Assembly (NCBI RefSeq): GCF_013403925.1
Contig: NZ_JABFDJ010000007.1
Span: forward strand, 62,001-126,000
Direction: 5' to 3'
DNA from: Winogradskyella wichelsiae
Lineage (GTDB): Bacteria > Bacteroidota > Bacteroidia > Flavobacteriales > Flavobacteriaceae
DNA: 64,000 nt
Below, one piece after another: positions 1-64,000 of the stretch. Position 1 is the stretch's first letter; the number at the start of each line of letters is the position of its first letter. Made by a program: the position numbers and the translations under genes. The notes beneath the pieces were generated by a model. It saw only the letters and a program-made list of their open reading frames with translations. It made no database searches and was not told the origin of the DNA.

Positions 1-23
1 ACAGATGCAATAAGCGTTTTCAT
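1..23 (-). CDS. 5' end of a gene running off the left edge
   Basis: An ATG at position 23 on the minus strand opens a frame that begins MKTLIAS and leaves the window after seven codons. A TAnnTTTG-type -7 element lies about 20 bases upstream (42-49), which is why I think this is a true start. The residues could be the beginning of a signal peptide, but nothing can be said about function. Confidence 0.35.
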
Positions 24-41
24 CTAACTAATTGATTTTCT

Positions 42-49
42 CAAAAATA
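42..49 (-). promoter_or_regulatory. Candidate -7 promoter element (TATTTTTG)
   Basis: Read on the minus strand this matches the Bacteroidota -7 consensus TAnnTTTG, about 20 bases before the ATG at 23. No TTG was found at the expected -33 distance. Confidence 0.35.
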
Positions 50-91
50 ATACAATTAGACGAATATTATTCTTACATTTTAACTGAAACT

Positions 92-427
92 TTAAAAAGC
101 TTTATCAGCTTCAATTTTTTCAGGAAATTCTTTAGAATCTTTCTGATTCTTTTCATTTTTAAGTTCTAATGGTTCTGTATTTCCAACTTCAGAAGTATCA
201 AAAACACCTTTATATATAGTTAAACTTAAAGACATAATAATAAGGATAAATATATATTGAATAGCTTTTGGTTTTGATTTATCCTTTTTTGAGAGGAAGA
301 CAAGAACTAATCCACAAATAAAAGCAATAATTAAAGGTGTAATTGCTAAACTATATAATGGTGTAACCGAGAATACAACGGCAACTATTGTGCTTATAAA
401 ACCTAGAATGATAACTGTTTTTTTCAT
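92..427 (-). CDS. Small membrane protein of unknown function
   Basis: This is a 111-residue protein that I do not recognise. Three hydrophobic segments (about residues 4-24, 28-46 and 57-72) are followed by a charged tail rich in Glu, Lys and Asn from about residue 80. It is probably an inner-membrane protein with a soluble C-terminus. A basic KKDKSKPK stretch separates the second and third segments, so the loop there is likely cytoplasmic. No partner gene is adjacent. It could be an accessory or newly arisen gene, since the next 800 bases are non-coding. Confidence 0.55.
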   Translation of the reverse strand: MKKTVIILGFISTIVAVVFSVTPLYSLAITPLIIAFICGLVLVFLSKKDKSKPKAIQYIFILIIMSLSLTIYKGVFDTSEVGNTEPLELKNEKNQKDSKEFPEKIEADKAF

Positions 428-1161
428 GATTTTTAATTTTTTAGACCCGTTGTTTATATTTTTTTGTTAGAGAAATGGGTTTTAAGCCTAGCAGATACGG
501 GTACTTTAATAATGTCTGCAGTTAGTAAAAGTAAGCTGGAGTTATTATTTTTTAAAGATATTGCTAATTTATAACAAGATTTATACCAATATTTGTCTTT
601 GTAGTTTCTTTAGTAATATATTCTGTGTATAATTTTATTATTATCGGCTAAAACAGCAAATTTATTCTTATCATTTTAAGTTGCATCATGTTCTTCTTTT
701 TTGCGTCAATCAGATATAACAACCACCTTCACTAATAGCCCTTTTGTGTAAATGATGAGGAGAAGTGTTTCGGTTAGTATAGCTTTCATAGATGTCTTTG
801 ATCTTAAAAATAATCATTTAATTTTTTTATGTGTATTTGTCGTACATTTTAAACGACCCAAAGTCATTTTTGAAGTTAATACTTCTTTCGTTCCCATTTT
901 TACTTCAGCAATATCTCTTAAATTAGCAGAAATATAATAAGAAGGATTAAAATATTTTTTTCACTGAAAGCATATCTTTTTTTTGAATAAAAACTATTTA
1001 AGTGATTATAGTATTAAAAGGATTTACATAAGCTGCTGGTTTTAATGTTATAACTAGATTTTATGTTTAATAAAACAATAAATATATACTTTCTTAAAAT
1101 CCATATTTTTTATCTCATAAAATCATTGATTAAATTTTTTTTAAAAAAATCTAAAAAAAAG
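428..1161. other. AT-rich gap, possibly holding decayed coding sequence
   Basis: No convincing gene lies between the small membrane protein and the tRNA promoter. On the minus strand short stretches look protein-like, for example an open frame of about 48 codons from about 962 to 814 that includes DIAEVKMGTKEVL, and later fragments around 690-600, but stops and frame changes interrupt them. The short plus-strand frames at 752-937 and 1063-1263 look like chance; the second runs into the tRNA gene. Confidence 0.4.
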
Positions 1162-1192
1162 TTTGTCAACATCAAAAAGCAGTGTATATTTG
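1162..1192 (+). promoter_or_regulatory. Promoter of tRNA-Ser
   Basis: A -33 TTTG at 1162-1165 and a -7 TATATTTG at 1185-1192 are 19 bases apart, an almost ideal Bacteroidota sigma-A promoter. Transcription would start about 28 bases before the tRNA. Confidence 0.8.
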
Positions 1193-1226
1193 CACCCGCA
1201 TTCAGGGAATACCTGATGAGACATCT

Positions 1227-1311
1227 GGAGAAATGGCAGAGCGGTCGAATGCGGCAGTCTTGAAAACTGTTGAGGGTCATACCTCCGGGGGTTCGAATCC
1301 CTCTTTCTCCG
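1227..1311 (+). tRNA. tRNA-Ser, anticodon UGA
   Basis: An 85-base type II tRNA. The acceptor stem GGAGAAA (1227-1233) pairs with TTTCTCC (1304-1310), followed by discriminator G at 1311. The anticodon stem GCAGT/ACTGT encloses the loop CTTGAAA with anticodon TGA at 1261-1263, which reads UCA and related serine codons. A long variable arm typical of serine tRNAs follows, then the T arm with GTTCGAATC. The 3' CCA is not encoded and must be added by the CCA enzyme. It appears to be a single-gene transcript with its own promoter and terminator. Confidence 0.97.
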
Positions 1312-1344
1312 CTGATAAAGTTGTCATTAGACACTTTAAAAGTC

Positions 1345-1381
1345 AAAACCCTTTAAACATTACGTTTAGAGGGTTTTTTTA
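1345..1381 (+). terminator. Terminator of the tRNA-Ser transcript
   Basis: AAAACCCT-TTAAAC and GTTTAG-AGGGTTTT form an imperfect hairpin with a five-base loop, followed by a T run. It lies 33 bases after the tRNA. Confidence 0.8.
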
Positions 1382-1449
1382 TTACCGAAAATCCGATGTT
1401 TTTTTATTGTAATAGCGTTAAGTTTTATTCTTTTGCTTCAAAAAAATCA

Positions 1450-1479
1450 TTGCGCATAATTTTTTTTATCCTAACTTTG
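1450..1479 (+). promoter_or_regulatory. Promoter of pyrR
   Basis: TTG at 1450-1452 and TAACTTTG at 1472-1479 are 19 bases apart. Transcription would start near 1486, which leaves a leader of about 20 bases before the chosen ATG at 1505 and almost none before the ATG at 1490. Confidence 0.7.
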
Positions 1480-1504
1480 TTTATCAACAATGCTTGGAAA
1501 TTAT

Positions 1505-2044
1505 ATGAGTCAAAAAGTACTACTTAACTCTAAAGAAGTCAATATTATCCTTCACCGGTTGGCTTGTCAACTGATTGAAAATCATGATGATTTTTCTGAA
1601 ACAGTATTGATTGGTATTCAGCCTCGAGGAAAATTTTTGGCTGATCGTTTAGCTCAAATGTTAACTGAAGAGTATAAAATTAAAAATATTCAACATGGAC
1701 ATTTAGATATCACATTTTTTAGAGATGATTTTAGAAGAGGCGATAAACCTTTAGAAGCGAATACCACTGTAATTAATTTTATTGTTGAAGATAAAAACGT
1801 AGTCTTTATTGATGACGTTTTATATACAGGAAGAAGTATCAGATCTGCACTTACAGCTATTCAATCTTTTGGAAGACCTAAGGATATAGAATTATTAACT
1901 TTGATAGATAGACGTTTTAGTAGGCATTTACCAATACAACCTAATTATAGAGGAAGACAAGTTGATGCTATCGATAACCAAAAGGTTATAGTGAAATGGG
2001 CTGAAAATGAAGGTGAAGATGCTGTTTATTTAGTAGATAAATAA
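1505..2044 (+). CDS. pyrR: PyrR bifunctional regulator / uracil phosphoribosyltransferase
   Basis: This is a 179-residue type I phosphoribosyltransferase of the PyrR family, which converts uracil and PRPP to UMP and in many bacteria also binds pyr mRNA leaders. The PRPP-binding loop is visible as VVFIDDVLYTGRSIR, and the conserved IGIQPRGKFLADRL lies near residue 45. I start at MSQKVLL (1505); an in-frame ATG at 1490 adds five residues but sits at the predicted transcription start. pyrB follows after 118 bases, so the two probably share a transcript. I see no anti-terminator/terminator pair in that gap, so attenuation is not demonstrated here. Confidence 0.92.
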   Translation: MSQKVLLNSKEVNIILHRLACQLIENHDDFSETVLIGIQPRGKFLADRLAQMLTEEYKIKNIQHGHLDITFFRDDFRRGDKPLEANTTVINFIVEDKNVVFIDDVLYTGRSIRSALTAIQSFGRPKDIELLTLIDRRFSRHLPIQPNYRGRQVDAIDNQKVIVKWAENEGEDAVYLVDK

Positions 2045-2162
2045 ATGATATTTTATGACTTAAATTAAAGTTATACTTCAATTTAAGATTTTAAATAATA
2101 AAAATAGAGTGAATCGTTAAAAGCCAATATCTAAAGGCTAATAGCTATAAAAGACTTAAAAA

Positions 2163-3092
2163 ATGAGCGAATTAAGTGTCAATCACTTATTAGGAATTAA
2201 ATATCTAACTAAAAAAGATATTGATCTTATTTTTGAAACTGCAGATCAGTTTAAAGAAGTGATTAATAGACCTATAAAAAAGGTGCCTTCATTGAGAGAT
2301 ATTACTATTGCAAATCTATTTTTTGAAAATTCTACACGTACAAAACTATCTTTTGAATTAGCTGAAAAAAGATTATCTGCTGATGTTATTAATTTTTCGG
2401 CATCTCAATCTTCAGTTAAAAAAGGAGAAACATTAATAGATACTGTAAATAATATTTTATCCATGAAAGTGGATATGGTTATAATGCGTCACCCTAACCC
2501 TGGAGCAGGTGTTTTTTTATCAAAACATGTTAATGCAAGTATTATTAATGCAGGAGATGGTGCCCATGAGCATCCTACACAGGCCTTATTAGATTCTTAT
2601 TCTATAAGAGAAAAATTAGGAAGCGTTAAAGGTAAGAATGTGGTAATTGTTGGAGATATATTACACAGTAGAGTTGCACTTTCTAATATATACGCGTTAC
2701 AATTACAAGGCGCAAACGTAATGGTTTGTGGTCCTAAAACACTATTGCCTAAGTATATTAAGGATTTGGGTGTTAAAGTAGAAACCAATTTAAAGAAAGC
2801 TTTAGAATGGTGTGATGTAGCTAACATGCTTAGAGTTCAGAATGAGCGTATGGATATTAGTTATTTTCCTTCAACAAGAGAATATACGCAACAATTTGGC
2901 GTTAATAAAGAACTACTAGATAGCTTAGATAAAGAAATTGTAATTATGCATCCAGGGCCTATAAACCGAGGAGTAGAAATAACAAGTGATGTAGCAGATT
3001 CTAAACAAGCCATTATTCTGAATCAAGTAGAGAATGGTGTAGCTGTTAGAATGGCTGTTATATATCTTTTAGCGTCTAAAATAAAACAATAG
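2163..3092 (+). CDS. pyrB: Aspartate carbamoyltransferase catalytic subunit
   Basis: PyrB joins carbamoyl phosphate and aspartate to give carbamoyl aspartate, the first committed step of pyrimidine synthesis, in the cytoplasm. The 309 residues match the usual catalytic chain length. The carbamoyl-phosphate loop FFENSTRTKLSFE is at about residues 53-65, HPTQALLD begins at residue 137, and the aspartate-domain motif HPGPINRGVE is near residue 260. No regulatory chain gene (pyrI) is adjacent, as is usual for trimer-only enzymes. It follows pyrR and is separated from the next gene by three bases. Confidence 0.96.
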   Translation: MSELSVNHLLGIKYLTKKDIDLIFETADQFKEVINRPIKKVPSLRDITIANLFFENSTRTKLSFELAEKRLSADVINFSASQSSVKKGETLIDTVNNILSMKVDMVIMRHPNPGAGVFLSKHVNASIINAGDGAHEHPTQALLDSYSIREKLGSVKGKNVVIVGDILHSRVALSNIYALQLQGANVMVCGPKTLLPKYIKDLGVKVETNLKKALEWCDVANMLRVQNERMDISYFPSTREYTQQFGVNKELLDSLDKEIVIMHPGPINRGVEITSDVADSKQAIILNQVENGVAVRMAVIYLLASKIKQ

Positions 3093-3095
3093 AAT

Positions 3096-3428
3096 ATGAT
3101 CATAGATAGAGACGAAAACACAACAATAATTAACCAAGAAACAGCAACTGTAAAAACGTTGGTTAGTAATATTGAGAAAGATTATGATACTTATAAAAAT
3201 TATCATCTTATCGTTAAACTTTCAAGTTTAGATAAAGTATTATTAGAAGATATCATTGAGTTTTTAAGATTAAGCAAAAACCATAGAGCAGATAAAAAGA
3301 CTTTTGTAATCGTTTCAGAAAAAGTTGACTTAGATGAGATGCCAGAAGAAATTATGGTAGTGCCAACAATGCAAGAGGCTTATGATATTATTGAAATGGA
3401 AGATATTGAACGCGACTTAGAGTTTTAA
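3096..3428 (+). CDS. STAS-like small protein between pyrB and rnz
   Basis: This 110-residue protein has the alternating strand/helix pattern of a STAS (anti-sigma antagonist-like) fold: YHLIVKLSS (about 41-49), a helix DIIEFLRLSKN, then TFVIVSEKV. The serine that anti-sigma antagonists have phosphorylated, in a DSSG-type loop, is not visible; the matching loop reads SSLDKVLLED. It starts three bases after pyrB and 75 bases before ribonuclease Z, so it is likely co-transcribed with both. I infer a binding rather than a phospho-switch role. The fold assignment is from the pattern only. Confidence 0.7.
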   Translation: MIIDRDENTTIINQETATVKTLVSNIEKDYDTYKNYHLIVKLSSLDKVLLEDIIEFLRLSKNHRADKKTFVIVSEKVDLDEMPEEIMVVPTMQEAYDIIEMEDIERDLEF

Positions 3429-3503
3429 AAGATTGTCACTATATCTTAAAATTACTCAGTTGTTTGGTTATTAACAACAACATGTATTTAACAAACAACA
3501 AAG

Positions 3504-4412
3504 ATGAAATTAACCATATTAGGCTGTCATAGTGCAACACCAAGAACTAATACCAATCCTACAGCACAGATTTTAGAAATTAAAAATCACATGTTTTTAA
3601 TAGATTGTGGTGAAGGTACACAAGTTGAGCTAAGACGTAATAGAGTTAAGTTTTCTAGAATTAAGCATATTTTTATTTCACACCTTCATGGTGATCATTA
3701 TTTTGGTTTAGTAGGTTTAGTAAATACGTTTAGTTTGTTAACAAGAGAAACCGAACTTCATATTTATGCACCAAAAGGATTAAAAGAGGTGATTACACTT
3801 CAAATGAAATTGTCGAGTAGCTGGACAAGTTATCCTTTAATTTTTCATGAATTAAATTCTAAAGCTTCAGAATTAATATATGAAGACGATAGAGTTGAAG
3901 TTTATACAATTCCATTAAAACACCGTATTTATACCAATGGTTTCCTTTTTAAGGAAAAAGAAAATGAGCGTAAATTAGATATTAATTTAGTTAATGAAGC
4001 TAATATTAATATGGCTTATTTCAGAAAATTAAAACAGGGGTTTGATGTAATCAATGAAGATGGTGTTTTAATTAATAATGCTAAAGTAACTATGGATGCT
4101 TTACCTTCAAAGAGTTATGCTTTCTGTAGTGATACAGCATATAACGAAGCTATGATTCCAATAATTGAGAATTGCACGGTATTATATCACGAATCTACTT
4201 TTTTAGATAAGAATGAAGCACTTTGTAAACCAACAAGGCACAGTACAGCTAAACAAGCCGCTACAATTGCTAAAAAAGCGAATGTAGAAACTTTAATACT
4301 GGGACATTATTCTACACGTTACAACGGCTATGATGAGTTTAGAACAGAAGCTCAAACCATTTTTGAGAACGTACATTTAGCAAAAGACGGAAAAGTATTT
4401 AATTTTGATTAA
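3504..4412 (+). CDS. rnz: Ribonuclease Z
   Basis: RNase Z is the zinc-dependent endonuclease that trims the 3' end of tRNA precursors; here it would expose the discriminator base of tRNAs lacking an encoded CCA, such as the serine tRNA in this window. The 302 residues fit the short bacterial form. Metallo-beta-lactamase signatures are present: LGCHSATPR at the N-terminus, GEGTQVELRR near residue 37, the zinc motif HLHGDH at 60-65, the late HESTF, and GHYSTRY near the C-terminus. Its last 14 bases overlap the end of the convergent gene on the minus strand. Confidence 0.95.
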   Translation: MKLTILGCHSATPRTNTNPTAQILEIKNHMFLIDCGEGTQVELRRNRVKFSRIKHIFISHLHGDHYFGLVGLVNTFSLLTRETELHIYAPKGLKEVITLQMKLSSSWTSYPLIFHELNSKASELIYEDDRVEVYTIPLKHRIYTNGFLFKEKENERKLDINLVNEANINMAYFRKLKQGFDVINEDGVLINNAKVTMDALPSKSYAFCSDTAYNEAMIPIIENCTVLYHESTFLDKNEALCKPTRHSTAKQAATIAKKANVETLILGHYSTRYNGYDEFRTEAQTIFENVHLAKDGKVFNFD

Positions 4413-4818
4413 ATTCTCTAAGGTTTAACATCCATTCAATAGCTTCATCCAAACTACGACAGCGTTTTAAACTTTTATTAAAAAATTGTTTTTCCAAAGA
4501 AGCATTTAGGTAACTAAAATCTGTATAAGTTACAATAGCAGCAGCTATAAAAGAATCATAGTCATTATTGAAATCTACCCAAAGCTGTGGATCAAACGAA
4601 TAGGAGTTGTAGCGGTTGGCTACGTAACCTATTCTAACACCTTTTTCTATGTAGTGACTAAAATGTGAAACCAATTCGGCAGCAATATTACAATCGACAT
4701 GCACACCTTCTTTAATTTCGGATAAATGAAAGTGTTCAGTTGTATAAAAAGTTCCAAAAGAAAATTCTACTTTTTCATAAGCTATAAGCTTAGAATATTT
4801 GCTGTCTTCAAACTTCAT
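4399..4818 (-). CDS. Conserved-looking hypothetical protein, convergent with rnz
   Basis: This is a 139-residue soluble protein with no signal peptide or membrane segment. I do not recognise a family with certainty; the strand-helix layout and the C-terminal helix SLDEAIEWMLN would allow a STAS/SpoIIAA-like fold, but this is only an impression. It begins about 80 bases from pdxH on the opposite strand, and its 3' end overlaps rnz by 14 bases, so the two transcripts must overlap. No promoter matching the consensus is obvious upstream. Confidence 0.65.
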   Translation of the reverse strand: MKFEDSKYSKLIAYEKVEFSFGTFYTTEHFHLSEIKEGVHVDCNIAAELVSHFSHYIEKGVRIGYVANRYNSYSFDPQLWVDFNNDYDSFIAAAIVTYTDFSYLNASLEKQFFNKSLKRCRSLDEAIEWMLNLREFNQN

Positions 4819-4900
4819 TTATATAATTTAATCCTTAAATTTATAGGGAATAAAGCGATTGTAGAAATAAATTCAGTAGAAAAATTTAAAATAAAACGTA

Positions 4901-5548
4901 ATGAATACAGACTTAGGTAATTATAGAAAATCTTACGAAAAACAAGAACTACTAGAAGAGAATATTAGCGATAATCCCATGGAATTGTTTCAAAAATGGT
5001 TCTATGAAGTTGATAAAAATTTCGATGTAGAAGAAGCTAATGCTATGACAGTTTCAACTATAGGTTTAGACGGGTTTCCTAAGAGTAGAGTAGTATTACT
5101 TAAAAAATATACATATGAGGGTTTTATTTTTTACACCAATTACAATAGTGAAAAAGGAAAAGCTATTATTGAAAACCCAAATGTTTGTTTGTCATTTTTT
5201 TGGCCATCGGCAGAACGACAAATTATAATTAAGGGTAAAGCTGAAAAGATATCAGAAAATCTTAGTGACGGTTATTTTGAATCGCGACCAAGAGGAAGCC
5301 AAATAGGAGCTTTAGTCTCTAATCAAAGTGATGTTATAGAGAACAGAGCCGAATTAGAAGATAAATTGAAACAATTAGTAGAACAATTTGAAGGGCAGGA
5401 GATAGAGCGTCCTAAGCATTGGGGAGGATTTATTATAAAACCTGTTGAAATTGAATTTTGGCAAGGCAGACCTAATCGCTTGCACGATAGAATTCGTTTT
5501 AAATTACAAGAAGATTTTAATTGGGAAATAGATCGATTAGCTCCTTAA
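4901..5548 (+). CDS. pdxH: Pyridoxamine 5'-phosphate oxidase
   Basis: PdxH is the FMN enzyme that oxidises pyridoxine or pyridoxamine 5'-phosphate to pyridoxal 5'-phosphate, the cofactor of several enzymes in this window. The 215 residues match the family. Visible signatures are the FMN region KSRVVLLKKY and FYTNYNSEKGKAI, FFWPSAERQI, the block ESRPRGSQIGALVSNQS, and the C-terminal EFWQGRPNRLHDRIRF with W and R residues that bind substrate, ending WEIDRLAP. It is a single gene between two unrelated neighbours. Confidence 0.96.
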   Translation: MNTDLGNYRKSYEKQELLEENISDNPMELFQKWFYEVDKNFDVEEANAMTVSTIGLDGFPKSRVVLLKKYTYEGFIFYTNYNSEKGKAIIENPNVCLSFFWPSAERQIIIKGKAEKISENLSDGYFESRPRGSQIGALVSNQSDVIENRAELEDKLKQLVEQFEGQEIERPKHWGGFIIKPVEIEFWQGRPNRLHDRIRFKLQEDFNWEIDRLAP

Positions 5549-5796
5549 TTAATTGTATAAAATTTAGATAGAATTGTCTATAGTTAATATTAAGGGCTTT
5601 TTTTATTTTTAATCAATATAAGTTTTATTTTTTCTTGTATAATAGGAGTTGTGTATAAAGATTCAAATTCGTTTAAAAGCGTATTTTACCGCTGTAATTT
5701 ATTTTTGTTGAAGACAAAAGAGTATTTCATCGATTATTTACATTTAATATCGACGAAATACATGTTGTTTGTCGATTTTAACACTTTATTAACAGT

Positions 5797-5844
5797 TTAG
5801 GTTTATTATGAGGTTAATTTAGCAGTCCCAAACCTAATTAACCT
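5797..5844 (+). promoter_or_regulatory. Two interlocking inverted repeats before the CAP lipoprotein gene
   Basis: TTAGGTTT (5797-5804) can pair with AAACCTAA (5830-5837), and AGGTTAATT (5811-5819) with AATTAACCT (5836-5844). The second 5' arm lies in the loop of the first, so the two could form a pseudoknot or alternative hairpins. The second hairpin ends five bases before the ATG at 5850. The rest of the gap 5549-5849 shows nothing else I can support. Confidence 0.35.
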
Positions 5845-5849
5845 ACATT

Positions 5850-6347
5850 ATGAAAATTACTAAATTCTTGCCACTGTTGGCTGTTTTAGCTCTATTTAGT
5901 TTCACTTCTTGTGCTTCTGATTCCATGGAAGATGAAACTTTAAATGCAATTGAAATTCCTATTGCACCAGAAGCAAAAGAAATTGAAATTGAAATTATGG
6001 AGCTCATTAATGCTTACAGAATTAATAAAGGTTTAAGTATATTACAACATCATTCTACGGTTAAAGCAGTCGCTTCTACGCATACAGATTATATGATTGA
6101 AGTAAATAATGTATCGCATGATAATTTCTTTTTAAGAAAAGAGAGTTTACAAGCAAATGCAGATGCTAACGTAGTTTCAGAAAATGTGGCTTATGGTTTT
6201 AATTCTGCAGAATCAGTTGTAAACGCTTGGATAGCTAGTCCTAGCCATTTAGATAACATTATTGGTGATTATACAGATTTTGATGTATCTGCAGAGCAGA
6301 ATATTGATGGTAAATGGTATTTTACTAATATGTTTATTAAGCGATAA
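5850..6347 (+). CDS. CAP (SCP/PR1-like) domain lipoprotein
   Basis: This is a 165-residue secreted lipoprotein. The N-terminus is a signal peptide ending in the lipobox LFSFTSC, with Cys21 as the likely lipidated residue. A CAP domain follows from about residue 45: helix IMELINAYRINKGLS, then the conserved histidine in VSHDNF, the acidic SENVAYG, and WIASPSHLDNI with the second histidine, ending KWYFTNMFIKR. These residues form the usual CAP cavity. Bacterial members have diverse or unknown roles at the envelope, so I make no precise claim. The leader contains interlocking inverted repeats (5797-5844). Confidence 0.88.
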   Translation: MKITKFLPLLAVLALFSFTSCASDSMEDETLNAIEIPIAPEAKEIEIEIMELINAYRINKGLSILQHHSTVKAVASTHTDYMIEVNNVSHDNFFLRKESLQANADANVVSENVAYGFNSAESVVNAWIASPSHLDNIIGDYTDFDVSAEQNIDGKWYFTNMFIKR

Positions 6348-6376
6348 GATTATAATTTAATAGTATTGAGTTTTAG

Positions 6377-7098
6377 CTACTCCTTCTCATATACTATGTT
6401 TAGCTTAAAAAAAGGAACAGTAAATAATTTCATCTTAAAATCAGATTTCCTAGATTTTAGAACCCAATCATCAGAGCGAAATCGCGTATACTTCAATGCT
6501 TTTTTAGTATGTGTATGAAGAAGACTAGGTGTTGTAAGATACATTGAGCTTTTTAGTTTTACGTTGTCAGGTTTTATGTGTTTCGTAAAGCTCCTTACTT
6601 GAATCCTTAAATTTTATGTGTAGCTCAATTAACTTGCCTTTTTTTATTTTGGATTTTCAATTAATGTTGCAGTTTCGTAACCAAAAGGTGTTGAAGCAGG
6701 AAAAGTTTGCTTTCTGTTTCCAGTTTTTAGTTTTATGGAATGATTAAGATATACCTGTTTCTTATTAATTATCAAAACTTCTTCTAAATGTTCAACCTTA
6801 GGTGAAAGTTCAAAGTTATAATTTGAATTTTTGTAGCCTATGAAGTCTGTTAAACTAATTTTTGGGGAGAGATAACCTACTAACGACACCACTAAAGTAT
6901 CTGTACTTGTGGTGTTTGAAATTGATAAATTATATCGGCCTAATTCATCACTATATGTCTCAATATTTTTGTCTTGGATTATAAGATTAGTATATGATAA
7001 TGTTGTTTGGAGATACGATCTGAAATTTATCCTTCTAAGTTTTGAGATTGACTAGAAAGAACTGATATTAGAAGGGTTAATGACATTATGTATTTCAT
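6377..7098 (-). pseudogene. Decayed carboxypeptidase-regulatory-like (CarboxypepD_reg) gene
   Basis: Reading the minus strand from the ATG at 7098 gives a signal peptide (MKYIMSLTLLISVLS, then SQSQNLEG) and an in-frame TAA at 7029-7027. The frame changes near 7003-7009, after which the typical sequence SYTNLIIQDKNIETYSDELG continues, then DTLVVSLVGYLSPKISL and LEEVLI, as in CarboxypepD_reg-like domains. A further frame change is needed at the A-run near 6644, giving GKLIELHIKFKDSS, and another near 6525, giving DDWVLKSRKSDFKMKLFTV before TAG at 6379-6377. At least one stop and three shifts mean it cannot make a full protein. Intact relatives are secreted proteins of Bacteroidota. Confidence 0.8.
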
Positions 7099-7162
7099 TA
7101 ATTAGTATTAATTCAAAGTTTCTAATTTAAGAATTTTTTATAGAAGGAATCTTAGTAAGTAT

Positions 7163-7213
7163 AAATAACAAAAAAAAGCAAGCTTATTACAAGCTTGCTT
7201 TTTTTTGTTATTT
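7163..7213. terminator. Bidirectional terminator after the T9SS operon
   Basis: A perfect 23-base inverted repeat with a five-base loop (ATTAC). The core AAGCAAGCTT/AAGCTTGCTT is flanked by A and T runs on both sides, so it can stop transcription from either direction. It lies just downstream of the OmpA-family gene. Confidence 0.92.
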
Positions 7214-7226
7214 ATAGAATGTAATG

Positions 7227-9149
7227 TTATTCTTTTGTCTTATCTATAATATAGAAATAAGAACGTCTGTTTAACTGATGCTCTTCTTCAGAACATTTAA
7301 TACCGTTAGAACACTTATTTAAAAGTTGAGTTTCACCGAAACCGATGGCACTTTCAATTCTTTTAGGATTAATTTCTCTAGATAAAAGATATTCTCTAGT
7401 AGACTTAGCACGTTTGTCAGATAGTTTTAAGTTATACTTATCACGACCTCTACTATCTGTATGAGATTCAATTTTAATTACCATTTCAGGATGCTTACGC
7501 ATAACATCAACGATGTTTTCTAATTCATATTCTGCATCAGTTCTGATGTTAGACTTATCAAAATCAAAGAAAATAGGATTAATAACTATTTGATCATCCT
7601 TAATTAATGGTCTTAACGTTAAGTCTAAAGTATGTACTTTTTCATTTTCACTATTAGTAATAAGCACTCCTTTATCTTCTTTATAATCAGGTTTACTACC
7701 TAATACTGTATATGTTTTGTTACACTCTACATCAAATAAGTAAGCGCCATCTTCTTTAGTAAGAACTTCTTCTATTATTTTACCTGTTTCGTCAATAAGT
7801 TGTACTGTTACACCTGCTAAAATAATATCGGTTCTATCTTCTTTTGCAACACCTGTAATCTGTTGATTACATTCTGTTATCGTATAGCTATAAATGTCAT
7901 CTCCACCTTTTCCTTCTGGTCTGTTAGAAGAAAAATATCCTTTTTGAGTTTCATTTTCAATAAAATAAGCAAAGTCATCATATCCACTGTTAAATGGTGC
8001 ACCTATATTTATAGGATCTGAAGCAATATCTGCTTTTAAAATATCAGATTTAAAAATATCTAATAAGCCTAGGTTTAAATGTCCATCAGAAGAAAAATAC
8101 AATGTATTATCATCGCTTACAAAAGGAAACATTTCGCGACCTTCTGTATTGATGTTAGGACCTAAATTTTCAGGAATACCATAAGTATCATCTTCGTTTA
8201 TCTCTACTGAATAGATGTCTGTTTGTCCAAATCCACCTTCACGATCAGATACAAAATATAAGATTTTATTATCTGGACTAAGAGTAGGGTGACCTGTAGA
8301 AGATAAGTTATCGTTAAAAGGTAATTCTTCTACTTCAGACCATTGATCATTTATCAATGTAGCTTTATATATCTGAAGATGCGTTGTTCCTTTATCATCA
8401 TATTTTAATCGGTTACGTTTGTTTGTATTATCACGAGTTAAATACATGGTTTGACCGTCGTTTGTAATGGCTATAGAAGCCTCATGATAATCTGAATTAA
8501 TACCTTTAGCAGTAATCTCTGAAGGTGAACCATAAGATTCTGTTCCATTATCCTCTGTTGTAACGTTAACTTGGTATATGTCTAAGAAAGGTTCTTTATT
8601 CCAATTATATACTTTATTGTTATCACTACTAGCAGAGGCAAAGTAAAGTGTTTTATTGAAAAGGTATGAACCGAAATCTGAATTTTCAGTATTAAAAGGT
8701 AAATTTTCTACCGTTACTATAACATCATTATTTTTTGAAGTTAATTTATCAAAAATATCAATCTCATCGGGGTTGTAACCTTTAAGTCTGCTATCTCCTT
8801 GTTGTGCATCGCTCAGTTTTCTGAACCAAACATCTGCTTCTTCATATTTTCCAACACTTCTAAGCGATTGGATGTATTTATATATGTACTCAGCTTCAAT
8901 GTTGTCATGCTCGGTTAAAGCTTCATTGTACCAATAGGCAGCTTTTGCAGAGTTAGAATTATTATAGTAAGCATCACCTAAACGTGTTAAGACGTGCTCA
9001 CTTTTATCTCCTTTTTCAACAGCTTTTTCATATAATTCTATGGCTTTAACGTAACCATAATTTTCAAAGAATTTATCGGCTAATTTCGTCTGTGCAAAAG
9101 AAAACGAACTGCTTAAAATTATAACGAGCGCTAATATTTTGATCTTCAT
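7227..9149 (-). CDS. OmpA-family protein with TPR and beta-propeller repeats, T9SS-associated
   Basis: The protein has 640 residues from the start MKIKILA at 9149; an upstream extension to 9284 overlaps the PorP/SprF gene and is rejected because a signal peptide (ending SSSFSFA) begins at 9149. After it come TPR-like helices (about 25-120), PD40-type propeller repeats with motifs such as HPTLSPDNKILYFVSDREGG (about 170-450), a carboxypeptidase-regulatory-like fold (about 460-520) and a C-terminal OmpA domain with FDFDKSNIRTDAE and NLKLSDKRAKSTREYL, which bind peptidoglycan. It is the last gene of an operon with PorP/SprF and a type B cargo protein, an arrangement common for T9SS accessory sets like PorE. 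It probably links an outer-membrane partner to the cell wall. Confidence 0.9.
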   Translation of the reverse strand: MKIKILALVIILSSSFSFAQTKLADKFFENYGYVKAIELYEKAVEKGDKSEHVLTRLGDAYYNNSNSAKAAYWYNEALTEHDNIEAEYIYKYIQSLRSVGKYEEADVWFRKLSDAQQGDSRLKGYNPDEIDIFDKLTSKNNDVIVTVENLPFNTENSDFGSYLFNKTLYFASASSDNNKVYNWNKEPFLDIYQVNVTTEDNGTESYGSPSEITAKGINSDYHEASIAITNDGQTMYLTRDNTNKRNRLKYDDKGTTHLQIYKATLINDQWSEVEELPFNDNLSSTGHPTLSPDNKILYFVSDREGGFGQTDIYSVEINEDDTYGIPENLGPNINTEGREMFPFVSDDNTLYFSSDGHLNLGLLDIFKSDILKADIASDPINIGAPFNSGYDDFAYFIENETQKGYFSSNRPEGKGGDDIYSYTITECNQQITGVAKEDRTDIILAGVTVQLIDETGKIIEEVLTKEDGAYLFDVECNKTYTVLGSKPDYKEDKGVLITNSENEKVHTLDLTLRPLIKDDQIVINPIFFDFDKSNIRTDAEYELENIVDVMRKHPEMVIKIESHTDSRGRDKYNLKLSDKRAKSTREYLLSREINPKRIESAIGFGETQLLNKCSNGIKCSEEEHQLNRRSYFYIIDKTKE

Positions 9150-9162
9150 AATTGGGTTCTTT

Positions 9163-10098
9163 TTAGAAATATCTTGGCGATTTAATACGTTTACTTTTAA
9201 AAACTTCAAACATAAGTAACACTTCATGTGTTCCGCTTGTGTAAGGTCTAATATCTGAAAGTGGATACTCATATGCGTAACCAATTCTTAATTGTTTTGA
9301 TATCTGAAAATCTGCGATACCACCTATAGCAGCAGTATATTGATTAACTCTATATGCTCCACCCAGCCATACTTTTTCATTGAAAAGAAAGTTTGCTGAA
9401 ATATCAAAGGATAAAGGTGCTCCATTAGTTGCTTTTAATAGCGCAGATGGTTTTAATTTTATGTTTTCACTTAAGTCAAAAACATATCCACCTGTAAAAT
9501 AATAACTAATACGTTCTAAAGCTACATAATCAGCAGAACCACTTCCTCCATTATTGTAATCTGTATTTAATATTCTTGGCGCAGATAAGCCAAGGTACCA
9601 ACGTTTTGAATGGAGATATAAACCAGCTCCAAAATTAGGGCTCCAGCGGTTAGATACATCATTAAAAAACTGATCGTTCACTACTGAAGGATCTGTTAAT
9701 AATTCTTCATCTAAGCTATAATGTGTTAATCCGCCCTTAATACCAAAGGCTAATTTTACATTTTCACTTGCTTTAATCGTATATGAATAATCTGCATATA
9801 TGTATGAGAAATTTTCATATCCTAGTTTATCATTGATAAAGGAAAGTCCAATACCCATATTTTCATTACGCAATGGCGTATGTACAGATAATGTTTGTGT
9901 TTCTGGTCCTCCGTCTAAGCCAACCCATTGACTTCTATGTAAGCCTACAACACTTAATGTTTCTCTACTCCCAGCATAAGCCGGATTAATAGAAATAGTG
10001 TTGAACATGTACTGCGTGAACTGAGGTAACTGCTGAGCAAATGCAGAAGAAACACTCAAGAATAGTACCGCAATACTTATAATTTTTGATAATTTCAT
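9163..10098 (-). CDS. PorP/SprF-family type IX secretion outer-membrane protein
   Basis: This is a 311-residue outer-membrane beta-barrel. The signal peptide ends VSSAFA, followed by QQLPQFTQYMFNTISINPAY and AGSRETLSVVGLHRSQWVGL, the signature of the PorP/SprF family. Alternating strands continue to the C-terminal RYF. In Flavobacterium johnsoniae SprF is needed to deliver the adhesin SprB; paralogues usually sit next to the large type B cargo they serve, as here. It lies 14 bases after the large cargo gene and 13 bases before the OmpA-family gene, so the three form one operon. Confidence 0.93.
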   Translation of the reverse strand: MKLSKIISIAVLFLSVSSAFAQQLPQFTQYMFNTISINPAYAGSRETLSVVGLHRSQWVGLDGGPETQTLSVHTPLRNENMGIGLSFINDKLGYENFSYIYADYSYTIKASENVKLAFGIKGGLTHYSLDEELLTDPSVVNDQFFNDVSNRWSPNFGAGLYLHSKRWYLGLSAPRILNTDYNNGGSGSADYVALERISYYFTGGYVFDLSENIKLKPSALLKATNGAPLSFDISANFLFNEKVWLGGAYRVNQYTAAIGGIADFQISKQLRIGYAYEYPLSDIRPYTSGTHEVLLMFEVFKSKRIKSPRYF

Positions 10099-10112
10099 CG
10101 GTTAAGTTTTTA

Positions 10113-13100
10113 TTAATTTGTAGCTACGTAGATTGGACCTGCAAAAGGTTCTAATCCACTATTTTTTAGGTTAATAATGTAGTAATATGTACCTGTTGGA
10201 ACTTTTCCAGAACTTCCTATAGATGAGCTATGAGCTTCCCCATTCCAATCATTTAAGTAATTATTAGATTTATAGATTTGAGCACCCCATCGGTTGAAAA
10301 TTTGTAGTTCAATTACAAAACCACATTCTTCTATTCCAGATATAGTGAAGAATTCGTTATAAGCATCACCATTAGCGGTAACTGTTTTAGATATAACAAC
10401 ATCATCTTGTCCACACGCTAATACTACACAATCATCATCTAAAGTTACGTTTACTTCTATATTAGAAGGACAAGCTTGATCATCGATAGAGTACATAAAT
10501 GTATATTCGCCTACTTCTGCAGAGGCTGGATCGAATAAGCTTCCATTAATAATTGCATCACCAGAAACAACACTCCATGATCCATTCATAGCAAAGTCAC
10601 CAGATAATAATTCGAACAAATCAAATTCTGAATCTAAAATACATCTGTTAGTATCAGTAGCTTGCATTGTATTAGTAAGTTCTACGTTTACGTTTTGTGT
10701 ATATATTGCTTCGTTCCCACAATCATCTACTACTGTCCAAGTTCTAGTTATACTATAGCTATCGGCATTATTAGTTTGAGTAGACGTTTCGTTGAAACTA
10801 ACTGCTATATCATTAGAGCAAGAATCTTCAAAAACTAAACTAGGAACCTCTGGAATATTATCACAAAACACGTTAATTGTATCTTCAAAATCTGTTAAGA
10901 TAGTTGGAGGTGTATTGTCTTCTACTGTAATAATTTGAGTGAATGATGTTGTGTTACCACATTCATCTGATAAAGACCATAATCTTGATATTGTTGATTC
11001 GCCTGGGCAAGTTCCGTCTATTGCATTATCAATATATGTTGCGTCAAGGTTAGTTGCGCAATTGTCAGCTTCGTCAGTAACATCACCAGTTATTGTTAAA
11101 TCAGTAACGTCATCTCCACATTCTAAAGTAATATCTGCAGGTACTGAAAAAGTTGGTGCAATAGTGTCGTTTACAATAATGAATTGTGTACAGTCCTCAC
11201 TGTTTAAAATAGTTGTTTCGCTTTCATCTCTAACACCATTACCATTTGTATCATCATAAGATGTTATAGTAAAAGTACGTGTGATAGTTTGTTCACATGT
11301 TCCTTGATCTATACTATTCTGAGCCGTAATTTCAATAAGTCCGCAAGCATTGTCACCAATGTTTCCGTCACCATTACCTAAGGCGCTAAATTCTTCAATA
11401 GTATAAGATATTTCCGAAGGTAAATCGCTGTAACATGCCACAGTAGTTTCTTCAAATGTAGGACATGTAACTTCAAACTCACAACATGCAGCTGCAGCTC
11501 CTGATAAGACAAGGATGTTACAAGAATTTACATCTTGTATTTCAATACTATAATCTTCATTTCCAGAAATAGTATCGGATGTCCATGTGAAAGTATCATC
11601 TTCGTTAGTTATCCAAGTACCTGTTTGGTTCATGCCATTAACGGTAAATGGTGCTGTTCCTGTAAAAGTAGCAACAATAGTATAAGTAGTGCCATTTTCA
11701 GAACATTCTAAAGTTTCTGTATTTACCAATGTGATATCTTCAGTGAAGTTAACAGTTACCATTAGTCTTTCTAAACTTTCACAACCTTGATCTGTTGTTT
11801 GAGTTGCGTAATAAACATCGCCATCTATTAAGGCTTCAGAAGAATCAATAGGTGAGGTGCTAGTTTCACTAGTATACCATTGAATATTTTCACCCGTAGC
11901 ATTTAAGTCAGCTATAGTAGGTTCGCTAGATTCGCAAAACTCTTGAACTTCATTTCCTGTTGGTGTTTCTGTTTTATTAAGACTCACAGTAATTACAGCA
12001 GGTAAAGATGAGACTCCAATCATGTCTGTAATAGTATATTCTATTGAAGTTCCATAGAACCCTGGTAAAGCTTCAAACAAAACGATACCATCACTGTTTA
12101 CTGTAAATGTTCCTTGACCAGTAATAGTTACGCTAGTTGCAGGTAATGATGTTACAGGATCTATTAATTGTACAGCAGTTATATCTAAATTATAAGTTCC
12201 TGCAGAATCATTTTCTAACACATTAATATTTATTTCGGTATCATCAGATGTAATACAAATAAAATCATCAGTTGCAACAGGGGCAACTAATTGAGATGGA
12301 CAACGAGCTCCGTCACCTGGTTCAATGTCTATTAGGCTATTGTAGAGCGTTGCTGTTAAATTACCTGTATGAGGCGCTCCTATTCTATAGATGTTTCCGG
12401 AAGCATTGTTTGCAATAAACATGTTTCCTAATGCATCCATGTAAGCAGTTCCAAAGGAGTTAGTTGTTTCAGAACTTAAACCAGTTACTGAACCAAGATC
12501 ATCTACTGTATTGCTAGCAATATTAAAACGTAGTAGTTTTCTATTAGCTGTGCTTGTTACCATATAAATGTTACCATCTGCTGGGCTAAACGTTATATCG
12601 TTAATAGCAATAGGGTAGTTTAATAATGTTGTGGCAGTTAAATAGTTTGGACTAGTTGGGTTTAAATCAATAGAAACAAAATTATCTTCTCCATGTAAAA
12701 CCAAGATGCCATCTTCATTAATATCACCAGAGCTATAATCTCCTATAGTAAATGGTCCAACAATAGGTAGAAATTCTACATTTGCAGAAGCATCAATTTT
12801 CACAATATTATTGGTGTATTGTTGTAATCCATAGATATTATTATCTAAAAGATTATAACCAATAGCATTAACAAACTGAGGTACTGAAGTATCTTCAATT
12901 AATGGCGCTTTAATTAAGGTTTGAGCGTCTGTGACCAAATCATAAGAATATAATCCTGAAACAAAATCACCTTGACTATTTCTGTCATTAACAATTAAGT
13001 AAGCAAAACCATCCTCACAATCAAAAGGTGTGTTTAAGCATTCAGCAGGAGAATCACCTGATAACGTTAAAGACCCACAGTTGTCTGATATAGTTACATT

Positions 13101-14822
13101 ATAAGTTTCAACAGTACTTTCAATTTCGCTAGAAGTCCAAGTTGTTGTTCCATCAGTATTACTAGTAAAGGTACCAGACTGTCCATCTCCAGAAGCTGTA
13201 AATGGTGGTGTACCTGTGAAAATTGCTTCAATTGTATAAACAGTACCATTAATTGAAACACAATTTGCTTCTTCTGGTTTTGTTAATAAAATTTCTTCGC
13301 TAAAATTGACAGAGACAGCTAGTCTATCCGTACTCTCACATCCTGCAGAACTCGTTTGAGAAGCGTAATAAGTGTTACCTTCAATTAAAACAGTATCAGA
13401 ATCCAACGGATTTTCAGCATTAGCACTTTCATACCATAAAATATTATTACCCGAAGCATTTAAATCGGCAATAGTAGCGTTATCTATTTCGCAGAATTCT
13501 TGAGTATCAGAACCTGTTGGTCCTTCTGTATCATTTAGACTAATAGTTATAACACCTAAATTAGAATTGAAACCTATACTATCTAAAACAGTGTACTCTA
13601 TAGATGTGCCAGTAAAACTAGGTAATGCTTGGAATGTAACTTCCCCATTAGTTTCTAAAGTAAATGTTCCCTGATCAGCTATTGTTACTGAATTAGAAGC
13701 TAATGATGTGTTTGGATCTATAAGTTGAGCGGATGTAATATCTATAGGGTAAGTTCCTTCAGAGTCGTTAACAGTAACATTAAATGTTATTTCCGTTATA
13801 TCCGAAGTTATACAAATATTATCTGGGTTTGCAATTGGCTTAATAGATTGAGAAGGACAACGAGCACCATCACCAGGACTAACTCCTGGTAAATTGCTAT
13901 AGAAAGTAGCTGTTGTATTACCTAAATGAGGTGTCGCAATTTTATATGTATTTCCAGACTCATTATTTGCAACATACATATTCCCTAAAGAATCCATGTA
14001 AGATGTACCAAATGAATTAGAGATCTCAGATTCTAATCCTGGGACATTCCCTAAGTTAACAATTGTATTTGTTACAGGATTAAATTCATATAATGATCTT
14101 GGATTAGTACTCGTTAACATATATAATTTATTATTAACAGGACTAAATGCCATATCATTAACAGCATTAGAATGCTGTAATACTATATTGGCAACTAAAT
14201 AATTTGTACTAGATGGATTTAAGTCGATTGAGACAAATTTGTTGCTTCCGTATATATATAGAATACCATTTTCATCGATGTCTCCAGCAGCATAATTATT
14301 ACTATCAAAATCAGTTAAGCCAGTAACAGTTAATAATTCTATATCTCCGTTACTATCAATTTTAACCACTTTATTACTACGTTGTAATAAGCCATATAAG
14401 TAATTATCAAGAACGTTGTAACCAATAGCATTTACAAACTGAGAGGTTGTGGTAGTTGAGATAATTGGGTCTTTAATTAAATTGAGTGAATTTGTAGATA
14501 AATCAAATGAATATAATCCCGTAACGCGCCCATTATCACTGAATACGTTTGTTAGAATATATCCAAAACCATCATCACAATTAAAAGCAACATTTGCTTC
14601 TCCTCTTAACGCAAGTTCTAAATCATCATAATTAGAGGCCGGAATGTTTTTAGAAAACGAAGTAATGTCTTCATGTTCTGAAGAAACTTGTTTCTGTTTG
14701 ATCTTTTGGTCTAAAACTTGACCAAAAGAATTAAAATTCACCATAACTAGAGTCATAATGAACATCAATTTCATTAAAGGTCTAAATGGTTTTTTTGATT
14801 TGGGATTGTATAAGTGTTTCAT
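10113..14822 (-). CDS. Giant secreted protein with a T9SS type B sorting domain
   Basis: This is a 1569-residue protein with an N-terminal signal region (residues 17-35, ending NFNSFGQ). Residues 81-600 and 601-1120 are tandem copies of one module: a propeller-like half (CDDGFGYIL; CEDGFAYLI), an Ig-like half, and a segment with repeated cysteines that reads FCE and TYYASQT or VYYATQT. Residues about 1120-1450 hold HYR/Ig-like domains (SVPADITLECGDD; VVDDCGNEAIYTQN). The last 90 residues, from VISKTVTANGD through FNRWGAQIYKS to PTGTYYYIINL, are the gliding-motility-associated C-terminal domain that directs T9SS export. It is probably an adhesin or surface filament protein served by the downstream PorP/SprF protein. 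Confidence 0.92.
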   Translation of the reverse strand: MKHLYNPKSKKPFRPLMKLMFIMTLVMVNFNSFGQVLDQKIKQKQVSSEHEDITSFSKNIPASNYDDLELALRGEANVAFNCDDGFGYILTNVFSDNGRVTGLYSFDLSTNSLNLIKDPIISTTTTSQFVNAIGYNVLDNYLYGLLQRSNKVVKIDSNGDIELLTVTGLTDFDSNNYAAGDIDENGILYIYGSNKFVSIDLNPSSTNYLVANIVLQHSNAVNDMAFSPVNNKLYMLTSTNPRSLYEFNPVTNTIVNLGNVPGLESEISNSFGTSYMDSLGNMYVANNESGNTYKIATPHLGNTTATFYSNLPGVSPGDGARCPSQSIKPIANPDNICITSDITEITFNVTVNDSEGTYPIDITSAQLIDPNTSLASNSVTIADQGTFTLETNGEVTFQALPSFTGTSIEYTVLDSIGFNSNLGVITISLNDTEGPTGSDTQEFCEIDNATIADLNASGNNILWYESANAENPLDSDTVLIEGNTYYASQTSSAGCESTDRLAVSVNFSEEILLTKPEEANCVSINGTVYTIEAIFTGTPPFTASGDGQSGTFTSNTDGTTTWTSSEIESTVETYNVTISDNCGSLTLSGDSPAECLNTPFDCEDGFAYLIVNDRNSQGDFVSGLYSYDLVTDAQTLIKAPLIEDTSVPQFVNAIGYNLLDNNIYGLQQYTNNIVKIDASANVEFLPIVGPFTIGDYSSGDINEDGILVLHGEDNFVSIDLNPTSPNYLTATTLLNYPIAINDITFSPADGNIYMVTSTANRKLLRFNIASNTVDDLGSVTGLSSETTNSFGTAYMDALGNMFIANNASGNIYRIGAPHTGNLTATLYNSLIDIEPGDGARCPSQLVAPVATDDFICITSDDTEININVLENDSAGTYNLDITAVQLIDPVTSLPATSVTITGQGTFTVNSDGIVLFEALPGFYGTSIEYTITDMIGVSSLPAVITVSLNKTETPTGNEVQEFCESSEPTIADLNATGENIQWYTSETSTSPIDSSEALIDGDVYYATQTTDQGCESLERLMVTVNFTEDITLVNTETLECSENGTTYTIVATFTGTAPFTVNGMNQTGTWITNEDDTFTWTSDTISGNEDYSIEIQDVNSCNILVLSGAAAACCEFEVTCPTFEETTVACYSDLPSEISYTIEEFSALGNGDGNIGDNACGLIEITAQNSIDQGTCEQTITRTFTITSYDDTNGNGVRDESETTILNSEDCTQFIIVNDTIAPTFSVPADITLECGDDVTDLTITGDVTDEADNCATNLDATYIDNAIDGTCPGESTISRLWSLSDECGNTTSFTQIITVEDNTPPTILTDFEDTINVFCDNIPEVPSLVFEDSCSNDIAVSFNETSTQTNNADSYSITRTWTVVDDCGNEAIYTQNVNVELTNTMQATDTNRCILDSEFDLFELLSGDFAMNGSWSVVSGDAIINGSLFDPASAEVGEYTFMYSIDDQACPSNIEVNVTLDDDCVVLACGQDDVVISKTVTANGDAYNEFFTISGIEECGFVIELQIFNRWGAQIYKSNNYLNDWNGEAHSSSIGSSGKVPTGTYYYIINLKNSGLEPFAGPIYVATN
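11463..14582 (-). repeat. Tandem internal duplication of about 520 codons
   Basis: Copy 1 covers about 14582-13023 and copy 2 about 13022-11463. Matching landmarks are offset by 520 residues: N81 of copy 1 and D601 of copy 2 open the same motif, and SQFVNAIGYNVLDNYLYGL corresponds to PQFVNAIGYNLLDNNIYGL. The copies have diverged at many positions, so the duplication is not recent. Confidence 0.88.
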
Positions 14823-15396
14823 TTTTAACTTTTTTAAGTTAACCTGGCTATTGTTATTTTAAAATTTGATTTTGAGTTTTTAACTGATAAAATGTAAGAA
14901 GTATGTGCTTTTCTAAATAATTGTAAAATTCTTGAAAGTATATATAAATTCTAGTTACATACAGATGTTTCAACTCATCTAGTATCTGGTTGGTGTCTTT
15001 ACTAAAATGCTGCTTAACTATTTTAGCATAAGACTTAAAGAAGCCTGACCCTTCAAACATTATAGTTATCATTGTTTTCATACTTAAAATTTATTAAAAA
15101 TTTTATTGTCGCATTGCGATGTTATATTTTTGATAATTATATCAAATATCTAACTAAACAGATTTTTGTTTAGTTTAGTAATAAAATATTTTAGAGGGAG
15201 GGAATTTTGGTATCTAGATACCAGCAAAATTGATTTAGGATCTTTATCTTTAAATTAGGTTTTAGGTTGATTGTACACAGCAAATTAACTCATAACAAAA
15301 AGTATACACAAATATTAAAGTTAAAGCGGCAATATACTCGTCAAAACGGATATATATAACCCTTCATCGACATAAAAAGCACTTAAGCGTTTAGTA
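14823..15396. other. Gap upstream of the T9SS and polyphosphate operons
   Basis: This divergent intergenic region holds the promoters of both operons, although I find no good TAnnTTTG match in either direction. A minus-strand frame of 75 codons at 14854-15081 resembles no family I know and is not called. The main visible structure is the palindrome at 15209-15222. Confidence 0.4.
15209..15222. promoter_or_regulatory. Perfect 14-base palindrome, possible operator
   Basis: GGTATCTAGATACC is a perfect dyad, with looser symmetry extending to ATTTT on the left and AAAAT on the right. It lies between two divergent operons. It could be a dimeric regulator site; its role is inferred from symmetry and position only. 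Confidence 0.35.
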
Positions 15397-15885
15397 ATGA
15401 AAGAAATAGTACTAGTTAGACATGGTAAATCGTCTTGGAAATACGATGTAATTGATAGTGAAAGACCTTTAAAACAAAGAGGTATAGATGATTCTTTGTT
15501 GGTTATTAGTGAGTTATGTGCTCGTGGAGCTGTTCCGAGTACTATTTTTTCTAGTCCAGCAAATAGAGCGCTAAGTACTTGTAAGATTTTTATGAATTTC
15601 ATTGAAATTCCACAGAATCAAATTATTGTAGATGAAAATTTGTATGATTTTGAAGGTAGAAACGTTATTGATTTTATAAAAAGGTTACCAAATAGTATTG
15701 ATGATGTTATGATTTTTGGACACAACCATGCTTTCACGTCAATTTCTAATATCTTTGGCAATACATATATCGATAACCTTCCTACGAGTGGTTTAGTAAA
15801 ACTTAGGTTTGATATCGATGATTGGAAAGATTTAAAAAAGGGTATTACAGAATTTATTATTACTCCAAAGGATTTAAAAGCATGA
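15397..15885 (+). CDS. SixA-like histidine phosphatase
   Basis: This is a 162-residue member of the histidine phosphatase superfamily. The catalytic RHG motif is at residues 8-10 (nucleophile His9), an arginine for phosphate binding lies in SERPLKQRG, and the second histidine is in MIFGHNHAFTS. The size and the start MKEIVLVRHGKSSW match the SixA group, which in E. coli acts on phosphohistidine. Its stop overlaps the ATG of ppk1 (ATGA), so it is translationally coupled to polyphosphate kinase, an enzyme that works through phosphohistidine. A link between the two is an inference from this arrangement. Confidence 0.88.
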   Translation: MKEIVLVRHGKSSWKYDVIDSERPLKQRGIDDSLLVISELCARGAVPSTIFSSPANRALSTCKIFMNFIEIPQNQIIVDENLYDFEGRNVIDFIKRLPNSIDDVMIFGHNHAFTSISNIFGNTYIDNLPTSGLVKLRFDIDDWKDLKKGITEFIITPKDLKA

Positions 15886-17924
15886 CAAAGGATAAAAACA
15901 TTTATATAAATAGAGAGTTAAGTTGGCTTAAATTTAATGAACGTGTGTTGCAAGAGGCATCAGATAAGGATGTTCCATTAATAGAGCGGCTACGTTTTTT
16001 AGGTATTTTTTCTAATAATTTAGATGAGTTTTTTAAAGTAAGATATGCTACAGTTAAGCGTATATATGAAGCTGGAAAGGGAGGTAAATCTGAATTGGGA
16101 GGTATCCGTGCAGGTGATCTTTTAGAGGAAATTACACAGATTGTTATAGAGCAACAAAGTTATAGTTTAAAGATTTTAGATGAAATAGATGTAGAACTTC
16201 AGAATGAAAAAATTTATGTTATTAATGAAACTCAAATAAATGCGGATCAGCATGAGTTTATTAAAAACTATTTTTATCAAGAACTTAGTCCTGCTCTAGT
16301 TGTGCTCATGTTAAATGATGAAGTCGCGCTTCCAGAACTAATGGATATTTCGGCTTATCTTACTGTTAAAATGACTAACTTAGAAGGCAAAGATCAAGTC
16401 GCTCTAATTGAAATTTCTTCAACTATGGACCGTTTTGTCGTTATACCAAGTGACGATGATAAAAATTACATTATCATGGTAGATGATATCTTAAGATATT
16501 GTTTAGATGATATTTTTAATATTTTTAAATATGACCGTATTAGTGCTCATATGATAAAAATAACCAGAGATGGAGAATTAGATTTTGATAGTGATTTAAG
16601 TAAAAGTTTTATAGATAAACTTTCCGAGAGTGTTAAGGATAGACAAAGTGGTGCTCCTGTAAGGTTTGTTTATGATATGAGTATTGATAAGGATACTCTA
16701 AATTTTCTTTTAGAGCTTATGTCTATTGATGAAAAGGAAAGTATTATACCAGGAGGACGTTATCATAATCGCAGAGATTATATGAGCTTCCCAAGTTTAG
16801 GAAGAACAGACTTACTTTATGATAAAATAAAGCCCTTACCAGTAAAAGGACTTAGTTTAGAAGACAGTATATTTAAGACTATTGCAGAAAAGGATTATAT
16901 GGTTTATACACCATATCATACGTTTTCATATATCGTGAAGTTTTTAAGGGAAGCAGCATTAGATCCTAAGGTAAAAACGATAAAAATTACAATATACAGA
17001 CTTGCTCAAATATCGCATGTAGCAAGTTCTTTAATTAACGCTGCAAAAAATGGTAAAAAAGTAACTGTTTCAATAGAGCTTAGAGCTCGTTTTGATGAAG
17101 AAGCAAATATTAATTATGCAGAACAAATGCAAGATGAAGGCATTAAAATGTTCTTTGGAGTTACAGGCTTAAAAGTACACTGTAAAATGTGTGTTATTGA
17201 ACGTGAAGAGAATGAAAAATTGGTGCGATATGGATTTATAAGTACAGGAAATTTTAATGAGTCTACAGCTAAGATTTATACCGATTTTACATTAATGACA
17301 GCAGATGCAAAAATTCTAAAAGACGTTAGTAAGGTCTTTAATTTTTTTGAAGTAAATTACGTAGTCAATCGATACAAGCATATTATTACCTCACCACATT
17401 ATACTAAGTCTAAAATATTTAGTTTAATTGATAAAGAAATAGAAAGTGCTAAAAATGGTTACCCCGCTTATATAAAACTTAAAATGAATAGTATAAGTAG
17501 CTATAAGATGATAGATAAATTATACGAAGCAAGTAGGGCAGGTGTTAAAATTCAAATGATTGTTAGAGGTATTTGTTGTTTAGTGCCAGGAGTAAAAGGG
17601 ATGAGTGAAAATATCGAAATTATAAGTATAATAGATAAGTTTTTAGAACATACAAGACTTTATATATTTTCAAATAATGATGATCCTAAAATCTATATAT
17701 CTTCTGCTGATTGGATGACTAGAAATATAGACAATAGAGTGGAGGTAAGCTGTCCTATTTATGATGAAGATATAAAACGAGAATTACAAGATTTATATGC
17801 CATATGTTGGAATGATAATGTGAAAGCACGAATTATCAATGAGACTCAAGACAATACTTACCGCAGAAACGATAAGCCTAAAGTAAGAGCGCAATTTGAT
17901 ACTTATAAATACTATTTAAATTAA
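15882..17924 (+). CDS. ppk1: Polyphosphate kinase 1
   Basis: PPK1 reversibly moves the terminal phosphate of ATP onto polyphosphate. From MTKDKNIYINRELSWLKFNE at 15882 it has 680 residues, normal for the family; a longer frame from 15822 only overlaps the previous gene. The phospholipase-D-like core carries the two catalytic histidines: His433 in KVHCKMCVIE and His590 in LEHTRLYIFSN, matching His435 and His592 of the E. coli enzyme. It lies between the SixA-like phosphatase (4-base overlap) and the Ppx/GppA gene (16 bases), forming a polyphosphate operon. Confidence 0.97.
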   Translation: MTKDKNIYINRELSWLKFNERVLQEASDKDVPLIERLRFLGIFSNNLDEFFKVRYATVKRIYEAGKGGKSELGGIRAGDLLEEITQIVIEQQSYSLKILDEIDVELQNEKIYVINETQINADQHEFIKNYFYQELSPALVVLMLNDEVALPELMDISAYLTVKMTNLEGKDQVALIEISSTMDRFVVIPSDDDKNYIIMVDDILRYCLDDIFNIFKYDRISAHMIKITRDGELDFDSDLSKSFIDKLSESVKDRQSGAPVRFVYDMSIDKDTLNFLLELMSIDEKESIIPGGRYHNRRDYMSFPSLGRTDLLYDKIKPLPVKGLSLEDSIFKTIAEKDYMVYTPYHTFSYIVKFLREAALDPKVKTIKITIYRLAQISHVASSLINAAKNGKKVTVSIELRARFDEEANINYAEQMQDEGIKMFFGVTGLKVHCKMCVIEREENEKLVRYGFISTGNFNESTAKIYTDFTLMTADAKILKDVSKVFNFFEVNYVVNRYKHIITSPHYTKSKIFSLIDKEIESAKNGYPAYIKLKMNSISSYKMIDKLYEASRAGVKIQMIVRGICCLVPGVKGMSENIEIISIIDKFLEHTRLYIFSNNDDPKIYISSADWMTRNIDNRVEVSCPIYDEDIKRELQDLYAICWNDNVKARIINETQDNTYRRNDKPKVRAQFDTYKYYLN

Positions 17925-17940
17925 TTAGAAGGTAAAGAAC

Positions 17941-18846
17941 ATGCTGAAAATACAAAAATTCGCAGCTATTGATATTGGATCTAATGCTGTAAGATTATTA
18001 ATATCAAATATTATAGAACAAGACGATACTCAAGTAATCTTTAAAAAAAATTCGTTGGTTCGTGTTCCAATTAGGTTAGGAGCAGATGTTTTTCTTAAAG
18101 GAGAAATATCTGAGTATAATCAAGAAAGGATGTTAGATACTATGAAAGCTTTTAGTCTTCTAATAAAATCTCACGGTGTTGTGCGCTATAAGGCTTGTGC
18201 AACATCAGCAATGCGAGAGGCAAATAATAGTGCACCGTTAACAGAAAAAATTTTAGAAACGACAGGTATTAATATTGAAGTTATAGATGGTGAAGAAGAG
18301 GCGGCTATTATAGCAGCTACAGATTTACAATCATTTATTAATCCAAATAAAACATATTTATATGTTGATGTAGGTGGTGGAAGTACAGAGTTTTCTGTAA
18401 TTCATAATGGAGAAAAAAAGGTTTCGAGATCATTTAAAATAGGAACGGTTAGATTGCTAAATGATATTGTAAAAAGTGAAACATGGCAAGAATTAGAACG
18501 TTGGATAAAAGATAATACAGGTCAATATGAAAAAATAGAATTGATAGGATCAGGTGGTAACATTAACAAAATTTTTAAAATTTCGGGAAAAGATGTTGGG
18601 AAGCCATTAACTTACTTCTATTTAACTAGTTATTATAAAATGTTGCAAAATTATTCTTATGAAGAACGCATCACAAAATTAAACTTAAACCAGGATAGGG
18701 CTGATGTTATTATTCCAGCAACAAGAATTTATTTGTCAGCCATGAAATGGAGTGGTGCAAAAGATATTTATGTACCAAAAATAGGGTTGTCTGATGGGAT
18801 CATTAAAAGCATGTATTTTGAAACCGTATCAAGTATAATAGTTTAG
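17941..18846 (+). CDS. ppx: Ppx/GppA-family exopolyphosphatase
   Basis: This is a 301-residue protein of the ASKHA fold. The N-terminal phosphate loop AAIDIGSNAVRLLI, the EGEEA-like motif DGEEEAAI and the second loop YVDVGGGSTEFSV define the Ppx/GppA family. The length corresponds to the two core domains without the C-terminal HD-like extension of E. coli Ppx. It follows ppk1 directly, which favours polyphosphate hydrolysis over pppGpp hydrolysis, although the family covers both. Confidence 0.9.
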   Translation: MLKIQKFAAIDIGSNAVRLLISNIIEQDDTQVIFKKNSLVRVPIRLGADVFLKGEISEYNQERMLDTMKAFSLLIKSHGVVRYKACATSAMREANNSAPLTEKILETTGINIEVIDGEEEAAIIAATDLQSFINPNKTYLYVDVGGGSTEFSVIHNGEKKVSRSFKIGTVRLLNDIVKSETWQELERWIKDNTGQYEKIELIGSGGNINKIFKISGKDVGKPLTYFYLTSYYKMLQNYSYEERITKLNLNQDRADVIIPATRIYLSAMKWSGAKDIYVPKIGLSDGIIKSMYFETVSSIIV

Positions 18847-18952
18847 TTTTTCACCAAGAACATTCCATTCAACCGATTTTTATTTCTATAGACCTAAAAA
18901 TTAACATAAAGTTAGTTAAATATATATATTAGTGCTCTCAAATCGAAAAATT

Positions 18953-19483
18953 ATGAAAAAATATTTAGTTGCCTTATTATTTGTTGCTTTTACATCTATC
19001 GGAATGTCTCAAGATATTTTATATGGTGTAAGAGGTGCTTTAAACGTGTCTAATTTAGATTTTGATCCTGATGCTAGTTTTGATAACGAACATAGGAATG
19101 GATTTGCTTTTGCGGGTTTTGTTGATTTCAATTTATCAGATGATATATCTTTATTAACAGAATTACAATGGTCTGCAGAAGGTGGTAAAGAACCAGAAAT
19201 TAGAGCAGATTACTTAAAATTGCCAATTTTATTAAGGTTCTCTTTATCAGATAAGCTTTTAGTAGGATTTGGACCTCAAGTGGCTTTAAAAACTTGGGAA
19301 TATGAAGATAGCTTTTCTACGTTTGCATTTTCTGGTGTTGCAGGAGCAGAATATATGATTACAGATGAGTTATTTTTAGATGTAAGATATTATTACGGTA
19401 TAACTAATATTTTAAATGAAGATTTAACTGATGTTGAAGCTAAAAACCATGTTTTACAATTTGGTTTTGGTATCAAACTTTAA
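18953..19483 (+). CDS. Small outer-membrane beta-barrel protein
   Basis: From MKKYLVALLFVAFTSIGMSQ at 18953 it has 176 residues; an earlier ATG at 18932 adds seven residues before an obvious signal peptide. The mature part begins DILYGVRGALNVSNL and alternates polar and hydrophobic residues to the C-terminal LQFGFGIKL, the pattern of an eight-stranded porin-like barrel (OMP_b-brl family). The function cannot be told. A strong terminator follows. Confidence 0.82.
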   Translation: MKKYLVALLFVAFTSIGMSQDILYGVRGALNVSNLDFDPDASFDNEHRNGFAFAGFVDFNLSDDISLLTELQWSAEGGKEPEIRADYLKLPILLRFSLSDKLLVGFGPQVALKTWEYEDSFSTFAFSGVAGAEYMITDELFLDVRYYYGITNILNEDLTDVEAKNHVLQFGFGIKL

Positions 19484-19502
19484 GAACTAAAAAATTAATA
19501 TA

Positions 19503-19542
19503 AAAAAAAGCCTTAACAAAATTTTGTTAAGGCTTTTTTTTG
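19503..19542. terminator. Bidirectional terminator between the barrel gene and miaE
   Basis: AAAAAAAGCCTTAACAAAA and TTTTGTTAAGGCTTTTTTT form a perfect hairpin flanked by A and T runs. It serves the convergent genes on both sides. Confidence 0.92.
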
Positions 19543-19566
19543 TTTCTTCAATTTATTGATCTAAAA

Positions 19567-20148
19567 CTATCCGTGGATGGTTTCTTTTTGTCCTAAGTTT
19601 TTCATAATATCCGCTTCAAACTCTAATAATGATTCCCACTTGGCATCAACTTCTGTTCTGTCTCCGTACTTTCTAGCAAAATTTAAGAACATCGTATAGT
19701 GGTTCGCTTCACTAATCATTAATTTTCTATAAAACTTGGCTAATTTTTGATCTTCTAACTCTTCAGAAAGTAATCTAAAACGTTCACAACTACGTGCCTC
19801 AATTAACGCGGCATATAATAACCTATGAACTAATTGAGTGGTTCTGCTTCCTCCTTTTGGGAAAAACTTTAATAACCCAATAACATAGTCATCTTTACGA
19901 TCTCTTCCTAATGTCCAACCGTTTTCTAGTATAAGATCATGTACCATTTTAAAATGGCTCATTTCTTCATTAACTAACTCAATCATCTCTTGTATAAGCT
20001 CCGTGTACTCAGGGAATCCTACAATTAAAGAAATTGCTGTACTTGCTGCTTTTTGCTCGCAATACGCATGATCGGTTAAAATATCTTCAATGTTTTTTTC
20101 AACAATATTAACCCATCTTGGATCCGTTGGTAACTTTAGTCCTAGCAT
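19567..20148 (-). CDS. miaE: tRNA 2-methylthio-N6-isopentenyladenosine hydroxylase
   Basis: MiaE is a ferritin-like di-iron monooxygenase that hydroxylates the isopentenyl group of ms2i6A37 in tRNAs reading U-starting codons. The 193 residues match the family. Iron-binding glutamates and histidines appear in pairs on the four-helix bundle: DHAYCEQKAAS, NEEMSHFKMVHD, LIEARSCERF and ISEANHYTMFL. WTLGRDRKDDYV between helices is also typical. It lies two bases downstream of a lipoprotein gene and is probably transcribed with it. Confidence 0.93.
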   Translation of the reverse strand: MLGLKLPTDPRWVNIVEKNIEDILTDHAYCEQKAASTAISLIVGFPEYTELIQEMIELVNEEMSHFKMVHDLILENGWTLGRDRKDDYVIGLLKFFPKGGSRTTQLVHRLLYAALIEARSCERFRLLSEELEDQKLAKFYRKLMISEANHYTMFLNFARKYGDRTEVDAKWESLLEFEADIMKNLGQKETIHG

Positions 20149-20150
20149 AA

Positions 20151-20735
20151 TTATTTTACTTCGATTTGAACGATATTTGACTTTCCTTTACTATTTACAA
20201 ACAAGGTGTGAGATGCTGATCTATTTGATTCAGGAATAGCATATAAAATGTTTATAGCAACCATGTTTGAATAGGTGGGGTCATCATTGACTTGAATTGA
20301 TTTTAAAATAGCTAATTTATCAAAATTATATAAATCTGATCCTGAAGCTAAATTCGGGTTGTAATTAAAAGCTTTATTTACTTTTTCTTTATTAAAATTT
20401 TCTTGATAAATTAATTTGTCATTTTTGAATATGGTGATATCAAATTTGAAATTTCTATAATGCGTTTGGTAGTTAATAGTATCTTTTATCTTAGAAAATA
20501 ATACACTATTAGACATGTCTGCAAAGGTTTTAATTTTTACGCGATATCCGTTGCTGATTAAGGTATCTACCTCGCGTTCTAAATAAGTATCAGGAATATA
20601 GACGTGAGTTTCAAAATTAACGGTCTTTTTAAACTCTTCAATGCTTTCAGATAAAGCTTGTTGTTGAGATTTTTTGCCTTCGCAGCTTGTGAATCCAATT
20701 ACAGTTATAATGAAAAGTCCTAATAAATGTTTCAT
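20151..20735 (-). CDS. Lipoprotein of unknown function
   Basis: This is a 194-residue protein with a signal peptide and lipobox (FTSC, Cys18), followed by a Gln/Lys-rich linker and a mixed alpha/beta domain. I do not recognise the family; a DUF4738-like identity is possible but unproven. It starts 12 bases after a small membrane protein and ends two bases before miaE, so the three could be one transcript. Confidence 0.75.
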   Translation of the reverse strand: MKHLLGLFIITVIGFTSCEGKKSQQQALSESIEEFKKTVNFETHVYIPDTYLEREVDTLISNGYRVKIKTFADMSNSVLFSKIKDTINYQTHYRNFKFDITIFKNDKLIYQENFNKEKVNKAFNYNPNLASGSDLYNFDKLAILKSIQVNDDPTYSNMVAINILYAIPESNRSASHTLFVNSKGKSNIVQIEVK

Positions 20736-20747
20736 CGAGTTGAAGTT

Positions 20748-20930
20748 TTAAAATAAATTATTCATTTTTTTATTTCTTGTTTTAATTATAAAAACCATCG
20801 AGAGAATAATTAAAACACGTGATAGTGTTGCTATAAAAAAATCACTATCAAACTTCTCAATGAAAATGAAATTACCAGCTATTAAAATAATGCTCACAAT
20901 AATGACGATTAAAGGTAAGTTTTTTTTCAT
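20748..20930 (-). CDS. 60-residue membrane protein
   Basis: Two hydrophobic segments (about 4-24 and 32-48) separated by EKFDSD and a basic C-terminal tail (KTRNKKMNNLF) indicate a small inner-membrane hairpin protein. It has an ATG start and tight spacing to the lipoprotein gene. The function is unknown. It is short enough that chance cannot be fully excluded. Confidence 0.55.
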   Translation of the reverse strand: MKKNLPLIVIIVSIILIAGNFIFIEKFDSDFFIATLSRVLIILSMVFIIKTRNKKMNNLF

Positions 20931-20965
20931 AGGTTATAAGCTTTTAAAATGAATGATATTTCAAT

Positions 20966-22699
20966 TTAAATATCTAGCCCAAACGTCTGTCTCAATACTT
21001 CAATATTAGGATTCTTTTCTTTTAGTTTTTCGTACTTTTCTTGAGGTGTATATGCGTATTTTTTTGCGATTTCTTCGTTAACTGTAATGTCTAACGTAAG
21101 ATCATAATTTAGTAATTTCTTCTTTAAAAAAGCCATTAAAGGAAACTCGGCACGTTCTAATTCAATCTTATTAGTGTTATTAGAGTACGTTAAATATATT
21201 GTAGAGTCTTTTATTTTTGGCTCATCCATTTGAAGAATTGAAGCCATTATTTTCTCCCCTTTATTATCCATTTGAGCTGTGTATTCTTTCCAAGCTTCAG
21301 TTAAAGCTTCTTGAGATACAGGTTCTTTAGGTAGGTTTTCTTCATCAATAACAACTTCCATCTGTTTTAATTGATGTTGTTTCTTTTCTCTAATACTTTT
21401 TAAAGAGAAGCCAGAAGTAGATCTATTAGGTTGATTTATAGATAATTTAGGGACTGGCGCTACTTTTTTTTCAATAGCATTCACTTTTTCCTGTGGTACA
21501 GGTTCTACTTTTTTAGGCGCTGTTGTATTTTGAGCTTCGGTATTTGTTGTGACCTTAGGTTTTGAAATAGGAATAGGTATAATACCTTTTGCTCTAAAAT
21601 ATGAAGGCGGAATTATGAAGTGCTCAGAATTTTTTTTTTCTCCATCAAAAGTGATAGAGGCAAGTTGCATAAGTGTTAACTCAACGAGTAAACGTTGATT
21701 TTTACTGGTCTTATATTTGAGATCGCAGTCATTAGCGAGTCGAATACCTTCCATTAAAAACTCATGTGATGTTTTCTGAGATTGTTCCTGATATTTAAGA
21801 CTGGTGTCTTCTCCAACTTCAAGTAAAGGAATTGTAACGGGGTTTTTACACACCATTAAGTCTCTAAAATGAGAGGCTAAACCGGCAATGTAATGATGTC
21901 CATCAAACCCTTTTGAAAGAATAGTGTTGAACTGCACTAGTAAGTCAGGGATTTTATTATCTAATATAAAGTCTGTACTTGTAAAGTAGGTTTCGTAATC
22001 TAATACGTTTAGGTTTTCTGTAACGGCTTGTCTGGTTAGGTGTTTACCCGAAAAACTTACAACACGATCAAAAATAGATAAAGCATCACGCATGGCTCCA
22101 TCTGCTTTTTGAGCAATAATGTGCAGTGCATCATCTTCAGCTTCAATACCTTGTTCTTTCGCTATATATTTAAGATATTCTTTAGCATCAGAAACAGTAA
22201 TACGTTTAAAATCGAAAATCTGACAACGCGATAATATTGTCGGAATAATTTTATGTTTTTCAGTTGTTGCTAAAATAAAAATACAATGCTTTGGTGGCTC
22301 TTCTAATGTCTTTAAAAAAGCATTAAAAGCCGCTTGAGATAACATGTGTACCTCATCAATAATATAAACTTTATATTTTCCTACTTGTGGTGGTATACGA
22401 ACTTGGTCGGTTAAGCTTCTAATGTCATCTACAGAGTTATTAGACGCCGCATCGAGTTCAAATATATTGAAAGCAAAATCTTCATCTTCACTTGTGTTGC
22501 CATCACTATTTATCATTTTAGACAAAATACGAGCACATGTTGTTTTTCCAACTCCTCTCGGTCCTGTAAATAATAAAGCTTGCGCTAAGTGATTGTTTTC
22601 AATAGCATTGAGCAAAGTATTGGTAATAGCTTGCTGACCTACAACATCCTTAAAGGTTTGTGGTCTGTATTTACGAGCCGATACTACAAAGTGTTCCAA
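20966..22699 (-). CDS. dnaX: DNA polymerase III subunit gamma/tau
   Basis: DnaX is the ATPase of the clamp loader of the replicative polymerase. The 577 residues begin with the AAA+ core: Walker A GPRGVGKT at 46-53, Walker B IIDEVHML, sensor 1 LATTEKHK, and the SRC motif ILSRCQIFDFKRI. Domain III and a Pro/Lys-rich linker (about 370-440) follow, then a tau-like C-terminal domain. The four-cysteine zinc site usually found after Walker A is absent; the region reads NSDGNTSEDEDFAFNIFELD. I believe this loss is typical of Flavobacteriaceae. A -7 match (TAAATTTG) lies at 22763-22770. Confidence 0.96.
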   Translation of the reverse strand: MEHFVVSARKYRPQTFKDVVGQQAITNTLLNAIENNHLAQALLFTGPRGVGKTTCARILSKMINSDGNTSEDEDFAFNIFELDAASNNSVDDIRSLTDQVRIPPQVGKYKVYIIDEVHMLSQAAFNAFLKTLEEPPKHCIFILATTEKHKIIPTILSRCQIFDFKRITVSDAKEYLKYIAKEQGIEAEDDALHIIAQKADGAMRDALSIFDRVVSFSGKHLTRQAVTENLNVLDYETYFTSTDFILDNKIPDLLVQFNTILSKGFDGHHYIAGLASHFRDLMVCKNPVTIPLLEVGEDTSLKYQEQSQKTSHEFLMEGIRLANDCDLKYKTSKNQRLLVELTLMQLASITFDGEKKNSEHFIIPPSYFRAKGIIPIPISKPKVTTNTEAQNTTAPKKVEPVPQEKVNAIEKKVAPVPKLSINQPNRSTSGFSLKSIREKKQHQLKQMEVVIDEENLPKEPVSQEALTEAWKEYTAQMDNKGEKIMASILQMDEPKIKDSTIYLTYSNNTNKIELERAEFPLMAFLKKKLLNYDLTLDITVNEEIAKKYAYTPQEKYEKLKEKNPNIEVLRQTFGLDI

Positions 22700-22762
22700 T
22701 GTTTACTGAACTTGTTTTACACCTTTCGATGCTGTGAGATTAATGATTTGAAAACTGAATTA

Positions 22763-22770
22763 CAAATTTA
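22763..22770 (-). promoter_or_regulatory. Candidate -7 element of dnaX (TAAATTTG)
   Basis: It matches TAnnTTTG on the minus strand, 64 bases upstream of the dnaX start codon. No clear -33 TTG is present. Confidence 0.4.
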
Positions 22771-22834
22771 ATAATAACGAATTAAATGTTCTTTATAAGT
22801 TATGAAATTTAATATGAGTTATTAACAATTTATG

Positions 22835-22842
22835 TATTTTTG
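22835..22842 (+). promoter_or_regulatory. -7 element of the RNase P RNA gene (TATTTTTG)
   Basis: It matches TAnnTTTG and places the transcription start at about 22848-22849, exactly where the P1 stem of the RNA begins. The -33 region lacks a perfect TTG. Confidence 0.65.
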
Positions 22843-22847
22843 CAGGC

Positions 22848-23178
22848 TAGTAGATCGCCTTATCGATTCTAAATTTATTTAGGGTAGGAAAGTCCGAACA
22901 CCATAGTGCAATCATAGTGGCTAACAGCCATCCATCGAAAGGTGAGGAAAAGTGCAGCAGAAAGTATGTACAGGTAATGCTGTAGTGAAACCAGGTAAAC
23001 TCTATGTGGTGCAATGTCATGTATACTAACGTTTGAGCGTACACGCGCGATTGTTAGAGGGTGGGCAGCTAAAGTTTGCTGGTAACAGTAAGCGTAGATA
23101 AATGATAAGGGCTTTTTTTGTTTAAGAAATTCATTTCCTAAAAAGAAAAAGTACAGAATTCGGCTTATAGATTTACTT
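22848..23178 (+). ncRNA. rnpB: RNase P RNA component
   Basis: This is the catalytic RNA of RNase P, which removes 5' leaders of tRNA precursors. The ends pair as P1 (AGTAGATC at 22849-22856 with GATTTACT at 23170-23177, one G-U). The conserved core segments are present: GGAAAGTCCGAACACC (close to the class A consensus GAGGAAAGTCCG), AGGTGAGGAAAAGTGCAGCAG, GGTAAACTC, and near the 3' end ACAGAATTCGGCTTATAG. The length of about 330 bases fits a class A RNA of Bacteroidota. A terminator follows at once. Open frames on the opposite strand here are not genes. Confidence 0.95.
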
Positions 23179-23186
23179 AAACAAAC

Positions 23187-23224
23187 AAGCTTCATGTTTT
23201 TTTACATGAAGCTTTGTTTTTTTT
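23187..23224 (+). terminator. Terminator of RNase P RNA
   Basis: AAGCTTCATGT and ACATGAAGCTT form an 11-base stem with a T-rich loop, followed by a T run. Confidence 0.9.
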
Positions 23225-23236
23225 GTAATGCAAACA

Positions 23237-23779
23237 TTAAGATTTATATTCAAAAAAGCTAAACACATTACCTCCGTAACTTTTTGAGTATGCATAATTT
23301 TTTAAATGACTTATATCGGTATGTTTAGAGTGCTCTACAATTAAGATACCTTCATCTTCAAGTAAATCATTCTGAAAAACTAATTCCGGAATCTTAGAAA
23401 AGGCTTCTACATCAAAATCGTACGGTGGATCTGCAAATATAATGGTATGTTTTTGTTTCGATTTTTCTAGAAACTTAAATACATCACTTTTTATTGTGGT
23501 AATGTTCATTTCAAAATCTTCTGCAGTTTCGTTAATAAACTTAATGCAACCAAAATGCGCATCTACAGAGGTGATTTTATCTGTTCCTCTCGAAGCAAAC
23601 TCATAACTTATATTACCAGTACCAGAAAAAAGATCTAAAACAGAAATATCATCAAAGTAATACTGATTATTAATAATGTTGAATAAGGCTTCTTTAGCCA
23701 TATCTGTAGTTGGTCTTACTGGTAATTTTTTAGGAGCCGTTATACGTCTGCCTTTAAATAATCCGGAAATTATACGCAT
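23237..23779 (-). CDS. rsmD: 16S rRNA (guanine966-N2)-methyltransferase
   Basis: RsmD methylates G966 of 16S rRNA in the assembling small subunit. The 180 residues start MRIISGLFKGRRI and carry VRPTTDMAKEALFNII, the SAM-binding motif VLDLFSGTGNISYEFASRG, and the catalytic DPPYDF (N/DPPY type). The length is typical. Its ATG lies inside the end of the DUF3822 gene (10-base overlap), so the two are translationally coupled. Confidence 0.94.
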   Translation of the reverse strand: MRIISGLFKGRRITAPKKLPVRPTTDMAKEALFNIINNQYYFDDISVLDLFSGTGNISYEFASRGTDKITSVDAHFGCIKFINETAEDFEMNITTIKSDVFKFLEKSKQKHTIIFADPPYDFDVEAFSKIPELVFQNDLLEDEGILIVEHSKHTDISHLKNYAYSKSYGGNVFSFFEYKS

Positions 23780-24585
23780 TCAAGGGAATTTAAAATTAAA
23801 TAATACTGATATAAGTGTTGTTTGTTTATGTTAGCGTTTATTAAATATTTGTAGTCTTTATCTGTGAAACTTACATGTCTAATATAAGTGTATAATGCTT
23901 GATAAATAGCATCGTCTTGTTTTATAAAACCACTTAACTCAACTAAAGTTGTTTCTGTATCTAGTTTTAATTGCTCGAAAACAAATAAAATATAATAGAG
24001 AAAATCTTCTTTACTATAATATTCAAAAACATTAAAGAGTTGAAGTTTATTATTGTCTATTACTAATACTTCGACTGAATTTAGATTAACATTAATGTAA
24101 ACAGTAGGTGTTTCTCTAGGTTCTATATTTTGTAAAACGGAATCAATAAAGATACTTGATGAATGTTTGTAAACAAACTCACCAAAGGTTTCAAAAATAT
24201 AATTATTGATGTTTACATAAGGCACATAAACATTAACACTTTTATTTACAGCAATATCATCTTCTGTAATAAAATCGTTTCTTAATATTTTAGAGTTGAA
24301 TTTTAGATAATCCGTTTTATGATTAGGATCATAAAGTTGTTCTGGAACTAAAGTGGATAATTCATTTTGATGAATAACCAAAACAGCATTAAAATCTTCT
24401 GAAAAGACAATATTATTACTTAACTCTGCTTTTAAATGATTTAAGACTTCATTTGGAGTTAGTTTTTGACCAAACGGAATTGCTTTGAGAAACTCAATAG
24501 TATTTTGAGTTTTGTTTAGAATACAAAAAGAAAGCCCATTCAAATTAATTTGAATGGACAGTTCTTTAATATCGTTTATTTTCAA
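23770..24585 (-). CDS. DUF3822-family protein
   Basis: This is a protein of about 271 residues from a TTG start at 24585 (MKINDIKELSIQINLNG). Family members start close to the SIQI/LSIQ strand, and this start sits directly after the upstream stop at 24587. ATGs at 24651 and 24639 give longer forms that overlap the upstream gene by up to 65 bases. DUF3822 is a Bacteroidota family with an actin-like (ASKHA) layout: strand-rich halves such as FCILNKTQNTIEFL, VYINVNLNSVEVLVIDN and TLVELSGF. It commonly precedes rsmD. The function is unknown. Confidence 0.82.
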   Translation of the reverse strand: MKINDIKELSIQINLNGLSFCILNKTQNTIEFLKAIPFGQKLTPNEVLNHLKAELSNNIVFSEDFNAVLVIHQNELSTLVPEQLYDPNHKTDYLKFNSKILRNDFITEDDIAVNKSVNVYVPYVNINNYIFETFGEFVYKHSSSIFIDSVLQNIEPRETPTVYINVNLNSVEVLVIDNNKLQLFNVFEYYSKEDFLYYILFVFEQLKLDTETTLVELSGFIKQDDAIYQALYTYIRHVSFTDKDYKYLINANINKQHLYQYYLILNSLECV

Positions 24586-24586
24586 A

Positions 24587-25312
24587 CTATTCTTTATTTG
24601 TATAACTTTTTGGCCAGTTTCCTTTAGTGAATACTTCATCCATAGAACCAACTGTTAAAGCAGGTCCGTTAACACCATCTACTGACATTACTTGCTTTTC
24701 TTTTTCAATTAAGTAAGGCTCTTGTCCATCTAAAATAACTGACTTGTCTATACTTGCTTCAAAAACAGGGAATTCATCAATTTTACCTGCTTTTAATGTA
24801 AATTTAGCACCTTCTTTTCCAATTCCAACATTCATCATTTTTTTATAACGGTCACTTCCATTAAATAAAGAATCTTTAACCGAATAATAGCTTAAAGTAT
24901 CAATAAGTGTCAATGTCTTCATTGTTTCTACACCTCCAAAAGCCTTAGTTCTTTCTTCATCTAAAACTAAAGTATCACGTCTTTGTGTGATTGGAACTTT
25001 ACCAGTTTCAACAAAATTAATTAATTTATCAAAGCTATCGGTATAAGATCCATTAACATCTTTATAAGCTAATTGAGAATCTCTAATATCAATTAGACGA
25101 TCAATAACAACAGCAAAACGTTTCTGCTTCAGTTCATTAAATTCAATCTCTCTGTAAACAGACATGTAAGTAGTATAGCCTAAGAAAATAATTAAGACCC
25201 AAAGTAAGATGTTTAATACAGGTTTTATTTTTTTCGGTACAAATTTATCAATTAACCATACTATTCCGATGGTTAATATTATAATAACTACAATTGCAAT
25301 AATTACGTTCAT
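24587..25312 (-). CDS. Membrane-anchored conserved protein of unknown function
   Basis: This is a 241-residue protein with two N-terminal membrane segments (about 3-23 and 33-51) separated by the short basic loop KFVPKKIKP, then a soluble domain. The segment just after the second membrane helix (EIEFNELKQKRFAVVIDRLI) followed by RDSQLAYKDVNGSYTDSFDKL looks like the start of a pilin-like substrate, but I infer no function. It is the first gene of a run with DUF3822 and rsmD. A -7 match lies 28 bases upstream. Confidence 0.8.
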   Translation of the reverse strand: MNVIIAIVVIIILTIGIVWLIDKFVPKKIKPVLNILLWVLIIFLGYTTYMSVYREIEFNELKQKRFAVVIDRLIDIRDSQLAYKDVNGSYTDSFDKLINFVETGKVPITQRRDTLVLDEERTKAFGGVETMKTLTLIDTLSYYSVKDSLFNGSDRYKKMMNVGIGKEGAKFTLKAGKIDEFPVFEASIDKSVILDGQEPYLIEKEKQVMSVDGVNGPALTVGSMDEVFTKGNWPKSYTNKE

Positions 25313-25339
25313 ATTAGTTTTTATTTATTAGGTCTTACG

Positions 25340-25347
25340 CAAATCTA
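25340..25347 (-). promoter_or_regulatory. Candidate -7 element (TAGATTTG)
   Basis: It matches TAnnTTTG on the minus strand, 28 bases before the ATG of the membrane-anchored protein at 25312. No TTG at -33. Confidence 0.45.
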
Positions 25348-25468
25348 CAATTTTTTTTTGTTGCTAAAAACTATCTAAAATAAAAAACATAAAAAATAAC
25401 GAACTTAATGAAATATGGGCGCTAAAAATAGAGAATAATGCTATCTTGCTCTATATTTATATTCCCAT

Positions 25469-26908
25469 ATGATTTCTAATGCATCCGCATTTTACTCGCT
25501 TCTAAAATCTAAATTCCCTTTTGCACCAACGTCTAAGCAAGATATGGTATTGATGCAATTGTCTCAATTTATATTTGATTCTAATAAAAATTCAATCTAT
25601 CTACTTAAAGGTTACGCAGGTACAGGTAAAACAAGTATTATTGGTACGGTTGTTTCTAATTTATGGCAGGTCAAAAAAAGTGCAGTATTATTAGCTCCCA
25701 CAGGAAGAGCTGCTAAGGTTATTTCAAATTATTCGAAAAAAGAAGCCTTTACAATTCATAAAAAAATATATTTTCCTAAAAAGGATAAAGGAGGTGGTGT
25801 TAATTTTGTAATACAACCTAATAAGCACCGAAATACAATATTTATTGTAGATGAAGCTTCAATGATTCCTGATACACCTTCAGATTCACAATCTTTTGAA
25901 AGTAGTTCTTTACTAGATGATCTAATGTCTTACGTGTATTCAGGACAAGATTGTAAACTATTATTAATAGGTGATAAGGCGCAATTGCCACCTGTAAAAT
26001 CAGATTTAAGTCCAGCATTAGATGAAAATAGACTTAGCCTAAACTATAATAAAGATGTTATTGGTTTAGAATTGGATGAAGTTGTAAGGCAAGAACAAGA
26101 TTCTGGTATTTTAAGTAATGCAACAGAATTGAGAGCTGTTTTAGATTCTAATTTCTATGAGAGTTTTAAGTTTGATTTAAATGGTTTTACAGATAGTGTG
26201 CGTTTAATTGATGGTTACGAAATAATGGACGCCATTAATGATGCATATAGTGAAGATGGTTACGAAGAGACAGCTATAATTGTACGGAGTAACAAACGAG
26301 CTAATATGTACAACCAACAAATACGTCAACGTATTCTATTTAATGAAACCGAATTGTCATCGGGTGATTATTTAATGGTGGTTAAAAATAATTATTTCTG
26401 GATTAAACCAAATACTGAAGCCGGGTTTATTGCTAATGGTGATATTATTGAAATTCTTGAAATATTTAGTATTAAAGAATTGTATGGTTTTCGGTTTGCA
26501 GAAGTGAAAATTAGAATGGTAGATTATCCTAATATGGAACCATTTGAAACCGTATTAATCTTAGATACTATTGATGTAGAAAGTGCATCATTGAGTTACG
26601 AAGAATCAAACAGATTATACCAAGAAGTTTCTAAGGATTATGAAGATGAAACAAAGTACAAACGTTTTTTAGGAGTAAAGAATAATAAGTTTTTTAATGC
26701 CTTGCAGGTCAAATTTTCTTACGCTATTACATGTCATAAATCACAAGGTGGACAATGGAATACTATTTTTGTAGAGCAACCTTATTTACCAAATGGTATG
26801 GATAGAGATTACATTCGTTGGTTATACACAGCAATCACTAGAGCAAAGGGAAAACTTTACTTAATAGGTTTTAAAGATGAAATGTTTGTTGAGAAAAACG
26901 ACTATTAA
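25469..26908 (+). CDS. RecD-like superfamily 1 DNA helicase
   Basis: This is a 479-residue ATPase of the RecD2/PIF1-like group. Walker A is GYAGTGKT (48-55), a second motif LLAPTGRAAKVI follows, Walker B is IFIVDEASMI, motif III is LLLIGDKAQLPPV, and the C-terminal motifs are FSYAITCHKSQGGQW and YTAITRAKGKLYLI. The N-terminal extension of full RecD2 is missing, so it is a compact 5'-3' helicase probably acting in repair or recombination. No recB or recC is nearby. It starts divergently from the membrane protein gene. Confidence 0.9.
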   Translation: MISNASAFYSLLKSKFPFAPTSKQDMVLMQLSQFIFDSNKNSIYLLKGYAGTGKTSIIGTVVSNLWQVKKSAVLLAPTGRAAKVISNYSKKEAFTIHKKIYFPKKDKGGGVNFVIQPNKHRNTIFIVDEASMIPDTPSDSQSFESSSLLDDLMSYVYSGQDCKLLLIGDKAQLPPVKSDLSPALDENRLSLNYNKDVIGLELDEVVRQEQDSGILSNATELRAVLDSNFYESFKFDLNGFTDSVRLIDGYEIMDAINDAYSEDGYEETAIIVRSNKRANMYNQQIRQRILFNETELSSGDYLMVVKNNYFWIKPNTEAGFIANGDIIEILEIFSIKELYGFRFAEVKIRMVDYPNMEPFETVLILDTIDVESASLSYEESNRLYQEVSKDYEDETKYKRFLGVKNNKFFNALQVKFSYAITCHKSQGGQWNTIFVEQPYLPNGMDRDYIRWLYTAITRAKGKLYLIGFKDEMFVEKNDY

Positions 26909-26986
26909 AAGTATATCTTTCTTGCACTGTTAATTGACTGTTGTAAGTCTTATTTTTCGTTAAACGCTATAAAAGTTAAGACGAAA

Positions 26987-27019
26987 TTGAATAGAATTAG
27001 CTTTAAAATCTTACTTTTG
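26987..27019 (+). promoter_or_regulatory. Candidate promoter of kdsB
   Basis: TTG at 26987-26989 and TACTTTTG at 27012-27019 are 22 bases apart, slightly long for the consensus. The start would fall about 27 bases before the kdsB ATG. Confidence 0.5.
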
Positions 27020-27052
27020 AACTTGAATACTTTCATGACACAAATTACATAG

Positions 27053-27781
27053 ATGAAAATTATATCCATGATTCCTGCACGTTATAGTGCGTCGCGTTTT
27101 CCCGGTAAACTAATGCAGAATTTAGCCGGAAAATCCGTCATTCTTAGAACTTATGAAGCTACAGTGGCTACTAAATTATTTAGTGAAGTCTATGTGGTTA
27201 CGGATAGTGATATTATTTATGATGAGATTGTCAATAATGGAGGTAAAGCCATTATGAGCTTAAAAGAGCATGAATCTGGTAGTGATAGAATAGCAGAGGC
27301 TGTTGCTAACATTGATTGCGATATTGTTGTTAATGTACAAGGAGACGAGCCGTTTACAGAAGGAGAAAGCTTGGCTAAAGTTCTAAATGTTTTTAGAAAC
27401 GATGAAAAGAAAGAAATTGACTTAGCTTCACTAATGGTGGAAATTAAAGATTGGGATGAAATAAATAATCCTAACTCTGTAAAAGTCATTGTAGATCAAG
27501 AGAATTTTGCACTGTATTTTTCACGAAGTCCAATTCCATATCCTAGAGATAAAGAAGTAAACGCTAGATACTTTAAACATAAAGGAATTTATGCTTTTAG
27601 AAAAGAAGCATTATTAGAATTCACAGTTTTGCCAATGAAATTCTTAGAAGCTTCAGAAAAAATTGAATGCATCAGATATTTAGAATACGGTAAGCGTATT
27701 AAAATGGTAGAAACTGAAATTGAAGGTGTGGAGATTGATACGCCAGAAGATTTAGAAAAAGCAAAGCTTCTATGGAAGTAG
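27053..27781 (+). CDS. kdsB: CMP-Kdo synthetase (3-deoxy-manno-octulosonate cytidylyltransferase)
   Basis: KdsB activates Kdo with CTP for lipopolysaccharide inner-core synthesis. The 242 residues show the nucleotide motif [30 protein letters not shown], and the closing [15 protein letters not shown]. It overlaps the following HAD gene by 10 bases, and a KdnB-like Kdo oxidase lies 870 bases on. In Shewanella an enzyme of this family works with KdnA and KdnB on 8-amino-Kdo, so the true substrate here could be Kdo or its 8-amino form. Confidence 0.94.
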
Positions 27782-28485
27782 ATTACAAAAACATAAAAGT
27801 TATAGGCTTCGATGCAGATGATACACTTTGGGTAAATGAAACTTACTTTAGAGATGCTGAAGAAGAAGTAGGTCTATTACTATCGCATTTTGAAACACCT
27901 AATAAAATAGATCAAGAACTTTTTAAAATTGAAATAAAAAACCTACCAACTTACGGTTACGGTGTAAAAGGTTTTATTCTTTCAATGATAGAATTAGCCC
28001 TAGAATTATCTAATAATACGGTTTCGAATGATGTAATTGGAAAGATTTTAGAGATAGGTAAAGAGATGATTAATAAACCTATTGAGTTGTTAGAAGGAGT
28101 AGAAGATGTACTTAAGGAACTTTCTAAAGATTATAAATTAATTGTTGCAACCAAAGGTGATTTATTAGATCAAGAACGAAAATTAGAAAAATCGGGACTG
28201 TTAAAGTATTTTCATCATATCGAAGTATTAAGTGAAAAGCACGATAATAATTACAGGCAATTACTAAAACGATTAGATATTGACCCAGAGTCATTTTTAA
28301 TGATTGGTAATTCTTTAAAATCAGATATTTTACCCTTAGTAAAGATTGGTTCTCAGGCTATACATGTCCCTTTTCATACAACTTGGCAACATGAGCAAGT
28401 AACTAAAAAAGAAGCGAATGATTCTGATTATAAAACAGTAAAAAACCTAACGGGTGTGTTAAGTTGTTTTAATACACTCAATTAA
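27772..28485 (+). CDS. HAD-superfamily hydrolase
   Basis: This is a 237-residue HAD phosphatase. Motif I is GFDADDTLW (catalytic aspartates in DADDT), motif [10 protein letters not shown], and motif [14 protein letters not shown]; an alpha-helical cap lies between motifs I and II. It overlaps kdsB by 10 bases and is probably translated with it. It is too large and has the wrong cap type for the small Kdo-8-phosphate phosphatase KdsC, but a sugar-phosphate substrate is plausible from context. Confidence 0.85.
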
Positions 28486-28625
28486 ATATGATGAAGCTTA
28501 ATAAATGCTTGTTTATCAAATAATTATTTTTTTAAATGATAAATTCAAGTAGGAATTAACTTCAAAATAAATATTAAATTATAAAAATTTAAGAGAGTTC
28601 AATACTAATAATTAAGCAAAGTTCT

Positions 28626-28633
28626 TATTTTTG
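28626..28633 (+). promoter_or_regulatory. Candidate -7 element (TATTTTTG)
   Basis: It matches TAnnTTTG, 17 bases before the start codon of the KdnB-like gene. No good TTG at -33. Confidence 0.45.
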
Positions 28634-28650
28634 TTAAAGATAAAAAGTAA

Positions 28651-29733
28651 ATGAAATTCAAAAATTATCCAATGGTGTCCAGAGTTGTTTTTGGACGAGG
28701 AAGCTTCAATCAACTCGAGGAAATTCTAGCGACAAAGCGCAACGGAATCAATGCACCATTTATATATTACGTCGATGATGTTTTTAAAGGCAATCATTGG
28801 TTAACCTCTAGAATAAAACTGTCCTATAAGGATAAAATTATCTATGTTCCAACATCAAAGGAACCCTCAACGGATCAAATTGATAAGTTGGTAGAAGATC
28901 TTATTTTAGAGTATAGTGAATTACCATCTGGAATAATTGGAATCGGTGGAGGTATTGTTTTAGATATTTCTAAAGCGGTATCTTTAATGCTTACCAATAA
29001 AGGTGAGTCTAAAGATTACCAAGGATGGGATTTAATTAAACAACCGTCATTGTATCATGTTGGTATTCCTACGCTTTCAGGAACTGGTGCTGAAGTTTCT
29101 AGAACGACAATTTTAACAGGTCCTGTAAGAAAATTAGGGATAAATAGTGATTATACACCTTTTGATCAGGTTATTTTAGACCCCGAATTGACTAAAGATG
29201 TGCCAAAAGATCAATGGTTTTTTACAGGGATGGACTGTTATATACATTGTATAGAGTCTTTAACCGGTACTTACTTAAATGCATTTAGTCAAAGTTATGG
29301 TGAAAAAGCATTAGAATTATGTAAAGAGATCTTTTTAGAAGATACACTTAGTAGAGAAGAGTCTCAAGATAAACTAATGATGGCATCTTGGCATGGAGGT
29401 ATGAGTATTGCTTATTCTCAGGTAGGTGTTGCACACGCCATGAGTTATGGTTTAGGCTATTTATTAGGCATAAAGCATGGAGTAGGTAATTGTATTGTTT
29501 TTGATCATTTAGAAGAATATTATCCAGAAGGTGTCGCTATTTTTAAACAGATGAAAGCGAAGCACAATATTCAAATACCTCAAGGTATCTGTACAAATTT
29601 AGATGAAGATCAATTTGATAAAATGATTGATGTTGCACTTAGTTTAGAACCACTTTGGGAAAATGCTATAGGTAAAAACTGGAAAACTATAATTACAAGG
29701 CAAAAGCTATTAGATCTTTATAAAAAGATGTAA
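28651..29733 (+). CDS. kdnB: KdnB-like iron-dependent Kdo 8-oxidase
   Basis: This is a 360-residue group III iron-containing alcohol dehydrogenase. The NAD site is IGIGGGIVLDISKA; the metal ligands fit Asp195, His199 (MDCYIHCIE), His262 (VAHAMSYGLG) and His276 (KHGVGNC). Beyond the general family, VVFGRGSFNQL, YQGWDLIK and KLGINSDYTPFDQVI recall KdnB of Shewanella, which oxidises C8 of Kdo before the aminotransferase KdnA adds an amino group. kdsB lies two genes upstream. No kdnA is in the window. A general alcohol dehydrogenase is the alternative. Confidence 0.82.
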   Translation: MKFKNYPMVSRVVFGRGSFNQLEEILATKRNGINAPFIYYVDDVFKGNHWLTSRIKLSYKDKIIYVPTSKEPSTDQIDKLVEDLILEYSELPSGIIGIGGGIVLDISKAVSLMLTNKGESKDYQGWDLIKQPSLYHVGIPTLSGTGAEVSRTTILTGPVRKLGINSDYTPFDQVILDPELTKDVPKDQWFFTGMDCYIHCIESLTGTYLNAFSQSYGEKALELCKEIFLEDTLSREESQDKLMMASWHGGMSIAYSQVGVAHAMSYGLGYLLGIKHGVGNCIVFDHLEEYYPEGVAIFKQMKAKHNIQIPQGICTNLDEDQFDKMIDVALSLEPLWENAIGKNWKTIITRQKLLDLYKKM

Positions 29734-29840
29734 TCCAAATAAGTGTTTAGATAATTTTATTTTTTAAAGAAGATTTAAATACAAAACGATAAGTTCTTTT
29801 ATTTCTAAATTTAAACAATTAACTTAACACATAGCTCTAA

Positions 29841-30395
29841 ATGCGCTGGTTAGCAAAATTTATATATTTTAAATTATTGGGCTGGAAAGTTGTTGGTAAT
29901 ACCAACTTCTCTAAGGACACTGTTAAAAAATCAATTATAATAGCTGTGCCGCATACCAGTTGGCACGATTTTTATATTGGTGTTTTACTTAGAAAAATAG
30001 CAGATGTTAAAACTAATTTTGTTGGAAAAAAAGAATTATTTATTTGGCCATTAGGTTATTATTTTAGAGCTGTTGGTGGCCGTTCTTTAGATAGAACATC
30101 AGGGCAAAATAAAGTAGAAGCTATCGCTAAACTCTTTGAATCAACTGATGAGTTTAGACTTACTTTAGCACCTGAAGGCACTAGAAAAAAAGTAAAAGAT
30201 TGGAAAACAGGGTTTTATTATATTGCTAAAAAAGCTAATGTTCCTATTATAATGTTTACAATGGATTTCAAAAATAAACAGAATAAAATATCAGAACCTT
30301 TTTATCCAACGGACGACATGGAAGCTGATTTTGTAGCAATGAAATTATTTTTTAAAGGAGTAGAAGGTAAGGTAAAAGAATATAGTTACGATTAA
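29841..30395 (+). CDS. PlsC-like 1-acylglycerol-3-phosphate acyltransferase
   Basis: This is a 184-residue acyltransferase with the HX4D motif in VPHTSWHDFY, the FVGKKELF and GGRSLDRT region, and LAPEGTRKK, which together define the PlsC family. A hydrophobic N-terminus (WLAKFIYFKLLGWKVV) should attach it to the inner membrane. It is shorter than E. coli PlsC (245), as many Bacteroidota paralogues are, so the acceptor may be lysophosphatidate or another lipid. Confidence 0.88.
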   Translation: MRWLAKFIYFKLLGWKVVGNTNFSKDTVKKSIIIAVPHTSWHDFYIGVLLRKIADVKTNFVGKKELFIWPLGYYFRAVGGRSLDRTSGQNKVEAIAKLFESTDEFRLTLAPEGTRKKVKDWKTGFYYIAKKANVPIIMFTMDFKNKQNKISEPFYPTDDMEADFVAMKLFFKGVEGKVKEYSYD

Positions 30396-30423
30396 TTAAA
30401 ATCTTTTGACAAAACACATATTA

Positions 30424-30452
30424 TAAAAAGCTATCTATTAAGGTAGCTTTTT
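30424..30452. terminator. Terminator between convergent genes
   Basis: AAAAAGCTATC and GGTAGCTTTTT pair (one wobble) around a six-base loop. It lies after the acyltransferase gene and overlaps the last codons of the NTF2-like gene on the minus strand. Confidence 0.75.
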
Positions 30453-30911
30453 CTTCTCAATATATTTATCTAAAAGCGAATTGGTTTGAGCTTGAAGTTT
30501 ATTTTTAAAGAACTGCATACCACCAAAAAAGATTCCTTTAATTCCCATGGCTTGTTTTGCCCATTTATGAAGATTAAATGTATCTGTGTGTTTAATAATT
30601 AAGCCATTTTTGAATTCAAATGACGCATCAATCTTATTGTGAACCTTTCGACCTGTTTGACTAAAAAGATATTTTGCTTCCCAATGTGCAGAACCTATAT
30701 TTTCTGTAGTTTCTATTTCTGAAAACGATACATTAAAGTTGTCTCCACTTTGAGATTCACACAACATCAGCCACATTGCTTTGGCGCGTTCTCCTTTTAG
30801 AATACCAAAAGCGGGATCTTCAAAAATAACATCATCATGATAGCAAGAAGCCATAGTTTGCCCATCGCAATCGCTTAATGCGGTGTAAAATGTTTCTAAG
30901 ATATTCTTCAT
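30438..30911 (-). CDS. NTF2-like (SnoaL-type) protein
   Basis: This is a 157-residue protein of the cone-shaped NTF2 fold: N-terminal helix ILETFYTALSDCDGQTMASCY followed by HDDVIFEDPAFGIL, then long strands (SAHWEAKYLF; NGLIIKHTDTFNLHKW). The C-terminal tail is basic and may form an extra helix. Such domains serve as small enzymes or ligand binders and the sequence does not tell which. It is a stand-alone gene. Confidence 0.82.
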   Translation of the reverse strand: MKNILETFYTALSDCDGQTMASCYHDDVIFEDPAFGILKGERAKAMWLMLCESQSGDNFNVSFSEIETTENIGSAHWEAKYLFSQTGRKVHNKIDASFEFKNGLIIKHTDTFNLHKWAKQAMGIKGIFFGGMQFFKNKLQAQTNSLLDKYIEKKKLP

Positions 30912-31012
30912 GAGATAATTAATTTATAAAACCGATTGTTGTAAAAATACGTAAGTATGGTGTTGTTAATTCTAATTCTTGTATCGAATGGGATTTAATT
31001 GCTATGAAAAAG

Positions 31013-31040
31013 AAAAGGTCGTCTCATATTGAGGCGACTT
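31013..31040 (-). terminator. Terminator after the 150-residue lipoprotein gene
   Basis: GTCGCCTC and GAGACGAC pair with one mismatch around AATAT on the minus strand, with A/T runs on both sides. Confidence 0.7.
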
Positions 31041-31043
31041 TTT

Positions 31044-31496
31044 TTATTCAATAGTAATTTTATTTCTAAAACCTATATCTGTACGCTCGTCAAATAGAAA
31101 ATCAAAATAACTAGCACTGCCTTTTGCTCCAATGATACCTGTAGTAGCTCTACCAATTTCTAATCCAGATGTATTATATACTTTAGCAGTTACATTGTCT
31201 TTAAAATTTTCTTCAAAAATAAAGTATAAAGTAAGTTTGTTTTTCTTATCATTAGATTGGCTATTAATGTCGTAAGCTCCAGTTTTTAAACCTTTTATTT
31301 TTAGCGTTTTAGAGAGTTCTACTTTACAATCTAAAGTCTTATCTACACCTTCAGAAACACCATCAAAAAATTCTGTAGCCGTTTCTCCAACAACTTCTCC
31401 TCCTTTGTTAATACCTTCTTTGGTTTTATTAGCAAGGCGGTTGCAAGAGAAAAAGCAAAATATTAAAATCAAAGTAATTGTTTGGTATGTTTTCAA
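31044..31496 (-). CDS. Lipoprotein of unknown function
   Basis: This is a 150-residue protein with signal peptide and lipobox FFSC (Cys18), then a Gly/Glu-rich amphipathic segment (EGINKGGEVVGETATEFF) and a strand-rich C-terminal domain (LTLYFIFEENF; GASYFDF-like strands). The middle segment resembles the repeats of membrane-associated helical proteins. I do not recognise the family. Confidence 0.72.
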   Translation of the reverse strand: MKTYQTITLILIFCFFSCNRLANKTKEGINKGGEVVGETATEFFDGVSEGVDKTLDCKVELSKTLKIKGLKTGAYDINSQSNDKKNKLTLYFIFEENFKDNVTAKVYNTSGLEIGRATTGIIGAKGSASYFDFLFDERTDIGFRNKITIE

Positions 31497-31539
31497 AATC
31501 GTGATTTTTTATGAAACTAAAATAATGAATTTTATCGGA

Positions 31540-32628
31540 CTAGTTTTTTATCCTATCCATTAGTTTTTGAATCTTAGAATACACAAAGCCATTAGTTTTT
31601 CCGTAATAAAAAGAAATAATACAAACAACAGTAAGAAAAATTATAGCACCAATAATGGCTTGCCATGGTTCTAATGTGCGCCCAATAAGTTGATTTAAAC
31701 CTAGCCCTGTAAAACTACCATATATAATTATAAAGTGAATAACGTAAATAGATAATGTCTTTTGTCCTATTTTTAGAATAAGAGGTTGCTTAACATAGTT
31801 TTCAGCCAAATAGAATATAGAAAAAATAACTAGAACATTTCCTAATCTAATAAATAGATAGTTATAAAGGGCAATATCTTTAAATATTGATATTTCAAAA
31901 ATGTCATAAATCAACATAAATAAAATCGATGAGAAATGAATAAGCAATATTCCTACTATAAAAAAGCTAGATACGATAGCTAATTTAAATTTTGGTCGCT
32001 CTACGTAGCGGTAAAATAAAGTTGAAATGAAAGCACCAAAGGCTACATAACCAAACCAAGGAATAATGTTAAAGATTGAACCGTTGGCTTTACTTAAATA
32101 ATTTGAAATGACTAAAGGTATTTGTGGTAGCTCTAAATGTCTATATAGTGGTTCTAAAATGAATATAACTAATCCCAAAATTAGCATCATTATAGAAAAT
32201 AATAATGTTTTTTTTAAAACAAGTCTGTAAATAATTACAATTAATATAAGCGATAATCCTATGCATTGCAATACATCTACAACTAAAAAGTAATTGTTAA
32301 ATTTTCCTATTAACCATTCAAAAACAGGTGCACGAAGCAAATAACCAATTCCAATTAACATTAGTCCTCTGCTCAGACCTTTGTGAATACGTTGTTTAAT
32401 GTCACCTTTTTGCTTAGCTCTTATTAATAAATAAGAGAATATCAATCCCGAAATTGTAAAAAATGTAGGCGCTGTAATACCTCTAAAGTATTCCCATACT
32501 CTATAAGCAGTATAACTATGATCTCTATAAGAAACTTCTAAAAGTGTATCAATAAAATGACCTTGAAGCATCATTAAGATGGCAAATGCTCTTACAGCAT
32601 CAATAAAATATAGACGATTGGTACTCAA
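31540..32628 (-). CDS. Membrane acyltransferase of the HGSNAT/DUF1624 type
   Basis: This is a 362-residue protein with about ten membrane helices. The N-terminal RLYFIDAVRAFAILMMLQGH is the signature of the heparan-alpha-glucosaminide N-acetyltransferase-like / YeiB-related family, with a conserved histidine in LQGHFID and later TISGLIFSYLLIRA. Members transfer acyl groups across the membrane to sugars or other acceptors. The acceptor is unknown here. A -7 match lies 20 bases upstream. Confidence 0.85.
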   Translation of the reverse strand: MSTNRLYFIDAVRAFAILMMLQGHFIDTLLEVSYRDHSYTAYRVWEYFRGITAPTFFTISGLIFSYLLIRAKQKGDIKQRIHKGLSRGLMLIGIGYLLRAPVFEWLIGKFNNYFLVVDVLQCIGLSLILIVIIYRLVLKKTLLFSIMMLILGLVIFILEPLYRHLELPQIPLVISNYLSKANGSIFNIIPWFGYVAFGAFISTLFYRYVERPKFKLAIVSSFFIVGILLIHFSSILFMLIYDIFEISIFKDIALYNYLFIRLGNVLVIFSIFYLAENYVKQPLILKIGQKTLSIYVIHFIIIYGSFTGLGLNQLIGRTLEPWQAIIGAIIFLTVVCIISFYYGKTNGFVYSKIQKLMDRIKN

Positions 32629-32647
32629 ATTAAGGTTGATTGGTGGG

Positions 32648-32655
32648 CAAATGTA
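32648..32655 (-). promoter_or_regulatory. Candidate -7 element (TACATTTG)
   Basis: It matches TAnnTTTG on the minus strand, 20 bases upstream of the membrane acyltransferase start. No -33 TTG at normal spacing. Confidence 0.45.
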
Positions 32656-32727
32656 CTATTTTACAATTGGAATAAAATATTATTGAGCATATTTGGTTGA
32701 TCAACTATAAATTTAAAATTTTTTAAT

Positions 32728-33669
32728 TTAAGATTTATTAGAATTAGGTTTAGAGTCTTCTATATAAACTCTGGTTCTAGGCAAACTTTCCGGATAATTT
32801 TTTTGAATAAACACTATCATTTTTTCACGTACATGAACTCTTAAATCCCAAGCTGTTGGTGAGTTTTTTGCACTAACTAAAATTCTAATTTCAACAGAGG
32901 TTTCTTTAGAATCAGTGACTTGCAAAACATTAACTTGGTTATCCCATAAAGGTGTATTTTCTAAAATATGAGTTAATTCGGTACGTAGCTCATCAAATGA
33001 AACGCGGTAATCAGTATGTATAAAAACAGAGCCAATGATATCAGCAGAGTTTCTGGTCCAATTTTGAAAAGGATTTTCTAAAAAATAGGTAGAAGGTAGC
33101 ACAAGTCGTCTTTTATCCCACAATCGAATTACAACATAGGTTAAATTAATTTCTTCAATCCATCCCCATTCATTTTCTACAACTACGGCGTCGTCTATTC
33201 TAAAAGGTTGTGTAAATGCAATTTGAATACCTGCTAACAAAGCACCAACGACTTTCTGAGCAGATAACCCAATAATTATTCCTGCTAAACCAGCTGAAGC
33301 AAAAATTCCATATCCAATTTTTTTAATGCTATCAAAAGAGAGTAAAATAAACCCTATAGCTAATAGCCCAATAATAAATATGATGATTTTTTCGAGCAGA
33401 TTTATTTGCGTATACATCTTTCTGGCTTTAAGATTGTCTTCAGCAGAAATATCATAACGTTTAAGGAAGAGTGCTTTACCTTTTTTTAGGAAAATTATTA
33501 ATAACCAAGCGAAGCATATAATTAAGAGATTATGTTTTTGTGGAACTAACAATGAGCTTTCATAATTTTTAAAATTTGAAAGTGAATTGATATAGTTGAT
33601 AATACCTTCAATATTAAAAAATATTAGAATTAATAAGAGGCAAATAGTCAATTGAATGGATCTTTTCAT
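32728..33669 (-). CDS. MscS-family mechanosensitive channel
   Basis: This is a 313-residue inner-membrane protein with about four membrane helices, the last being the pore-lining helix in GIFASAGLAGIIIGLSAQKVVGALLAG. The beta domain of MscS follows (IDDAVVVENEWGWIEEINLTY; RLVLPSTYFLENPFQNW), then the alpha/beta domain. It would open under membrane tension to release solutes on osmotic downshift. It is divergent from the AGCS symporter gene, with 295 bases between in which I see no clear promoter. Confidence 0.92.
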   Translation of the reverse strand: MKRSIQLTICLLLILIFFNIEGIINYINSLSNFKNYESSLLVPQKHNLLIICFAWLLIIFLKKGKALFLKRYDISAEDNLKARKMYTQINLLEKIIIFIIGLLAIGFILLSFDSIKKIGYGIFASAGLAGIIIGLSAQKVVGALLAGIQIAFTQPFRIDDAVVVENEWGWIEEINLTYVVIRLWDKRRLVLPSTYFLENPFQNWTRNSADIIGSVFIHTDYRVSFDELRTELTHILENTPLWDNQVNVLQVTDSKETSVEIRILVSAKNSPTAWDLRVHVREKMIVFIQKNYPESLPRTRVYIEDSKPNSNKS

Positions 33670-33964
33670 AGTGTAAAAGGGACTTAAGTGTCTCGTTTAA
33701 TATATTCGGTTTATAATGGAAATGCAAGTAAAACCGCTACAAATCTGTATATCTATATCTTTTTTGTGTTTTTTGAAAATAAAAAAACTTATAATTGAAT
33801 ATATTACAATCTAGAGGATTGTTTACTAATGAAAATTTAATTTCATCTAAATATGCTTTTCATTTTAAAAAAGTTTGCCCTAATTATTAAAGTCGGTGCT
33901 TTTTTTACAAATATTAGCAACTGAAGACTCATAAAATTAAAACCGTTTACTACATTTATCATCT

Positions 33965-35341
33965 ATGAAATTTTTAAACGAACTACTCAGTGACTTTTCA
34001 TCATTAGCTTGGGGTTTGCCCTTGCTAATTTTATTAATTGGTGGAGGCTTATATTTACTTATTCGGTCGCATTTTGCACCATTTCGGTATTTAGGTCACG
34101 CATTAAATATTCTTCGCGGAAAATATGACGACCCAAATGATCCTGGAGAAATATCCCATTTTCAAGCTTTAAGTACGGCATTGTCTGCAACCGTTGGTAT
34201 GGGTAATATTGCTGGTGTGGCAGTAGCTATTTCTGTAGGCGGTCCAGGGGCTGTTTTTTGGATGTGGATTAGCGCTGTGGTAGGTATGTCTACAAAGTTT
34301 TTTACATCAACTTTAGCTATTATGTTTCGCGGTAAAGATAGCGCTGGCGAAATTCAAGGAGGGCCAATGTATTTTATTACAGAAGGTTTAGGTAAATCTT
34401 GGAAACCTTTAGCTGTGTTTTTTAGTCTCTGTGGTCTTATTGGTGCTCTGCCTGTTTTTAATGTCAACCAATTAACACAAGCATTAAATGATATTTTGTT
34501 AATTCCTAATGGAGTAGAGGTTGGTTTAAAATCTAATCTAATTATTGGTGTCTTATTAATTAGTATTACGTCTTTAGTAATTCTCGGTGGTATAAAACGT
34601 ATTGGTACCGTGGCTTCTCGTTTAGTTCCTAGTATGGTGACTTTATATTTTGTGTTGGTTATTATAATTCTTGTGGCTCATAGTGACGTCTTGTTATACT
34701 ATTTAAAACTCATATTTACAGATGCCTTTGCTGCTAATTATTATCCAAAAGGTGATACTTTTTTAGGAGGTGTTTTAGGTGCTTTAATTCTTCATGGAAT
34801 AAAACGTGGAGCGTTTTCTAATGAAGCCGGAATTGGTACAGCACCAATGGCACATGGTGCAGCCAAAACAGATGAGCCTATTCGTGAAGGTTTAGTGGCA
34901 ATGCTTGGGCCTGCGATTGATACTTTAATTGTTTGTACACTTACAGCTTTAGCTATTTTAGTAACTGGTGTTTGGGAAACCACTTCCGATAATGGAGTGA
35001 GTCTCACAGCCTCGGCCTTTGCAGATGTTATGCCAAACTATGGTAAATATCTACTATTACTATGTATAGCCGTTTTTAGTATGAGCTCATTATTTTCATA
35101 TTCTTATTATGGTACAAAATGTATGTCCTTTCTTTTTGGTGCAGATAAAAAACACTATTATAACTATTTCTATATTTTAAGTATTCTGATTGGGGCAACC
35201 ACTAGTTTAAGCATGATGATTAATCTTATAGACGGAGTCTTCGCTTTAATGGCTATACCAACAATGTTAGCAACATTAATTTTAGCGCCGAAAGTAACAA
35301 AAGAGCTAAAAAGTTATATTAAACGAATGAAGGAAGAATAA
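33965..35341 (+). CDS. Alanine/glycine:cation symporter (AGCS family)
   Basis: This is a 458-residue transporter with about ten to eleven membrane helices. Family motifs are STALSATVGMGNIAGVAVA near residue 70, GPGAVFWMWISAVVGMSTKF, GGPMYFI, and KRGAFSNEAGIGTAPMAHG. It imports alanine or glycine with sodium. It is convergent with the AraC-type gene, only six bases apart, so the ends of the transcripts overlap. Confidence 0.94.
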   Translation: MKFLNELLSDFSSLAWGLPLLILLIGGGLYLLIRSHFAPFRYLGHALNILRGKYDDPNDPGEISHFQALSTALSATVGMGNIAGVAVAISVGGPGAVFWMWISAVVGMSTKFFTSTLAIMFRGKDSAGEIQGGPMYFITEGLGKSWKPLAVFFSLCGLIGALPVFNVNQLTQALNDILLIPNGVEVGLKSNLIIGVLLISITSLVILGGIKRIGTVASRLVPSMVTLYFVLVIIILVAHSDVLLYYLKLIFTDAFAANYYPKGDTFLGGVLGALILHGIKRGAFSNEAGIGTAPMAHGAAKTDEPIREGLVAMLGPAIDTLIVCTLTALAILVTGVWETTSDNGVSLTASAFADVMPNYGKYLLLLCIAVFSMSSLFSYSYYGTKCMSFLFGADKKHYYNYFYILSILIGATTSLSMMINLIDGVFALMAIPTMLATLILAPKVTKELKSYIKRMKEE

Positions 35342-35347
35342 TTAAAA

Positions 35348-36262
35348 TTATTTATTAATCGAAGCTTTAAATTGCTGAGGAGTCATCATTTCCATTTTTT
35401 TGAATTGTCTGTTGAAGTAACTTGTATTATTAAAGCCAGATTGAAAAGCTATTTCTGACATTCTTAAATTTTGAGATGATTTAATAAGTTTCTTAGAAAA
35501 TTTAATTTTTTCTGAATTAATATAGTCAATAGGTGAAATGCCTAAAGTATTTTTAAACTGCTTATGAAAATGAGAAGCACTCATGTGAGCCTTGTTGGCC
35601 AATTGATCTACTGAGATATCTTTATTGGTTAAATTATCTTTAATAAACTTAATAACAGTTCCTATTCTTGTGTCATTAAAAATATGAGTGTCATTAGTAA
35701 TAAGAGATTTGGCTTTGGTTTGAAGTAATCTTACAATTAACTCTTGAATCATTAAATCTAATAACACATCTTTAGATTTATTACTATTAGTAAAGGTGTA
35801 GGTTAAACGCTCTAATAAGTGATTGACATCTATATTATTGATAAGGTGCGATGTTGTTTTGTCTAAATCCCATGTGTTATTTTCATTTTCTATAGCTACA
35901 TTATGGTTGAATTTTTCTACAACCTCTAAAATTTTAAAAGCATCAATTCCTAAAGCCAAACATTGCGTAGGCTTATTTTTTGTGGCGATGGGGAAATCAA
36001 TAATCATTTCTTTATTAGTTGGCATTACAACAGATTCTCCAGGGAAAAAATCAAAAGAATCAAAACCATCCAAGTGCATTACTTTTTTTCCAGTGAGCAT
36101 ACTCGCAATAATAGGAAAGTCGAAAGTTAAAGACACTTTCTCAGCCATAGCATGTGTTTCATAAATATTAAGCTCGGCATATTCGGCATTATAGGTCGTT
36201 CTATTTTCTACTAAAGTAGTTAGTTTCCTATGGCTTTTATGTCGCGCTAATAAGTTGCTCAT
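35348..36262 (-). CDS. AraC-family transcriptional regulator
   Basis: This is a 304-residue regulator from MSNLLARHKSH at 36262; an ATG two codons earlier is equally possible. The N-terminal half matches the AraC_N type (cupin-like, with FPGESVVMPTNKEMIIDFPI), and the C-terminal half has two helix-turn-helix motifs: ISVDQLANKAHMSASHFHKQ and MSEIAFQSGFNNTSYFNRQF. It is divergent from the aldehyde dehydrogenase gene, with 170 bases between, and likely controls it together with DUF779, an arrangement seen in many bacteria. Confidence 0.92.
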   Translation of the reverse strand: MSNLLARHKSHRKLTTLVENRTTYNAEYAELNIYETHAMAEKVSLTFDFPIIASMLTGKKVMHLDGFDSFDFFPGESVVMPTNKEMIIDFPIATKNKPTQCLALGIDAFKILEVVEKFNHNVAIENENNTWDLDKTTSHLINNIDVNHLLERLTYTFTNSNKSKDVLLDLMIQELIVRLLQTKAKSLITNDTHIFNDTRIGTVIKFIKDNLTNKDISVDQLANKAHMSASHFHKQFKNTLGISPIDYINSEKIKFSKKLIKSSQNLRMSEIAFQSGFNNTSYFNRQFKKMEMMTPQQFKASINK

Positions 36263-36433
36263 TATCAATATTACAAAAAAAAAGTCTTAAAAATTGTTAA
36301 TAAGAGATATGTTCAAAATTATAACGGATATGTTCAAGATATTTAAGATATGATAAAATAACTTATCAAAAATAAAGTATAGATAATTTTTATACTAAAT
36401 AAATATATAATTAACAACAAAACGTATTAAGGT

Positions 36434-37933
36434 ATGAGCTATTCTAAACCAAAATTTAAAGAGAAGTATTCCAATTTTATAAATGGAAAATTTGTGCCAC
36501 CTGTAGGTGGAGATTACTTTGAAAACACATCTCCTATAGATGGAAGTATAATCGCAAAATATCCAAGGTCACAAAAAGAAGATGTAGAAAATGCGGTTGA
36601 TGCAGCAAATGCAGCTAAAGAAGCCTGGGGAAATACATCAGCAACAGAACGTGCTACACTTTTAAATAAAGTAGCCGATATTATAGAAGCAAATTTAGAA
36701 GAGTTTGCCATTGTAGAAACTTGTGATAATGGAAAACCAATCCGCGAAACGCTGAATGCAGATATTCCACTGGCAGTAGATCATTGGCGTTATTTTGCAG
36801 CATGCATTAGAGCAGAAGAAGGAAGCGCAACAGAATTAGATCAGAATACCTTATCCATGAATATTAAGGAGCCATTAGGTGTAATTGGTCAGATTATTCC
36901 ATGGAACTTTCCGTTATTAATGTTGTCATGGAAATTACCTCCAGCATTAGCAACAGGAAACTGTGTGGTGTTAAAACCAGCAGAACAAACTCCATCGTCT
37001 GCAACCTTATTAATGGAGAAAATTGCAGAGGTTTTTCCTCCAGGTGTACTTAATGTGGTTCATGGTTTTGGTCCGGAAGCAGGAAAACCATTAGCATCAA
37101 GTTCTAAAATAGATAAAGTAGCCTTTACAGGTGAAACTACTACAGGACAATTAATTATGCAGTATGCGTCAAAAAATCTAAACCCAGTGACAATGGAATT
37201 AGGTGGGAAGTCTCCAAACATATTCTTTAATAGCGTAATGGATGAAGATGATGCGTTTTTAGACAAAGCAATTGAAGGTGCTGTTTTATTTGCCTTTAAT
37301 AAAGGTGAGGTTTGTACCTGTCCTTCAAGAATTTTAGTGCAAGAAGATATTTATGATGCTTTTATGGAGCGTGTAGTGGCAAGAACAAATGCAATTATTC
37401 AGGATAATCCTTATGATGCAAACACGCAGGTTGGTGCGCAAGCGTCTAACGATCAGTATGAAAAAATACAATCGTATTTTAAAATTGGAAAAGATGAAGG
37501 AGCAAAAGTATTAACAGGTGGTGAGGCTAATAAATTAGAGGGAGATTTAGCAAATGGATTCTACATTAAGCCAACCATATTAGAAGGTCATAACAAAATG
37601 CGTGTTTTTCAAGAAGAAATTTTTGGACCAGTCGTTTGTGTGACTAAATTTAAAGATGAAGCTGAAGCTTTAGAAATTGCTAATGATACCATGTATGGAC
37701 TTGGAGCAGGCGTATGGACGAGAGATGCACACCAGTTATATCAAATACCAAGAGCTATAAAAGCAGGTCGTGTTTGGGTAAATTGCTACCATGCTTATCC
37801 AGCACATGCACCATTTGGTGGTTATAAAAAATCTGGATTTGGTAGAGAAAATCACCTTATGATGATGAGTCATTACAGACAAACTAAAAACATGTTAATC
37901 TCTTATGATAAGAATAAATTAGGGTTCTTTTAG
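36434..37933 (+). CDS. NAD-dependent aldehyde dehydrogenase (ExaC/AldA type)
   Basis: This is a 499-residue aldehyde dehydrogenase. [20 protein letters not shown] binds the cofactor, the general base lies in [11 protein letters not shown], and the nucleophile is Cys294 in [10 protein letters not shown]. The CTCPSR variant and the start [17 protein letters not shown] are typical of acetaldehyde dehydrogenases of the ExaC group. It is followed by DUF779 and preceded by a divergent AraC regulator. It probably turns acetaldehyde or similar aldehydes into acids, which would feed the acetate block downstream. Confidence 0.94.
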
Positions 37934-37953
37934 AATTGTATTAATAGCAAATT

Positions 37954-37988
37954 AAGGCTGAATTAGACCATTTAATTCAGCCTTTTTT
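37954..37988 (+). terminator. Terminator after aldehyde dehydrogenase
   Basis: AAGGCTGAATTA and TAATTCAGCCTT pair around a seven-base loop, followed by TTTTT. It lies just before the DUF779 gene and may lower its expression relative to the dehydrogenase. Confidence 0.85.
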
Positions 37989-38002
37989 AATATCATAATT
38001 AT

Positions 38003-38362
38003 ATGAAACGAGTAGAAATAACAGATAAAGCAGTAAAGATTATTAAGCAATTAAAAGCGAAGCATGGTGAATTAATTTTTCATCAGAGTGGAGGTTGTTG
38101 TGATGGTTCTGCACCTATGATTTTTGAAAAAGGAGATATGTATCTCGATGAAAGTGATGTGCTTTTAGGTGAGGTAGAAGGTGTAAACTTCTACATGAAC
38201 CAAGATCAGTTTGAATATTGGAAGCACACACACCTTACTGTAGATGTTACAGAAGGACGCGGATCTAGTTTTTCATTAGAAATCCCATTAGGACTTCGGT
38301 TCTTAATTCATTCTCGATTATTAACGGAAGAAGAGGAGAATCATTTTAATTCTACAGTTTAA
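38003..38362 (+). CDS. DUF779-family protein
   Basis: This is a 119-residue protein with the family signature FHQSGGCCDGSAPMIF around residue 30 and FYMNQDQFEYWKHTHLTVDV. DUF779 genes are often found beside aldehyde dehydrogenases of the ExaC type. The function is not established; the paired cysteines may bind a metal. A terminator sits between it and the dehydrogenase, 70 bases apart. Confidence 0.9.
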   Translation: MKRVEITDKAVKIIKQLKAKHGELIFHQSGGCCDGSAPMIFEKGDMYLDESDVLLGEVEGVNFYMNQDQFEYWKHTHLTVDVTEGRGSSFSLEIPLGLRFLIHSRLLTEEEENHFNSTV

Positions 38363-38387
38363 TAATCTAAAGAGTTTACGATTAAGA

Positions 38388-38418
38388 AAGCCTATATATT
38401 CAGTATATAGGCTTTTTT
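38388..38418 (+). terminator. Terminator after DUF779
   Basis: AAGCCTATATA and TATATAGGCTT form a hairpin with a five-base loop followed by TTTTT. Confidence 0.88.
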
Positions 38419-38554
38419 GTGTTTTCGTAATTTAACTTAAAATTATCATGAATATGATATGTTTTTTCTTTTTAAATTATCAAAAATAAAATATTTTAAC
38501 TATTCATTATTGTATATGTTGCTAATTTGATATATTTATGCTAAATAACTATAT

Positions 38555-38974
38555 ATGACAATAGGTTTGTGTCCAAATTGCAGTAGTGATCAGTATGTTA
38601 AGAGCGGAATAGTGAATAAAAGACAGCGTTACAAGTGTAAAAAATGTAATTATTATTTCACAGTTAATAAGATAGGAAAGAAGATAGATGACTACTATGT
38701 TAATAAATCACTGCAACTTTATTTAGAAGGGCTCACTTATCGAGAAATTGAGCGCATTCTTGGTATTTCTCACGTAAGTGTAATGAATTGGGTTAAAAAG
38801 TATAACATAAAACGTCCTTATAACTCTAATTATCACCCAACTTACAAAATATTAAACGCTAATGAACTTAGTCGGTATTTTTCTGAAACAGAAAATATAA
38901 AAGGTGCAGGTGTTATTGTTACTGAGTTAGGTGACAAATTCATGTTGATTAAATGGGAGCGTTTTAAAGATTAG
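38555..38974 (+). CDS. IS1 InsA-like zinc-ribbon/HTH protein, probably a domesticated regulator
   Basis: This is a 139-residue protein. Residues 1-40 form a zinc ribbon (Cys6-X2-Cys9 and Cys28-X2-Cys31 in RYKCKKCNYYF), and residues about 55-82 a helix-turn-helix (LTYREIERILGISHVSVMNW), the layout of InsA of IS1. There is no InsB (DDE transposase) frame after it, no inverted repeats that I can see, and the last 45 residues (KILNANELSRYFSE, then a strand pair GVIVTELGDKFMLIKW) are not transposase-like. It lies 109 bases upstream of the porin gene that opens the acetate block, on the same strand. I infer a DNA-binding regulator derived from a transposase. Confidence 0.75.
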   Translation: MTIGLCPNCSSDQYVKSGIVNKRQRYKCKKCNYYFTVNKIGKKIDDYYVNKSLQLYLEGLTYREIERILGISHVSVMNWVKKYNIKRPYNSNYHPTYKILNANELSRYFSETENIKGAGVIVTELGDKFMLIKWERFKD

Positions 38975-39039
38975 TATATCAATTTAACAAATTAGTATAT
39001 AAAATATGAATTAAAGAGATGTTTTTAAGAGCTTAGTGG

Positions 39040-39060
39040 TGCACACAAAACTAATTTTAA
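39040..39060 (+). promoter_or_regulatory. Conserved motif upstream of the porin gene (copy 1)
   Basis: TGCACACAAAACTAATTTTA followed by A resembles the sequence at 45834-45853 (18 of 21 aligned positions with one gap). It lies 23 bases before the porin start and may be a shared regulatory site. Confidence 0.35.
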
Positions 39061-39083
39061 GTACTAACTAATCTTTTTAAACA

Positions 39084-40331
39084 ATGAAGAATCAAACTTT
39101 TGTATTGATAGGACTGTTTATCATGTTCTTTCAATTTATGATTGCTCAAGGCTCGCCAGATTATTCTGGTGGACTTAAATTCAAATTCAACGAAGATGGC
39201 TCTAAATATCTTCGTCTCATTTCTTGGGCACAAGTCCAAGCCAATTACAATACAGATGAAACCTTTGATGGTAACGGAAACGAAAACAGTAAATTAAACT
39301 TTAATTTACGCCGTGCTAGAGTTTTAATGTTCGCTCAAATTAACAAGGACTTTTTAATTTTAACTCATTTTGGATTAAATAGTTTAACAAGTTCTACGTT
39401 AAGTCCAACCGGAAAAGGAGATGGTTCTCAACTGTTCTTTCACGATGTTTGGGCGCAATATAATGTAGGCGAAAATCATACTGTTGGTGGAGGATTACAT
39501 TATTTCAATGGTATTTCTAGATTAAACAATCAAAGTACACTTAATATCATGACGCTAGATAACAACCGTCAGTCATGGGCAACTATTGGTTTATCAGATC
39601 AATTTGCAAGACATTTAGGTGTGTTTATGAAAGGGAAATTCAATAAATTACAATATCGCGTTGCAGTTAATGATGCATCTGTATTTTCTTTAGATAGTCG
39701 TACAGCTGTTGCAGGTGGTGATGCCGTTTATAATGGTCGCTCTAATTTAGGTTCTAAAGCCGCAGGAAAAACCTATGCTGGTTATTTCGATTATCATTTT
39801 TTAGATCAAGAGTCAAACTTTTTGCCTTATAAAGTTGGAACATACTTAGGTGAGAAAAAAGTATTCAATATTGGTGCAGGTTTCTTTTTACATCCTGAAG
39901 GTTCTGTAATTGATACAGGCACTGCTTTATCTCCAAATCTTGAAGGTGAAGATGTATCCATCTTTGCAGTCGATGCTTTTTATGATACACCAATTGGTGA
40001 AAATGGAAGTGCAATTACAGCGTATGCCGTGTATCAAAATAGTGACTATGGAAAAAACTATCTCTACAGTGCTTATGGAACAGGAAGTATGCTTTATGGT
40101 CATGTAGGTTATGTTCTCAATGGTGATAAATTAAAAACAAGATTTCAACCTTATTTAAGTTACGGAACACATAGTTATGATGCTGTTGATGATAACAGAT
40201 CAACATTAGGTGTTGGTATCAATGCTTATATGAGTGGGCATAATTCAAAATTAACTTTAGAATACATGAATCAAAGCTTTGGATCGGTAGACACTAGTAC
40301 TATTTCGCTTCAAGCTATGATTTACCTATAA
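39084..40331 (+). CDS. Outer-membrane porin (phosphate-selective porin O/P type)
   Basis: This is a 415-residue beta-barrel with a signal peptide ending MIAQG. The mature part has long alternating strands typical of 16-stranded porins of the OprO/OprP-like group (GGLKFKFNEDGSKYLRLISW; NLRRARVLMFAQINKDFLI), ending SLQAMIYL. It is the first structural gene of the block leading to DUF4212 and the acetate-type symporter (13-base gap), so it probably lets small carboxylates across the outer membrane. Confidence 0.88.
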   Translation: MKNQTFVLIGLFIMFFQFMIAQGSPDYSGGLKFKFNEDGSKYLRLISWAQVQANYNTDETFDGNGNENSKLNFNLRRARVLMFAQINKDFLILTHFGLNSLTSSTLSPTGKGDGSQLFFHDVWAQYNVGENHTVGGGLHYFNGISRLNNQSTLNIMTLDNNRQSWATIGLSDQFARHLGVFMKGKFNKLQYRVAVNDASVFSLDSRTAVAGGDAVYNGRSNLGSKAAGKTYAGYFDYHFLDQESNFLPYKVGTYLGEKKVFNIGAGFFLHPEGSVIDTGTALSPNLEGEDVSIFAVDAFYDTPIGENGSAITAYAVYQNSDYGKNYLYSAYGTGSMLYGHVGYVLNGDKLKTRFQPYLSYGTHSYDAVDDNRSTLGVGINAYMSGHNSKLTLEYMNQSFGSVDTSTISLQAMIYL

Positions 40332-40344
40332 AAACTAAGAAACT

Positions 40345-40605
40345 ATGAGTAATAAACAGGATCACGCTACAGCGTACTGGAAAGAAAATGTGAAGTATTT
40401 AGCCATACTTCTAACAATATGGTTTGTAGTATCCTTTGGGTGTGGCATTCTATTCAGAGAAGAATTAAACCAATTTAAGCTAGGTGGTTTTAAACTAGGA
40501 TTTTGGTTTGCGCAACAAGGGTCTATATATGTATTCGTGGTATTAATATTCGTTTATGTAAGATTAATGAACAAACTAGATAAAAAATACGGTTACGACG
40601 AGTAA
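40345..40605 (+). CDS. DUF4212 small subunit of a sodium:solute symporter
   Basis: This is an 86-residue protein with two membrane helices (about 22-40 and 54-74) and the family signature HATAYWKENVKYLAILLTIW and FGCGILF. DUF4212 proteins are encoded directly before VC_2705-type symporters and are taken as their small subunit. It sits 31 bases upstream of the large subunit. Confidence 0.92.
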   Translation: MSNKQDHATAYWKENVKYLAILLTIWFVVSFGCGILFREELNQFKLGGFKLGFWFAQQGSIYVFVVLIFVYVRLMNKLDKKYGYDE

Positions 40606-40636
40606 GCCTTAACTAACAACATTAAATAAAAATATT

Positions 40637-42403
40637 ATGAGTGTACAAACATGGACTTGGTTATTAGTCGGCATTACTTTTGCGCTGTATTTCGGAATCG
40701 CAATTTGGGCTAGAGCTGGCTCAACTAAAGAATTTTATGTTGCCGGTGGAGGTGTTTCGCCATTAGCAAATGGTATGGCAACGGCTGCCGATTGGATGAG
40801 TGCCGCCTCCTTTATAAGTATGGCAGGTATTATTTCCTTCGCAGGTTACGATGGCTCTGTTTATCTTATGGGATGGACCGGAGGTTACGTGCTTTTAGCA
40901 TTGCTTTTAGCGCCTTATTTACGAAAGTTTGGGAAGTTTACGGTTCCCGATTTTATTGGAGATCGCTACTATTCAAACACCGCAAGAACGGTGGCTGTAA
41001 TTTGTGCGTTAATCGTTTCATTTACTTACGTTGCAGGCCAAATGCGTGGTGTTGGAATTGTGTTTTCTCAATTTTTACAGGTAGATATTACTGTTGGTGT
41101 GATTATAGGAATGACAGTGGTACTAGCTTTCGCCTTATTGGGTGGTATGAAAGGAATCACATACACGCAAGTGGCACAATATTGTGTTTTGATTTTTGCC
41201 TTTATGGTGCCAGCATTCTTTATTTCATTACAAATGACAGGAAACATTATTCCTCAAATAGGAATGGGTGGTAAAGTTGAAGGCGGAGCATTTCTTCTCG
41301 ATAAATTAGATTCTTTACATACAGAATTAGGGTTTCATGAATATACAAGCGGAACCAAAAGTACTTGGGATGTATTTGCAATTACTTTAGCTTTAATGGC
41401 TGGTACTGCTGGTTTACCTCACGTTATTGTTCGCTTTTTTACAGTGCCTAAAGTGAAAGATGCACGTAAATCTGCAGGATATGCATTATTCTTAATTGCT
41501 ATTTTGTATACAACAGCGCCTGCTGTAGCCGTTTTTTCTAGAACTAATTTAATTGAAACGGTAAGTAACCAACGTTATGATGAAATTCCGGTTTGGTTTA
41601 AAAACTGGGAGAATACAGGCTTAATTGCTTGGTCAGATAAAAATGGAGATGGTAAAATTCAATATGTTGCCGGAAACGCATTGTCTAGTAGTAAGCCAGA
41701 ATTTACAGATGCTAGGGGAGAACATGGTGAGCGTATTGTTGCTAACAGTAGCGGTGAAGTCAATGAATTATATGTGGATAGAGATATCATGGTATTAGCA
41801 AATCCTGAAATAGCTAACTTACCAAATTGGGTCATTGGATTGGTAGCAGCCGGTGGACTTGCAGCAGCTTTATCTACAGCAGCAGGGTTGCTTTTAGTAA
41901 TTTCTACATCCGTTTCTCACGATTTAATTAAGAAACAATTGAAACCAGATATTTCTGATAAAAATGAATTAACAGCAGCAAGAATTTCAATTTTTGTAGC
42001 GATTTTAATTGCAGGTTACTTTGGGATTAATCCACCAGGATTTGTCGCCGCCGTCGTCGCGCTCGCCTTTGGTCTTGCCGCCGCATCTTTTTTTCCTGCC
42101 ATTATTTTAGGGATTTTTGATAAACGAATGAATAAAGAAGGTGCTATTGCAGGTATGATTGTTGGTATTACATTAATGATGTATTACATGATGCGCTTTA
42201 AACTCGATATGTTTGGAGGCGGAACCAGTGAAGATTGGTGGTTTGGAACATCACCTGAAGGTTTTGGAACTATTGCCATGTGCGTCAATTTTGTAGTTTC
42301 TGTAGTTATTTCAAGATTATCAGTTGCACCACCTCAAGAGGTTCAAGATATGGTTGAAAGTATCAGAATACCTTCAGGAGCAGGAGAAGCACAAGACCAT
42401 TAA
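40637..42403 (+). CDS. Acetate-type sodium:solute symporter (VC_2705/ActP group)
   Basis: This is a 588-residue transporter of the SSS family with about 13 membrane helices. Family motifs are STKEFYVAGGGVSPLANGMA, TAADWMSAASFISMAGII and GLAAALSTAAGLLLVISTS. A soluble insert near residues 300-390 carries DKNGDGKIQY, an EF-hand-like calcium loop (DKNGDGKIQ), which is common in this VC_2705 group but not in ActP. It pairs with DUF4212 and lies between the porin and the sensor kinase. Acetate or propionate is the probable substrate. Confidence 0.92.
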   Translation: MSVQTWTWLLVGITFALYFGIAIWARAGSTKEFYVAGGGVSPLANGMATAADWMSAASFISMAGIISFAGYDGSVYLMGWTGGYVLLALLLAPYLRKFGKFTVPDFIGDRYYSNTARTVAVICALIVSFTYVAGQMRGVGIVFSQFLQVDITVGVIIGMTVVLAFALLGGMKGITYTQVAQYCVLIFAFMVPAFFISLQMTGNIIPQIGMGGKVEGGAFLLDKLDSLHTELGFHEYTSGTKSTWDVFAITLALMAGTAGLPHVIVRFFTVPKVKDARKSAGYALFLIAILYTTAPAVAVFSRTNLIETVSNQRYDEIPVWFKNWENTGLIAWSDKNGDGKIQYVAGNALSSSKPEFTDARGEHGERIVANSSGEVNELYVDRDIMVLANPEIANLPNWVIGLVAAGGLAAALSTAAGLLLVISTSVSHDLIKKQLKPDISDKNELTAARISIFVAILIAGYFGINPPGFVAAVVALAFGLAAASFFPAIILGIFDKRMNKEGAIAGMIVGITLMMYYMMRFKLDMFGGGTSEDWWFGTSPEGFGTIAMCVNFVVSVVISRLSVAPPQEVQDMVESIRIPSGAGEAQDH

Positions 42404-42459
42404 AAAGTTAATGTTTATATAGTTTTATATATCATTATTTTAATTTTACTTAGTTAGAG

Positions 42460-42490
42460 AATCAGTATTGCAATTTTTGTAATACTGATT
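42460..42490 (+). terminator. Hairpin between symporter and kinase genes
   Basis: AATCAGTATT and AATACTGATT form a perfect ten-base stem with an 11-base loop, followed by TTCTTATATT, a weak T run. It probably acts as a partial terminator that keeps the sensor genes at lower levels than the transporter. Confidence 0.6.
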
Positions 42491-42538
42491 TCTTATATTA
42501 GTAGATATTTAGTTGTTTCTATTAATAATTACGAATTC

Positions 42539-42733
42539 ATGAAAAAACGTCACGAGCAAAAGCTAGTTGTGTTATCAATAGCTTTGTTTTTTGTATTTAA
42601 TATTCCCTTTGTCCTCATTTTTAATTTTGAAGGCGCCATTTTCGGGATTCCAACACTATACTTCTCGTTATTTACGTTTTGGATGATTTCGATTGTGATT
42701 TCATATATCGTTTTAAAACGCCATTATGAATAG
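42539..42733 (+). CDS. 64-residue membrane protein before the kinase
   Basis: Two hydrophobic helices (about 8-28 and 36-58) flanked by a basic N-terminus (MKKRHEQK) and the tail KRHYE suggest a small inner-membrane protein. Its stop lies eight bases inside the start of the kinase gene, so translation is coupled. Small two-helix proteins accompany many SSS transporters; it could be the small subunit for the transporter half of the kinase. I cannot name the family with certainty. Confidence 0.8.
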   Translation: MKKRHEQKLVVLSIALFFVFNIPFVLIFNFEGAIFGIPTLYFSLFTFWMISIVISYIVLKRHYE

Positions 42734-45413
42734 TTACGCCGTAATCATTATCATTATTATCTATTTAGCAATGTTGTTTTACATTGCTTTTCTTGCTGAA
42801 AAGAAACGACAAAGTAAATGGGTAAATAATCCATACGTCTACACCTTGTCTTTAGCGGTTTATTGTTCAGCATGGACGTATTATGGAAGCTTAGGTATTG
42901 CCGCTAATTCCGGAATCCATTTTTTACCAATCTATTTAGGGCCTGTTATTGCTGCACCTCTATGGATTGTTGTGCTTCGGAAAATTATAAGAATTTCTAA
43001 GCAACATAAAATTTCATCTATTGCAGATTTTATTTCTTTACGTTACGGAAATAATAGGTTTTTAGGTGCATTAGTTACTGTGATTTGTCTTTTTGGTACC
43101 TTGCCTTATATTTCTTTACAGTTGAAGGCCGTCTCAGAAACCTTCGAAATTATATCTGGAGATAATAGTTATGTTTCTACCACCGTAATTGACGATTCTA
43201 CATTTTACATCGCTTTATTATTAGCCATATTCGCTGCTTTTTTTGGAACTCAAAATACAGATGCATCAGAAAAACATAAAGGTATTGTTGCTACAGTGGC
43301 ATTAGAGTCGATGTTGAAGTTGTTGTTTTTTCTGGCTATAGGAACGTATATTACATTCTACTTGTTTGATGGGACTTCGGATATTTATGAGAAAATTTCT
43401 GTAACAGATAACTTTAAAGAATTAACTACACTTGGTAAAGTAGAGGATGGTTTTAATTGGTTCTTCATGATCGCTTTATCATTTATGGTCGTGTTTTTAT
43501 TACCAAGACAGTTTCAAGTTGCCGTTTTAGAGAATAACAGAGAAAAACATCTTAAGAAGGCTATTTGGTTATTTCCATTGTATTTATTGTTGTTTAATAT
43601 CTTTGTCATCTTTATTGCTTGGGCAGGGAAACTCACTTTTGGGTCCACAGAAAATGCAGAATACTATACGCTATTATTGCCCTTAGAACATGGCAATACC
43701 TTTTTAGCAACGCTAGTTTTTTTAGGTGGTTTTTCAGCGGTGATTTCTATGGTTGTAGTGTCTACTTTGGCGTTGTCTACTATGGTGAGTAACAACTTGG
43801 TGATTCCGTATGGGTTCTTAGATAAATTCATAAAAAATCAACCGGAACGCAATTCAAAATACATCAAGACTATCCGTCGTGTTTCTATTTTTACCATCAT
43901 TATCGCAGCATATTTCTTTTATGTAATATTTTCAAAAGCACTATCGCTGTATTCCATAGGTTTAATATCGTTTGTGATTATATCTCAGTTAGCACCATCT
44001 TTTTTTATAGGTTTATATTGGAATCGTGGCTCTTCAAAAGGCGCCATTATTGGAATGATAGTCGGTTTTTGTGTTGCTATATACACCTTGGTTTTGCCGT
44101 TTACATTGGAAGCTTATACAGGTACAGACGATTTTCGTCAATATGGCTTATTGGGTATTGAAGCCTTAAAACCCTATGCCTTATTTGGAATTGATTTTCT
44201 AAGTCCACCAGCTCACGCTTTTTTCTGGAGTATAACCTTTAATTTGTTTAGCTATTTAATGTTTTCATTAATGTCTAAAGGAAATTATAGAGAACGTAAT
44301 TATGCTGAAATGTTTGTAGATAGTAAAAACTTTACAAATCTTCAGGATAATGCCTTGGTTTGGAAAGGTGAAGCTTATGTGGCAGATATTAAAAATGTTT
44401 TAGCACGATTTTTAGGTGAAAAAAGAGCGACTCGTGCTTTAAAAATATTTTTCACAAAGTATAAATTATCTCAAGATACACAGTTGGCAGATGCACGTTT
44501 AATTAATTTTTCAGAAAAACTCTTAACAGGAAGTATTGGTTCTGCATCAGCAAAAATATTAATTGCAAGTGTGGTTAAGGAAGAGCAGATTAGTTTGGTT
44601 GAGGTTTTAAAGATTTTAGAGGAATCTAAAGAGAACATAGTTAGCAATAAAGTACTTCTAGAAAAGTCGAATGAGTTATCTCAATTAACATCTCAATTGA
44701 AAGAAGCTAATGAAGAGTTGATAGATAAAGACAAGCAAAAAGATGAATTTTTAGATACTGTCGCCCATGAGTTAAAAACGCCAATAACAGGAATTCGTGC
44801 AGCAGCCGAAGTCATTCTAGATGATGAGGAAATGCCTAAAGAAATTAAAGCCCAATTTTTAAAGAATATTTTACAAGATTCGGATCGTTTAGGGCGCTTA
44901 ATCAATAATATTCTAGATTTTGAAAAATTAGAAACAGGTGGTTTGCATTTAGACTTACAACCACAAGATATTCAAAAAACAATTGGTAAAGCTATTGCTA
45001 GTGTTTCTCAAATTGCAGCAAAAAAAGAAGTTTTAATTGTAAATAACAATATGCATCCTTTTGTAATTAACTATGATGAAGACCGTATTCTTCAAGTGTT
45101 GACCAATTTATTATCTAATGCTATTAAATTTTGCGAAACAAAAACAGGAAAAATTATAGTCGATTATAAGATCGGTAACCAAGTCGTTGAAATCTCAGTA
45201 GCAGATAATGGAAAAGGAATTCCGGAAGAAGATTTTATTTATATTTTCGATAAATTTTACCAATCTAAAAATCAAAATACAAGAAAACCAGAAGGTAGTG
45301 GGTTAGGTTTAGCGATTACAAAACAAATAGTAGAAAAGCATAAAGGGAAAATTTGGGCCAAAAAAGACATAAAAAATGGTGCAACGCTTGTTTTTACAAT
45401 ACCTTTTGAGTAA
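42726..45413 (+). CDS. CrbS-like sensor kinase with sodium:solute symporter domain
   Basis: This is an 895-residue protein. Residues 1-520 are an SSS-family transporter domain with about 13 helices (WTYYGSLGIAANSGIHFLPI near 50). A STAC-like linker lies at about 540-625, a coiled coil at 626-670, then the kinase: H box VAHELKTPITGI with phosphoacceptor His681, N box LLSNAIKFC, G1 VADNGKGIPEED and G2 GSGLGLAI. CrbS kinases sense acetate flux and control acetyl-CoA synthetase in Vibrio and Pseudomonas. Here it lies between the symporter and two acyl-CoA synthetase genes. There is no PAS domain. Confidence 0.93.
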   Translation: MNSYAVIIIIIIYLAMLFYIAFLAEKKRQSKWVNNPYVYTLSLAVYCSAWTYYGSLGIAANSGIHFLPIYLGPVIAAPLWIVVLRKIIRISKQHKISSIADFISLRYGNNRFLGALVTVICLFGTLPYISLQLKAVSETFEIISGDNSYVSTTVIDDSTFYIALLLAIFAAFFGTQNTDASEKHKGIVATVALESMLKLLFFLAIGTYITFYLFDGTSDIYEKISVTDNFKELTTLGKVEDGFNWFFMIALSFMVVFLLPRQFQVAVLENNREKHLKKAIWLFPLYLLLFNIFVIFIAWAGKLTFGSTENAEYYTLLLPLEHGNTFLATLVFLGGFSAVISMVVVSTLALSTMVSNNLVIPYGFLDKFIKNQPERNSKYIKTIRRVSIFTIIIAAYFFYVIFSKALSLYSIGLISFVIISQLAPSFFIGLYWNRGSSKGAIIGMIVGFCVAIYTLVLPFTLEAYTGTDDFRQYGLLGIEALKPYALFGIDFLSPPAHAFFWSITFNLFSYLMFSLMSKGNYRERNYAEMFVDSKNFTNLQDNALVWKGEAYVADIKNVLARFLGEKRATRALKIFFTKYKLSQDTQLADARLINFSEKLLTGSIGSASAKILIASVVKEEQISLVEVLKILEESKENIVSNKVLLEKSNELSQLTSQLKEANEELIDKDKQKDEFLDTVAHELKTPITGIRAAAEVILDDEEMPKEIKAQFLKNILQDSDRLGRLINNILDFEKLETGGLHLDLQPQDIQKTIGKAIASVSQIAAKKEVLIVNNNMHPFVINYDEDRILQVLTNLLSNAIKFCETKTGKIIVDYKIGNQVVEISVADNGKGIPEEDFIYIFDKFYQSKNQNTRKPEGSGLGLAITKQIVEKHKGKIWAKKDIKNGATLVFTIPFE

Positions 45414-45429
45414 ATTGATACCCTAAAGT

Positions 45430-45795
45430 ATGAAGAAGAAGATTTTAATTGTTGACGATGAACCAAATATTGTGATGTCGTTAGAGTACACCTTCAAAAA
45501 ACAAGGTTTTGAAGTGTTTATTGCAAGAGATGGAAGTGAGGCTTTAGAAATATTAAAACATCATACGCCTAACGTTGTTTTGTTAGATATTATGATGCCA
45601 AATGTAGATGGGTATCAAACCTTAACATTTATAAAAGAAACAGAGAGTTTAAAACACATTAAAGTCGTGTTTTTAACCGCAAAGAATAAAGCTTCAGACG
45701 TTGAAAAGGGACTAAGTCTCGGAGCCGATAAATATTTAACTAAACCCTTTTCAGTAAAAAAAATAGTTTCTGAAATTCAGGAACTTGTGACTTAG
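45430..45795 (+). CDS. Single-domain response regulator
   Basis: The 121 residues are a complete receiver domain and nothing more. Asp9, Asp10 and Glu11 (VDDEP) hold the metal, Asp53 (LLDIMMP) is the phosphate acceptor, Thr83 (FLTAKN) and Lys105 (LTKPFS) are the switch residues. It lies 16 bases after the CrbS-like kinase and is its probable partner. CrbR, the normal partner, has a LuxR-type DNA-binding domain that is missing here, so the output must pass through another protein. Confidence 0.95.
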   Translation: MKKKILIVDDEPNIVMSLEYTFKKQGFEVFIARDGSEALEILKHHTPNVVLLDIMMPNVDGYQTLTFIKETESLKHIKVVFLTAKNKASDVEKGLSLGADKYLTKPFSVKKIVSEIQELVT

Positions 45796-45833
45796 AAACA
45801 GTCTGTTAAATCTTATTTGAAATTGGTTTTGTG

Positions 45834-45853
45834 TGCAAACAAACTAAGTTTAA
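45834..45853 (+). promoter_or_regulatory. Conserved motif upstream of the PrpE-like operon (copy 2)
   Basis: TGCAAACAAACTAAGTTTAA resembles the motif at 39040-39060. It lies 16 bases before the 74-residue membrane protein gene that is coupled to the PrpE-like gene. Confidence 0.35.
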
Positions 45854-45868
45854 TTAAAATTTAAAGAC

Positions 45869-46093
45869 ATGAAGTTTCACATTAACCCATTAGCGTCAGA
45901 TATAATTATAAGTATCTATGCAATTGCAACGCTTTTTATAAGGTTTAAATACGAAAACATTGCCAATGTAACACCTATGCTTTCTATAGTTATGGGGATT
46001 TGTTTCTTGGTGATTATTTGGGTACTTATAAAACTCAAAATACTCAATCCTAATTGGTTTGGCTTGCTTAACTCTAAAAAAGCAAAGTCATGA
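45869..46093 (+). CDS. 74-residue membrane protein coupled to the PrpE-like gene
   Basis: Two hydrophobic helices (about 8-24 and 36-58) and a basic tail (LLNSKKAKS) mark a small inner-membrane protein. Its stop overlaps the start of the propionyl-CoA synthetase-like gene by ATGA, so the two are translationally coupled. I do not recognise the family. It may attach or regulate a carboxylate-uptake function given its position in the block. Confidence 0.75.
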   Translation: MKFHINPLASDIIISIYAIATLFIRFKYENIANVTPMLSIVMGICFLVIIWVLIKLKILNPNWFGLLNSKKAKS

Positions 46094-47985
46094 AATACCA
46101 AGAATTTTATAACGAAAGTATACAGAACCCAGAGCAATTTTGGAAAAATCAAGCGAGCAATATAGATTGGTTTAAATCACCTAAAACTATTTTGTCTAAA
46201 GATCAATATGATTATAATCAATGGTTTGAAGATGGAGCGTTGAATCTCAGTTATTTGTGTATAGATAAGCATGTTAAGGATGGTTATGGAGCGCAAAAAG
46301 CCTTAATCTATGATTCACCTGTTACTAATACAAAGCAGCAAATTACATTTAATGAGTTACATCACGAAGTTTCAAAATTAGCCGGTGGTTTACAAAACTT
46401 AGGACTTACAAAGGGAGATACTTGTATTATTTATATGCCTATGATTCCTCAAGCTATTTATGCAATGTTAGCTTGTGCAAGACTTGGAGTTATTCATTCT
46501 GTTGTTTTTGGTGGATTTGCACCTCATGAGTTGGCCATTCGTATTGACGATTGTAAACCCAAAGCTATTATTACAGCATCTAATGGTGTAGAAATCGAAA
46601 AGATTATTCCTTATAAGCCTTTTGTAGATGAAGCCATTGTAAAGGCCGTAAATAAACCTAAACATGTTATTGTTTTTGATCGGGAACTCGGGGTTGAAAT
46701 CCCAGAGAAAGATTATGATATAGATTATACAACTTTAGTTGAAAAATCACCATCTATAGAAGCAGTAGCGGTAGCATCAACACATCCTTCTTATGTATTG
46801 TATACATCAGGAACAACGGGAACACCTAAAGGAATTATTAGAGATACAGGCGGATATGCAACCGCGCTTAAGTTCTCTATGAAATATATTTATGGTGTAG
46901 ATGAAGGTGAAACCTTTTGGGCAGCAAGTGATGTTGGTTGGGTTGTGGGGCATAGTTTTATTGCTTACGGACCATTATTAAATAGAAATACAACTATTGT
47001 TTTTGAAGGTAAACCGATTAGAACACCAGATGCTTCTACTTTTTGGCGTGTAATAGATGAAAATAAAGTGAAAGCGATGTTTACGGCACCAACAGCCATA
47101 AGAGCAATTAAAAAAGAAGATCCAACAGGTCGTTTATTAAAACCATACGATTTATCTAGCTTAAAATATTTATTTCTAGCAGGTGAACGTTGTGATGTGG
47201 CTACTTTAAATTGGGCAGAAGAAAAATTAAATATTCCTGTTATTGACCATTGGTGGCAAACCGAAAGTGGGTGGCCTATGCTAGCTAATATGGTAGGTGT
47301 AGCTATTCAACCTATAAAAGAAGGATCAGCAGGTTTATCGGTATGTGGTTATGATATTCAAATATTAAATGAAGAAGGTGAAGAAGTCCAATCTAGTGTA
47401 GAAGGTTATGTGGCATTAAAACTACCATTGCCACCAGGAACGCTAAGCAATCTTTGGGGGAACCCTGATCGTTTTAAGTTTGGGTATTTAAATCGTTTTC
47501 CTGGGTATTATTTTTCTGGAGATGGCGGTTATAAAGATGAAGATGGTTACGTATTTATAACGGGGCGTGTAGATGATATTATAAATGTTGCCGGACATCG
47601 TTTATCTACTGCAGAAATGGAAGAGATTGTATTTTCACATAAAGCGGTTGCAGAATGCGCTGTATTTGGTGTGCATTGTGAATTAAAGGGACAAAAGCCT
47701 TTAGGTTTAGTGGTTTTAAAAACAGATAAAGTTTATGAAGCAGAACAAACACAAAAGGAAATAATAAAAGACGTTAGACGAGAAATAGGAGCAGTGGCAT
47801 CTTTTAGACAAGTACTTGTTGTACAGCGTTTACCAAAAACAAGAAGCGGTAAAACATTACGTAAATTATTGCGGAATATCGCTGATGACCTAGAATTTAA
47901 TATACCATCAACCATTGATGATGTTGCTATTGTAGATGAAATAAAAGCAGTATATCAAATACATAAAATAGGGATTCATAGTTAG
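46090..47985 (+). CDS. Propionyl-CoA synthetase-like (PrpE-type) acyl-CoA ligase
   Basis: This is a 631-residue AMP-forming ligase. The phosphate loop is YTSGTTGTPKGIIRDTGGYA, substrate motif WWQTESGWPM, adenylate-binding FSGDGGYKDEDGYVFITGR, and catalytic Lys588 in TRSGKTLRKLLR. The variants RDTGGYA and ESGWP (not HTTAGY and ETGG as in Acs downstream) are those of PrpE, which prefers propionate. The paralogue Acs follows after 108 bases, so the cell can activate two short acids. Exact substrate preference is an inference. Confidence 0.9.
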   Translation: MKYQEFYNESIQNPEQFWKNQASNIDWFKSPKTILSKDQYDYNQWFEDGALNLSYLCIDKHVKDGYGAQKALIYDSPVTNTKQQITFNELHHEVSKLAGGLQNLGLTKGDTCIIYMPMIPQAIYAMLACARLGVIHSVVFGGFAPHELAIRIDDCKPKAIITASNGVEIEKIIPYKPFVDEAIVKAVNKPKHVIVFDRELGVEIPEKDYDIDYTTLVEKSPSIEAVAVASTHPSYVLYTSGTTGTPKGIIRDTGGYATALKFSMKYIYGVDEGETFWAASDVGWVVGHSFIAYGPLLNRNTTIVFEGKPIRTPDASTFWRVIDENKVKAMFTAPTAIRAIKKEDPTGRLLKPYDLSSLKYLFLAGERCDVATLNWAEEKLNIPVIDHWWQTESGWPMLANMVGVAIQPIKEGSAGLSVCGYDIQILNEEGEEVQSSVEGYVALKLPLPPGTLSNLWGNPDRFKFGYLNRFPGYYFSGDGGYKDEDGYVFITGRVDDIINVAGHRLSTAEMEEIVFSHKAVAECAVFGVHCELKGQKPLGLVVLKTDKVYEAEQTQKEIIKDVRREIGAVASFRQVLVVQRLPKTRSGKTLRKLLRNIADDLEFNIPSTIDDVAIVDEIKAVYQIHKIGIHS

Positions 47986-48093
47986 GATTTAAATTTAATA
48001 TCTTTAAAAATAGAAATCACCAATAAACTCGTTTCCTCTCGTGTTTAATAATGCGTTTGAGAAATTTAGAAATAACAATAAAATATAAAAAGA

Positions 48094-50001
<1,908 letters not shown>

Positions 50002-50003
50002 GT

Positions 50004-50165
50004 TTAAGATTCGTTTTCCTTTTTAGCTTTAGCAAGTTCAACAATAGCTTTTAGTCTAGCTTTGCGTTCGTCAGATTTAGACTTTAATTTATTCTTTTTC
50101 TGGTTAATCAGCCTGCTATGTTTCGCTTTGTTTACAGTGTTTTTTTCTCGTCCTTTTTTGGCCAT
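50004..50165 (-). CDS. Small basic protein
   Basis: The 53 residues from MAKKGREKNTVNKAKHSR contain a very high share of Lys and Arg and no hydrophobic core; the C-terminal half is a predicted amphipathic helix (ERKARLKAIVELAKAKKE). It probably binds nucleic acid or the ribosome. A longer frame from 50192 is rejected because a TAnnTTTG -7 element overlaps that start. It is antisense to any read-through of acs. Confidence 0.65.
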   Translation of the reverse strand: MAKKGREKNTVNKAKHSRLINQKKNKLKSKSDERKARLKAIVELAKAKKENES

Positions 50166-50189
50166 GGTTAAATCATAATTATCAAGTTG

Positions 50190-50197
50190 CAAAACTA
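50190..50197 (-). promoter_or_regulatory. -7 element of the small basic protein gene (TAGTTTTG)
   Basis: It matches TAnnTTTG on the minus strand, 25 bases before the ATG at 50165, and fixes the start choice. Confidence 0.5.
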
Positions 50198-50218
50198 AGC
50201 ATAATTTAATATAAACTT

Positions 50219-50256
50219 AATGGCATTGTAGATCGCTTTTATTCTACAATGCCATT
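50219..50256 (+). terminator. Strong hairpin between divergent genes
   Basis: AATGGCATTGTAGA and TCTACAATGCCATT form a perfect 14-base stem with a ten-base loop, followed by TTACTTTTTT. It could end the acs transcript after it has crossed the antisense small gene. Confidence 0.65.
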
Positions 50257-50292
50257 TTACTTTTTTATCTTCGCCTCAAATTAGAAAAAGTT

Positions 50293-50952
50293 ATGCTAAA
50301 AGCTGTATTATTTGACATGGATGGTGTTATTGTTGATACCGAACCTTTACACCGTAAAGCTTATTTTCAAATGTTTGATGAGGTGAATATTGATGTAACG
50401 GATAAGTTGTTTGAATCTTTTACAGGACAATCCACTATTAATATTTGTAAATACATAGTTGATCAGTTTAATTTAACTGAAACACCAGAATACTTAGTAA
50501 GTTTAAAACGTAAGCATTATAAATATTTGTTTGATAATGGAGAGCTAGATCTTATTGAAGGGGTTTTAGAGCGAATTAAAGATTTTCATGCTAATGGTGT
50601 AACTTTAGTCGTCGCTTCTTCTGCGTCAATGCCAGGGATAGAGCTTATTTTTAATCGTTTTGATCTTAATCCTTATTTTACAGCTAAGTTTAGTGGGGCA
50701 GATTTGAAAGAATCTAAACCGCACCCAGAAATTTTTCTAAAAGCGGCAGAATCTACAGGTTTTGATAAATCTGAATGTATGGTAATTGAAGATTCTACTA
50801 ATGGAATTAAAGCAGCTAATGCGGCAGGTATTTTTTGTGTGGGTTATAAGAGTCTAAATTCTAAGAATCAAAATTATAAAATTGCTAATTATGTAATTTC
50901 TGATTTTAGTGCGATTGCTTTTTCTAAAAGTAAAGATTTTTTTACACCTTAG
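50293..50952 (+). CDS. HAD phosphatase of the beta-phosphoglucomutase type
   Basis: This is a 219-residue HAD enzyme. The motif FDMDGVIVDTEPLH holds the catalytic aspartates and VVASSASMPG motif II; a basic residue in GADLKESKPHPEIF and VIEDSTNGIKAANAAG complete the active site. The helical cap between residues 15 and 90 and the DGVIVDTEP signature place it near beta-phosphoglucomutase and sugar-phosphate phosphatases. The substrate is unknown. A terminator follows. Confidence 0.88.
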   Translation: MLKAVLFDMDGVIVDTEPLHRKAYFQMFDEVNIDVTDKLFESFTGQSTINICKYIVDQFNLTETPEYLVSLKRKHYKYLFDNGELDLIEGVLERIKDFHANGVTLVVASSASMPGIELIFNRFDLNPYFTAKFSGADLKESKPHPEIFLKAAESTGFDKSECMVIEDSTNGIKAANAAGIFCVGYKSLNSKNQNYKIANYVISDFSAIAFSKSKDFFTP

Positions 50953-50974
50953 ATTTAAATAATAGATTATTAAA

Positions 50975-51014
50975 ACAAAAAAAGTTGCTAATTTACTTAG
51001 CAACTTTTTTTTTT
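50975..51014. terminator. Bidirectional terminator
   Basis: AAAAAAGTTGCTAA and TTAGCAACTTTTTT, with ATTTAC-type loop bases between them, form a perfect stem flanked by A and T runs. It serves the convergent HAD and barrel-receptor genes. Confidence 0.9.
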
Positions 51015-51037
51015 GTTTTGTATGTTTTTGTGAAGGT

Positions 51038-53569
51038 TTATCCTTCAAATTCGATATCATCTCCTCCGTTTCCACGTTGTCCAGAACGATCCTTGTTGTT
51101 TAACCTTTGGTTAAATCTGTAGATGAAAGAAACATTAACTTGGCGTTGTCTCCATTGAAATTCGCTATATCGACTGTAGAAATCTGTAGTGGTTACAGAT
51201 TCGTATTTTCTAGAGTTAAGTAAATCTCTAACGTTTACTGAAATAGTCGCTTTTTTATTTATTATTTCTTTGCTGAATGCTAAGTCTAATGAGAAAATAC
51301 CATCAGTATCTGATTGTGCATCTTGTCTTGCGCCTCTGTAAAACGCACTTGTTTGCCAATCTATAGCTAGAGGTAAAGTGACTTTAGAACTGAAACGTGC
51401 AAACCAACTTGTGTTTTTGGCTCCATAATCTACGCCATTAAAATCACCTTCTGTTTCAAATTGAAAGAAGTTAAAACTAGAGTTTAAACGTAACCATTTT
51501 TCAGGATTATACATAGCACCTAGTTCAGCTCCAACTCTTTTATTAGTCGCTAAGTTAATAGGAATTGTTCTAATAATATCAATACCATCTGTGGTTGTTT
51601 GACCAGTGTTTTCCTGTACACGTTCAAAAGAATCTGTTTCGTGTTGGTAGTACACCGATGAGGTAAGTGTAAACTTTTCCCAACGTTTTAAATAGCCTAA
51701 ATCAAAAGTGCTAGAGTAAGCAGGGTCTAAATTAGGATTTCCTTGAAAAATATTAGTTCTACTAGAACGAGAAGGGAAAGGGTTGATATACCAACCACGA
51801 GGACGGTTAATTCTTCTATTATATCCAAGTGTAATACTTTCTTCATTCCCATTGTCAGTTGTATTTAAATTATAAATAAAGTTAACGGTAGGGAATAAAC
51901 CTAAATAATTATTATTAAAATCAGTATCAATTGGGAAACCGAATTCAGTATTCAATTCTTGTTCTGTAAGACGTGAATCAATTTTTCCTTTTAACTGTGT
52001 GTTTTCTAATCGTAATCCAAATAGATAAGAGAATCGCCCAATTTTAGATCCGTACTGCGTATATAAAGCGTTTACGTTTTCTGTATAATCGAAGATATTT
52101 GAAATTGATTCGTTAATTTCAAGAATTCCAGTATCTGTATCTTCTTGATCTAGTTGATAATCCGTGTTACTATTTTTAAAGTTGCCACGATACCCAGCTT
52201 CAAAACGAGAATCTTTTCCTAAAGGTAATACGTAGTCTGCTTGGAATAGGTATTCTTTTTGATCTTCATAAGTAAATTCTTGTTCAATTTGGAAAGGTTC
52301 TGGTGTCGTTTGACTCGTGAAAATATAATCTTCACTAAGGTAAGTGAGTCCATCTTCTTTGTCTTTCTCGTATTGAAAGTCAGCAGTCAATTTATGATCA
52401 CTATCATCTCCAAAACGTTTAACGTAATTAACTGCAATTTGATATTTGTTATCTTTTTCTGTTTCTCTTTCTCTTCTAAGGGTTTCTTCAACAATAATAT
52501 TATCGCTAAAGCGTTCACTATTATTTAATGAAACGTCAGAGTCATTTCCGAAATTGTAAAATAAACTACCCGTTATAGATGAAGATTCATTTAAAAAATA
52601 CTCCATACCAATGTTGGCATTATAGTTTCTGCTTAAGCGGTCAACTTTTTGGTCTTCACGGATTCTTCTGAATTCTGGTTCGTCTATTAGTCCGTCTTCG
52701 TCTAAGGTATCAAAATAGTCAACATCAGTGAAAGTTGTACGTGGGGCATCAGAATAACGCCATCCAAAATTTGAGAATAAATTGTATTTTTCTCTACGAT
52801 AATTTAATGCTGCAGAAGTTCCAAGGTTATCCGGATTTCCACCTGTTAAGGTTATGGATCCATTAAACCCAAGTGTTTCTTTTTGTCTTAAAATAATATT
52901 AAGAATTCCTGCAGTTCCTTCAGCATCATATCTAGCAGAGGGTGAAGTTATAACTTCTACACGTTCAATAGCTTCTGCAGGTAATTGACTTAGTATATTA
53001 CTATCTCCAAAACCAGCCATAGCCGATGGTTTTCCGTTAATTAAAATTCTAACATTTTCATTTCCTCTAAGACTTATAGCTCCTTCTACATCTACAGTAA
53101 CTGAAGGCACGTTATTAAGAGCATCGTTGACCGTACCACCAGCGGTAGTTAAATCTTTTCCTATGTTATAAACTTTTTTGTCTAACTTTATTTCTACCGT
53201 AGTTTTTTCGGCAACGACCATAACTTCATTTAGTGTTGATACGTCTAATGCTAAATGAATAGTACCTAAGTTAAGGTCACTCGTAATATTTTTTTCAGGG
53301 AAAGTTTTAGTTTGATAAGAGATGTATTCTACAGAAATCTCATAGTTTCCAGCAGGAACTTCAACTTCAAATTTACCTTTAGGGTCTGTGATCCCCCCAG
53401 TTATAATTTTATTGTCTATTTTAGATTTAATAACAACAGTGGCATATTCTAAAGGGATATTAGTATCGTCTTCTAATACAGTTCCTTTAATTGTTACGTC
53501 TTTTTGTGCAAACGTAAAATTTAAAAAGAAAATAAAAAATGTAGCGGTTATTATGTTTAGTTTCATCAT
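51038..53569 (-). CDS. Outer-membrane barrel receptor with carboxypeptidase-regulatory and plug domains
   Basis: This is an 843-residue TonB-receptor-like protein (start at either of two adjacent ATGs). A signal peptide ends FTFAQ; a carboxypeptidase-regulatory-like domain covers about 25-110 (IPLEYATVVIKSK), a plug domain about 120-225 (NVRILINGKPSAM; IERVEVITSPSARYDAEG), and then the OMP_b-brl barrel (family PF14905). There is no obvious TonB box. It is transcribed alone from a -7 element 18 bases upstream. The substrate is unknown. Confidence 0.9.
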   Translation of the reverse strand: MMKLNIITATFFIFFLNFTFAQKDVTIKGTVLEDDTNIPLEYATVVIKSKIDNKIITGGITDPKGKFEVEVPAGNYEISVEYISYQTKTFPEKNITSDLNLGTIHLALDVSTLNEVMVVAEKTTVEIKLDKKVYNIGKDLTTAGGTVNDALNNVPSVTVDVEGAISLRGNENVRILINGKPSAMAGFGDSNILSQLPAEAIERVEVITSPSARYDAEGTAGILNIILRQKETLGFNGSITLTGGNPDNLGTSAALNYRREKYNLFSNFGWRYSDAPRTTFTDVDYFDTLDEDGLIDEPEFRRIREDQKVDRLSRNYNANIGMEYFLNESSSITGSLFYNFGNDSDVSLNNSERFSDNIIVEETLRRERETEKDNKYQIAVNYVKRFGDDSDHKLTADFQYEKDKEDGLTYLSEDYIFTSQTTPEPFQIEQEFTYEDQKEYLFQADYVLPLGKDSRFEAGYRGNFKNSNTDYQLDQEDTDTGILEINESISNIFDYTENVNALYTQYGSKIGRFSYLFGLRLENTQLKGKIDSRLTEQELNTEFGFPIDTDFNNNYLGLFPTVNFIYNLNTTDNGNEESITLGYNRRINRPRGWYINPFPSRSSRTNIFQGNPNLDPAYSSTFDLGYLKRWEKFTLTSSVYYQHETDSFERVQENTGQTTTDGIDIIRTIPINLATNKRVGAELGAMYNPEKWLRLNSSFNFFQFETEGDFNGVDYGAKNTSWFARFSSKVTLPLAIDWQTSAFYRGARQDAQSDTDGIFSLDLAFSKEIINKKATISVNVRDLLNSRKYESVTTTDFYSRYSEFQWRQRQVNVSFIYRFNQRLNNKDRSGQRGNGGDDIEFEG

Positions 53570-53586
53570 AAGGATTTGTTAGTTTG

Positions 53587-53594
53587 CAAAAATA
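53587..53594 (-). promoter_or_regulatory. -7 element of the barrel receptor gene (TATTTTTG)
   Basis: It matches TAnnTTTG on the minus strand, 18 bases before the first ATG. No TTG at -33. Confidence 0.5.
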
Positions 53595-53681
53595 CGCTTC
53601 CTTATGATGTATTTGGTTAATCTTTTGTTAAACGAAATTCCTTTGTGTTAAAGGGGCTCAGCTTGATTTTTTAACAAACCA

Positions 53682-54128
53682 TTAATCTTTCTTTCTTTTC
53701 TTTCTTTTTTTCTTCACTTCCTTTTCATCAAAACCTCCTTTAACCATATCCATAAGTTTAGTCATGTCACTTTCTGAAATAAGTTCGTTTAGCTCTACAA
53801 AATGAGTATTTTCTAAAGCTTTAATGGCATTATCTCTATCTAAATAGTGTTCAAATGGTGTTTTTAATATCGTTATTTTTTCTTCAAAAAAACTATTTAC
53901 ATTTTGTTTTATGATATGCTTTTGAAACTCATCTGCTTCCAAAGTGGATAAAAAATTATCGATATATTCATCTTTACGTTCTTCTATTTCACGTTCTCTT
54001 TTGGCAATATCTTGTTCTGAAGGTTCTCTATTGGTCTGAGGAATATTATTTGTATTTCTTCGACTACGTTGCGCATTAATATTTAAACCTAGGATAAGCG
54101 TGAATAGTATTAAAAGTAAATTTTTCAT
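53682..54128 (-). CDS. Secreted lysine-rich protein of unknown function
   Basis: This is a 148-residue protein with a signal peptide ending LNINAQ, then a charged helix (SEQDIAKREREIEERKDEYID) and helical segments, closing with the basic tail KKKRKKRKKD. It resembles small periplasmic chaperone-like helical proteins in pattern only. It starts 13 bases after the ArsC-like gene, so it is probably in the prfB-arsC transcript. Confidence 0.78.
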   Translation of the reverse strand: MKNLLLILFTLILGLNINAQRSRRNTNNIPQTNREPSEQDIAKREREIEERKDEYIDNFLSTLEADEFQKHIIKQNVNSFFEEKITILKTPFEHYLDRDNAIKALENTHFVELNELISESDMTKLMDMVKGGFDEKEVKKKRKKRKKD

Positions 54129-54141
54129 TTTAAGTTTATTT

Positions 54142-54483
54142 TTATATAATTTCTAATATGGATTCTGGTGGTCTGCCTACTGCAGCTTTATCACCATGGA
54201 TCACTATTGGACGTTCTATAAGTTTTGGATTAAGTACCATGGCATCGATAATCTCTTTATCTAATAATGTTTTTCCTTTATAGTCAGATTTCCAGATAGC
54301 TTCGTTTTTTCGAACTAAATCTATTGGTTTTATACCTAATTTAGAAATAATGACTTCTAATTCTTCGAAAGTTAATTTCTCATCAAGGTATTTAATAATT
54401 TTAAAATCTTTGCCAGATTCTTCAATTAAAGCAAGTCCTTGTCTCGACTTAGAACATCTTGGATTATGGTATATTGTAATCAT
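54142..54483 (-). CDS. arsC: ArsC-family reductase
   Basis: This is a 113-residue thioredoxin-fold protein of the ArsC/Spx family. Cys10 in YHNPRCSKSR is the catalytic cysteine, and the phosphate/arsenate-binding arginines lie in LIERPIVI and GRPPESIL. The length fits glutathione/glutaredoxin-dependent arsenate reductases. No arsR, acr3 or arsB is nearby, so arsenic resistance is not certain and a general redox role is possible. It lies 12 bases after prfB. Confidence 0.88.
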   Translation of the reverse strand: MITIYHNPRCSKSRQGLALIEESGKDFKIIKYLDEKLTFEELEVIISKLGIKPIDLVRKNEAIWKSDYKGKTLLDKEIIDAMVLNPKLIERPIVIHGDKAAVGRPPESILEII

Positions 54484-54495
54484 AATTTCTGCGTA

Positions 54496-55606
54496 TTATA
54501 ATTTATCTAACGATTCTTCTTTCTGTCCCATCATCATTAAATAAGCTTTTAAGAAAGGTTCGATATCTCCATCCATAACAGCATCTACATTTCCTGTTTC
54601 GTGAGCAGAGCGTACATCTTTCACTAATTTATAAGGATGCATTACGTAATTTCTGATTTGACTTCCCCATTCAATTTTCATTTTCCCAGCTTCAATATCG
54701 TCACGTTGTGCCATTTGTTTTTGTAGCTCAATTTCATACAATTGAGATTTTAACATTTGCATGGCTCTTGCCCTGTTATCTTGCTGAGAACGTGTTTCTG
54801 AACATTGAATTTGAATTCCAGAAGGTTTATGTTTTAACTGTACTTTAGTTTCAACTTTATTTACATTTTGTCCACCAGCACCACTAGATCTTGCTGTAGT
54901 GATCTCAATATCAGCAGGATTAATGGCTATTTCGATAGAATCATCTACTAATGGATAAACATAAACCGAAGCAAAACTTGTATGTCGCTTAGCATTACTA
55001 TCAAAAGGAGAAATACGGACTAAGCGATGTACGCCATTTTCGCCTTTAAGCCAACCAAAAGCATAAGCGCCTTCAATTTCTATGGTTACGGTTTTTATTC
55101 CGGCAACATCTCCGTCTTGCAAGTTAAGTTCCTTTACTTTAAAGCCACTTTTCTCTGCATACATTAGATACATACGCATTAGCATACTTGCCCAATCACA
55201 AGATTCTGTTCCACCTGCGCCAGCTGTAATTTGAAGCACAGCACTTAAGCTGTCTCCTTCTTCTGAAAGCATGTTTTTGAACTCTAATTTTTCAATTGCA
55301 TTTACAGTCAATTCAAAATTAGTTTCAACATTTTCCATTGAAGCTTCATCCTCTTTGTAAAATTCGTAAATAACTTCTAAATCTTCAAAAAGAGATTTTG
55401 CAGCTTTAAAATCTATAACCCAACTTTTTTTCTCACGAATGGATTTCATAACCAATTCTGCGGCTTTGGAATCATTCCAAAAATTAGGGTCAAAAGTTTG
55501 TTCTTCTTCGTTGGCAATTTCTACAAGCTTGGCATCTAAGTCAAAGATACTGCCTAAGTACGTCTAGACGGAAATTAAGATCTTTTATTTGATCTGAAGT
55601 AATCAT
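54496..55606 (-). CDS. prfB: Peptide chain release factor 2 with programmed +1 frameshift
   Basis: RF2 releases the finished chain at UGA and UAA. Translation from ATG at 55606 runs 21 codons to an in-frame TGA at 55543-55541 (…LRQYL, stop); skipping one T at 55543 enters the frame at 55542, DLDAKLVEI, and continues to 54496. Joined parts: 55606-55544 and 55542-54496, 369 residues. The slip site CTT-TGA-C is canonical, but the upstream element is AGG-CAG-TAT instead of AGG-GGG-TAT, so pairing with the ribosome is weaker. Anticodon-like SPF (RISPFDSN) and GGQ ([13 protein letters not shown]) are present. Low RF2 raises the shift and restores RF2, an autoregulation. Confidence 0.95.
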
Positions 55607-55624
55607 AAATATATGTATTTTCTA

Positions 55625-55632
55625 CAAATATA
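55625..55632 (-). promoter_or_regulatory. -7 element of prfB (TATATTTG)
   Basis: It matches TAnnTTTG on the minus strand, 19 bases before the prfB ATG. No TTG at -33. Confidence 0.5.
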
Positions 55633-55711
55633 AGATGTGAAGTTAAAGTGCCATAATTTTGAATCGGTTTTTTGAAAAATCCGTAATTTTAGCATCTAAA
55701 TTCTCCATAAA

Positions 55712-56728
55712 ATGATAATAGATTTAAGAAGCGATACCGTAACAAAACCTTCTAAAGGGATGTTAGATGCTATGATGTCTGCACAAGTAGGTGATGATGT
55801 TTTTAGAGAAGATGCTACGATGAATGCCTTAGAAGAACGCTTAGCTAAAATGTTTGGAAAAGAAAAAGCTTTATTTTTTCCTTCTGGAAGTATGGCAAAT
55901 CAGGTGGCTATAAAACTTCATACAAATCCTGGGGAACAAGTTATTTGCGATCAATATGCACATATATATAATTATGAAGTAGGAGGTGTAGCTTTTCATA
56001 GTGGTGCGTCTTGTAAACTTTTAGACGGAAATCGTGGTATGTTTACTGCTGAACAAGTGACAGAAGCGATTAGCCCTTCAGAATATTATTATAGTCAAAC
56101 CAGTTTAGTTGAAGTTGAAAACACAACGAATAAAGGCGGTGGCGCTTGTTGGGATTTTGCTGAAATTGAAAAAATAAAAGCAGTTTGTAAAACGAATGAT
56201 TTAGGTTTTCATTTAGATGGCGCACGTTTGTGGAATGCTATGGTTGCTAAAAATGAATCCACAATGCAGTATGGAAATGCTTTTGATACTATTACTGTTT
56301 GTTTAAGTAAAGGATTAGGTTGCCCTGTCGGTTCTGTTTTAGTCGGAGATGAAGAGGTTATGAAAAAATCACTCAGCTTAAGAAAACTTTTTGGTGGTAA
56401 TATGCGACAAGTTGGGTATTTGGCAGCAGCAGGTTTGTATGCTTTAGATCACAATGTAGAGCGCTTAGCTGATGATCATAGAAAAGCAAAAGAGATAGGA
56501 GCGGTGTTATCTCAGCTATCTTTTATAAAAAAAGTAGAACCTATAGAAACCAACATCATCATTTTTGAATTAAACGATGATGTTAATGAATCTCATTTTT
56601 TAAAGCAACTTCTTGAAAAAAACATACATATTATAGGTATGGGTAGCAACAAATTGCGAATGGTAACACATTTGGATTATACAGACCAAATGCATGATAA
56701 GCTTTTAACTGAATTAAAAACTATTTAA
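55712..56728 (+). CDS. ltaE: Low-specificity L-threonine aldolase
   Basis: This is a 338-residue PLP enzyme that splits threonine or allo-threonine into glycine and acetaldehyde. It starts [15 protein letters not shown], the family signature, with [16 protein letters not shown] after it; the PLP lysine is Lys200 in [15 protein letters not shown]. The acetaldehyde formed could be used by the ExaC-type dehydrogenase in this window. Its 3' end overlaps the convergent YbaB gene by eight bases. Confidence 0.94.
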
Positions 56729-57044
56729 ACATATCCATACCAGGAATATTTGGCATGCCTTCTTTAGCTACAGCAGCAACTTCTGTTTCGTGTACATTAG
56801 TTGCTTTTTCAATAGCCTTATTAAGGGTAAGAATTAAATAATCTTCAAGCATATCTTTATCTTGAAGTAACTCATCTGTAATGCTTATAGATTTAATAGT
56901 TCTATTTGCTGTAATTGTTACTTTTAATTTATCGTCATTGCTAGCTTCGTCAATTAAAACAGTGTGTAAACGTTCTTTAGTTGCTTCTACTTTTTTCTGA
57001 GCTTCTTTTAATTTGCCCATCATTCCCATCATATCTCCAAACAT
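56721..57044 (-). CDS. YbaB/EbfC-family nucleoid-associated protein
   Basis: This is a 107-residue protein with an N-terminal Met/Lys helix ([20 protein letters not shown]) and the compact strand region [19 protein letters not shown], followed by [16 protein letters not shown]. The family forms dimers that bind DNA and influence gene expression. In many bacteria it is next to dnaX and recR; here dnaX lies 34 kb away, so that link is lost. It is divergent from the oligopeptidase gene. Confidence 0.93.
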
Positions 57045-57072
57045 AATCTTGTGTTTTAAATTTATTAAGGTG

Positions 57073-57080
57073 CAAAATTA
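57073..57080 (-). promoter_or_regulatory. -7 element of the YbaB gene (TAATTTTG)
   Basis: It matches TAnnTTTG on the minus strand, 29 bases before the start. A TTTG (57104-57107) lies 23 bases further upstream, slightly too far for an ideal -33. Confidence 0.5.
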
Positions 57081-57119
57081 CTAAATTGCGCCTCTTTTTA
57101 GAACAAATATTCATAACAA

Positions 57120-59183
57120 ATGATAAAAAATTCGGATATAAATCCACCTGTAGCCAAAAAAATAGCACATCAATTAGAAAAACATAATGATGTTCGTATT
57201 GATAATTATTTTTGGATGAAAGACAGAGAACACCCTGAAGTTATTGATTACCTTAATGCAGAAAATGAGTATTGCGATACCCAAATGGAGCATACCAAAG
57301 ACTTTCAGAAAGATTTATTTGAAGAAATGAAAGCCAGAATAAAGGAAGATGATTCTTCAGTTCCTTATAAATATAATGGGTATTGGTACATCACTAAGTT
57401 CGAAAAAGGTAAAGATTACCCTATTTACACACGTAAAAAAGAAAGTTTAGATAATCCTGAAGAATTATTATTTGACTGTAATATAATGGCAGAAGGGGAA
57501 AGCTATTTTAAACTATCAGGTATAAGCATCAGTCCCGATAATAAATTGGTTTCTTATGGTATAGATAATACAGGAAGAAGAAACTATACTGTATATATTA
57601 AGAATTTAGAAACGCATGAAGTTGCATTAGATCGAGTTTTAAATACAACAGGTTCTTCAAGTTGGGCAAACGATAATGAAACTTTATTTTATACAAAAAA
57701 GGATGAAGTAACGCTTAGAGCATTTCAAATTTATAAACACCGATTAGGAGATAATACAGAAGATGAACTTGTATTTGAAGAAGGTGATGATACATTTGGA
57801 GTTGCCGTTTATAAAGCAAAATCTAGAAAATATATCATTATAGCATGTTACAGTACGTTAACTAATGAATATCATATTCTAGATGCTGATAATCCTGAAG
57901 GAAAATTTAAAGTATTTCAACCAAGAGTTAGAGGTTTAGAATATAGTATTTCACATTATGATGATCATTTTTACATCATGACAAATTTAGATAAGGCAAC
58001 GAACTTTAAACTAATGAAGACTTCAGAAGATAAAACGGAAGTTGAAAATTGGAGTGAAGTTATTTCTCATAGAAAAGATGTTTTATTAGAGGAGATCGAT
58101 ATTTTTAAAGATTATTTAGTGGTTAGCGAGCGTAAAAATGGTTTAAATGAAATCAGAATTATGCGTTGGGATGGAAGTGAAGATTATTACTTACCCTTCG
58201 ATAATGAAACTTATACGGCATACACAGGGACAAATGTAGATTTTGAAACTGAAATATTGCGTTATGGTTATAATTCTATGACAACACCATCGTCTGTAAT
58301 TGAATTTAACATGAGAACTAAGGAGAAAACAATCTTAAAAGAACAAGAAGTTTTAGGAGGTACTTTTGATAAAGATAATTATACTTCAGAACGAATATGG
58401 GCAACTGCAGAAGATGGAACAAAAATACCAATGTCTGTAGTTTATAAAAAAGGAATTAAAAAAGACGGTACAAATCCATTACTACAATATGCTTACGGAA
58501 GTTATGGAGCTACTATGGACCCTTATTTTTCTACTGTTAGATTAAGTTTATTAGATCGCGGATTCATTTATGTGATTGCGCATATTAGAGGTGGAGAATA
58601 TTTAGGACGTAATTGGTATGAGGATGGAAAGTTACTGACTAAGAAAAATACGTTTGCAGATTTTATAACTTGTTCTATTCATTTAATTAAAGAGCGTTAC
58701 ACGTCGTCCCAACATTTATATGCTATGGGTGGAAGCGCAGGGGGGTTATTAATGGGCGCCATTGTTAACGATGCACCTGAATTGTATAATGGTGTTATCG
58801 CAGCAGTACCTTTTGTGGATGTAATTACAACAATGTTAGATGATTCAATTCCTTTAACAACAGGAGAGTATGACGAATGGGGAAATCCCAACGATGCTTT
58901 ATATTACAATTATATAAAATCGTATTCGCCTTACGATAATGTGGAAGCTAAAGCCTATCCTAACATGTTAATAACAACTGGACTTCACGATTCTCAAGTA
59001 CAATACTGGGAACCTGCAAAATGGGTTGCAAAACTTAGAGATGTGAAAACTGATGGTAATAAACTATATTTAAAAACGAATATGGATGCTGGTCATGGTG
59101 GTGCTTCAGGTCGTTTTGAAAGTTTAAAAGAAGATGCAGAAGAGTTTGCATTCTTACTTGACCTAGAGGGGATTTTAAGCTAA
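57120..59183 (+). CDS. ptrB: Oligopeptidase B (S9A serine peptidase)
   Basis: This is a 687-residue cytoplasmic peptidase that cuts short peptides after Arg or Lys. An N-terminal beta-propeller (about 75-410) covers the alpha/beta-hydrolase domain. The catalytic triad is Ser539 (MGGSAGGLLMG), Asp624 (TGLHDSQVQYWEP) and His659 (AGHGGASGR). PPVAKKIAHQLEKHNDVRID at the N-terminus is the family start. There is no signal peptide. The next gene begins 69 bases later behind its own promoter. Confidence 0.95.
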   Translation: MIKNSDINPPVAKKIAHQLEKHNDVRIDNYFWMKDREHPEVIDYLNAENEYCDTQMEHTKDFQKDLFEEMKARIKEDDSSVPYKYNGYWYITKFEKGKDYPIYTRKKESLDNPEELLFDCNIMAEGESYFKLSGISISPDNKLVSYGIDNTGRRNYTVYIKNLETHEVALDRVLNTTGSSSWANDNETLFYTKKDEVTLRAFQIYKHRLGDNTEDELVFEEGDDTFGVAVYKAKSRKYIIIACYSTLTNEYHILDADNPEGKFKVFQPRVRGLEYSISHYDDHFYIMTNLDKATNFKLMKTSEDKTEVENWSEVISHRKDVLLEEIDIFKDYLVVSERKNGLNEIRIMRWDGSEDYYLPFDNETYTAYTGTNVDFETEILRYGYNSMTTPSSVIEFNMRTKEKTILKEQEVLGGTFDKDNYTSERIWATAEDGTKIPMSVVYKKGIKKDGTNPLLQYAYGSYGATMDPYFSTVRLSLLDRGFIYVIAHIRGGEYLGRNWYEDGKLLTKKNTFADFITCSIHLIKERYTSSQHLYAMGGSAGGLLMGAIVNDAPELYNGVIAAVPFVDVITTMLDDSIPLTTGEYDEWGNPNDALYYNYIKSYSPYDNVEAKAYPNMLITTGLHDSQVQYWEPAKWVAKLRDVKTDGNKLYLKTNMDAGHGGASGRFESLKEDAEEFAFLLDLEGILS

Positions 59184-59198
59184 GTAAAAAAAAAATGT

Positions 59199-59206
59199 TA
59201 CTTTTG
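59199..59206 (+). promoter_or_regulatory. -7 element of the cysteine-synthase-like gene (TACTTTTG)
   Basis: It matches TAnnTTTG, 46 bases before the ATG at 59253. No TTG at -33. Confidence 0.5.
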
Positions 59207-59252
59207 ACAGGTTTTAGGTGTCTAATATAATAGGTTACTGAAAAATAGTTTT

Positions 59253-60290
59253 ATGAAGCAAAACAAAAACGTATTTGATAATGTACTTCAATTAATAGGA
59301 AATACACCACTTATCAAATTAAATAGAATGACCGCTGCCTTTAATGGTGAGTTTTACGCAAAAGTAGAAGCATTTAATCCAGGTCATTCTTCAAAAGATA
59401 GAATTGCATTACATATTATAGAGGAAGCCGAACGTCAGGGGCTATTGTCTCCAGGTGATACTATTATAGAAACGACCTCTGGTAATACAGGTTTTAGTAT
59501 TGCTATGGTAAGTATAATTAAAGGATATGAATGTATTTTAGCAGTAAGTTCTAAATCATCACCAGATAAAATAGACATGTTAAAATCTATGGGAGCTAAG
59601 GTTTATGTTTGCCCTGCACACGTTAAAGCAGATGATCCGCGTTCTTATTACGAGGTAGCAAAACGTTTACACGAAGAAACTGAAGGTTCTGTATATATTA
59701 ATCAATACTTTAATAAATTGAATATTGATGCACACTACAGAACCACAGGTCCAGAAATTTGGGAACAGACAGAAGGAGAAATAACACATTTGGTTGCATG
59801 TAGTGGTACAGGCGGCACAATCTCTGGAATTTCTAAATATTTAAAAGAACAAAACCCAAATATCAATATTATAGGTGTTGATGCCTATGGTTCTGTACTT
59901 AAAAAATACCATGAAACTAGAGAATTTGATGATAAAGAAATTTATCCGTACCGCATAGAAGGTTTAGGTAAAAACCTTATTCCTGCAGCAACCGATTTCG
60001 ATTTAATAGATAAGTTTGTAAAAGTTACAGATGAAGAAAGTGCACACACAGCAAGAGAGATTTCTAATACAGAAGGTCTTTTTGTTGGTTACACCAGTGG
60101 AGCAGCAATGCAAGCTTTAAAACAACTTAATGAATCAGGCGAGTTTAAGGCTACAGATAAGGTTGTTGTAATTTTTCCAGATCATGGATCACGTTATATG
60201 AGTAAAGTTTATAGCGATAAATGGATGGAAGATCAAGGTTTTTTTGATACTAAAAATGAAGTTCAGTCTGTTGTAGATTACGTAAAATAG
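59253..60290 (+). CDS. Cysteine-synthase-like PLP enzyme, possibly cysteate synthase
   Basis: This is a 345-residue fold type II PLP enzyme. The PLP lysine is Lys48 ([10 protein letters not shown]), the phosphate and substrate loops are [12 protein letters not shown] and [10 protein letters not shown], and the last 20 residues extend beyond standard CysK. The family covers cysteine synthase, cystathionine beta-synthase and cysteate synthase. Its neighbour, 244 bases downstream, is an alpha-oxoamine synthase. The combination matches the cysteate synthase (CapA) and acyltransferase (CapB) pair reported for capnine synthesis. Plain cysteine synthase is the alternative, and the sequence cannot decide. 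Confidence 0.82.
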
Positions 60291-60311
60291 TACTGGCTTT
60301 AAAATATATAT

Positions 60312-60344
60312 ACCTATTGCAATGGTTGTGATAGGTGTTTTTTT
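60312..60344 (+). terminator. Terminator after the cysteine-synthase-like gene
   Basis: ACCTATTGCAA and TTGTGATAGGT pair with wobble positions around a short loop, followed by a T run. It separates the gene from the next promoter. Confidence 0.75.
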
Positions 60345-60433
60345 GCAGAATAGTTAAAATAGTTATTTTGAATATCGGTTTATAACTTGTGAATACTTCA
60401 TTAAATAAATTATGCATTCATAATATTATTAAC

Positions 60434-60441
60434 TAATTTTG
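60434..60441 (+). promoter_or_regulatory. -7 element of the oxoamine synthase gene (TAATTTTG)
   Basis: It matches TAnnTTTG and would give a leader of about 85 bases before the ATG at 60535. No TTG at -33. Confidence 0.45.
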
Positions 60442-60534
60442 CACGCACTAACTAGATTAAATTAATAGCAATTAGTAGTTCTTTTTATGTAATAAAACAT
60501 AAAGTCAACCATTAATAGTAAAGAATACGCATGC

Positions 60535-61794
60535 ATGAAGGATTTATTTGAAAAGATATATAGAGATAAAGGACCTCTAGGAAAATGGGCTGCTCAAGCC
60601 GAAGGTTATTTTGTATTTCCAAAACTTGAAGGTCAAATTTCTAATAGAATGAAATTTCAAGGTAAAGATGTAATCACTTGGAGTATTAATGATTATTTAG
60701 GTTTGGCTAACAATCCAGAAGTAAGAAAAGTAGATGCGGAAGCAGCTGCAGCTTACGGTTCTGCTTACCCAATGGGAGCCAGAATGATGTCTGGCCATAC
60801 AGATTTACACGAAAAATTACAGGAAGAACTGGCTGCTTTTGTTAACAAAGAAGCTGCTTACCTATTAAATTTTGGTTACCAAGGAATGGTGTCAACTATT
60901 GATGCCTTAGTTTCTAAGGATGATGTTATTGTATATGATGTAGATGCACACGCTTGTATTATCGATGGTGTACGTTTACACATGGGGAAACGTTTTACTT
61001 ACAAACACAACGATGTAGAGAGCTTAGAGAAAAATCTAGAGCGAGCTACAAAAATGGCTGAACATACAGGTGGTGGAATCTTAGTGATTTCTGAAGGTGT
61101 TTTTGGAATGCGAGGAGAACAAGGTCGTTTAAAAGAAATTGTTGCACTTAAAGAAAAATTTCAGTTTAGACTCTTTGTAGATGATGCTCACGGATTTGGT
61201 ACACTTGGGGCTACAGGTGCTGGTACAGGTGAAGAGCAAGGTGTACAAGATGATATCGATGTTTATTTTGCAACCTTTGCTAAGTCAATGGCAAGTACAG
61301 GTGCATTTATTGCAGCAGATAAAGAAATTATCGATTATTTAAAATATAACTTACGTTCTCAAATGTTCGCTAAGTCCTTACAAATGCAACTTGTAGTTGG
61401 TGCATTAAAACGTTTGGACATGTTGCGTACAATGCCAGAATTAAAGAAAAATCTTTGGACGATAGTAGATGCTCTTCAATCAGGTTTAAAAGATAGAGGA
61501 TTTGATATTGGAACAACGCAAAGTTGTGTAACGCCAGTATATCTAAAAGGTAGTATTCCTGAAGCTATGGCTTTAGTAAGAGATTTACGTGAAAATTACG
61601 GAATTTTCTGTTCTATTGTTGTGTATCCAGTAATCCCTAAGGGGTTAATTTTATTAAGAATGATTCCTACAGCAACACATACTTTAGTAGATGTAAAGGA
61701 AACTTTAGATGCTTTTGATGCTATTAGAGAACGTTTAGAAAATGGTACTTATAAAAGAATGTCAGCGGCTTTAATTGCTGCAATGGGCGAGTAA
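60535..61794 (+). CDS. Alpha-oxoamine synthase (serine palmitoyltransferase / CapB-like)
   Basis: This is a 419-residue PLP enzyme of fold type I that condenses an amino acid with an acyl thioester. YLGLANNPEV, the GARMMSGHTDLHEKLQEELA region, FVDDAHGFGTLG and Lys250 in TFAKSMASTG are the family motifs. The group includes Kbl, BioF, HemA, serine palmitoyltransferase and the cysteate acyltransferase CapB/SulA. Long, strongly conserved versions in Flavobacteriaceae are usually connected with sphingolipids or sulfonolipids. Serine or cysteate is the likely amino acid; the neighbouring cysteine-synthase-like gene favours cysteate. There is no membrane segment. Confidence 0.88.
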   Translation: MKDLFEKIYRDKGPLGKWAAQAEGYFVFPKLEGQISNRMKFQGKDVITWSINDYLGLANNPEVRKVDAEAAAAYGSAYPMGARMMSGHTDLHEKLQEELAAFVNKEAAYLLNFGYQGMVSTIDALVSKDDVIVYDVDAHACIIDGVRLHMGKRFTYKHNDVESLEKNLERATKMAEHTGGGILVISEGVFGMRGEQGRLKEIVALKEKFQFRLFVDDAHGFGTLGATGAGTGEEQGVQDDIDVYFATFAKSMASTGAFIAADKEIIDYLKYNLRSQMFAKSLQMQLVVGALKRLDMLRTMPELKKNLWTIVDALQSGLKDRGFDIGTTQSCVTPVYLKGSIPEAMALVRDLRENYGIFCSIVVYPVIPKGLILLRMIPTATHTLVDVKETLDAFDAIRERLENGTYKRMSAALIAAMGE

Positions 61795-61812
61795 TTATTA
61801 CTTAGACTTTAT

Positions 61813-61852
61813 AAAAAACGGTCAATACATTATGTGTATTGACCGTTTTTTA
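61813..61852. terminator. Bidirectional terminator
   Basis: AAAAAACGGTCAATACA and TGTATTGACCGTTTTTT form a perfect 17-base stem with a short loop between convergent genes. Confidence 0.92.
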
Positions 61853-61875
61853 TTTGAAAAGGTTTAAATGCTATA

Positions 61876-62994
61876 TTATAAATCTTTTCTAAATGTCTTT
61901 CTTCTGGCATAAACCTTAGGGTCAAAGTGTTTCCATATTTGTTTTATAGCATGGTTATCTTCTAACTCAGGTGTTCTATAGCAAGTTTCAATACCTTTCT
62001 CCTTAAAAGTTTCGTAATATTCATTAAATATTACAGCGTGTACACCTTTATTTTGGTAGTCGGGGTGTATTCCTATAAGATAAAAAATAACATCTTTACT
62101 ATGTTTTTTAGCTTTTAGAATATGCGTAAAGCCAAACGGAAATAATTTACCGTTTGCTTTTTGTAAAGCACTAGCAAATCTTGGCATAACAACAGCAAAA
62201 CCTACAAGTTTATCATCTTCATCAACAACAAACTTTATGTATTCAGGGTTTACAAAGCTGATAAATTTCTTCTTAAAATAGGCCTTTTGTATATCTGTAA
62301 TTTCAACAAAAGAAGAGAGAGAAGAATAACTTTCATTAAACAAATCGAACATACGATCTGCGTAGGGCATTACTTCTTCAGTTTTAGTAAATTTTAAAGC
62401 TGTTAGTTTGTAACGTCTTTTTATAAGCTCTTGTGCTTTTTTAAAAAATTCAGGTTTCACATTTGCAAAAGGAAATTTGTTTTCTGCATATCCTTTTTCA
62501 ACTTTAAAGCCATGTGCTTCATAGTGATTTACATAATACGGGTGATTGTACCAAGTAATCATTGTTGATAGATGGTCAAAACCTTCTGTCATCACTCCAA
62601 CTTTATCTAAGTTAGAAAACCCAACAGGTCCTTCAGTATATTCTAATTTATTTTCTCTACCAATAGTCTCAATGGTCTCAAGTAAGGCTTTACTGACTTC
62701 TAAATCGTCAATAAAATCGAACCAACCAAAACGCATTTTTTTTATGTTTTGTTTATCAACTTCAAGCCAGTTGATAATTGCAGCAATTCGTCCTACAATT
62801 TTACCTGATTTATAAGCAAGGAAAAAACGAGCATCGGCATCTTTAAAAATTGGATTTTTGTCTTTATTGAAGGTTTCTAACTCTTGTTTAATAATGGGAG
62901 GGACCCAATATTTAGAGTTTTTATATATTTCAAAAGGAAATTTAACAAATTCTGTTAAATTCTTTTTTGAGGAGGCTTCTTTTATTGTAATCAT
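61876..62994 (-). CDS. Large GNAT-fold protein
   Basis: This is a 372-residue protein with two GNAT-like halves. The first contains KIVGRIAAIINWLE and GRENKLEYTEGPVGFSNLDK; the second has LVGFAVVMPRFA and LIGIHPDYQNKGVHAVIFNE, an acetyl-CoA-binding motif (Q-x-x-G-x-h/A type). It is not annotated in detail in any pathway I know. Relatives appear commonly near oxoamine synthases in Bacteroidota lipid loci, so an acyl or aminoacyl transfer is possible. It is convergent with the oxoamine synthase. Confidence 0.82.
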   Translation of the reverse strand: MITIKEASSKKNLTEFVKFPFEIYKNSKYWVPPIIKQELETFNKDKNPIFKDADARFFLAYKSGKIVGRIAAIINWLEVDKQNIKKMRFGWFDFIDDLEVSKALLETIETIGRENKLEYTEGPVGFSNLDKVGVMTEGFDHLSTMITWYNHPYYVNHYEAHGFKVEKGYAENKFPFANVKPEFFKKAQELIKRRYKLTALKFTKTEEVMPYADRMFDLFNESYSSLSSFVEITDIQKAYFKKKFISFVNPEYIKFVVDEDDKLVGFAVVMPRFASALQKANGKLFPFGFTHILKAKKHSKDVIFYLIGIHPDYQNKGVHAVIFNEYYETFKEKGIETCYRTPELEDNHAIKQIWKHFDPKVYARRKTFRKDL

Positions 62995-63014
62995 TTATTA
63001 AGGAAAGCTATTAA

Positions 63015-63983
63015 TTAAGAATCAAAATCATCTATTTTTTTGTTCTTCTTTTTTTTCTTTTTTCGCATTTTACCATTTCCATCTCTGGCAGAATTCCCAT
63101 TATCAATTTTTTTGTCTTTATGGAAATCTAATCGGTACGAAGCTCCAAAAGCAATATTAAAAACTGTTGGGGTGTCTTTAGCATTAAAAGCGATATTAGC
63201 ATCTAATTGAAAATCTTTAGTCCATAGATATGCACCACCAAATCTAAATATATTATCAGCGTAAAAGTCACTTTTTATTCCTTGAGCTTCACCAAAAACT
63301 ACCCATTGTGGGGTAAATGAGTGTGTTAAAGTAAATATGTATTGAAAATCAGATTGATCAGTACCAATTCTGTCCTTTATTAAATTCATTACAAAAACCC
63401 ATCCGCCATTAAAATTGTTTTGTGTTGAAATCATTATTTTAGGACTAAATCCTTCAATTTCAGGTGCTGTATATGGATTGTTTTCTGTATCAAAATTTGC
63501 ACCAGCGTATAGCGCAACAGCAGGAATTAAAGATTTCCAACTAAATTTATTATTAGCATGGTAACTATAAATATTCGGTTTAACTTCTTCTGCATTTTTA
63601 TAAGGATCATAAATCAAATATTTAGCACCAATTGTAAAATTTTTAAAATTAGAACGTTTGTTTTCTGATGCAATATTACCACTATTAAAGGTTTGTGTAT
63701 CGCTTTGGTAAACACCATCAAGTGATAACTCTAATTGTTCAAAAAATAAACCATAGCGTAGGGCAAAGTCAAAGCCCAAACCTGAGACGTCGTAATTGGC
63801 TAGTGCATGTTCTTCTTTTACAGTAAATGCTCCTGCTTCAAACTGAAGCACACCTGTTCCTACAGAAAAGGCACTTTCAGATACGCCGGGTCTATTAGAG
63901 TTAATAACTTCAGTGTATTGGGCGTTGGCGTTAGTAAATGAAATAAAAATTAGTAGGGTGAAAATTGATTTGAGTATCCGCAT
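63015..63983 (-). CDS. Outer-membrane protein with lysine-rich tail
   Basis: This is a 322-residue protein with a signal peptide ending TNANAQ. The mature part is strand-rich (NSNRPGVSESAFSVGTGVLQ; FEAGAFTVKEE) like the MetA-pathway phenol degradation / transporter family (PF13557), and ends in a tail of about 30 residues very rich in Lys (MRKKKKKKNKKID). The tail likely lies in the periplasm. It starts 17 bases from the right edge, so its promoter is not seen. It lies 20 bases upstream of the GNAT-fold gene and may share its transcript. Confidence 0.82.
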   Translation of the reverse strand: MRILKSIFTLLIFISFTNANAQYTEVINSNRPGVSESAFSVGTGVLQFEAGAFTVKEEHALANYDVSGLGFDFALRYGLFFEQLELSLDGVYQSDTQTFNSGNIASENKRSNFKNFTIGAKYLIYDPYKNAEEVKPNIYSYHANNKFSWKSLIPAVALYAGANFDTENNPYTAPEIEGFSPKIMISTQNNFNGGWVFVMNLIKDRIGTDQSDFQYIFTLTHSFTPQWVVFGEAQGIKSDFYADNIFRFGGAYLWTKDFQLDANIAFNAKDTPTVFNIAFGASYRLDFHKDKKIDNGNSARDGNGKMRKKKKKKNKKIDDFDS

Positions 63984-64000
63984 TACATTTTTGGTTTAAA

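Follow-up and report, generated by a model that had tools for sequence, protein, structure and literature searches.

The closest described system is that of Shewanella, in which the order of the KdnB and KdnA reactions is known and is the basis for the order proposed here. We take kdnA, kdnB and kdsB to be contiguous in that genus, and the founding paper on 8-amino-Kdo (Kdo8N) is reportedly Gattis 2013. The accessible text of several papers ties this sugar to Shewanella: it is called 'a hallmark of Shewanella species' (PMC6357163), the genus is set apart by it from all lipopolysaccharides known by then (PMC3210612), and the Shewanella modification is cited in PMC12175506. The C8 signal of Kdo8N in NMR is reported near 44-45 ppm for Shewanella (PMC6357163). 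The accessible part of PMC4052302 treats Kdo8N under Shewanella, with one sentence that claims confirmation in 'other bacterial species', and the terms 'Kdo8N' or '8-amino-Kdo' also occur in passages of PMC7281004 and PMC3946165. No member of the Bacteroidota is named as a bearer of Kdo8N in the accessible text of the literature searched, a collection that subscription journals mostly lie outside. The dehydrogenase class FeADH3 (cd08184) has KdnB as its characterised member, with the product in Shewanella lipopolysaccharide, according to the accessible part of PMC5125639. A gene annotated kdnB is listed in one Leptospira strain in a portion of PMC8510873, so that the annotation reaches beyond Shewanella.

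We have analyzed a locus on a stretch of 64,000 nucleotides (the window, G000:C55:62001-126000) that contains kdsB and a gene for a KdnB-like oxidase. The original prediction had proposed 8-amino-Kdo in the lipopolysaccharide, and this interpretation is supported by the comparative sequence analysis presented here.

The kdsB-kdnB locus

The genes of the locus are all on the plus strand, in the order RecD/PIF1-like helicase, kdsB, HAD hydrolase, kdnB, PlsC-like acyltransferase. The helicase gene (25469..26908), identified by Pfam and synteny, is a conserved neighbour upstream of kdsB and provides an independent tree marker. The kdsB gene (27053..27781) encodes a 242-aa CMP-Kdo, probably CMP-8-amino-Kdo, cytidylyltransferase that scores 186.6 bits against the TIGR00466 equivalog (cut-off 155.2); it is the only KdsB copy in the source genome at E<=1e-20, and it is sited in the kdnB locus. 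The gene for a 237-aa HAD-family hydrolase (27772..28485) overlaps kdsB by 10 nt and is followed by kdnB (28651..29733), so that the oxidase is indeed two genes after kdsB, as had been predicted. The 360-aa kdnB product is assigned as a 3-deoxy-alpha-D-manno-octulosonate 8-oxidase from its match to 5k8c, its identity, its metal ligands and its phylogenetic pattern.

Two of these genes appear to be neighbours of the pathway and not members of it. The HAD gene is present in some genomes that lack KdnAB and is missing between kdsB and kdnB in fusion loci, and for these reasons it is probably outside the Kdo8N pathway. It was also considered as KdsC and rejected: the KdsC that scores above cut-off is encoded elsewhere, the scores of the HAD protein with specific models are below their cut-offs, and the gene is retained without kdnAB in some genomes. 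The PlsC-like acyltransferase gene adjoining kdnB (29841..30395; PF01553 and synteny) is still found near kdsB in several genomes without kdnB, as judged by synteny, and is thus a constant neighbour, not a member of the pathway.

When compared by phmmer with all solved structures, the window oxidase matched KdnB of S. oneidensis (5k8c) with 452 bits (E 1.4e-134; 55% identity) and 3rf7 with 448 bits. The best Fe-ADH of another kind scored 89 bits, which bears out the KdnB-likeness originally noticed in the dehydrogenase. Residues Asp195 (29233-29235), His199 (29245-29247), His262 (29434-29436) and His276 (29476-29478), which we take from the Fe-ADH family to be the metal ligands, are kept as had been claimed; the stretch that contains them (29233..29478, plus strand) has all four invariant in a six-row alignment that includes 5k8c. 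At the level of sequence, the oxidase is confirmed as a true KdnB, the predicted Kdo 8-oxidase. Its nearest named relatives, among the best 80 of at least 567, are from Winogradskyella species and are up to 90% identical. W. eximia and W. jejuensis are represented among these 80 named loci, and Shewanella is not. Two Bizionia records are also among the named kdnB loci (again 80 of at least 567 relatives); an accessible passage of PMC9478572 discusses the core of a Bizionia as Kdo. A plasmid collection gave no KdnB match at E<=1e-40, and a viral collection gave one distant relative on one contig.

The enzyme set in the source genome

The source genome (3.9 Mb, 99.96% complete) contains four strong DegT-family aminotransferases. 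The original prediction placed KdnA outside the window, and contig C55, which carries the window, has none of the genome's ten PF01041 matches. A KdnA-like aminotransferase does occur elsewhere in the genome, at G000:C56:66330-67520 on the minus strand; this 397-aa protein scores 461.8 bits against the solved KdnA 5k8b, versus 167.3 for the next sugar aminotransferase. Its Lys186, presumably the PLP lysine of its aminotransferase family, is within a motif common to 5k8b. The neighbours of kdnA on C56 are a ribBA-like gene and a nitroreductase-like gene, both named by eye from sequence. A different aminotransferase of the same genome, encoded beside waaA (L004), was considered as KdnA and rejected as WbpE-like, with 322 bits to 7b0d and 320 to WbpE 3nyu versus 115 to 5k8b.

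The remaining genes are also present. kdsA is on contig C11 (370.6 bits, cut-off 314), kdsC lies on C55 but not in the window (141 bits against a cut-off of 107), and waaA was recognised by a PF04413 match, its NCBIfam scores being below the equivalog cut-offs. The source genome has kdsA, kdsC, kdsB, kdnB, kdnA and waaA, scattered over it. No NCBIfam model reached its cut-off with the KdnA and KdnB proteins scanned, so annotation by those models would leave the pathway unnamed.

Distribution of KdnA and KdnB

The family sample was an even draw of 149 genomes, each from a different genus; the family was taken as Flavobacteriaceae, since the nearest named relatives are Winogradskyella. The line for presence was set at 500 bits after a gap had been seen in the scores (for KdnB 510, then 247 and 101; for KdnA 548, then 246 and 165), and it leaves out two weak matches, KdnB of G099 (247 bits) and KdnA of G052 (246 bits). 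Above this line KdnB is found in 100 and KdnA in 99 of the 149 genomes. Both are present in 97 and neither in 47; three have KdnB only (G062, G066 and G140) and two have KdnA only (G048 and G083). The two genes are co-inherited, with a Fisher p of 1.4e-32 for their co-occurrence among the 149 genomes when kinship is ignored. The five genomes with a single gene are 75-88% complete, and the three with KdnB only are 75-84% complete. Some two thirds of the genera sampled in the family encode both enzymes. In genus code g128, which is perhaps Flavobacterium and is the most heavily sampled genus of the family, none of the 17 species sampled has either KdnB or KdnA at E<=1e-60.

Across the phylum, KdnB is found at E<=1e-60 in 22 of 296 genomes, and 19 of these 22 have KdnA at 379 bits or more. 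The exceptions are G262, G288 and G312. The best KdnA match of G288 and G312 is an aminotransferase of only 39% identity, at about 227 bits, and G262 gave no KdnA match at E<=1e-60. The KdnB-like protein of G262, encoded in the kdsB locus, has His199 replaced by Gln and His262 by Arg, as expected of decay once KdnA was lost, and the KdsB of this genome has Gly at position 227. The KdnA-like proteins found in 62 genomes of group f17 were not counted as KdnA, with 37-46% identity and 207-241 bits.

Linkage, fusions and clusters

In all 100 family genomes with KdnB the gene is on the same strand as kdsB and 27-1419 nt downstream of it (measured between match ends), which excludes chance as the source of the kdsB-kdnB neighbourhood. 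In 15 genomes kdsB and kdnB are joined through a short linker into a single open frame that encodes 609-635 aa; the one fusion scanned (L034) is a single protein with a cytidylyltransferase, an Fe-ADH and an ADH_Fe_C domain. Many other KdnB loci repeat the order helicase, kdsB, HAD, kdnB, acyltransferase, and loci of genomes without kdnB, such as L168, L180 and L189, have helicase, kdsB, HAD and acyltransferase.

The kdnA gene of the source genome is on another contig than kdnB-kdsB; in some relatives the three genes are contiguous. They are adjacent as kdnA-kdsB-kdnB in L041 and L042, and L043 has kdnA, kdsB, HAD, kdnB. Clusters also occur in the phylum-wide set. The one in L202 (G338) is waaA-kdnA-kdsB-kdnB, with a waaA that scores under the equivalog cut-offs. 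L198 (G391) has the cluster kdnA-kdnB-kdsA-kdsC-kdsB, and in L192 (G237) the series is kdnA-kdnB, kdsA, a transaldolase/KdsD-like gene, then kdsC, while kdsB lies at the border of the stretch; the kdsC assignments in both clusters are weak, with scores of 49-55 bits.

A KdsB residue correlated with KdnA and KdnB

We compared 185 KdsB sequences column by column, 142 of them from KdnB loci and the other 43 from genomes of the family that lack both genes. Among the 242 columns, column 227 (window numbering) is the best separator. In the window this position is Glu227 (codon 27731..27733, plus strand), which the column statistics and the tree test given below make a candidate mark of 8-amino-Kdo specificity. 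KdnB loci have Glu227 in 139 of 142 cases, the others being L075 (unreadable), L198 (Ser) and L203 (Gly), versus Gly in 37, Ser in 3, Ala in 1 and Glu in 2 of the 43 genomes that lack the pair. Within the family sample, all 57 KdnB genomes read have Glu227, versus 2 of 43 without the pair; the 57 include L048 and L245, which have no KdnA match. These readings of KdsB cover 57 of the 100 genomes of the family that have KdnB and 43 of the 47 that lack both genes (a count of 44 includes L203), and 80 named loci entered the choice of the column as positives on KdnB alone.

The data on which column 227 was picked as the best of 242 overlap with those of the later test, and the genomes that took no part in this choice are a partly independent check. 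Among ten such genomes with both KdnA and KdnB, seven have Glu (G368, G340, G125, G274, G376, G179 and G270) and three have Cys (G237, G289 and G332); the identities of the latter three are 43-46% for KdnA, 35-38% for KdsB and 48-50% for KdnB. Among 57 with neither gene at E<=1e-60, one has Glu (G303, in which KdnB is absent), and the rest have Gly, Ala, Ser or Asn. The apparent Glu of L314 is a gap artefact (motif G-I-D) and was scored as Gly. Two genomes with the same genus code differ in step with the pair: G131 has the pair and Glu227, and G234 has neither the pair nor Glu, with Gly227 instead. Glu227 is kept without KdnB in two sister lineages of the family (G021 and G117) and in G303, and four class-level genomes with a more distant KdnA-KdnB pair have Cys227 (three) or Ser227 (one). 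It may follow that Glu227 is permissive, or that it is one solution among several.

The aligned column holds Gly in five KdsB proteins of the PDB, including those of E. coli (3k8d/1vh1) and H. influenzae (1vh3) and the K5 capsule enzyme (1gq9). Two residues after Glu227 is Asp229, which, judged from the end coordinates of the match to 2y6p, is the counterpart of D219 of Aquifex KdsB. The accessible part of PMC3149649 describes D219 as a ligand of the catalytic Mg-A. On its correlation with kdnAB we regard Glu227 as a candidate mark of a KdsB that prefers 8-amino-Kdo.

The correlation was also examined on a tree of 76 loci, built from helicase, acyltransferase and KdsB without column 227. The trees are of the 'quick' kind (SH-aLRT only) with long branches flagged, and a usable helicase was available in 76 of 101 labelled loci. 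Both kdnAB and Glu227 change 12 times on the tree. In eight independent pairs on supported branches, Glu227 changes in the same direction as kdnAB in 7.6 on average and in the opposite direction in 0 (median p 0.008). After its Gly had been seen, L203 (G262) was moved from the KdnB-bearing loci to those without the pair, because no KdnA was found in G262; without L203 the result is 6.6 of 7 pairs in the same direction (median p 0.016), and with L203 as a positive the pairs and the p are the same. A first tree made from the helicase only gave just two supported pairs. None of the other KdsB columns tried (177, 142, 136, 225, 12, 11 and 241) tracks kdnAB in more than about 4.2 of the 8 pairs. 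In the control proteins the highest column divergence is 0.55 for the helicase and 0.41 for the acyltransferase, versus 0.81 for KdsB column 227; these controls are not entirely clean, as single control columns, which we assume to be sparsely filled, reach phi values of 0.84 and 0.78 versus 0.94 for KdsB column 227.

Proposed pathway and alternatives

We consider it very likely that an 8-amino-Kdo pathway feeds the lipopolysaccharide, with Kdo8N replacing Kdo. The co-occurrence of KdnA and KdnB in the family, the kdsB-kdnB fusions and the waaA-kdnA-kdsB-kdnB cluster all point this way. By analogy with Shewanella, KdsA and KdsC (functions assigned by family) would make Kdo, KdnB would oxidise its C8 to an aldehyde, and KdnA would convert the C8 aldehyde to Kdo8N by PLP-dependent transamination. 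Kdo8N has a mass some 0.98 Da below that of Kdo, to which N-acetylation adds 42 Da. KdsB would activate Kdo8N with CTP, and WaaA would transfer it to the lipid A precursor. Glu227 of KdsB could pair with the 8-ammonium group of Kdo8N, and a preference of the enzyme for this sugar may arise in that way. Two observations count against the pathway as drawn: kdnA is unlinked to kdsB-kdnB in the source genome, and Glu227 is not strict. Also on that side is Capnocytophaga canimorsus, a member of the Flavobacteriaceae according to its authors, for which the accessible part of PMC3342949 describes one ordinary Kdo with phosphoethanolamine.

Kdo8N might instead be made and sent to another glycan, such as a capsule or O-chain, while lipid A keeps Kdo. 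This would suit the four class-level genomes that pair KdnA-KdnB with a KdsB without Glu227, but the source genome has a single KdsB at E<=1e-20, within the kdnB locus, and relatives place kdnA-kdsB-kdnB beside waaA (L202) or kdnA-kdnB together with kdsA and kdsC (L192 and L198); we regard such a diversion as unlikely. Fe-ADH and DegT enzymes readily change substrate, and the 55% identity of KdnB to the Shewanella enzyme leaves room for change, so that the oxidase and the aminotransferase could be orthologous by sequence and yet act on another sugar acid. The scores of both enzymes are nevertheless far above those of every other solved relative, and the co-occurrence, the linkage and fusion with KdsB and the tracking of the pair by Glu227 make another substrate improbable. 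It is hardly credible that KdnB works without a partner, with oxidised Kdo or no product as the outcome, and that the link to KdsB is an accident of gene order. An example would be G262, in which the locus contains a KdnB-like gene and KdnA is missing at E<=1e-60, but its protein is the one that has lost two metal ligands, and family genomes with KdnB and no KdnA number only three, all of them 75-84% complete.

The preferred reading, Kdo8N in place of Kdo in the lipopolysaccharide, can be extended to the whole group. Kdo8N would be the usual inner-core sugar of most marine Flavobacteriaceae genera and of scattered Bacteroidota; a change of Gly to Glu near the metal site would have made KdsB a dedicated Kdo8N synthetase, gained and lost with kdnA and kdnB many times, and KdsB and KdnB would have become fused in one part of the family. 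Taken jointly, these propositions are somewhat more probable than their failure. The presence of the enzyme set in about two thirds of the sampled genera suggests that the outer membranes of marine flavobacteria commonly contain Kdo8N. If this is true for those genera, the inner core of a large marine group has been mistaken for ordinary Kdo. Placed where the core joins lipid A, a positive charge would have consequences for the stability of the membrane and for phages, lectins and antibodies, and the Glu227 correlation offers a one-residue test of a sugar change in a cytidylyltransferase.

Comparison with known systems

The window protein groups with KdnB, the characterised member of FeADH3 (cd08184), a class taken here from the accessible part of PMC5125639. 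The published table links the function to Shewanella lipopolysaccharide, whereas the present proteins are from Bacteroidota (PMC5125639). The KdsB proteins agree with TIGR00466 members of known structure (3k8d/1vh1, 1vh3, 1gq9 and Aquifex 2y6p) in family and in the C-terminal motif x-[IV]-D-T-P-E-D-L with its metal-binding Asp; they differ in the residue two positions before this Asp, which is Gly in the PDB members and Glu in the KdnAB-bearing relatives. With S. oneidensis KdnB and KdnA (5k8c and 5k8b) the window's genome shares both enzymes at the level of sequence (452 and 462 bits), the metal ligands, the PLP lysine motif and the association with kdsB. The host phylum is different, Bacteroidota here and Gammaproteobacteria for Shewanella, and so is the arrangement, with kdnA unlinked in the source genome, a HAD gene between kdsB and kdnB, and kdsB-kdnB fused in 15 sampled relatives. 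The enzymes are of a known kind; apparently new are their spread among Bacteroidota, the fusion of kdsB with kdnB and the KdsB residue that correlates with the pair.

Variant kdsB-kdnB loci and possible partial pathways

The pathway looks to have decayed in genome G262, since the KdnB-like protein encoded in its kdsB locus (L203, 3998-5077) is missing two of the four metal ligands (His199 is replaced by Gln and His262 by Arg, as numbered on the window KdnB), no KdnA was found in this genome at E<=1e-60, and its KdsB has Gly227. At this KdsB position, which is Glu in most KdnA-KdnB genomes and mostly Gly in those without the pair, three distant KdnA-KdnB genomes, G237 (L299), G289 (L298) and G332 (L301), have Cys, which does not occur at this site in any further KdsB that was read. 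Cys227 is perhaps an alternative solution to the same substrate. KdnA-like aminotransferases (37-46% identity, 207-241 bits) are also found in 62 genomes of group f17, 60 of which have no KdnB at E<=1e-60.

A chloramphenicol-acetyltransferase-like gene (PF00302) lies between the HAD gene and kdnB in the loci L053 (3752-4372) and L208 (4028-4645), and frames resembling it are present in L227 and L247. The place expected for kdnB in L155 (genome G021) is occupied by such a gene (2168-2809). The window does not contain this gene.

A KdnB-like gene on a viral contig

Viral contig IMGVR_UViG_3300017971_000228 (L307) carries, at 5974-11628, a gene for a KdnB-like oxidase, after which come one for a DegT aminotransferase and part of a cytidylyltransferase that resembles KdsB but scores below the models' cut-offs. 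This group is possibly a virus-borne amino-sugar-acid cassette, or else the contig may include host DNA. The oxidase shares 37% identity with the window KdnB and scores 232 bits against the solved structure 3rf7.
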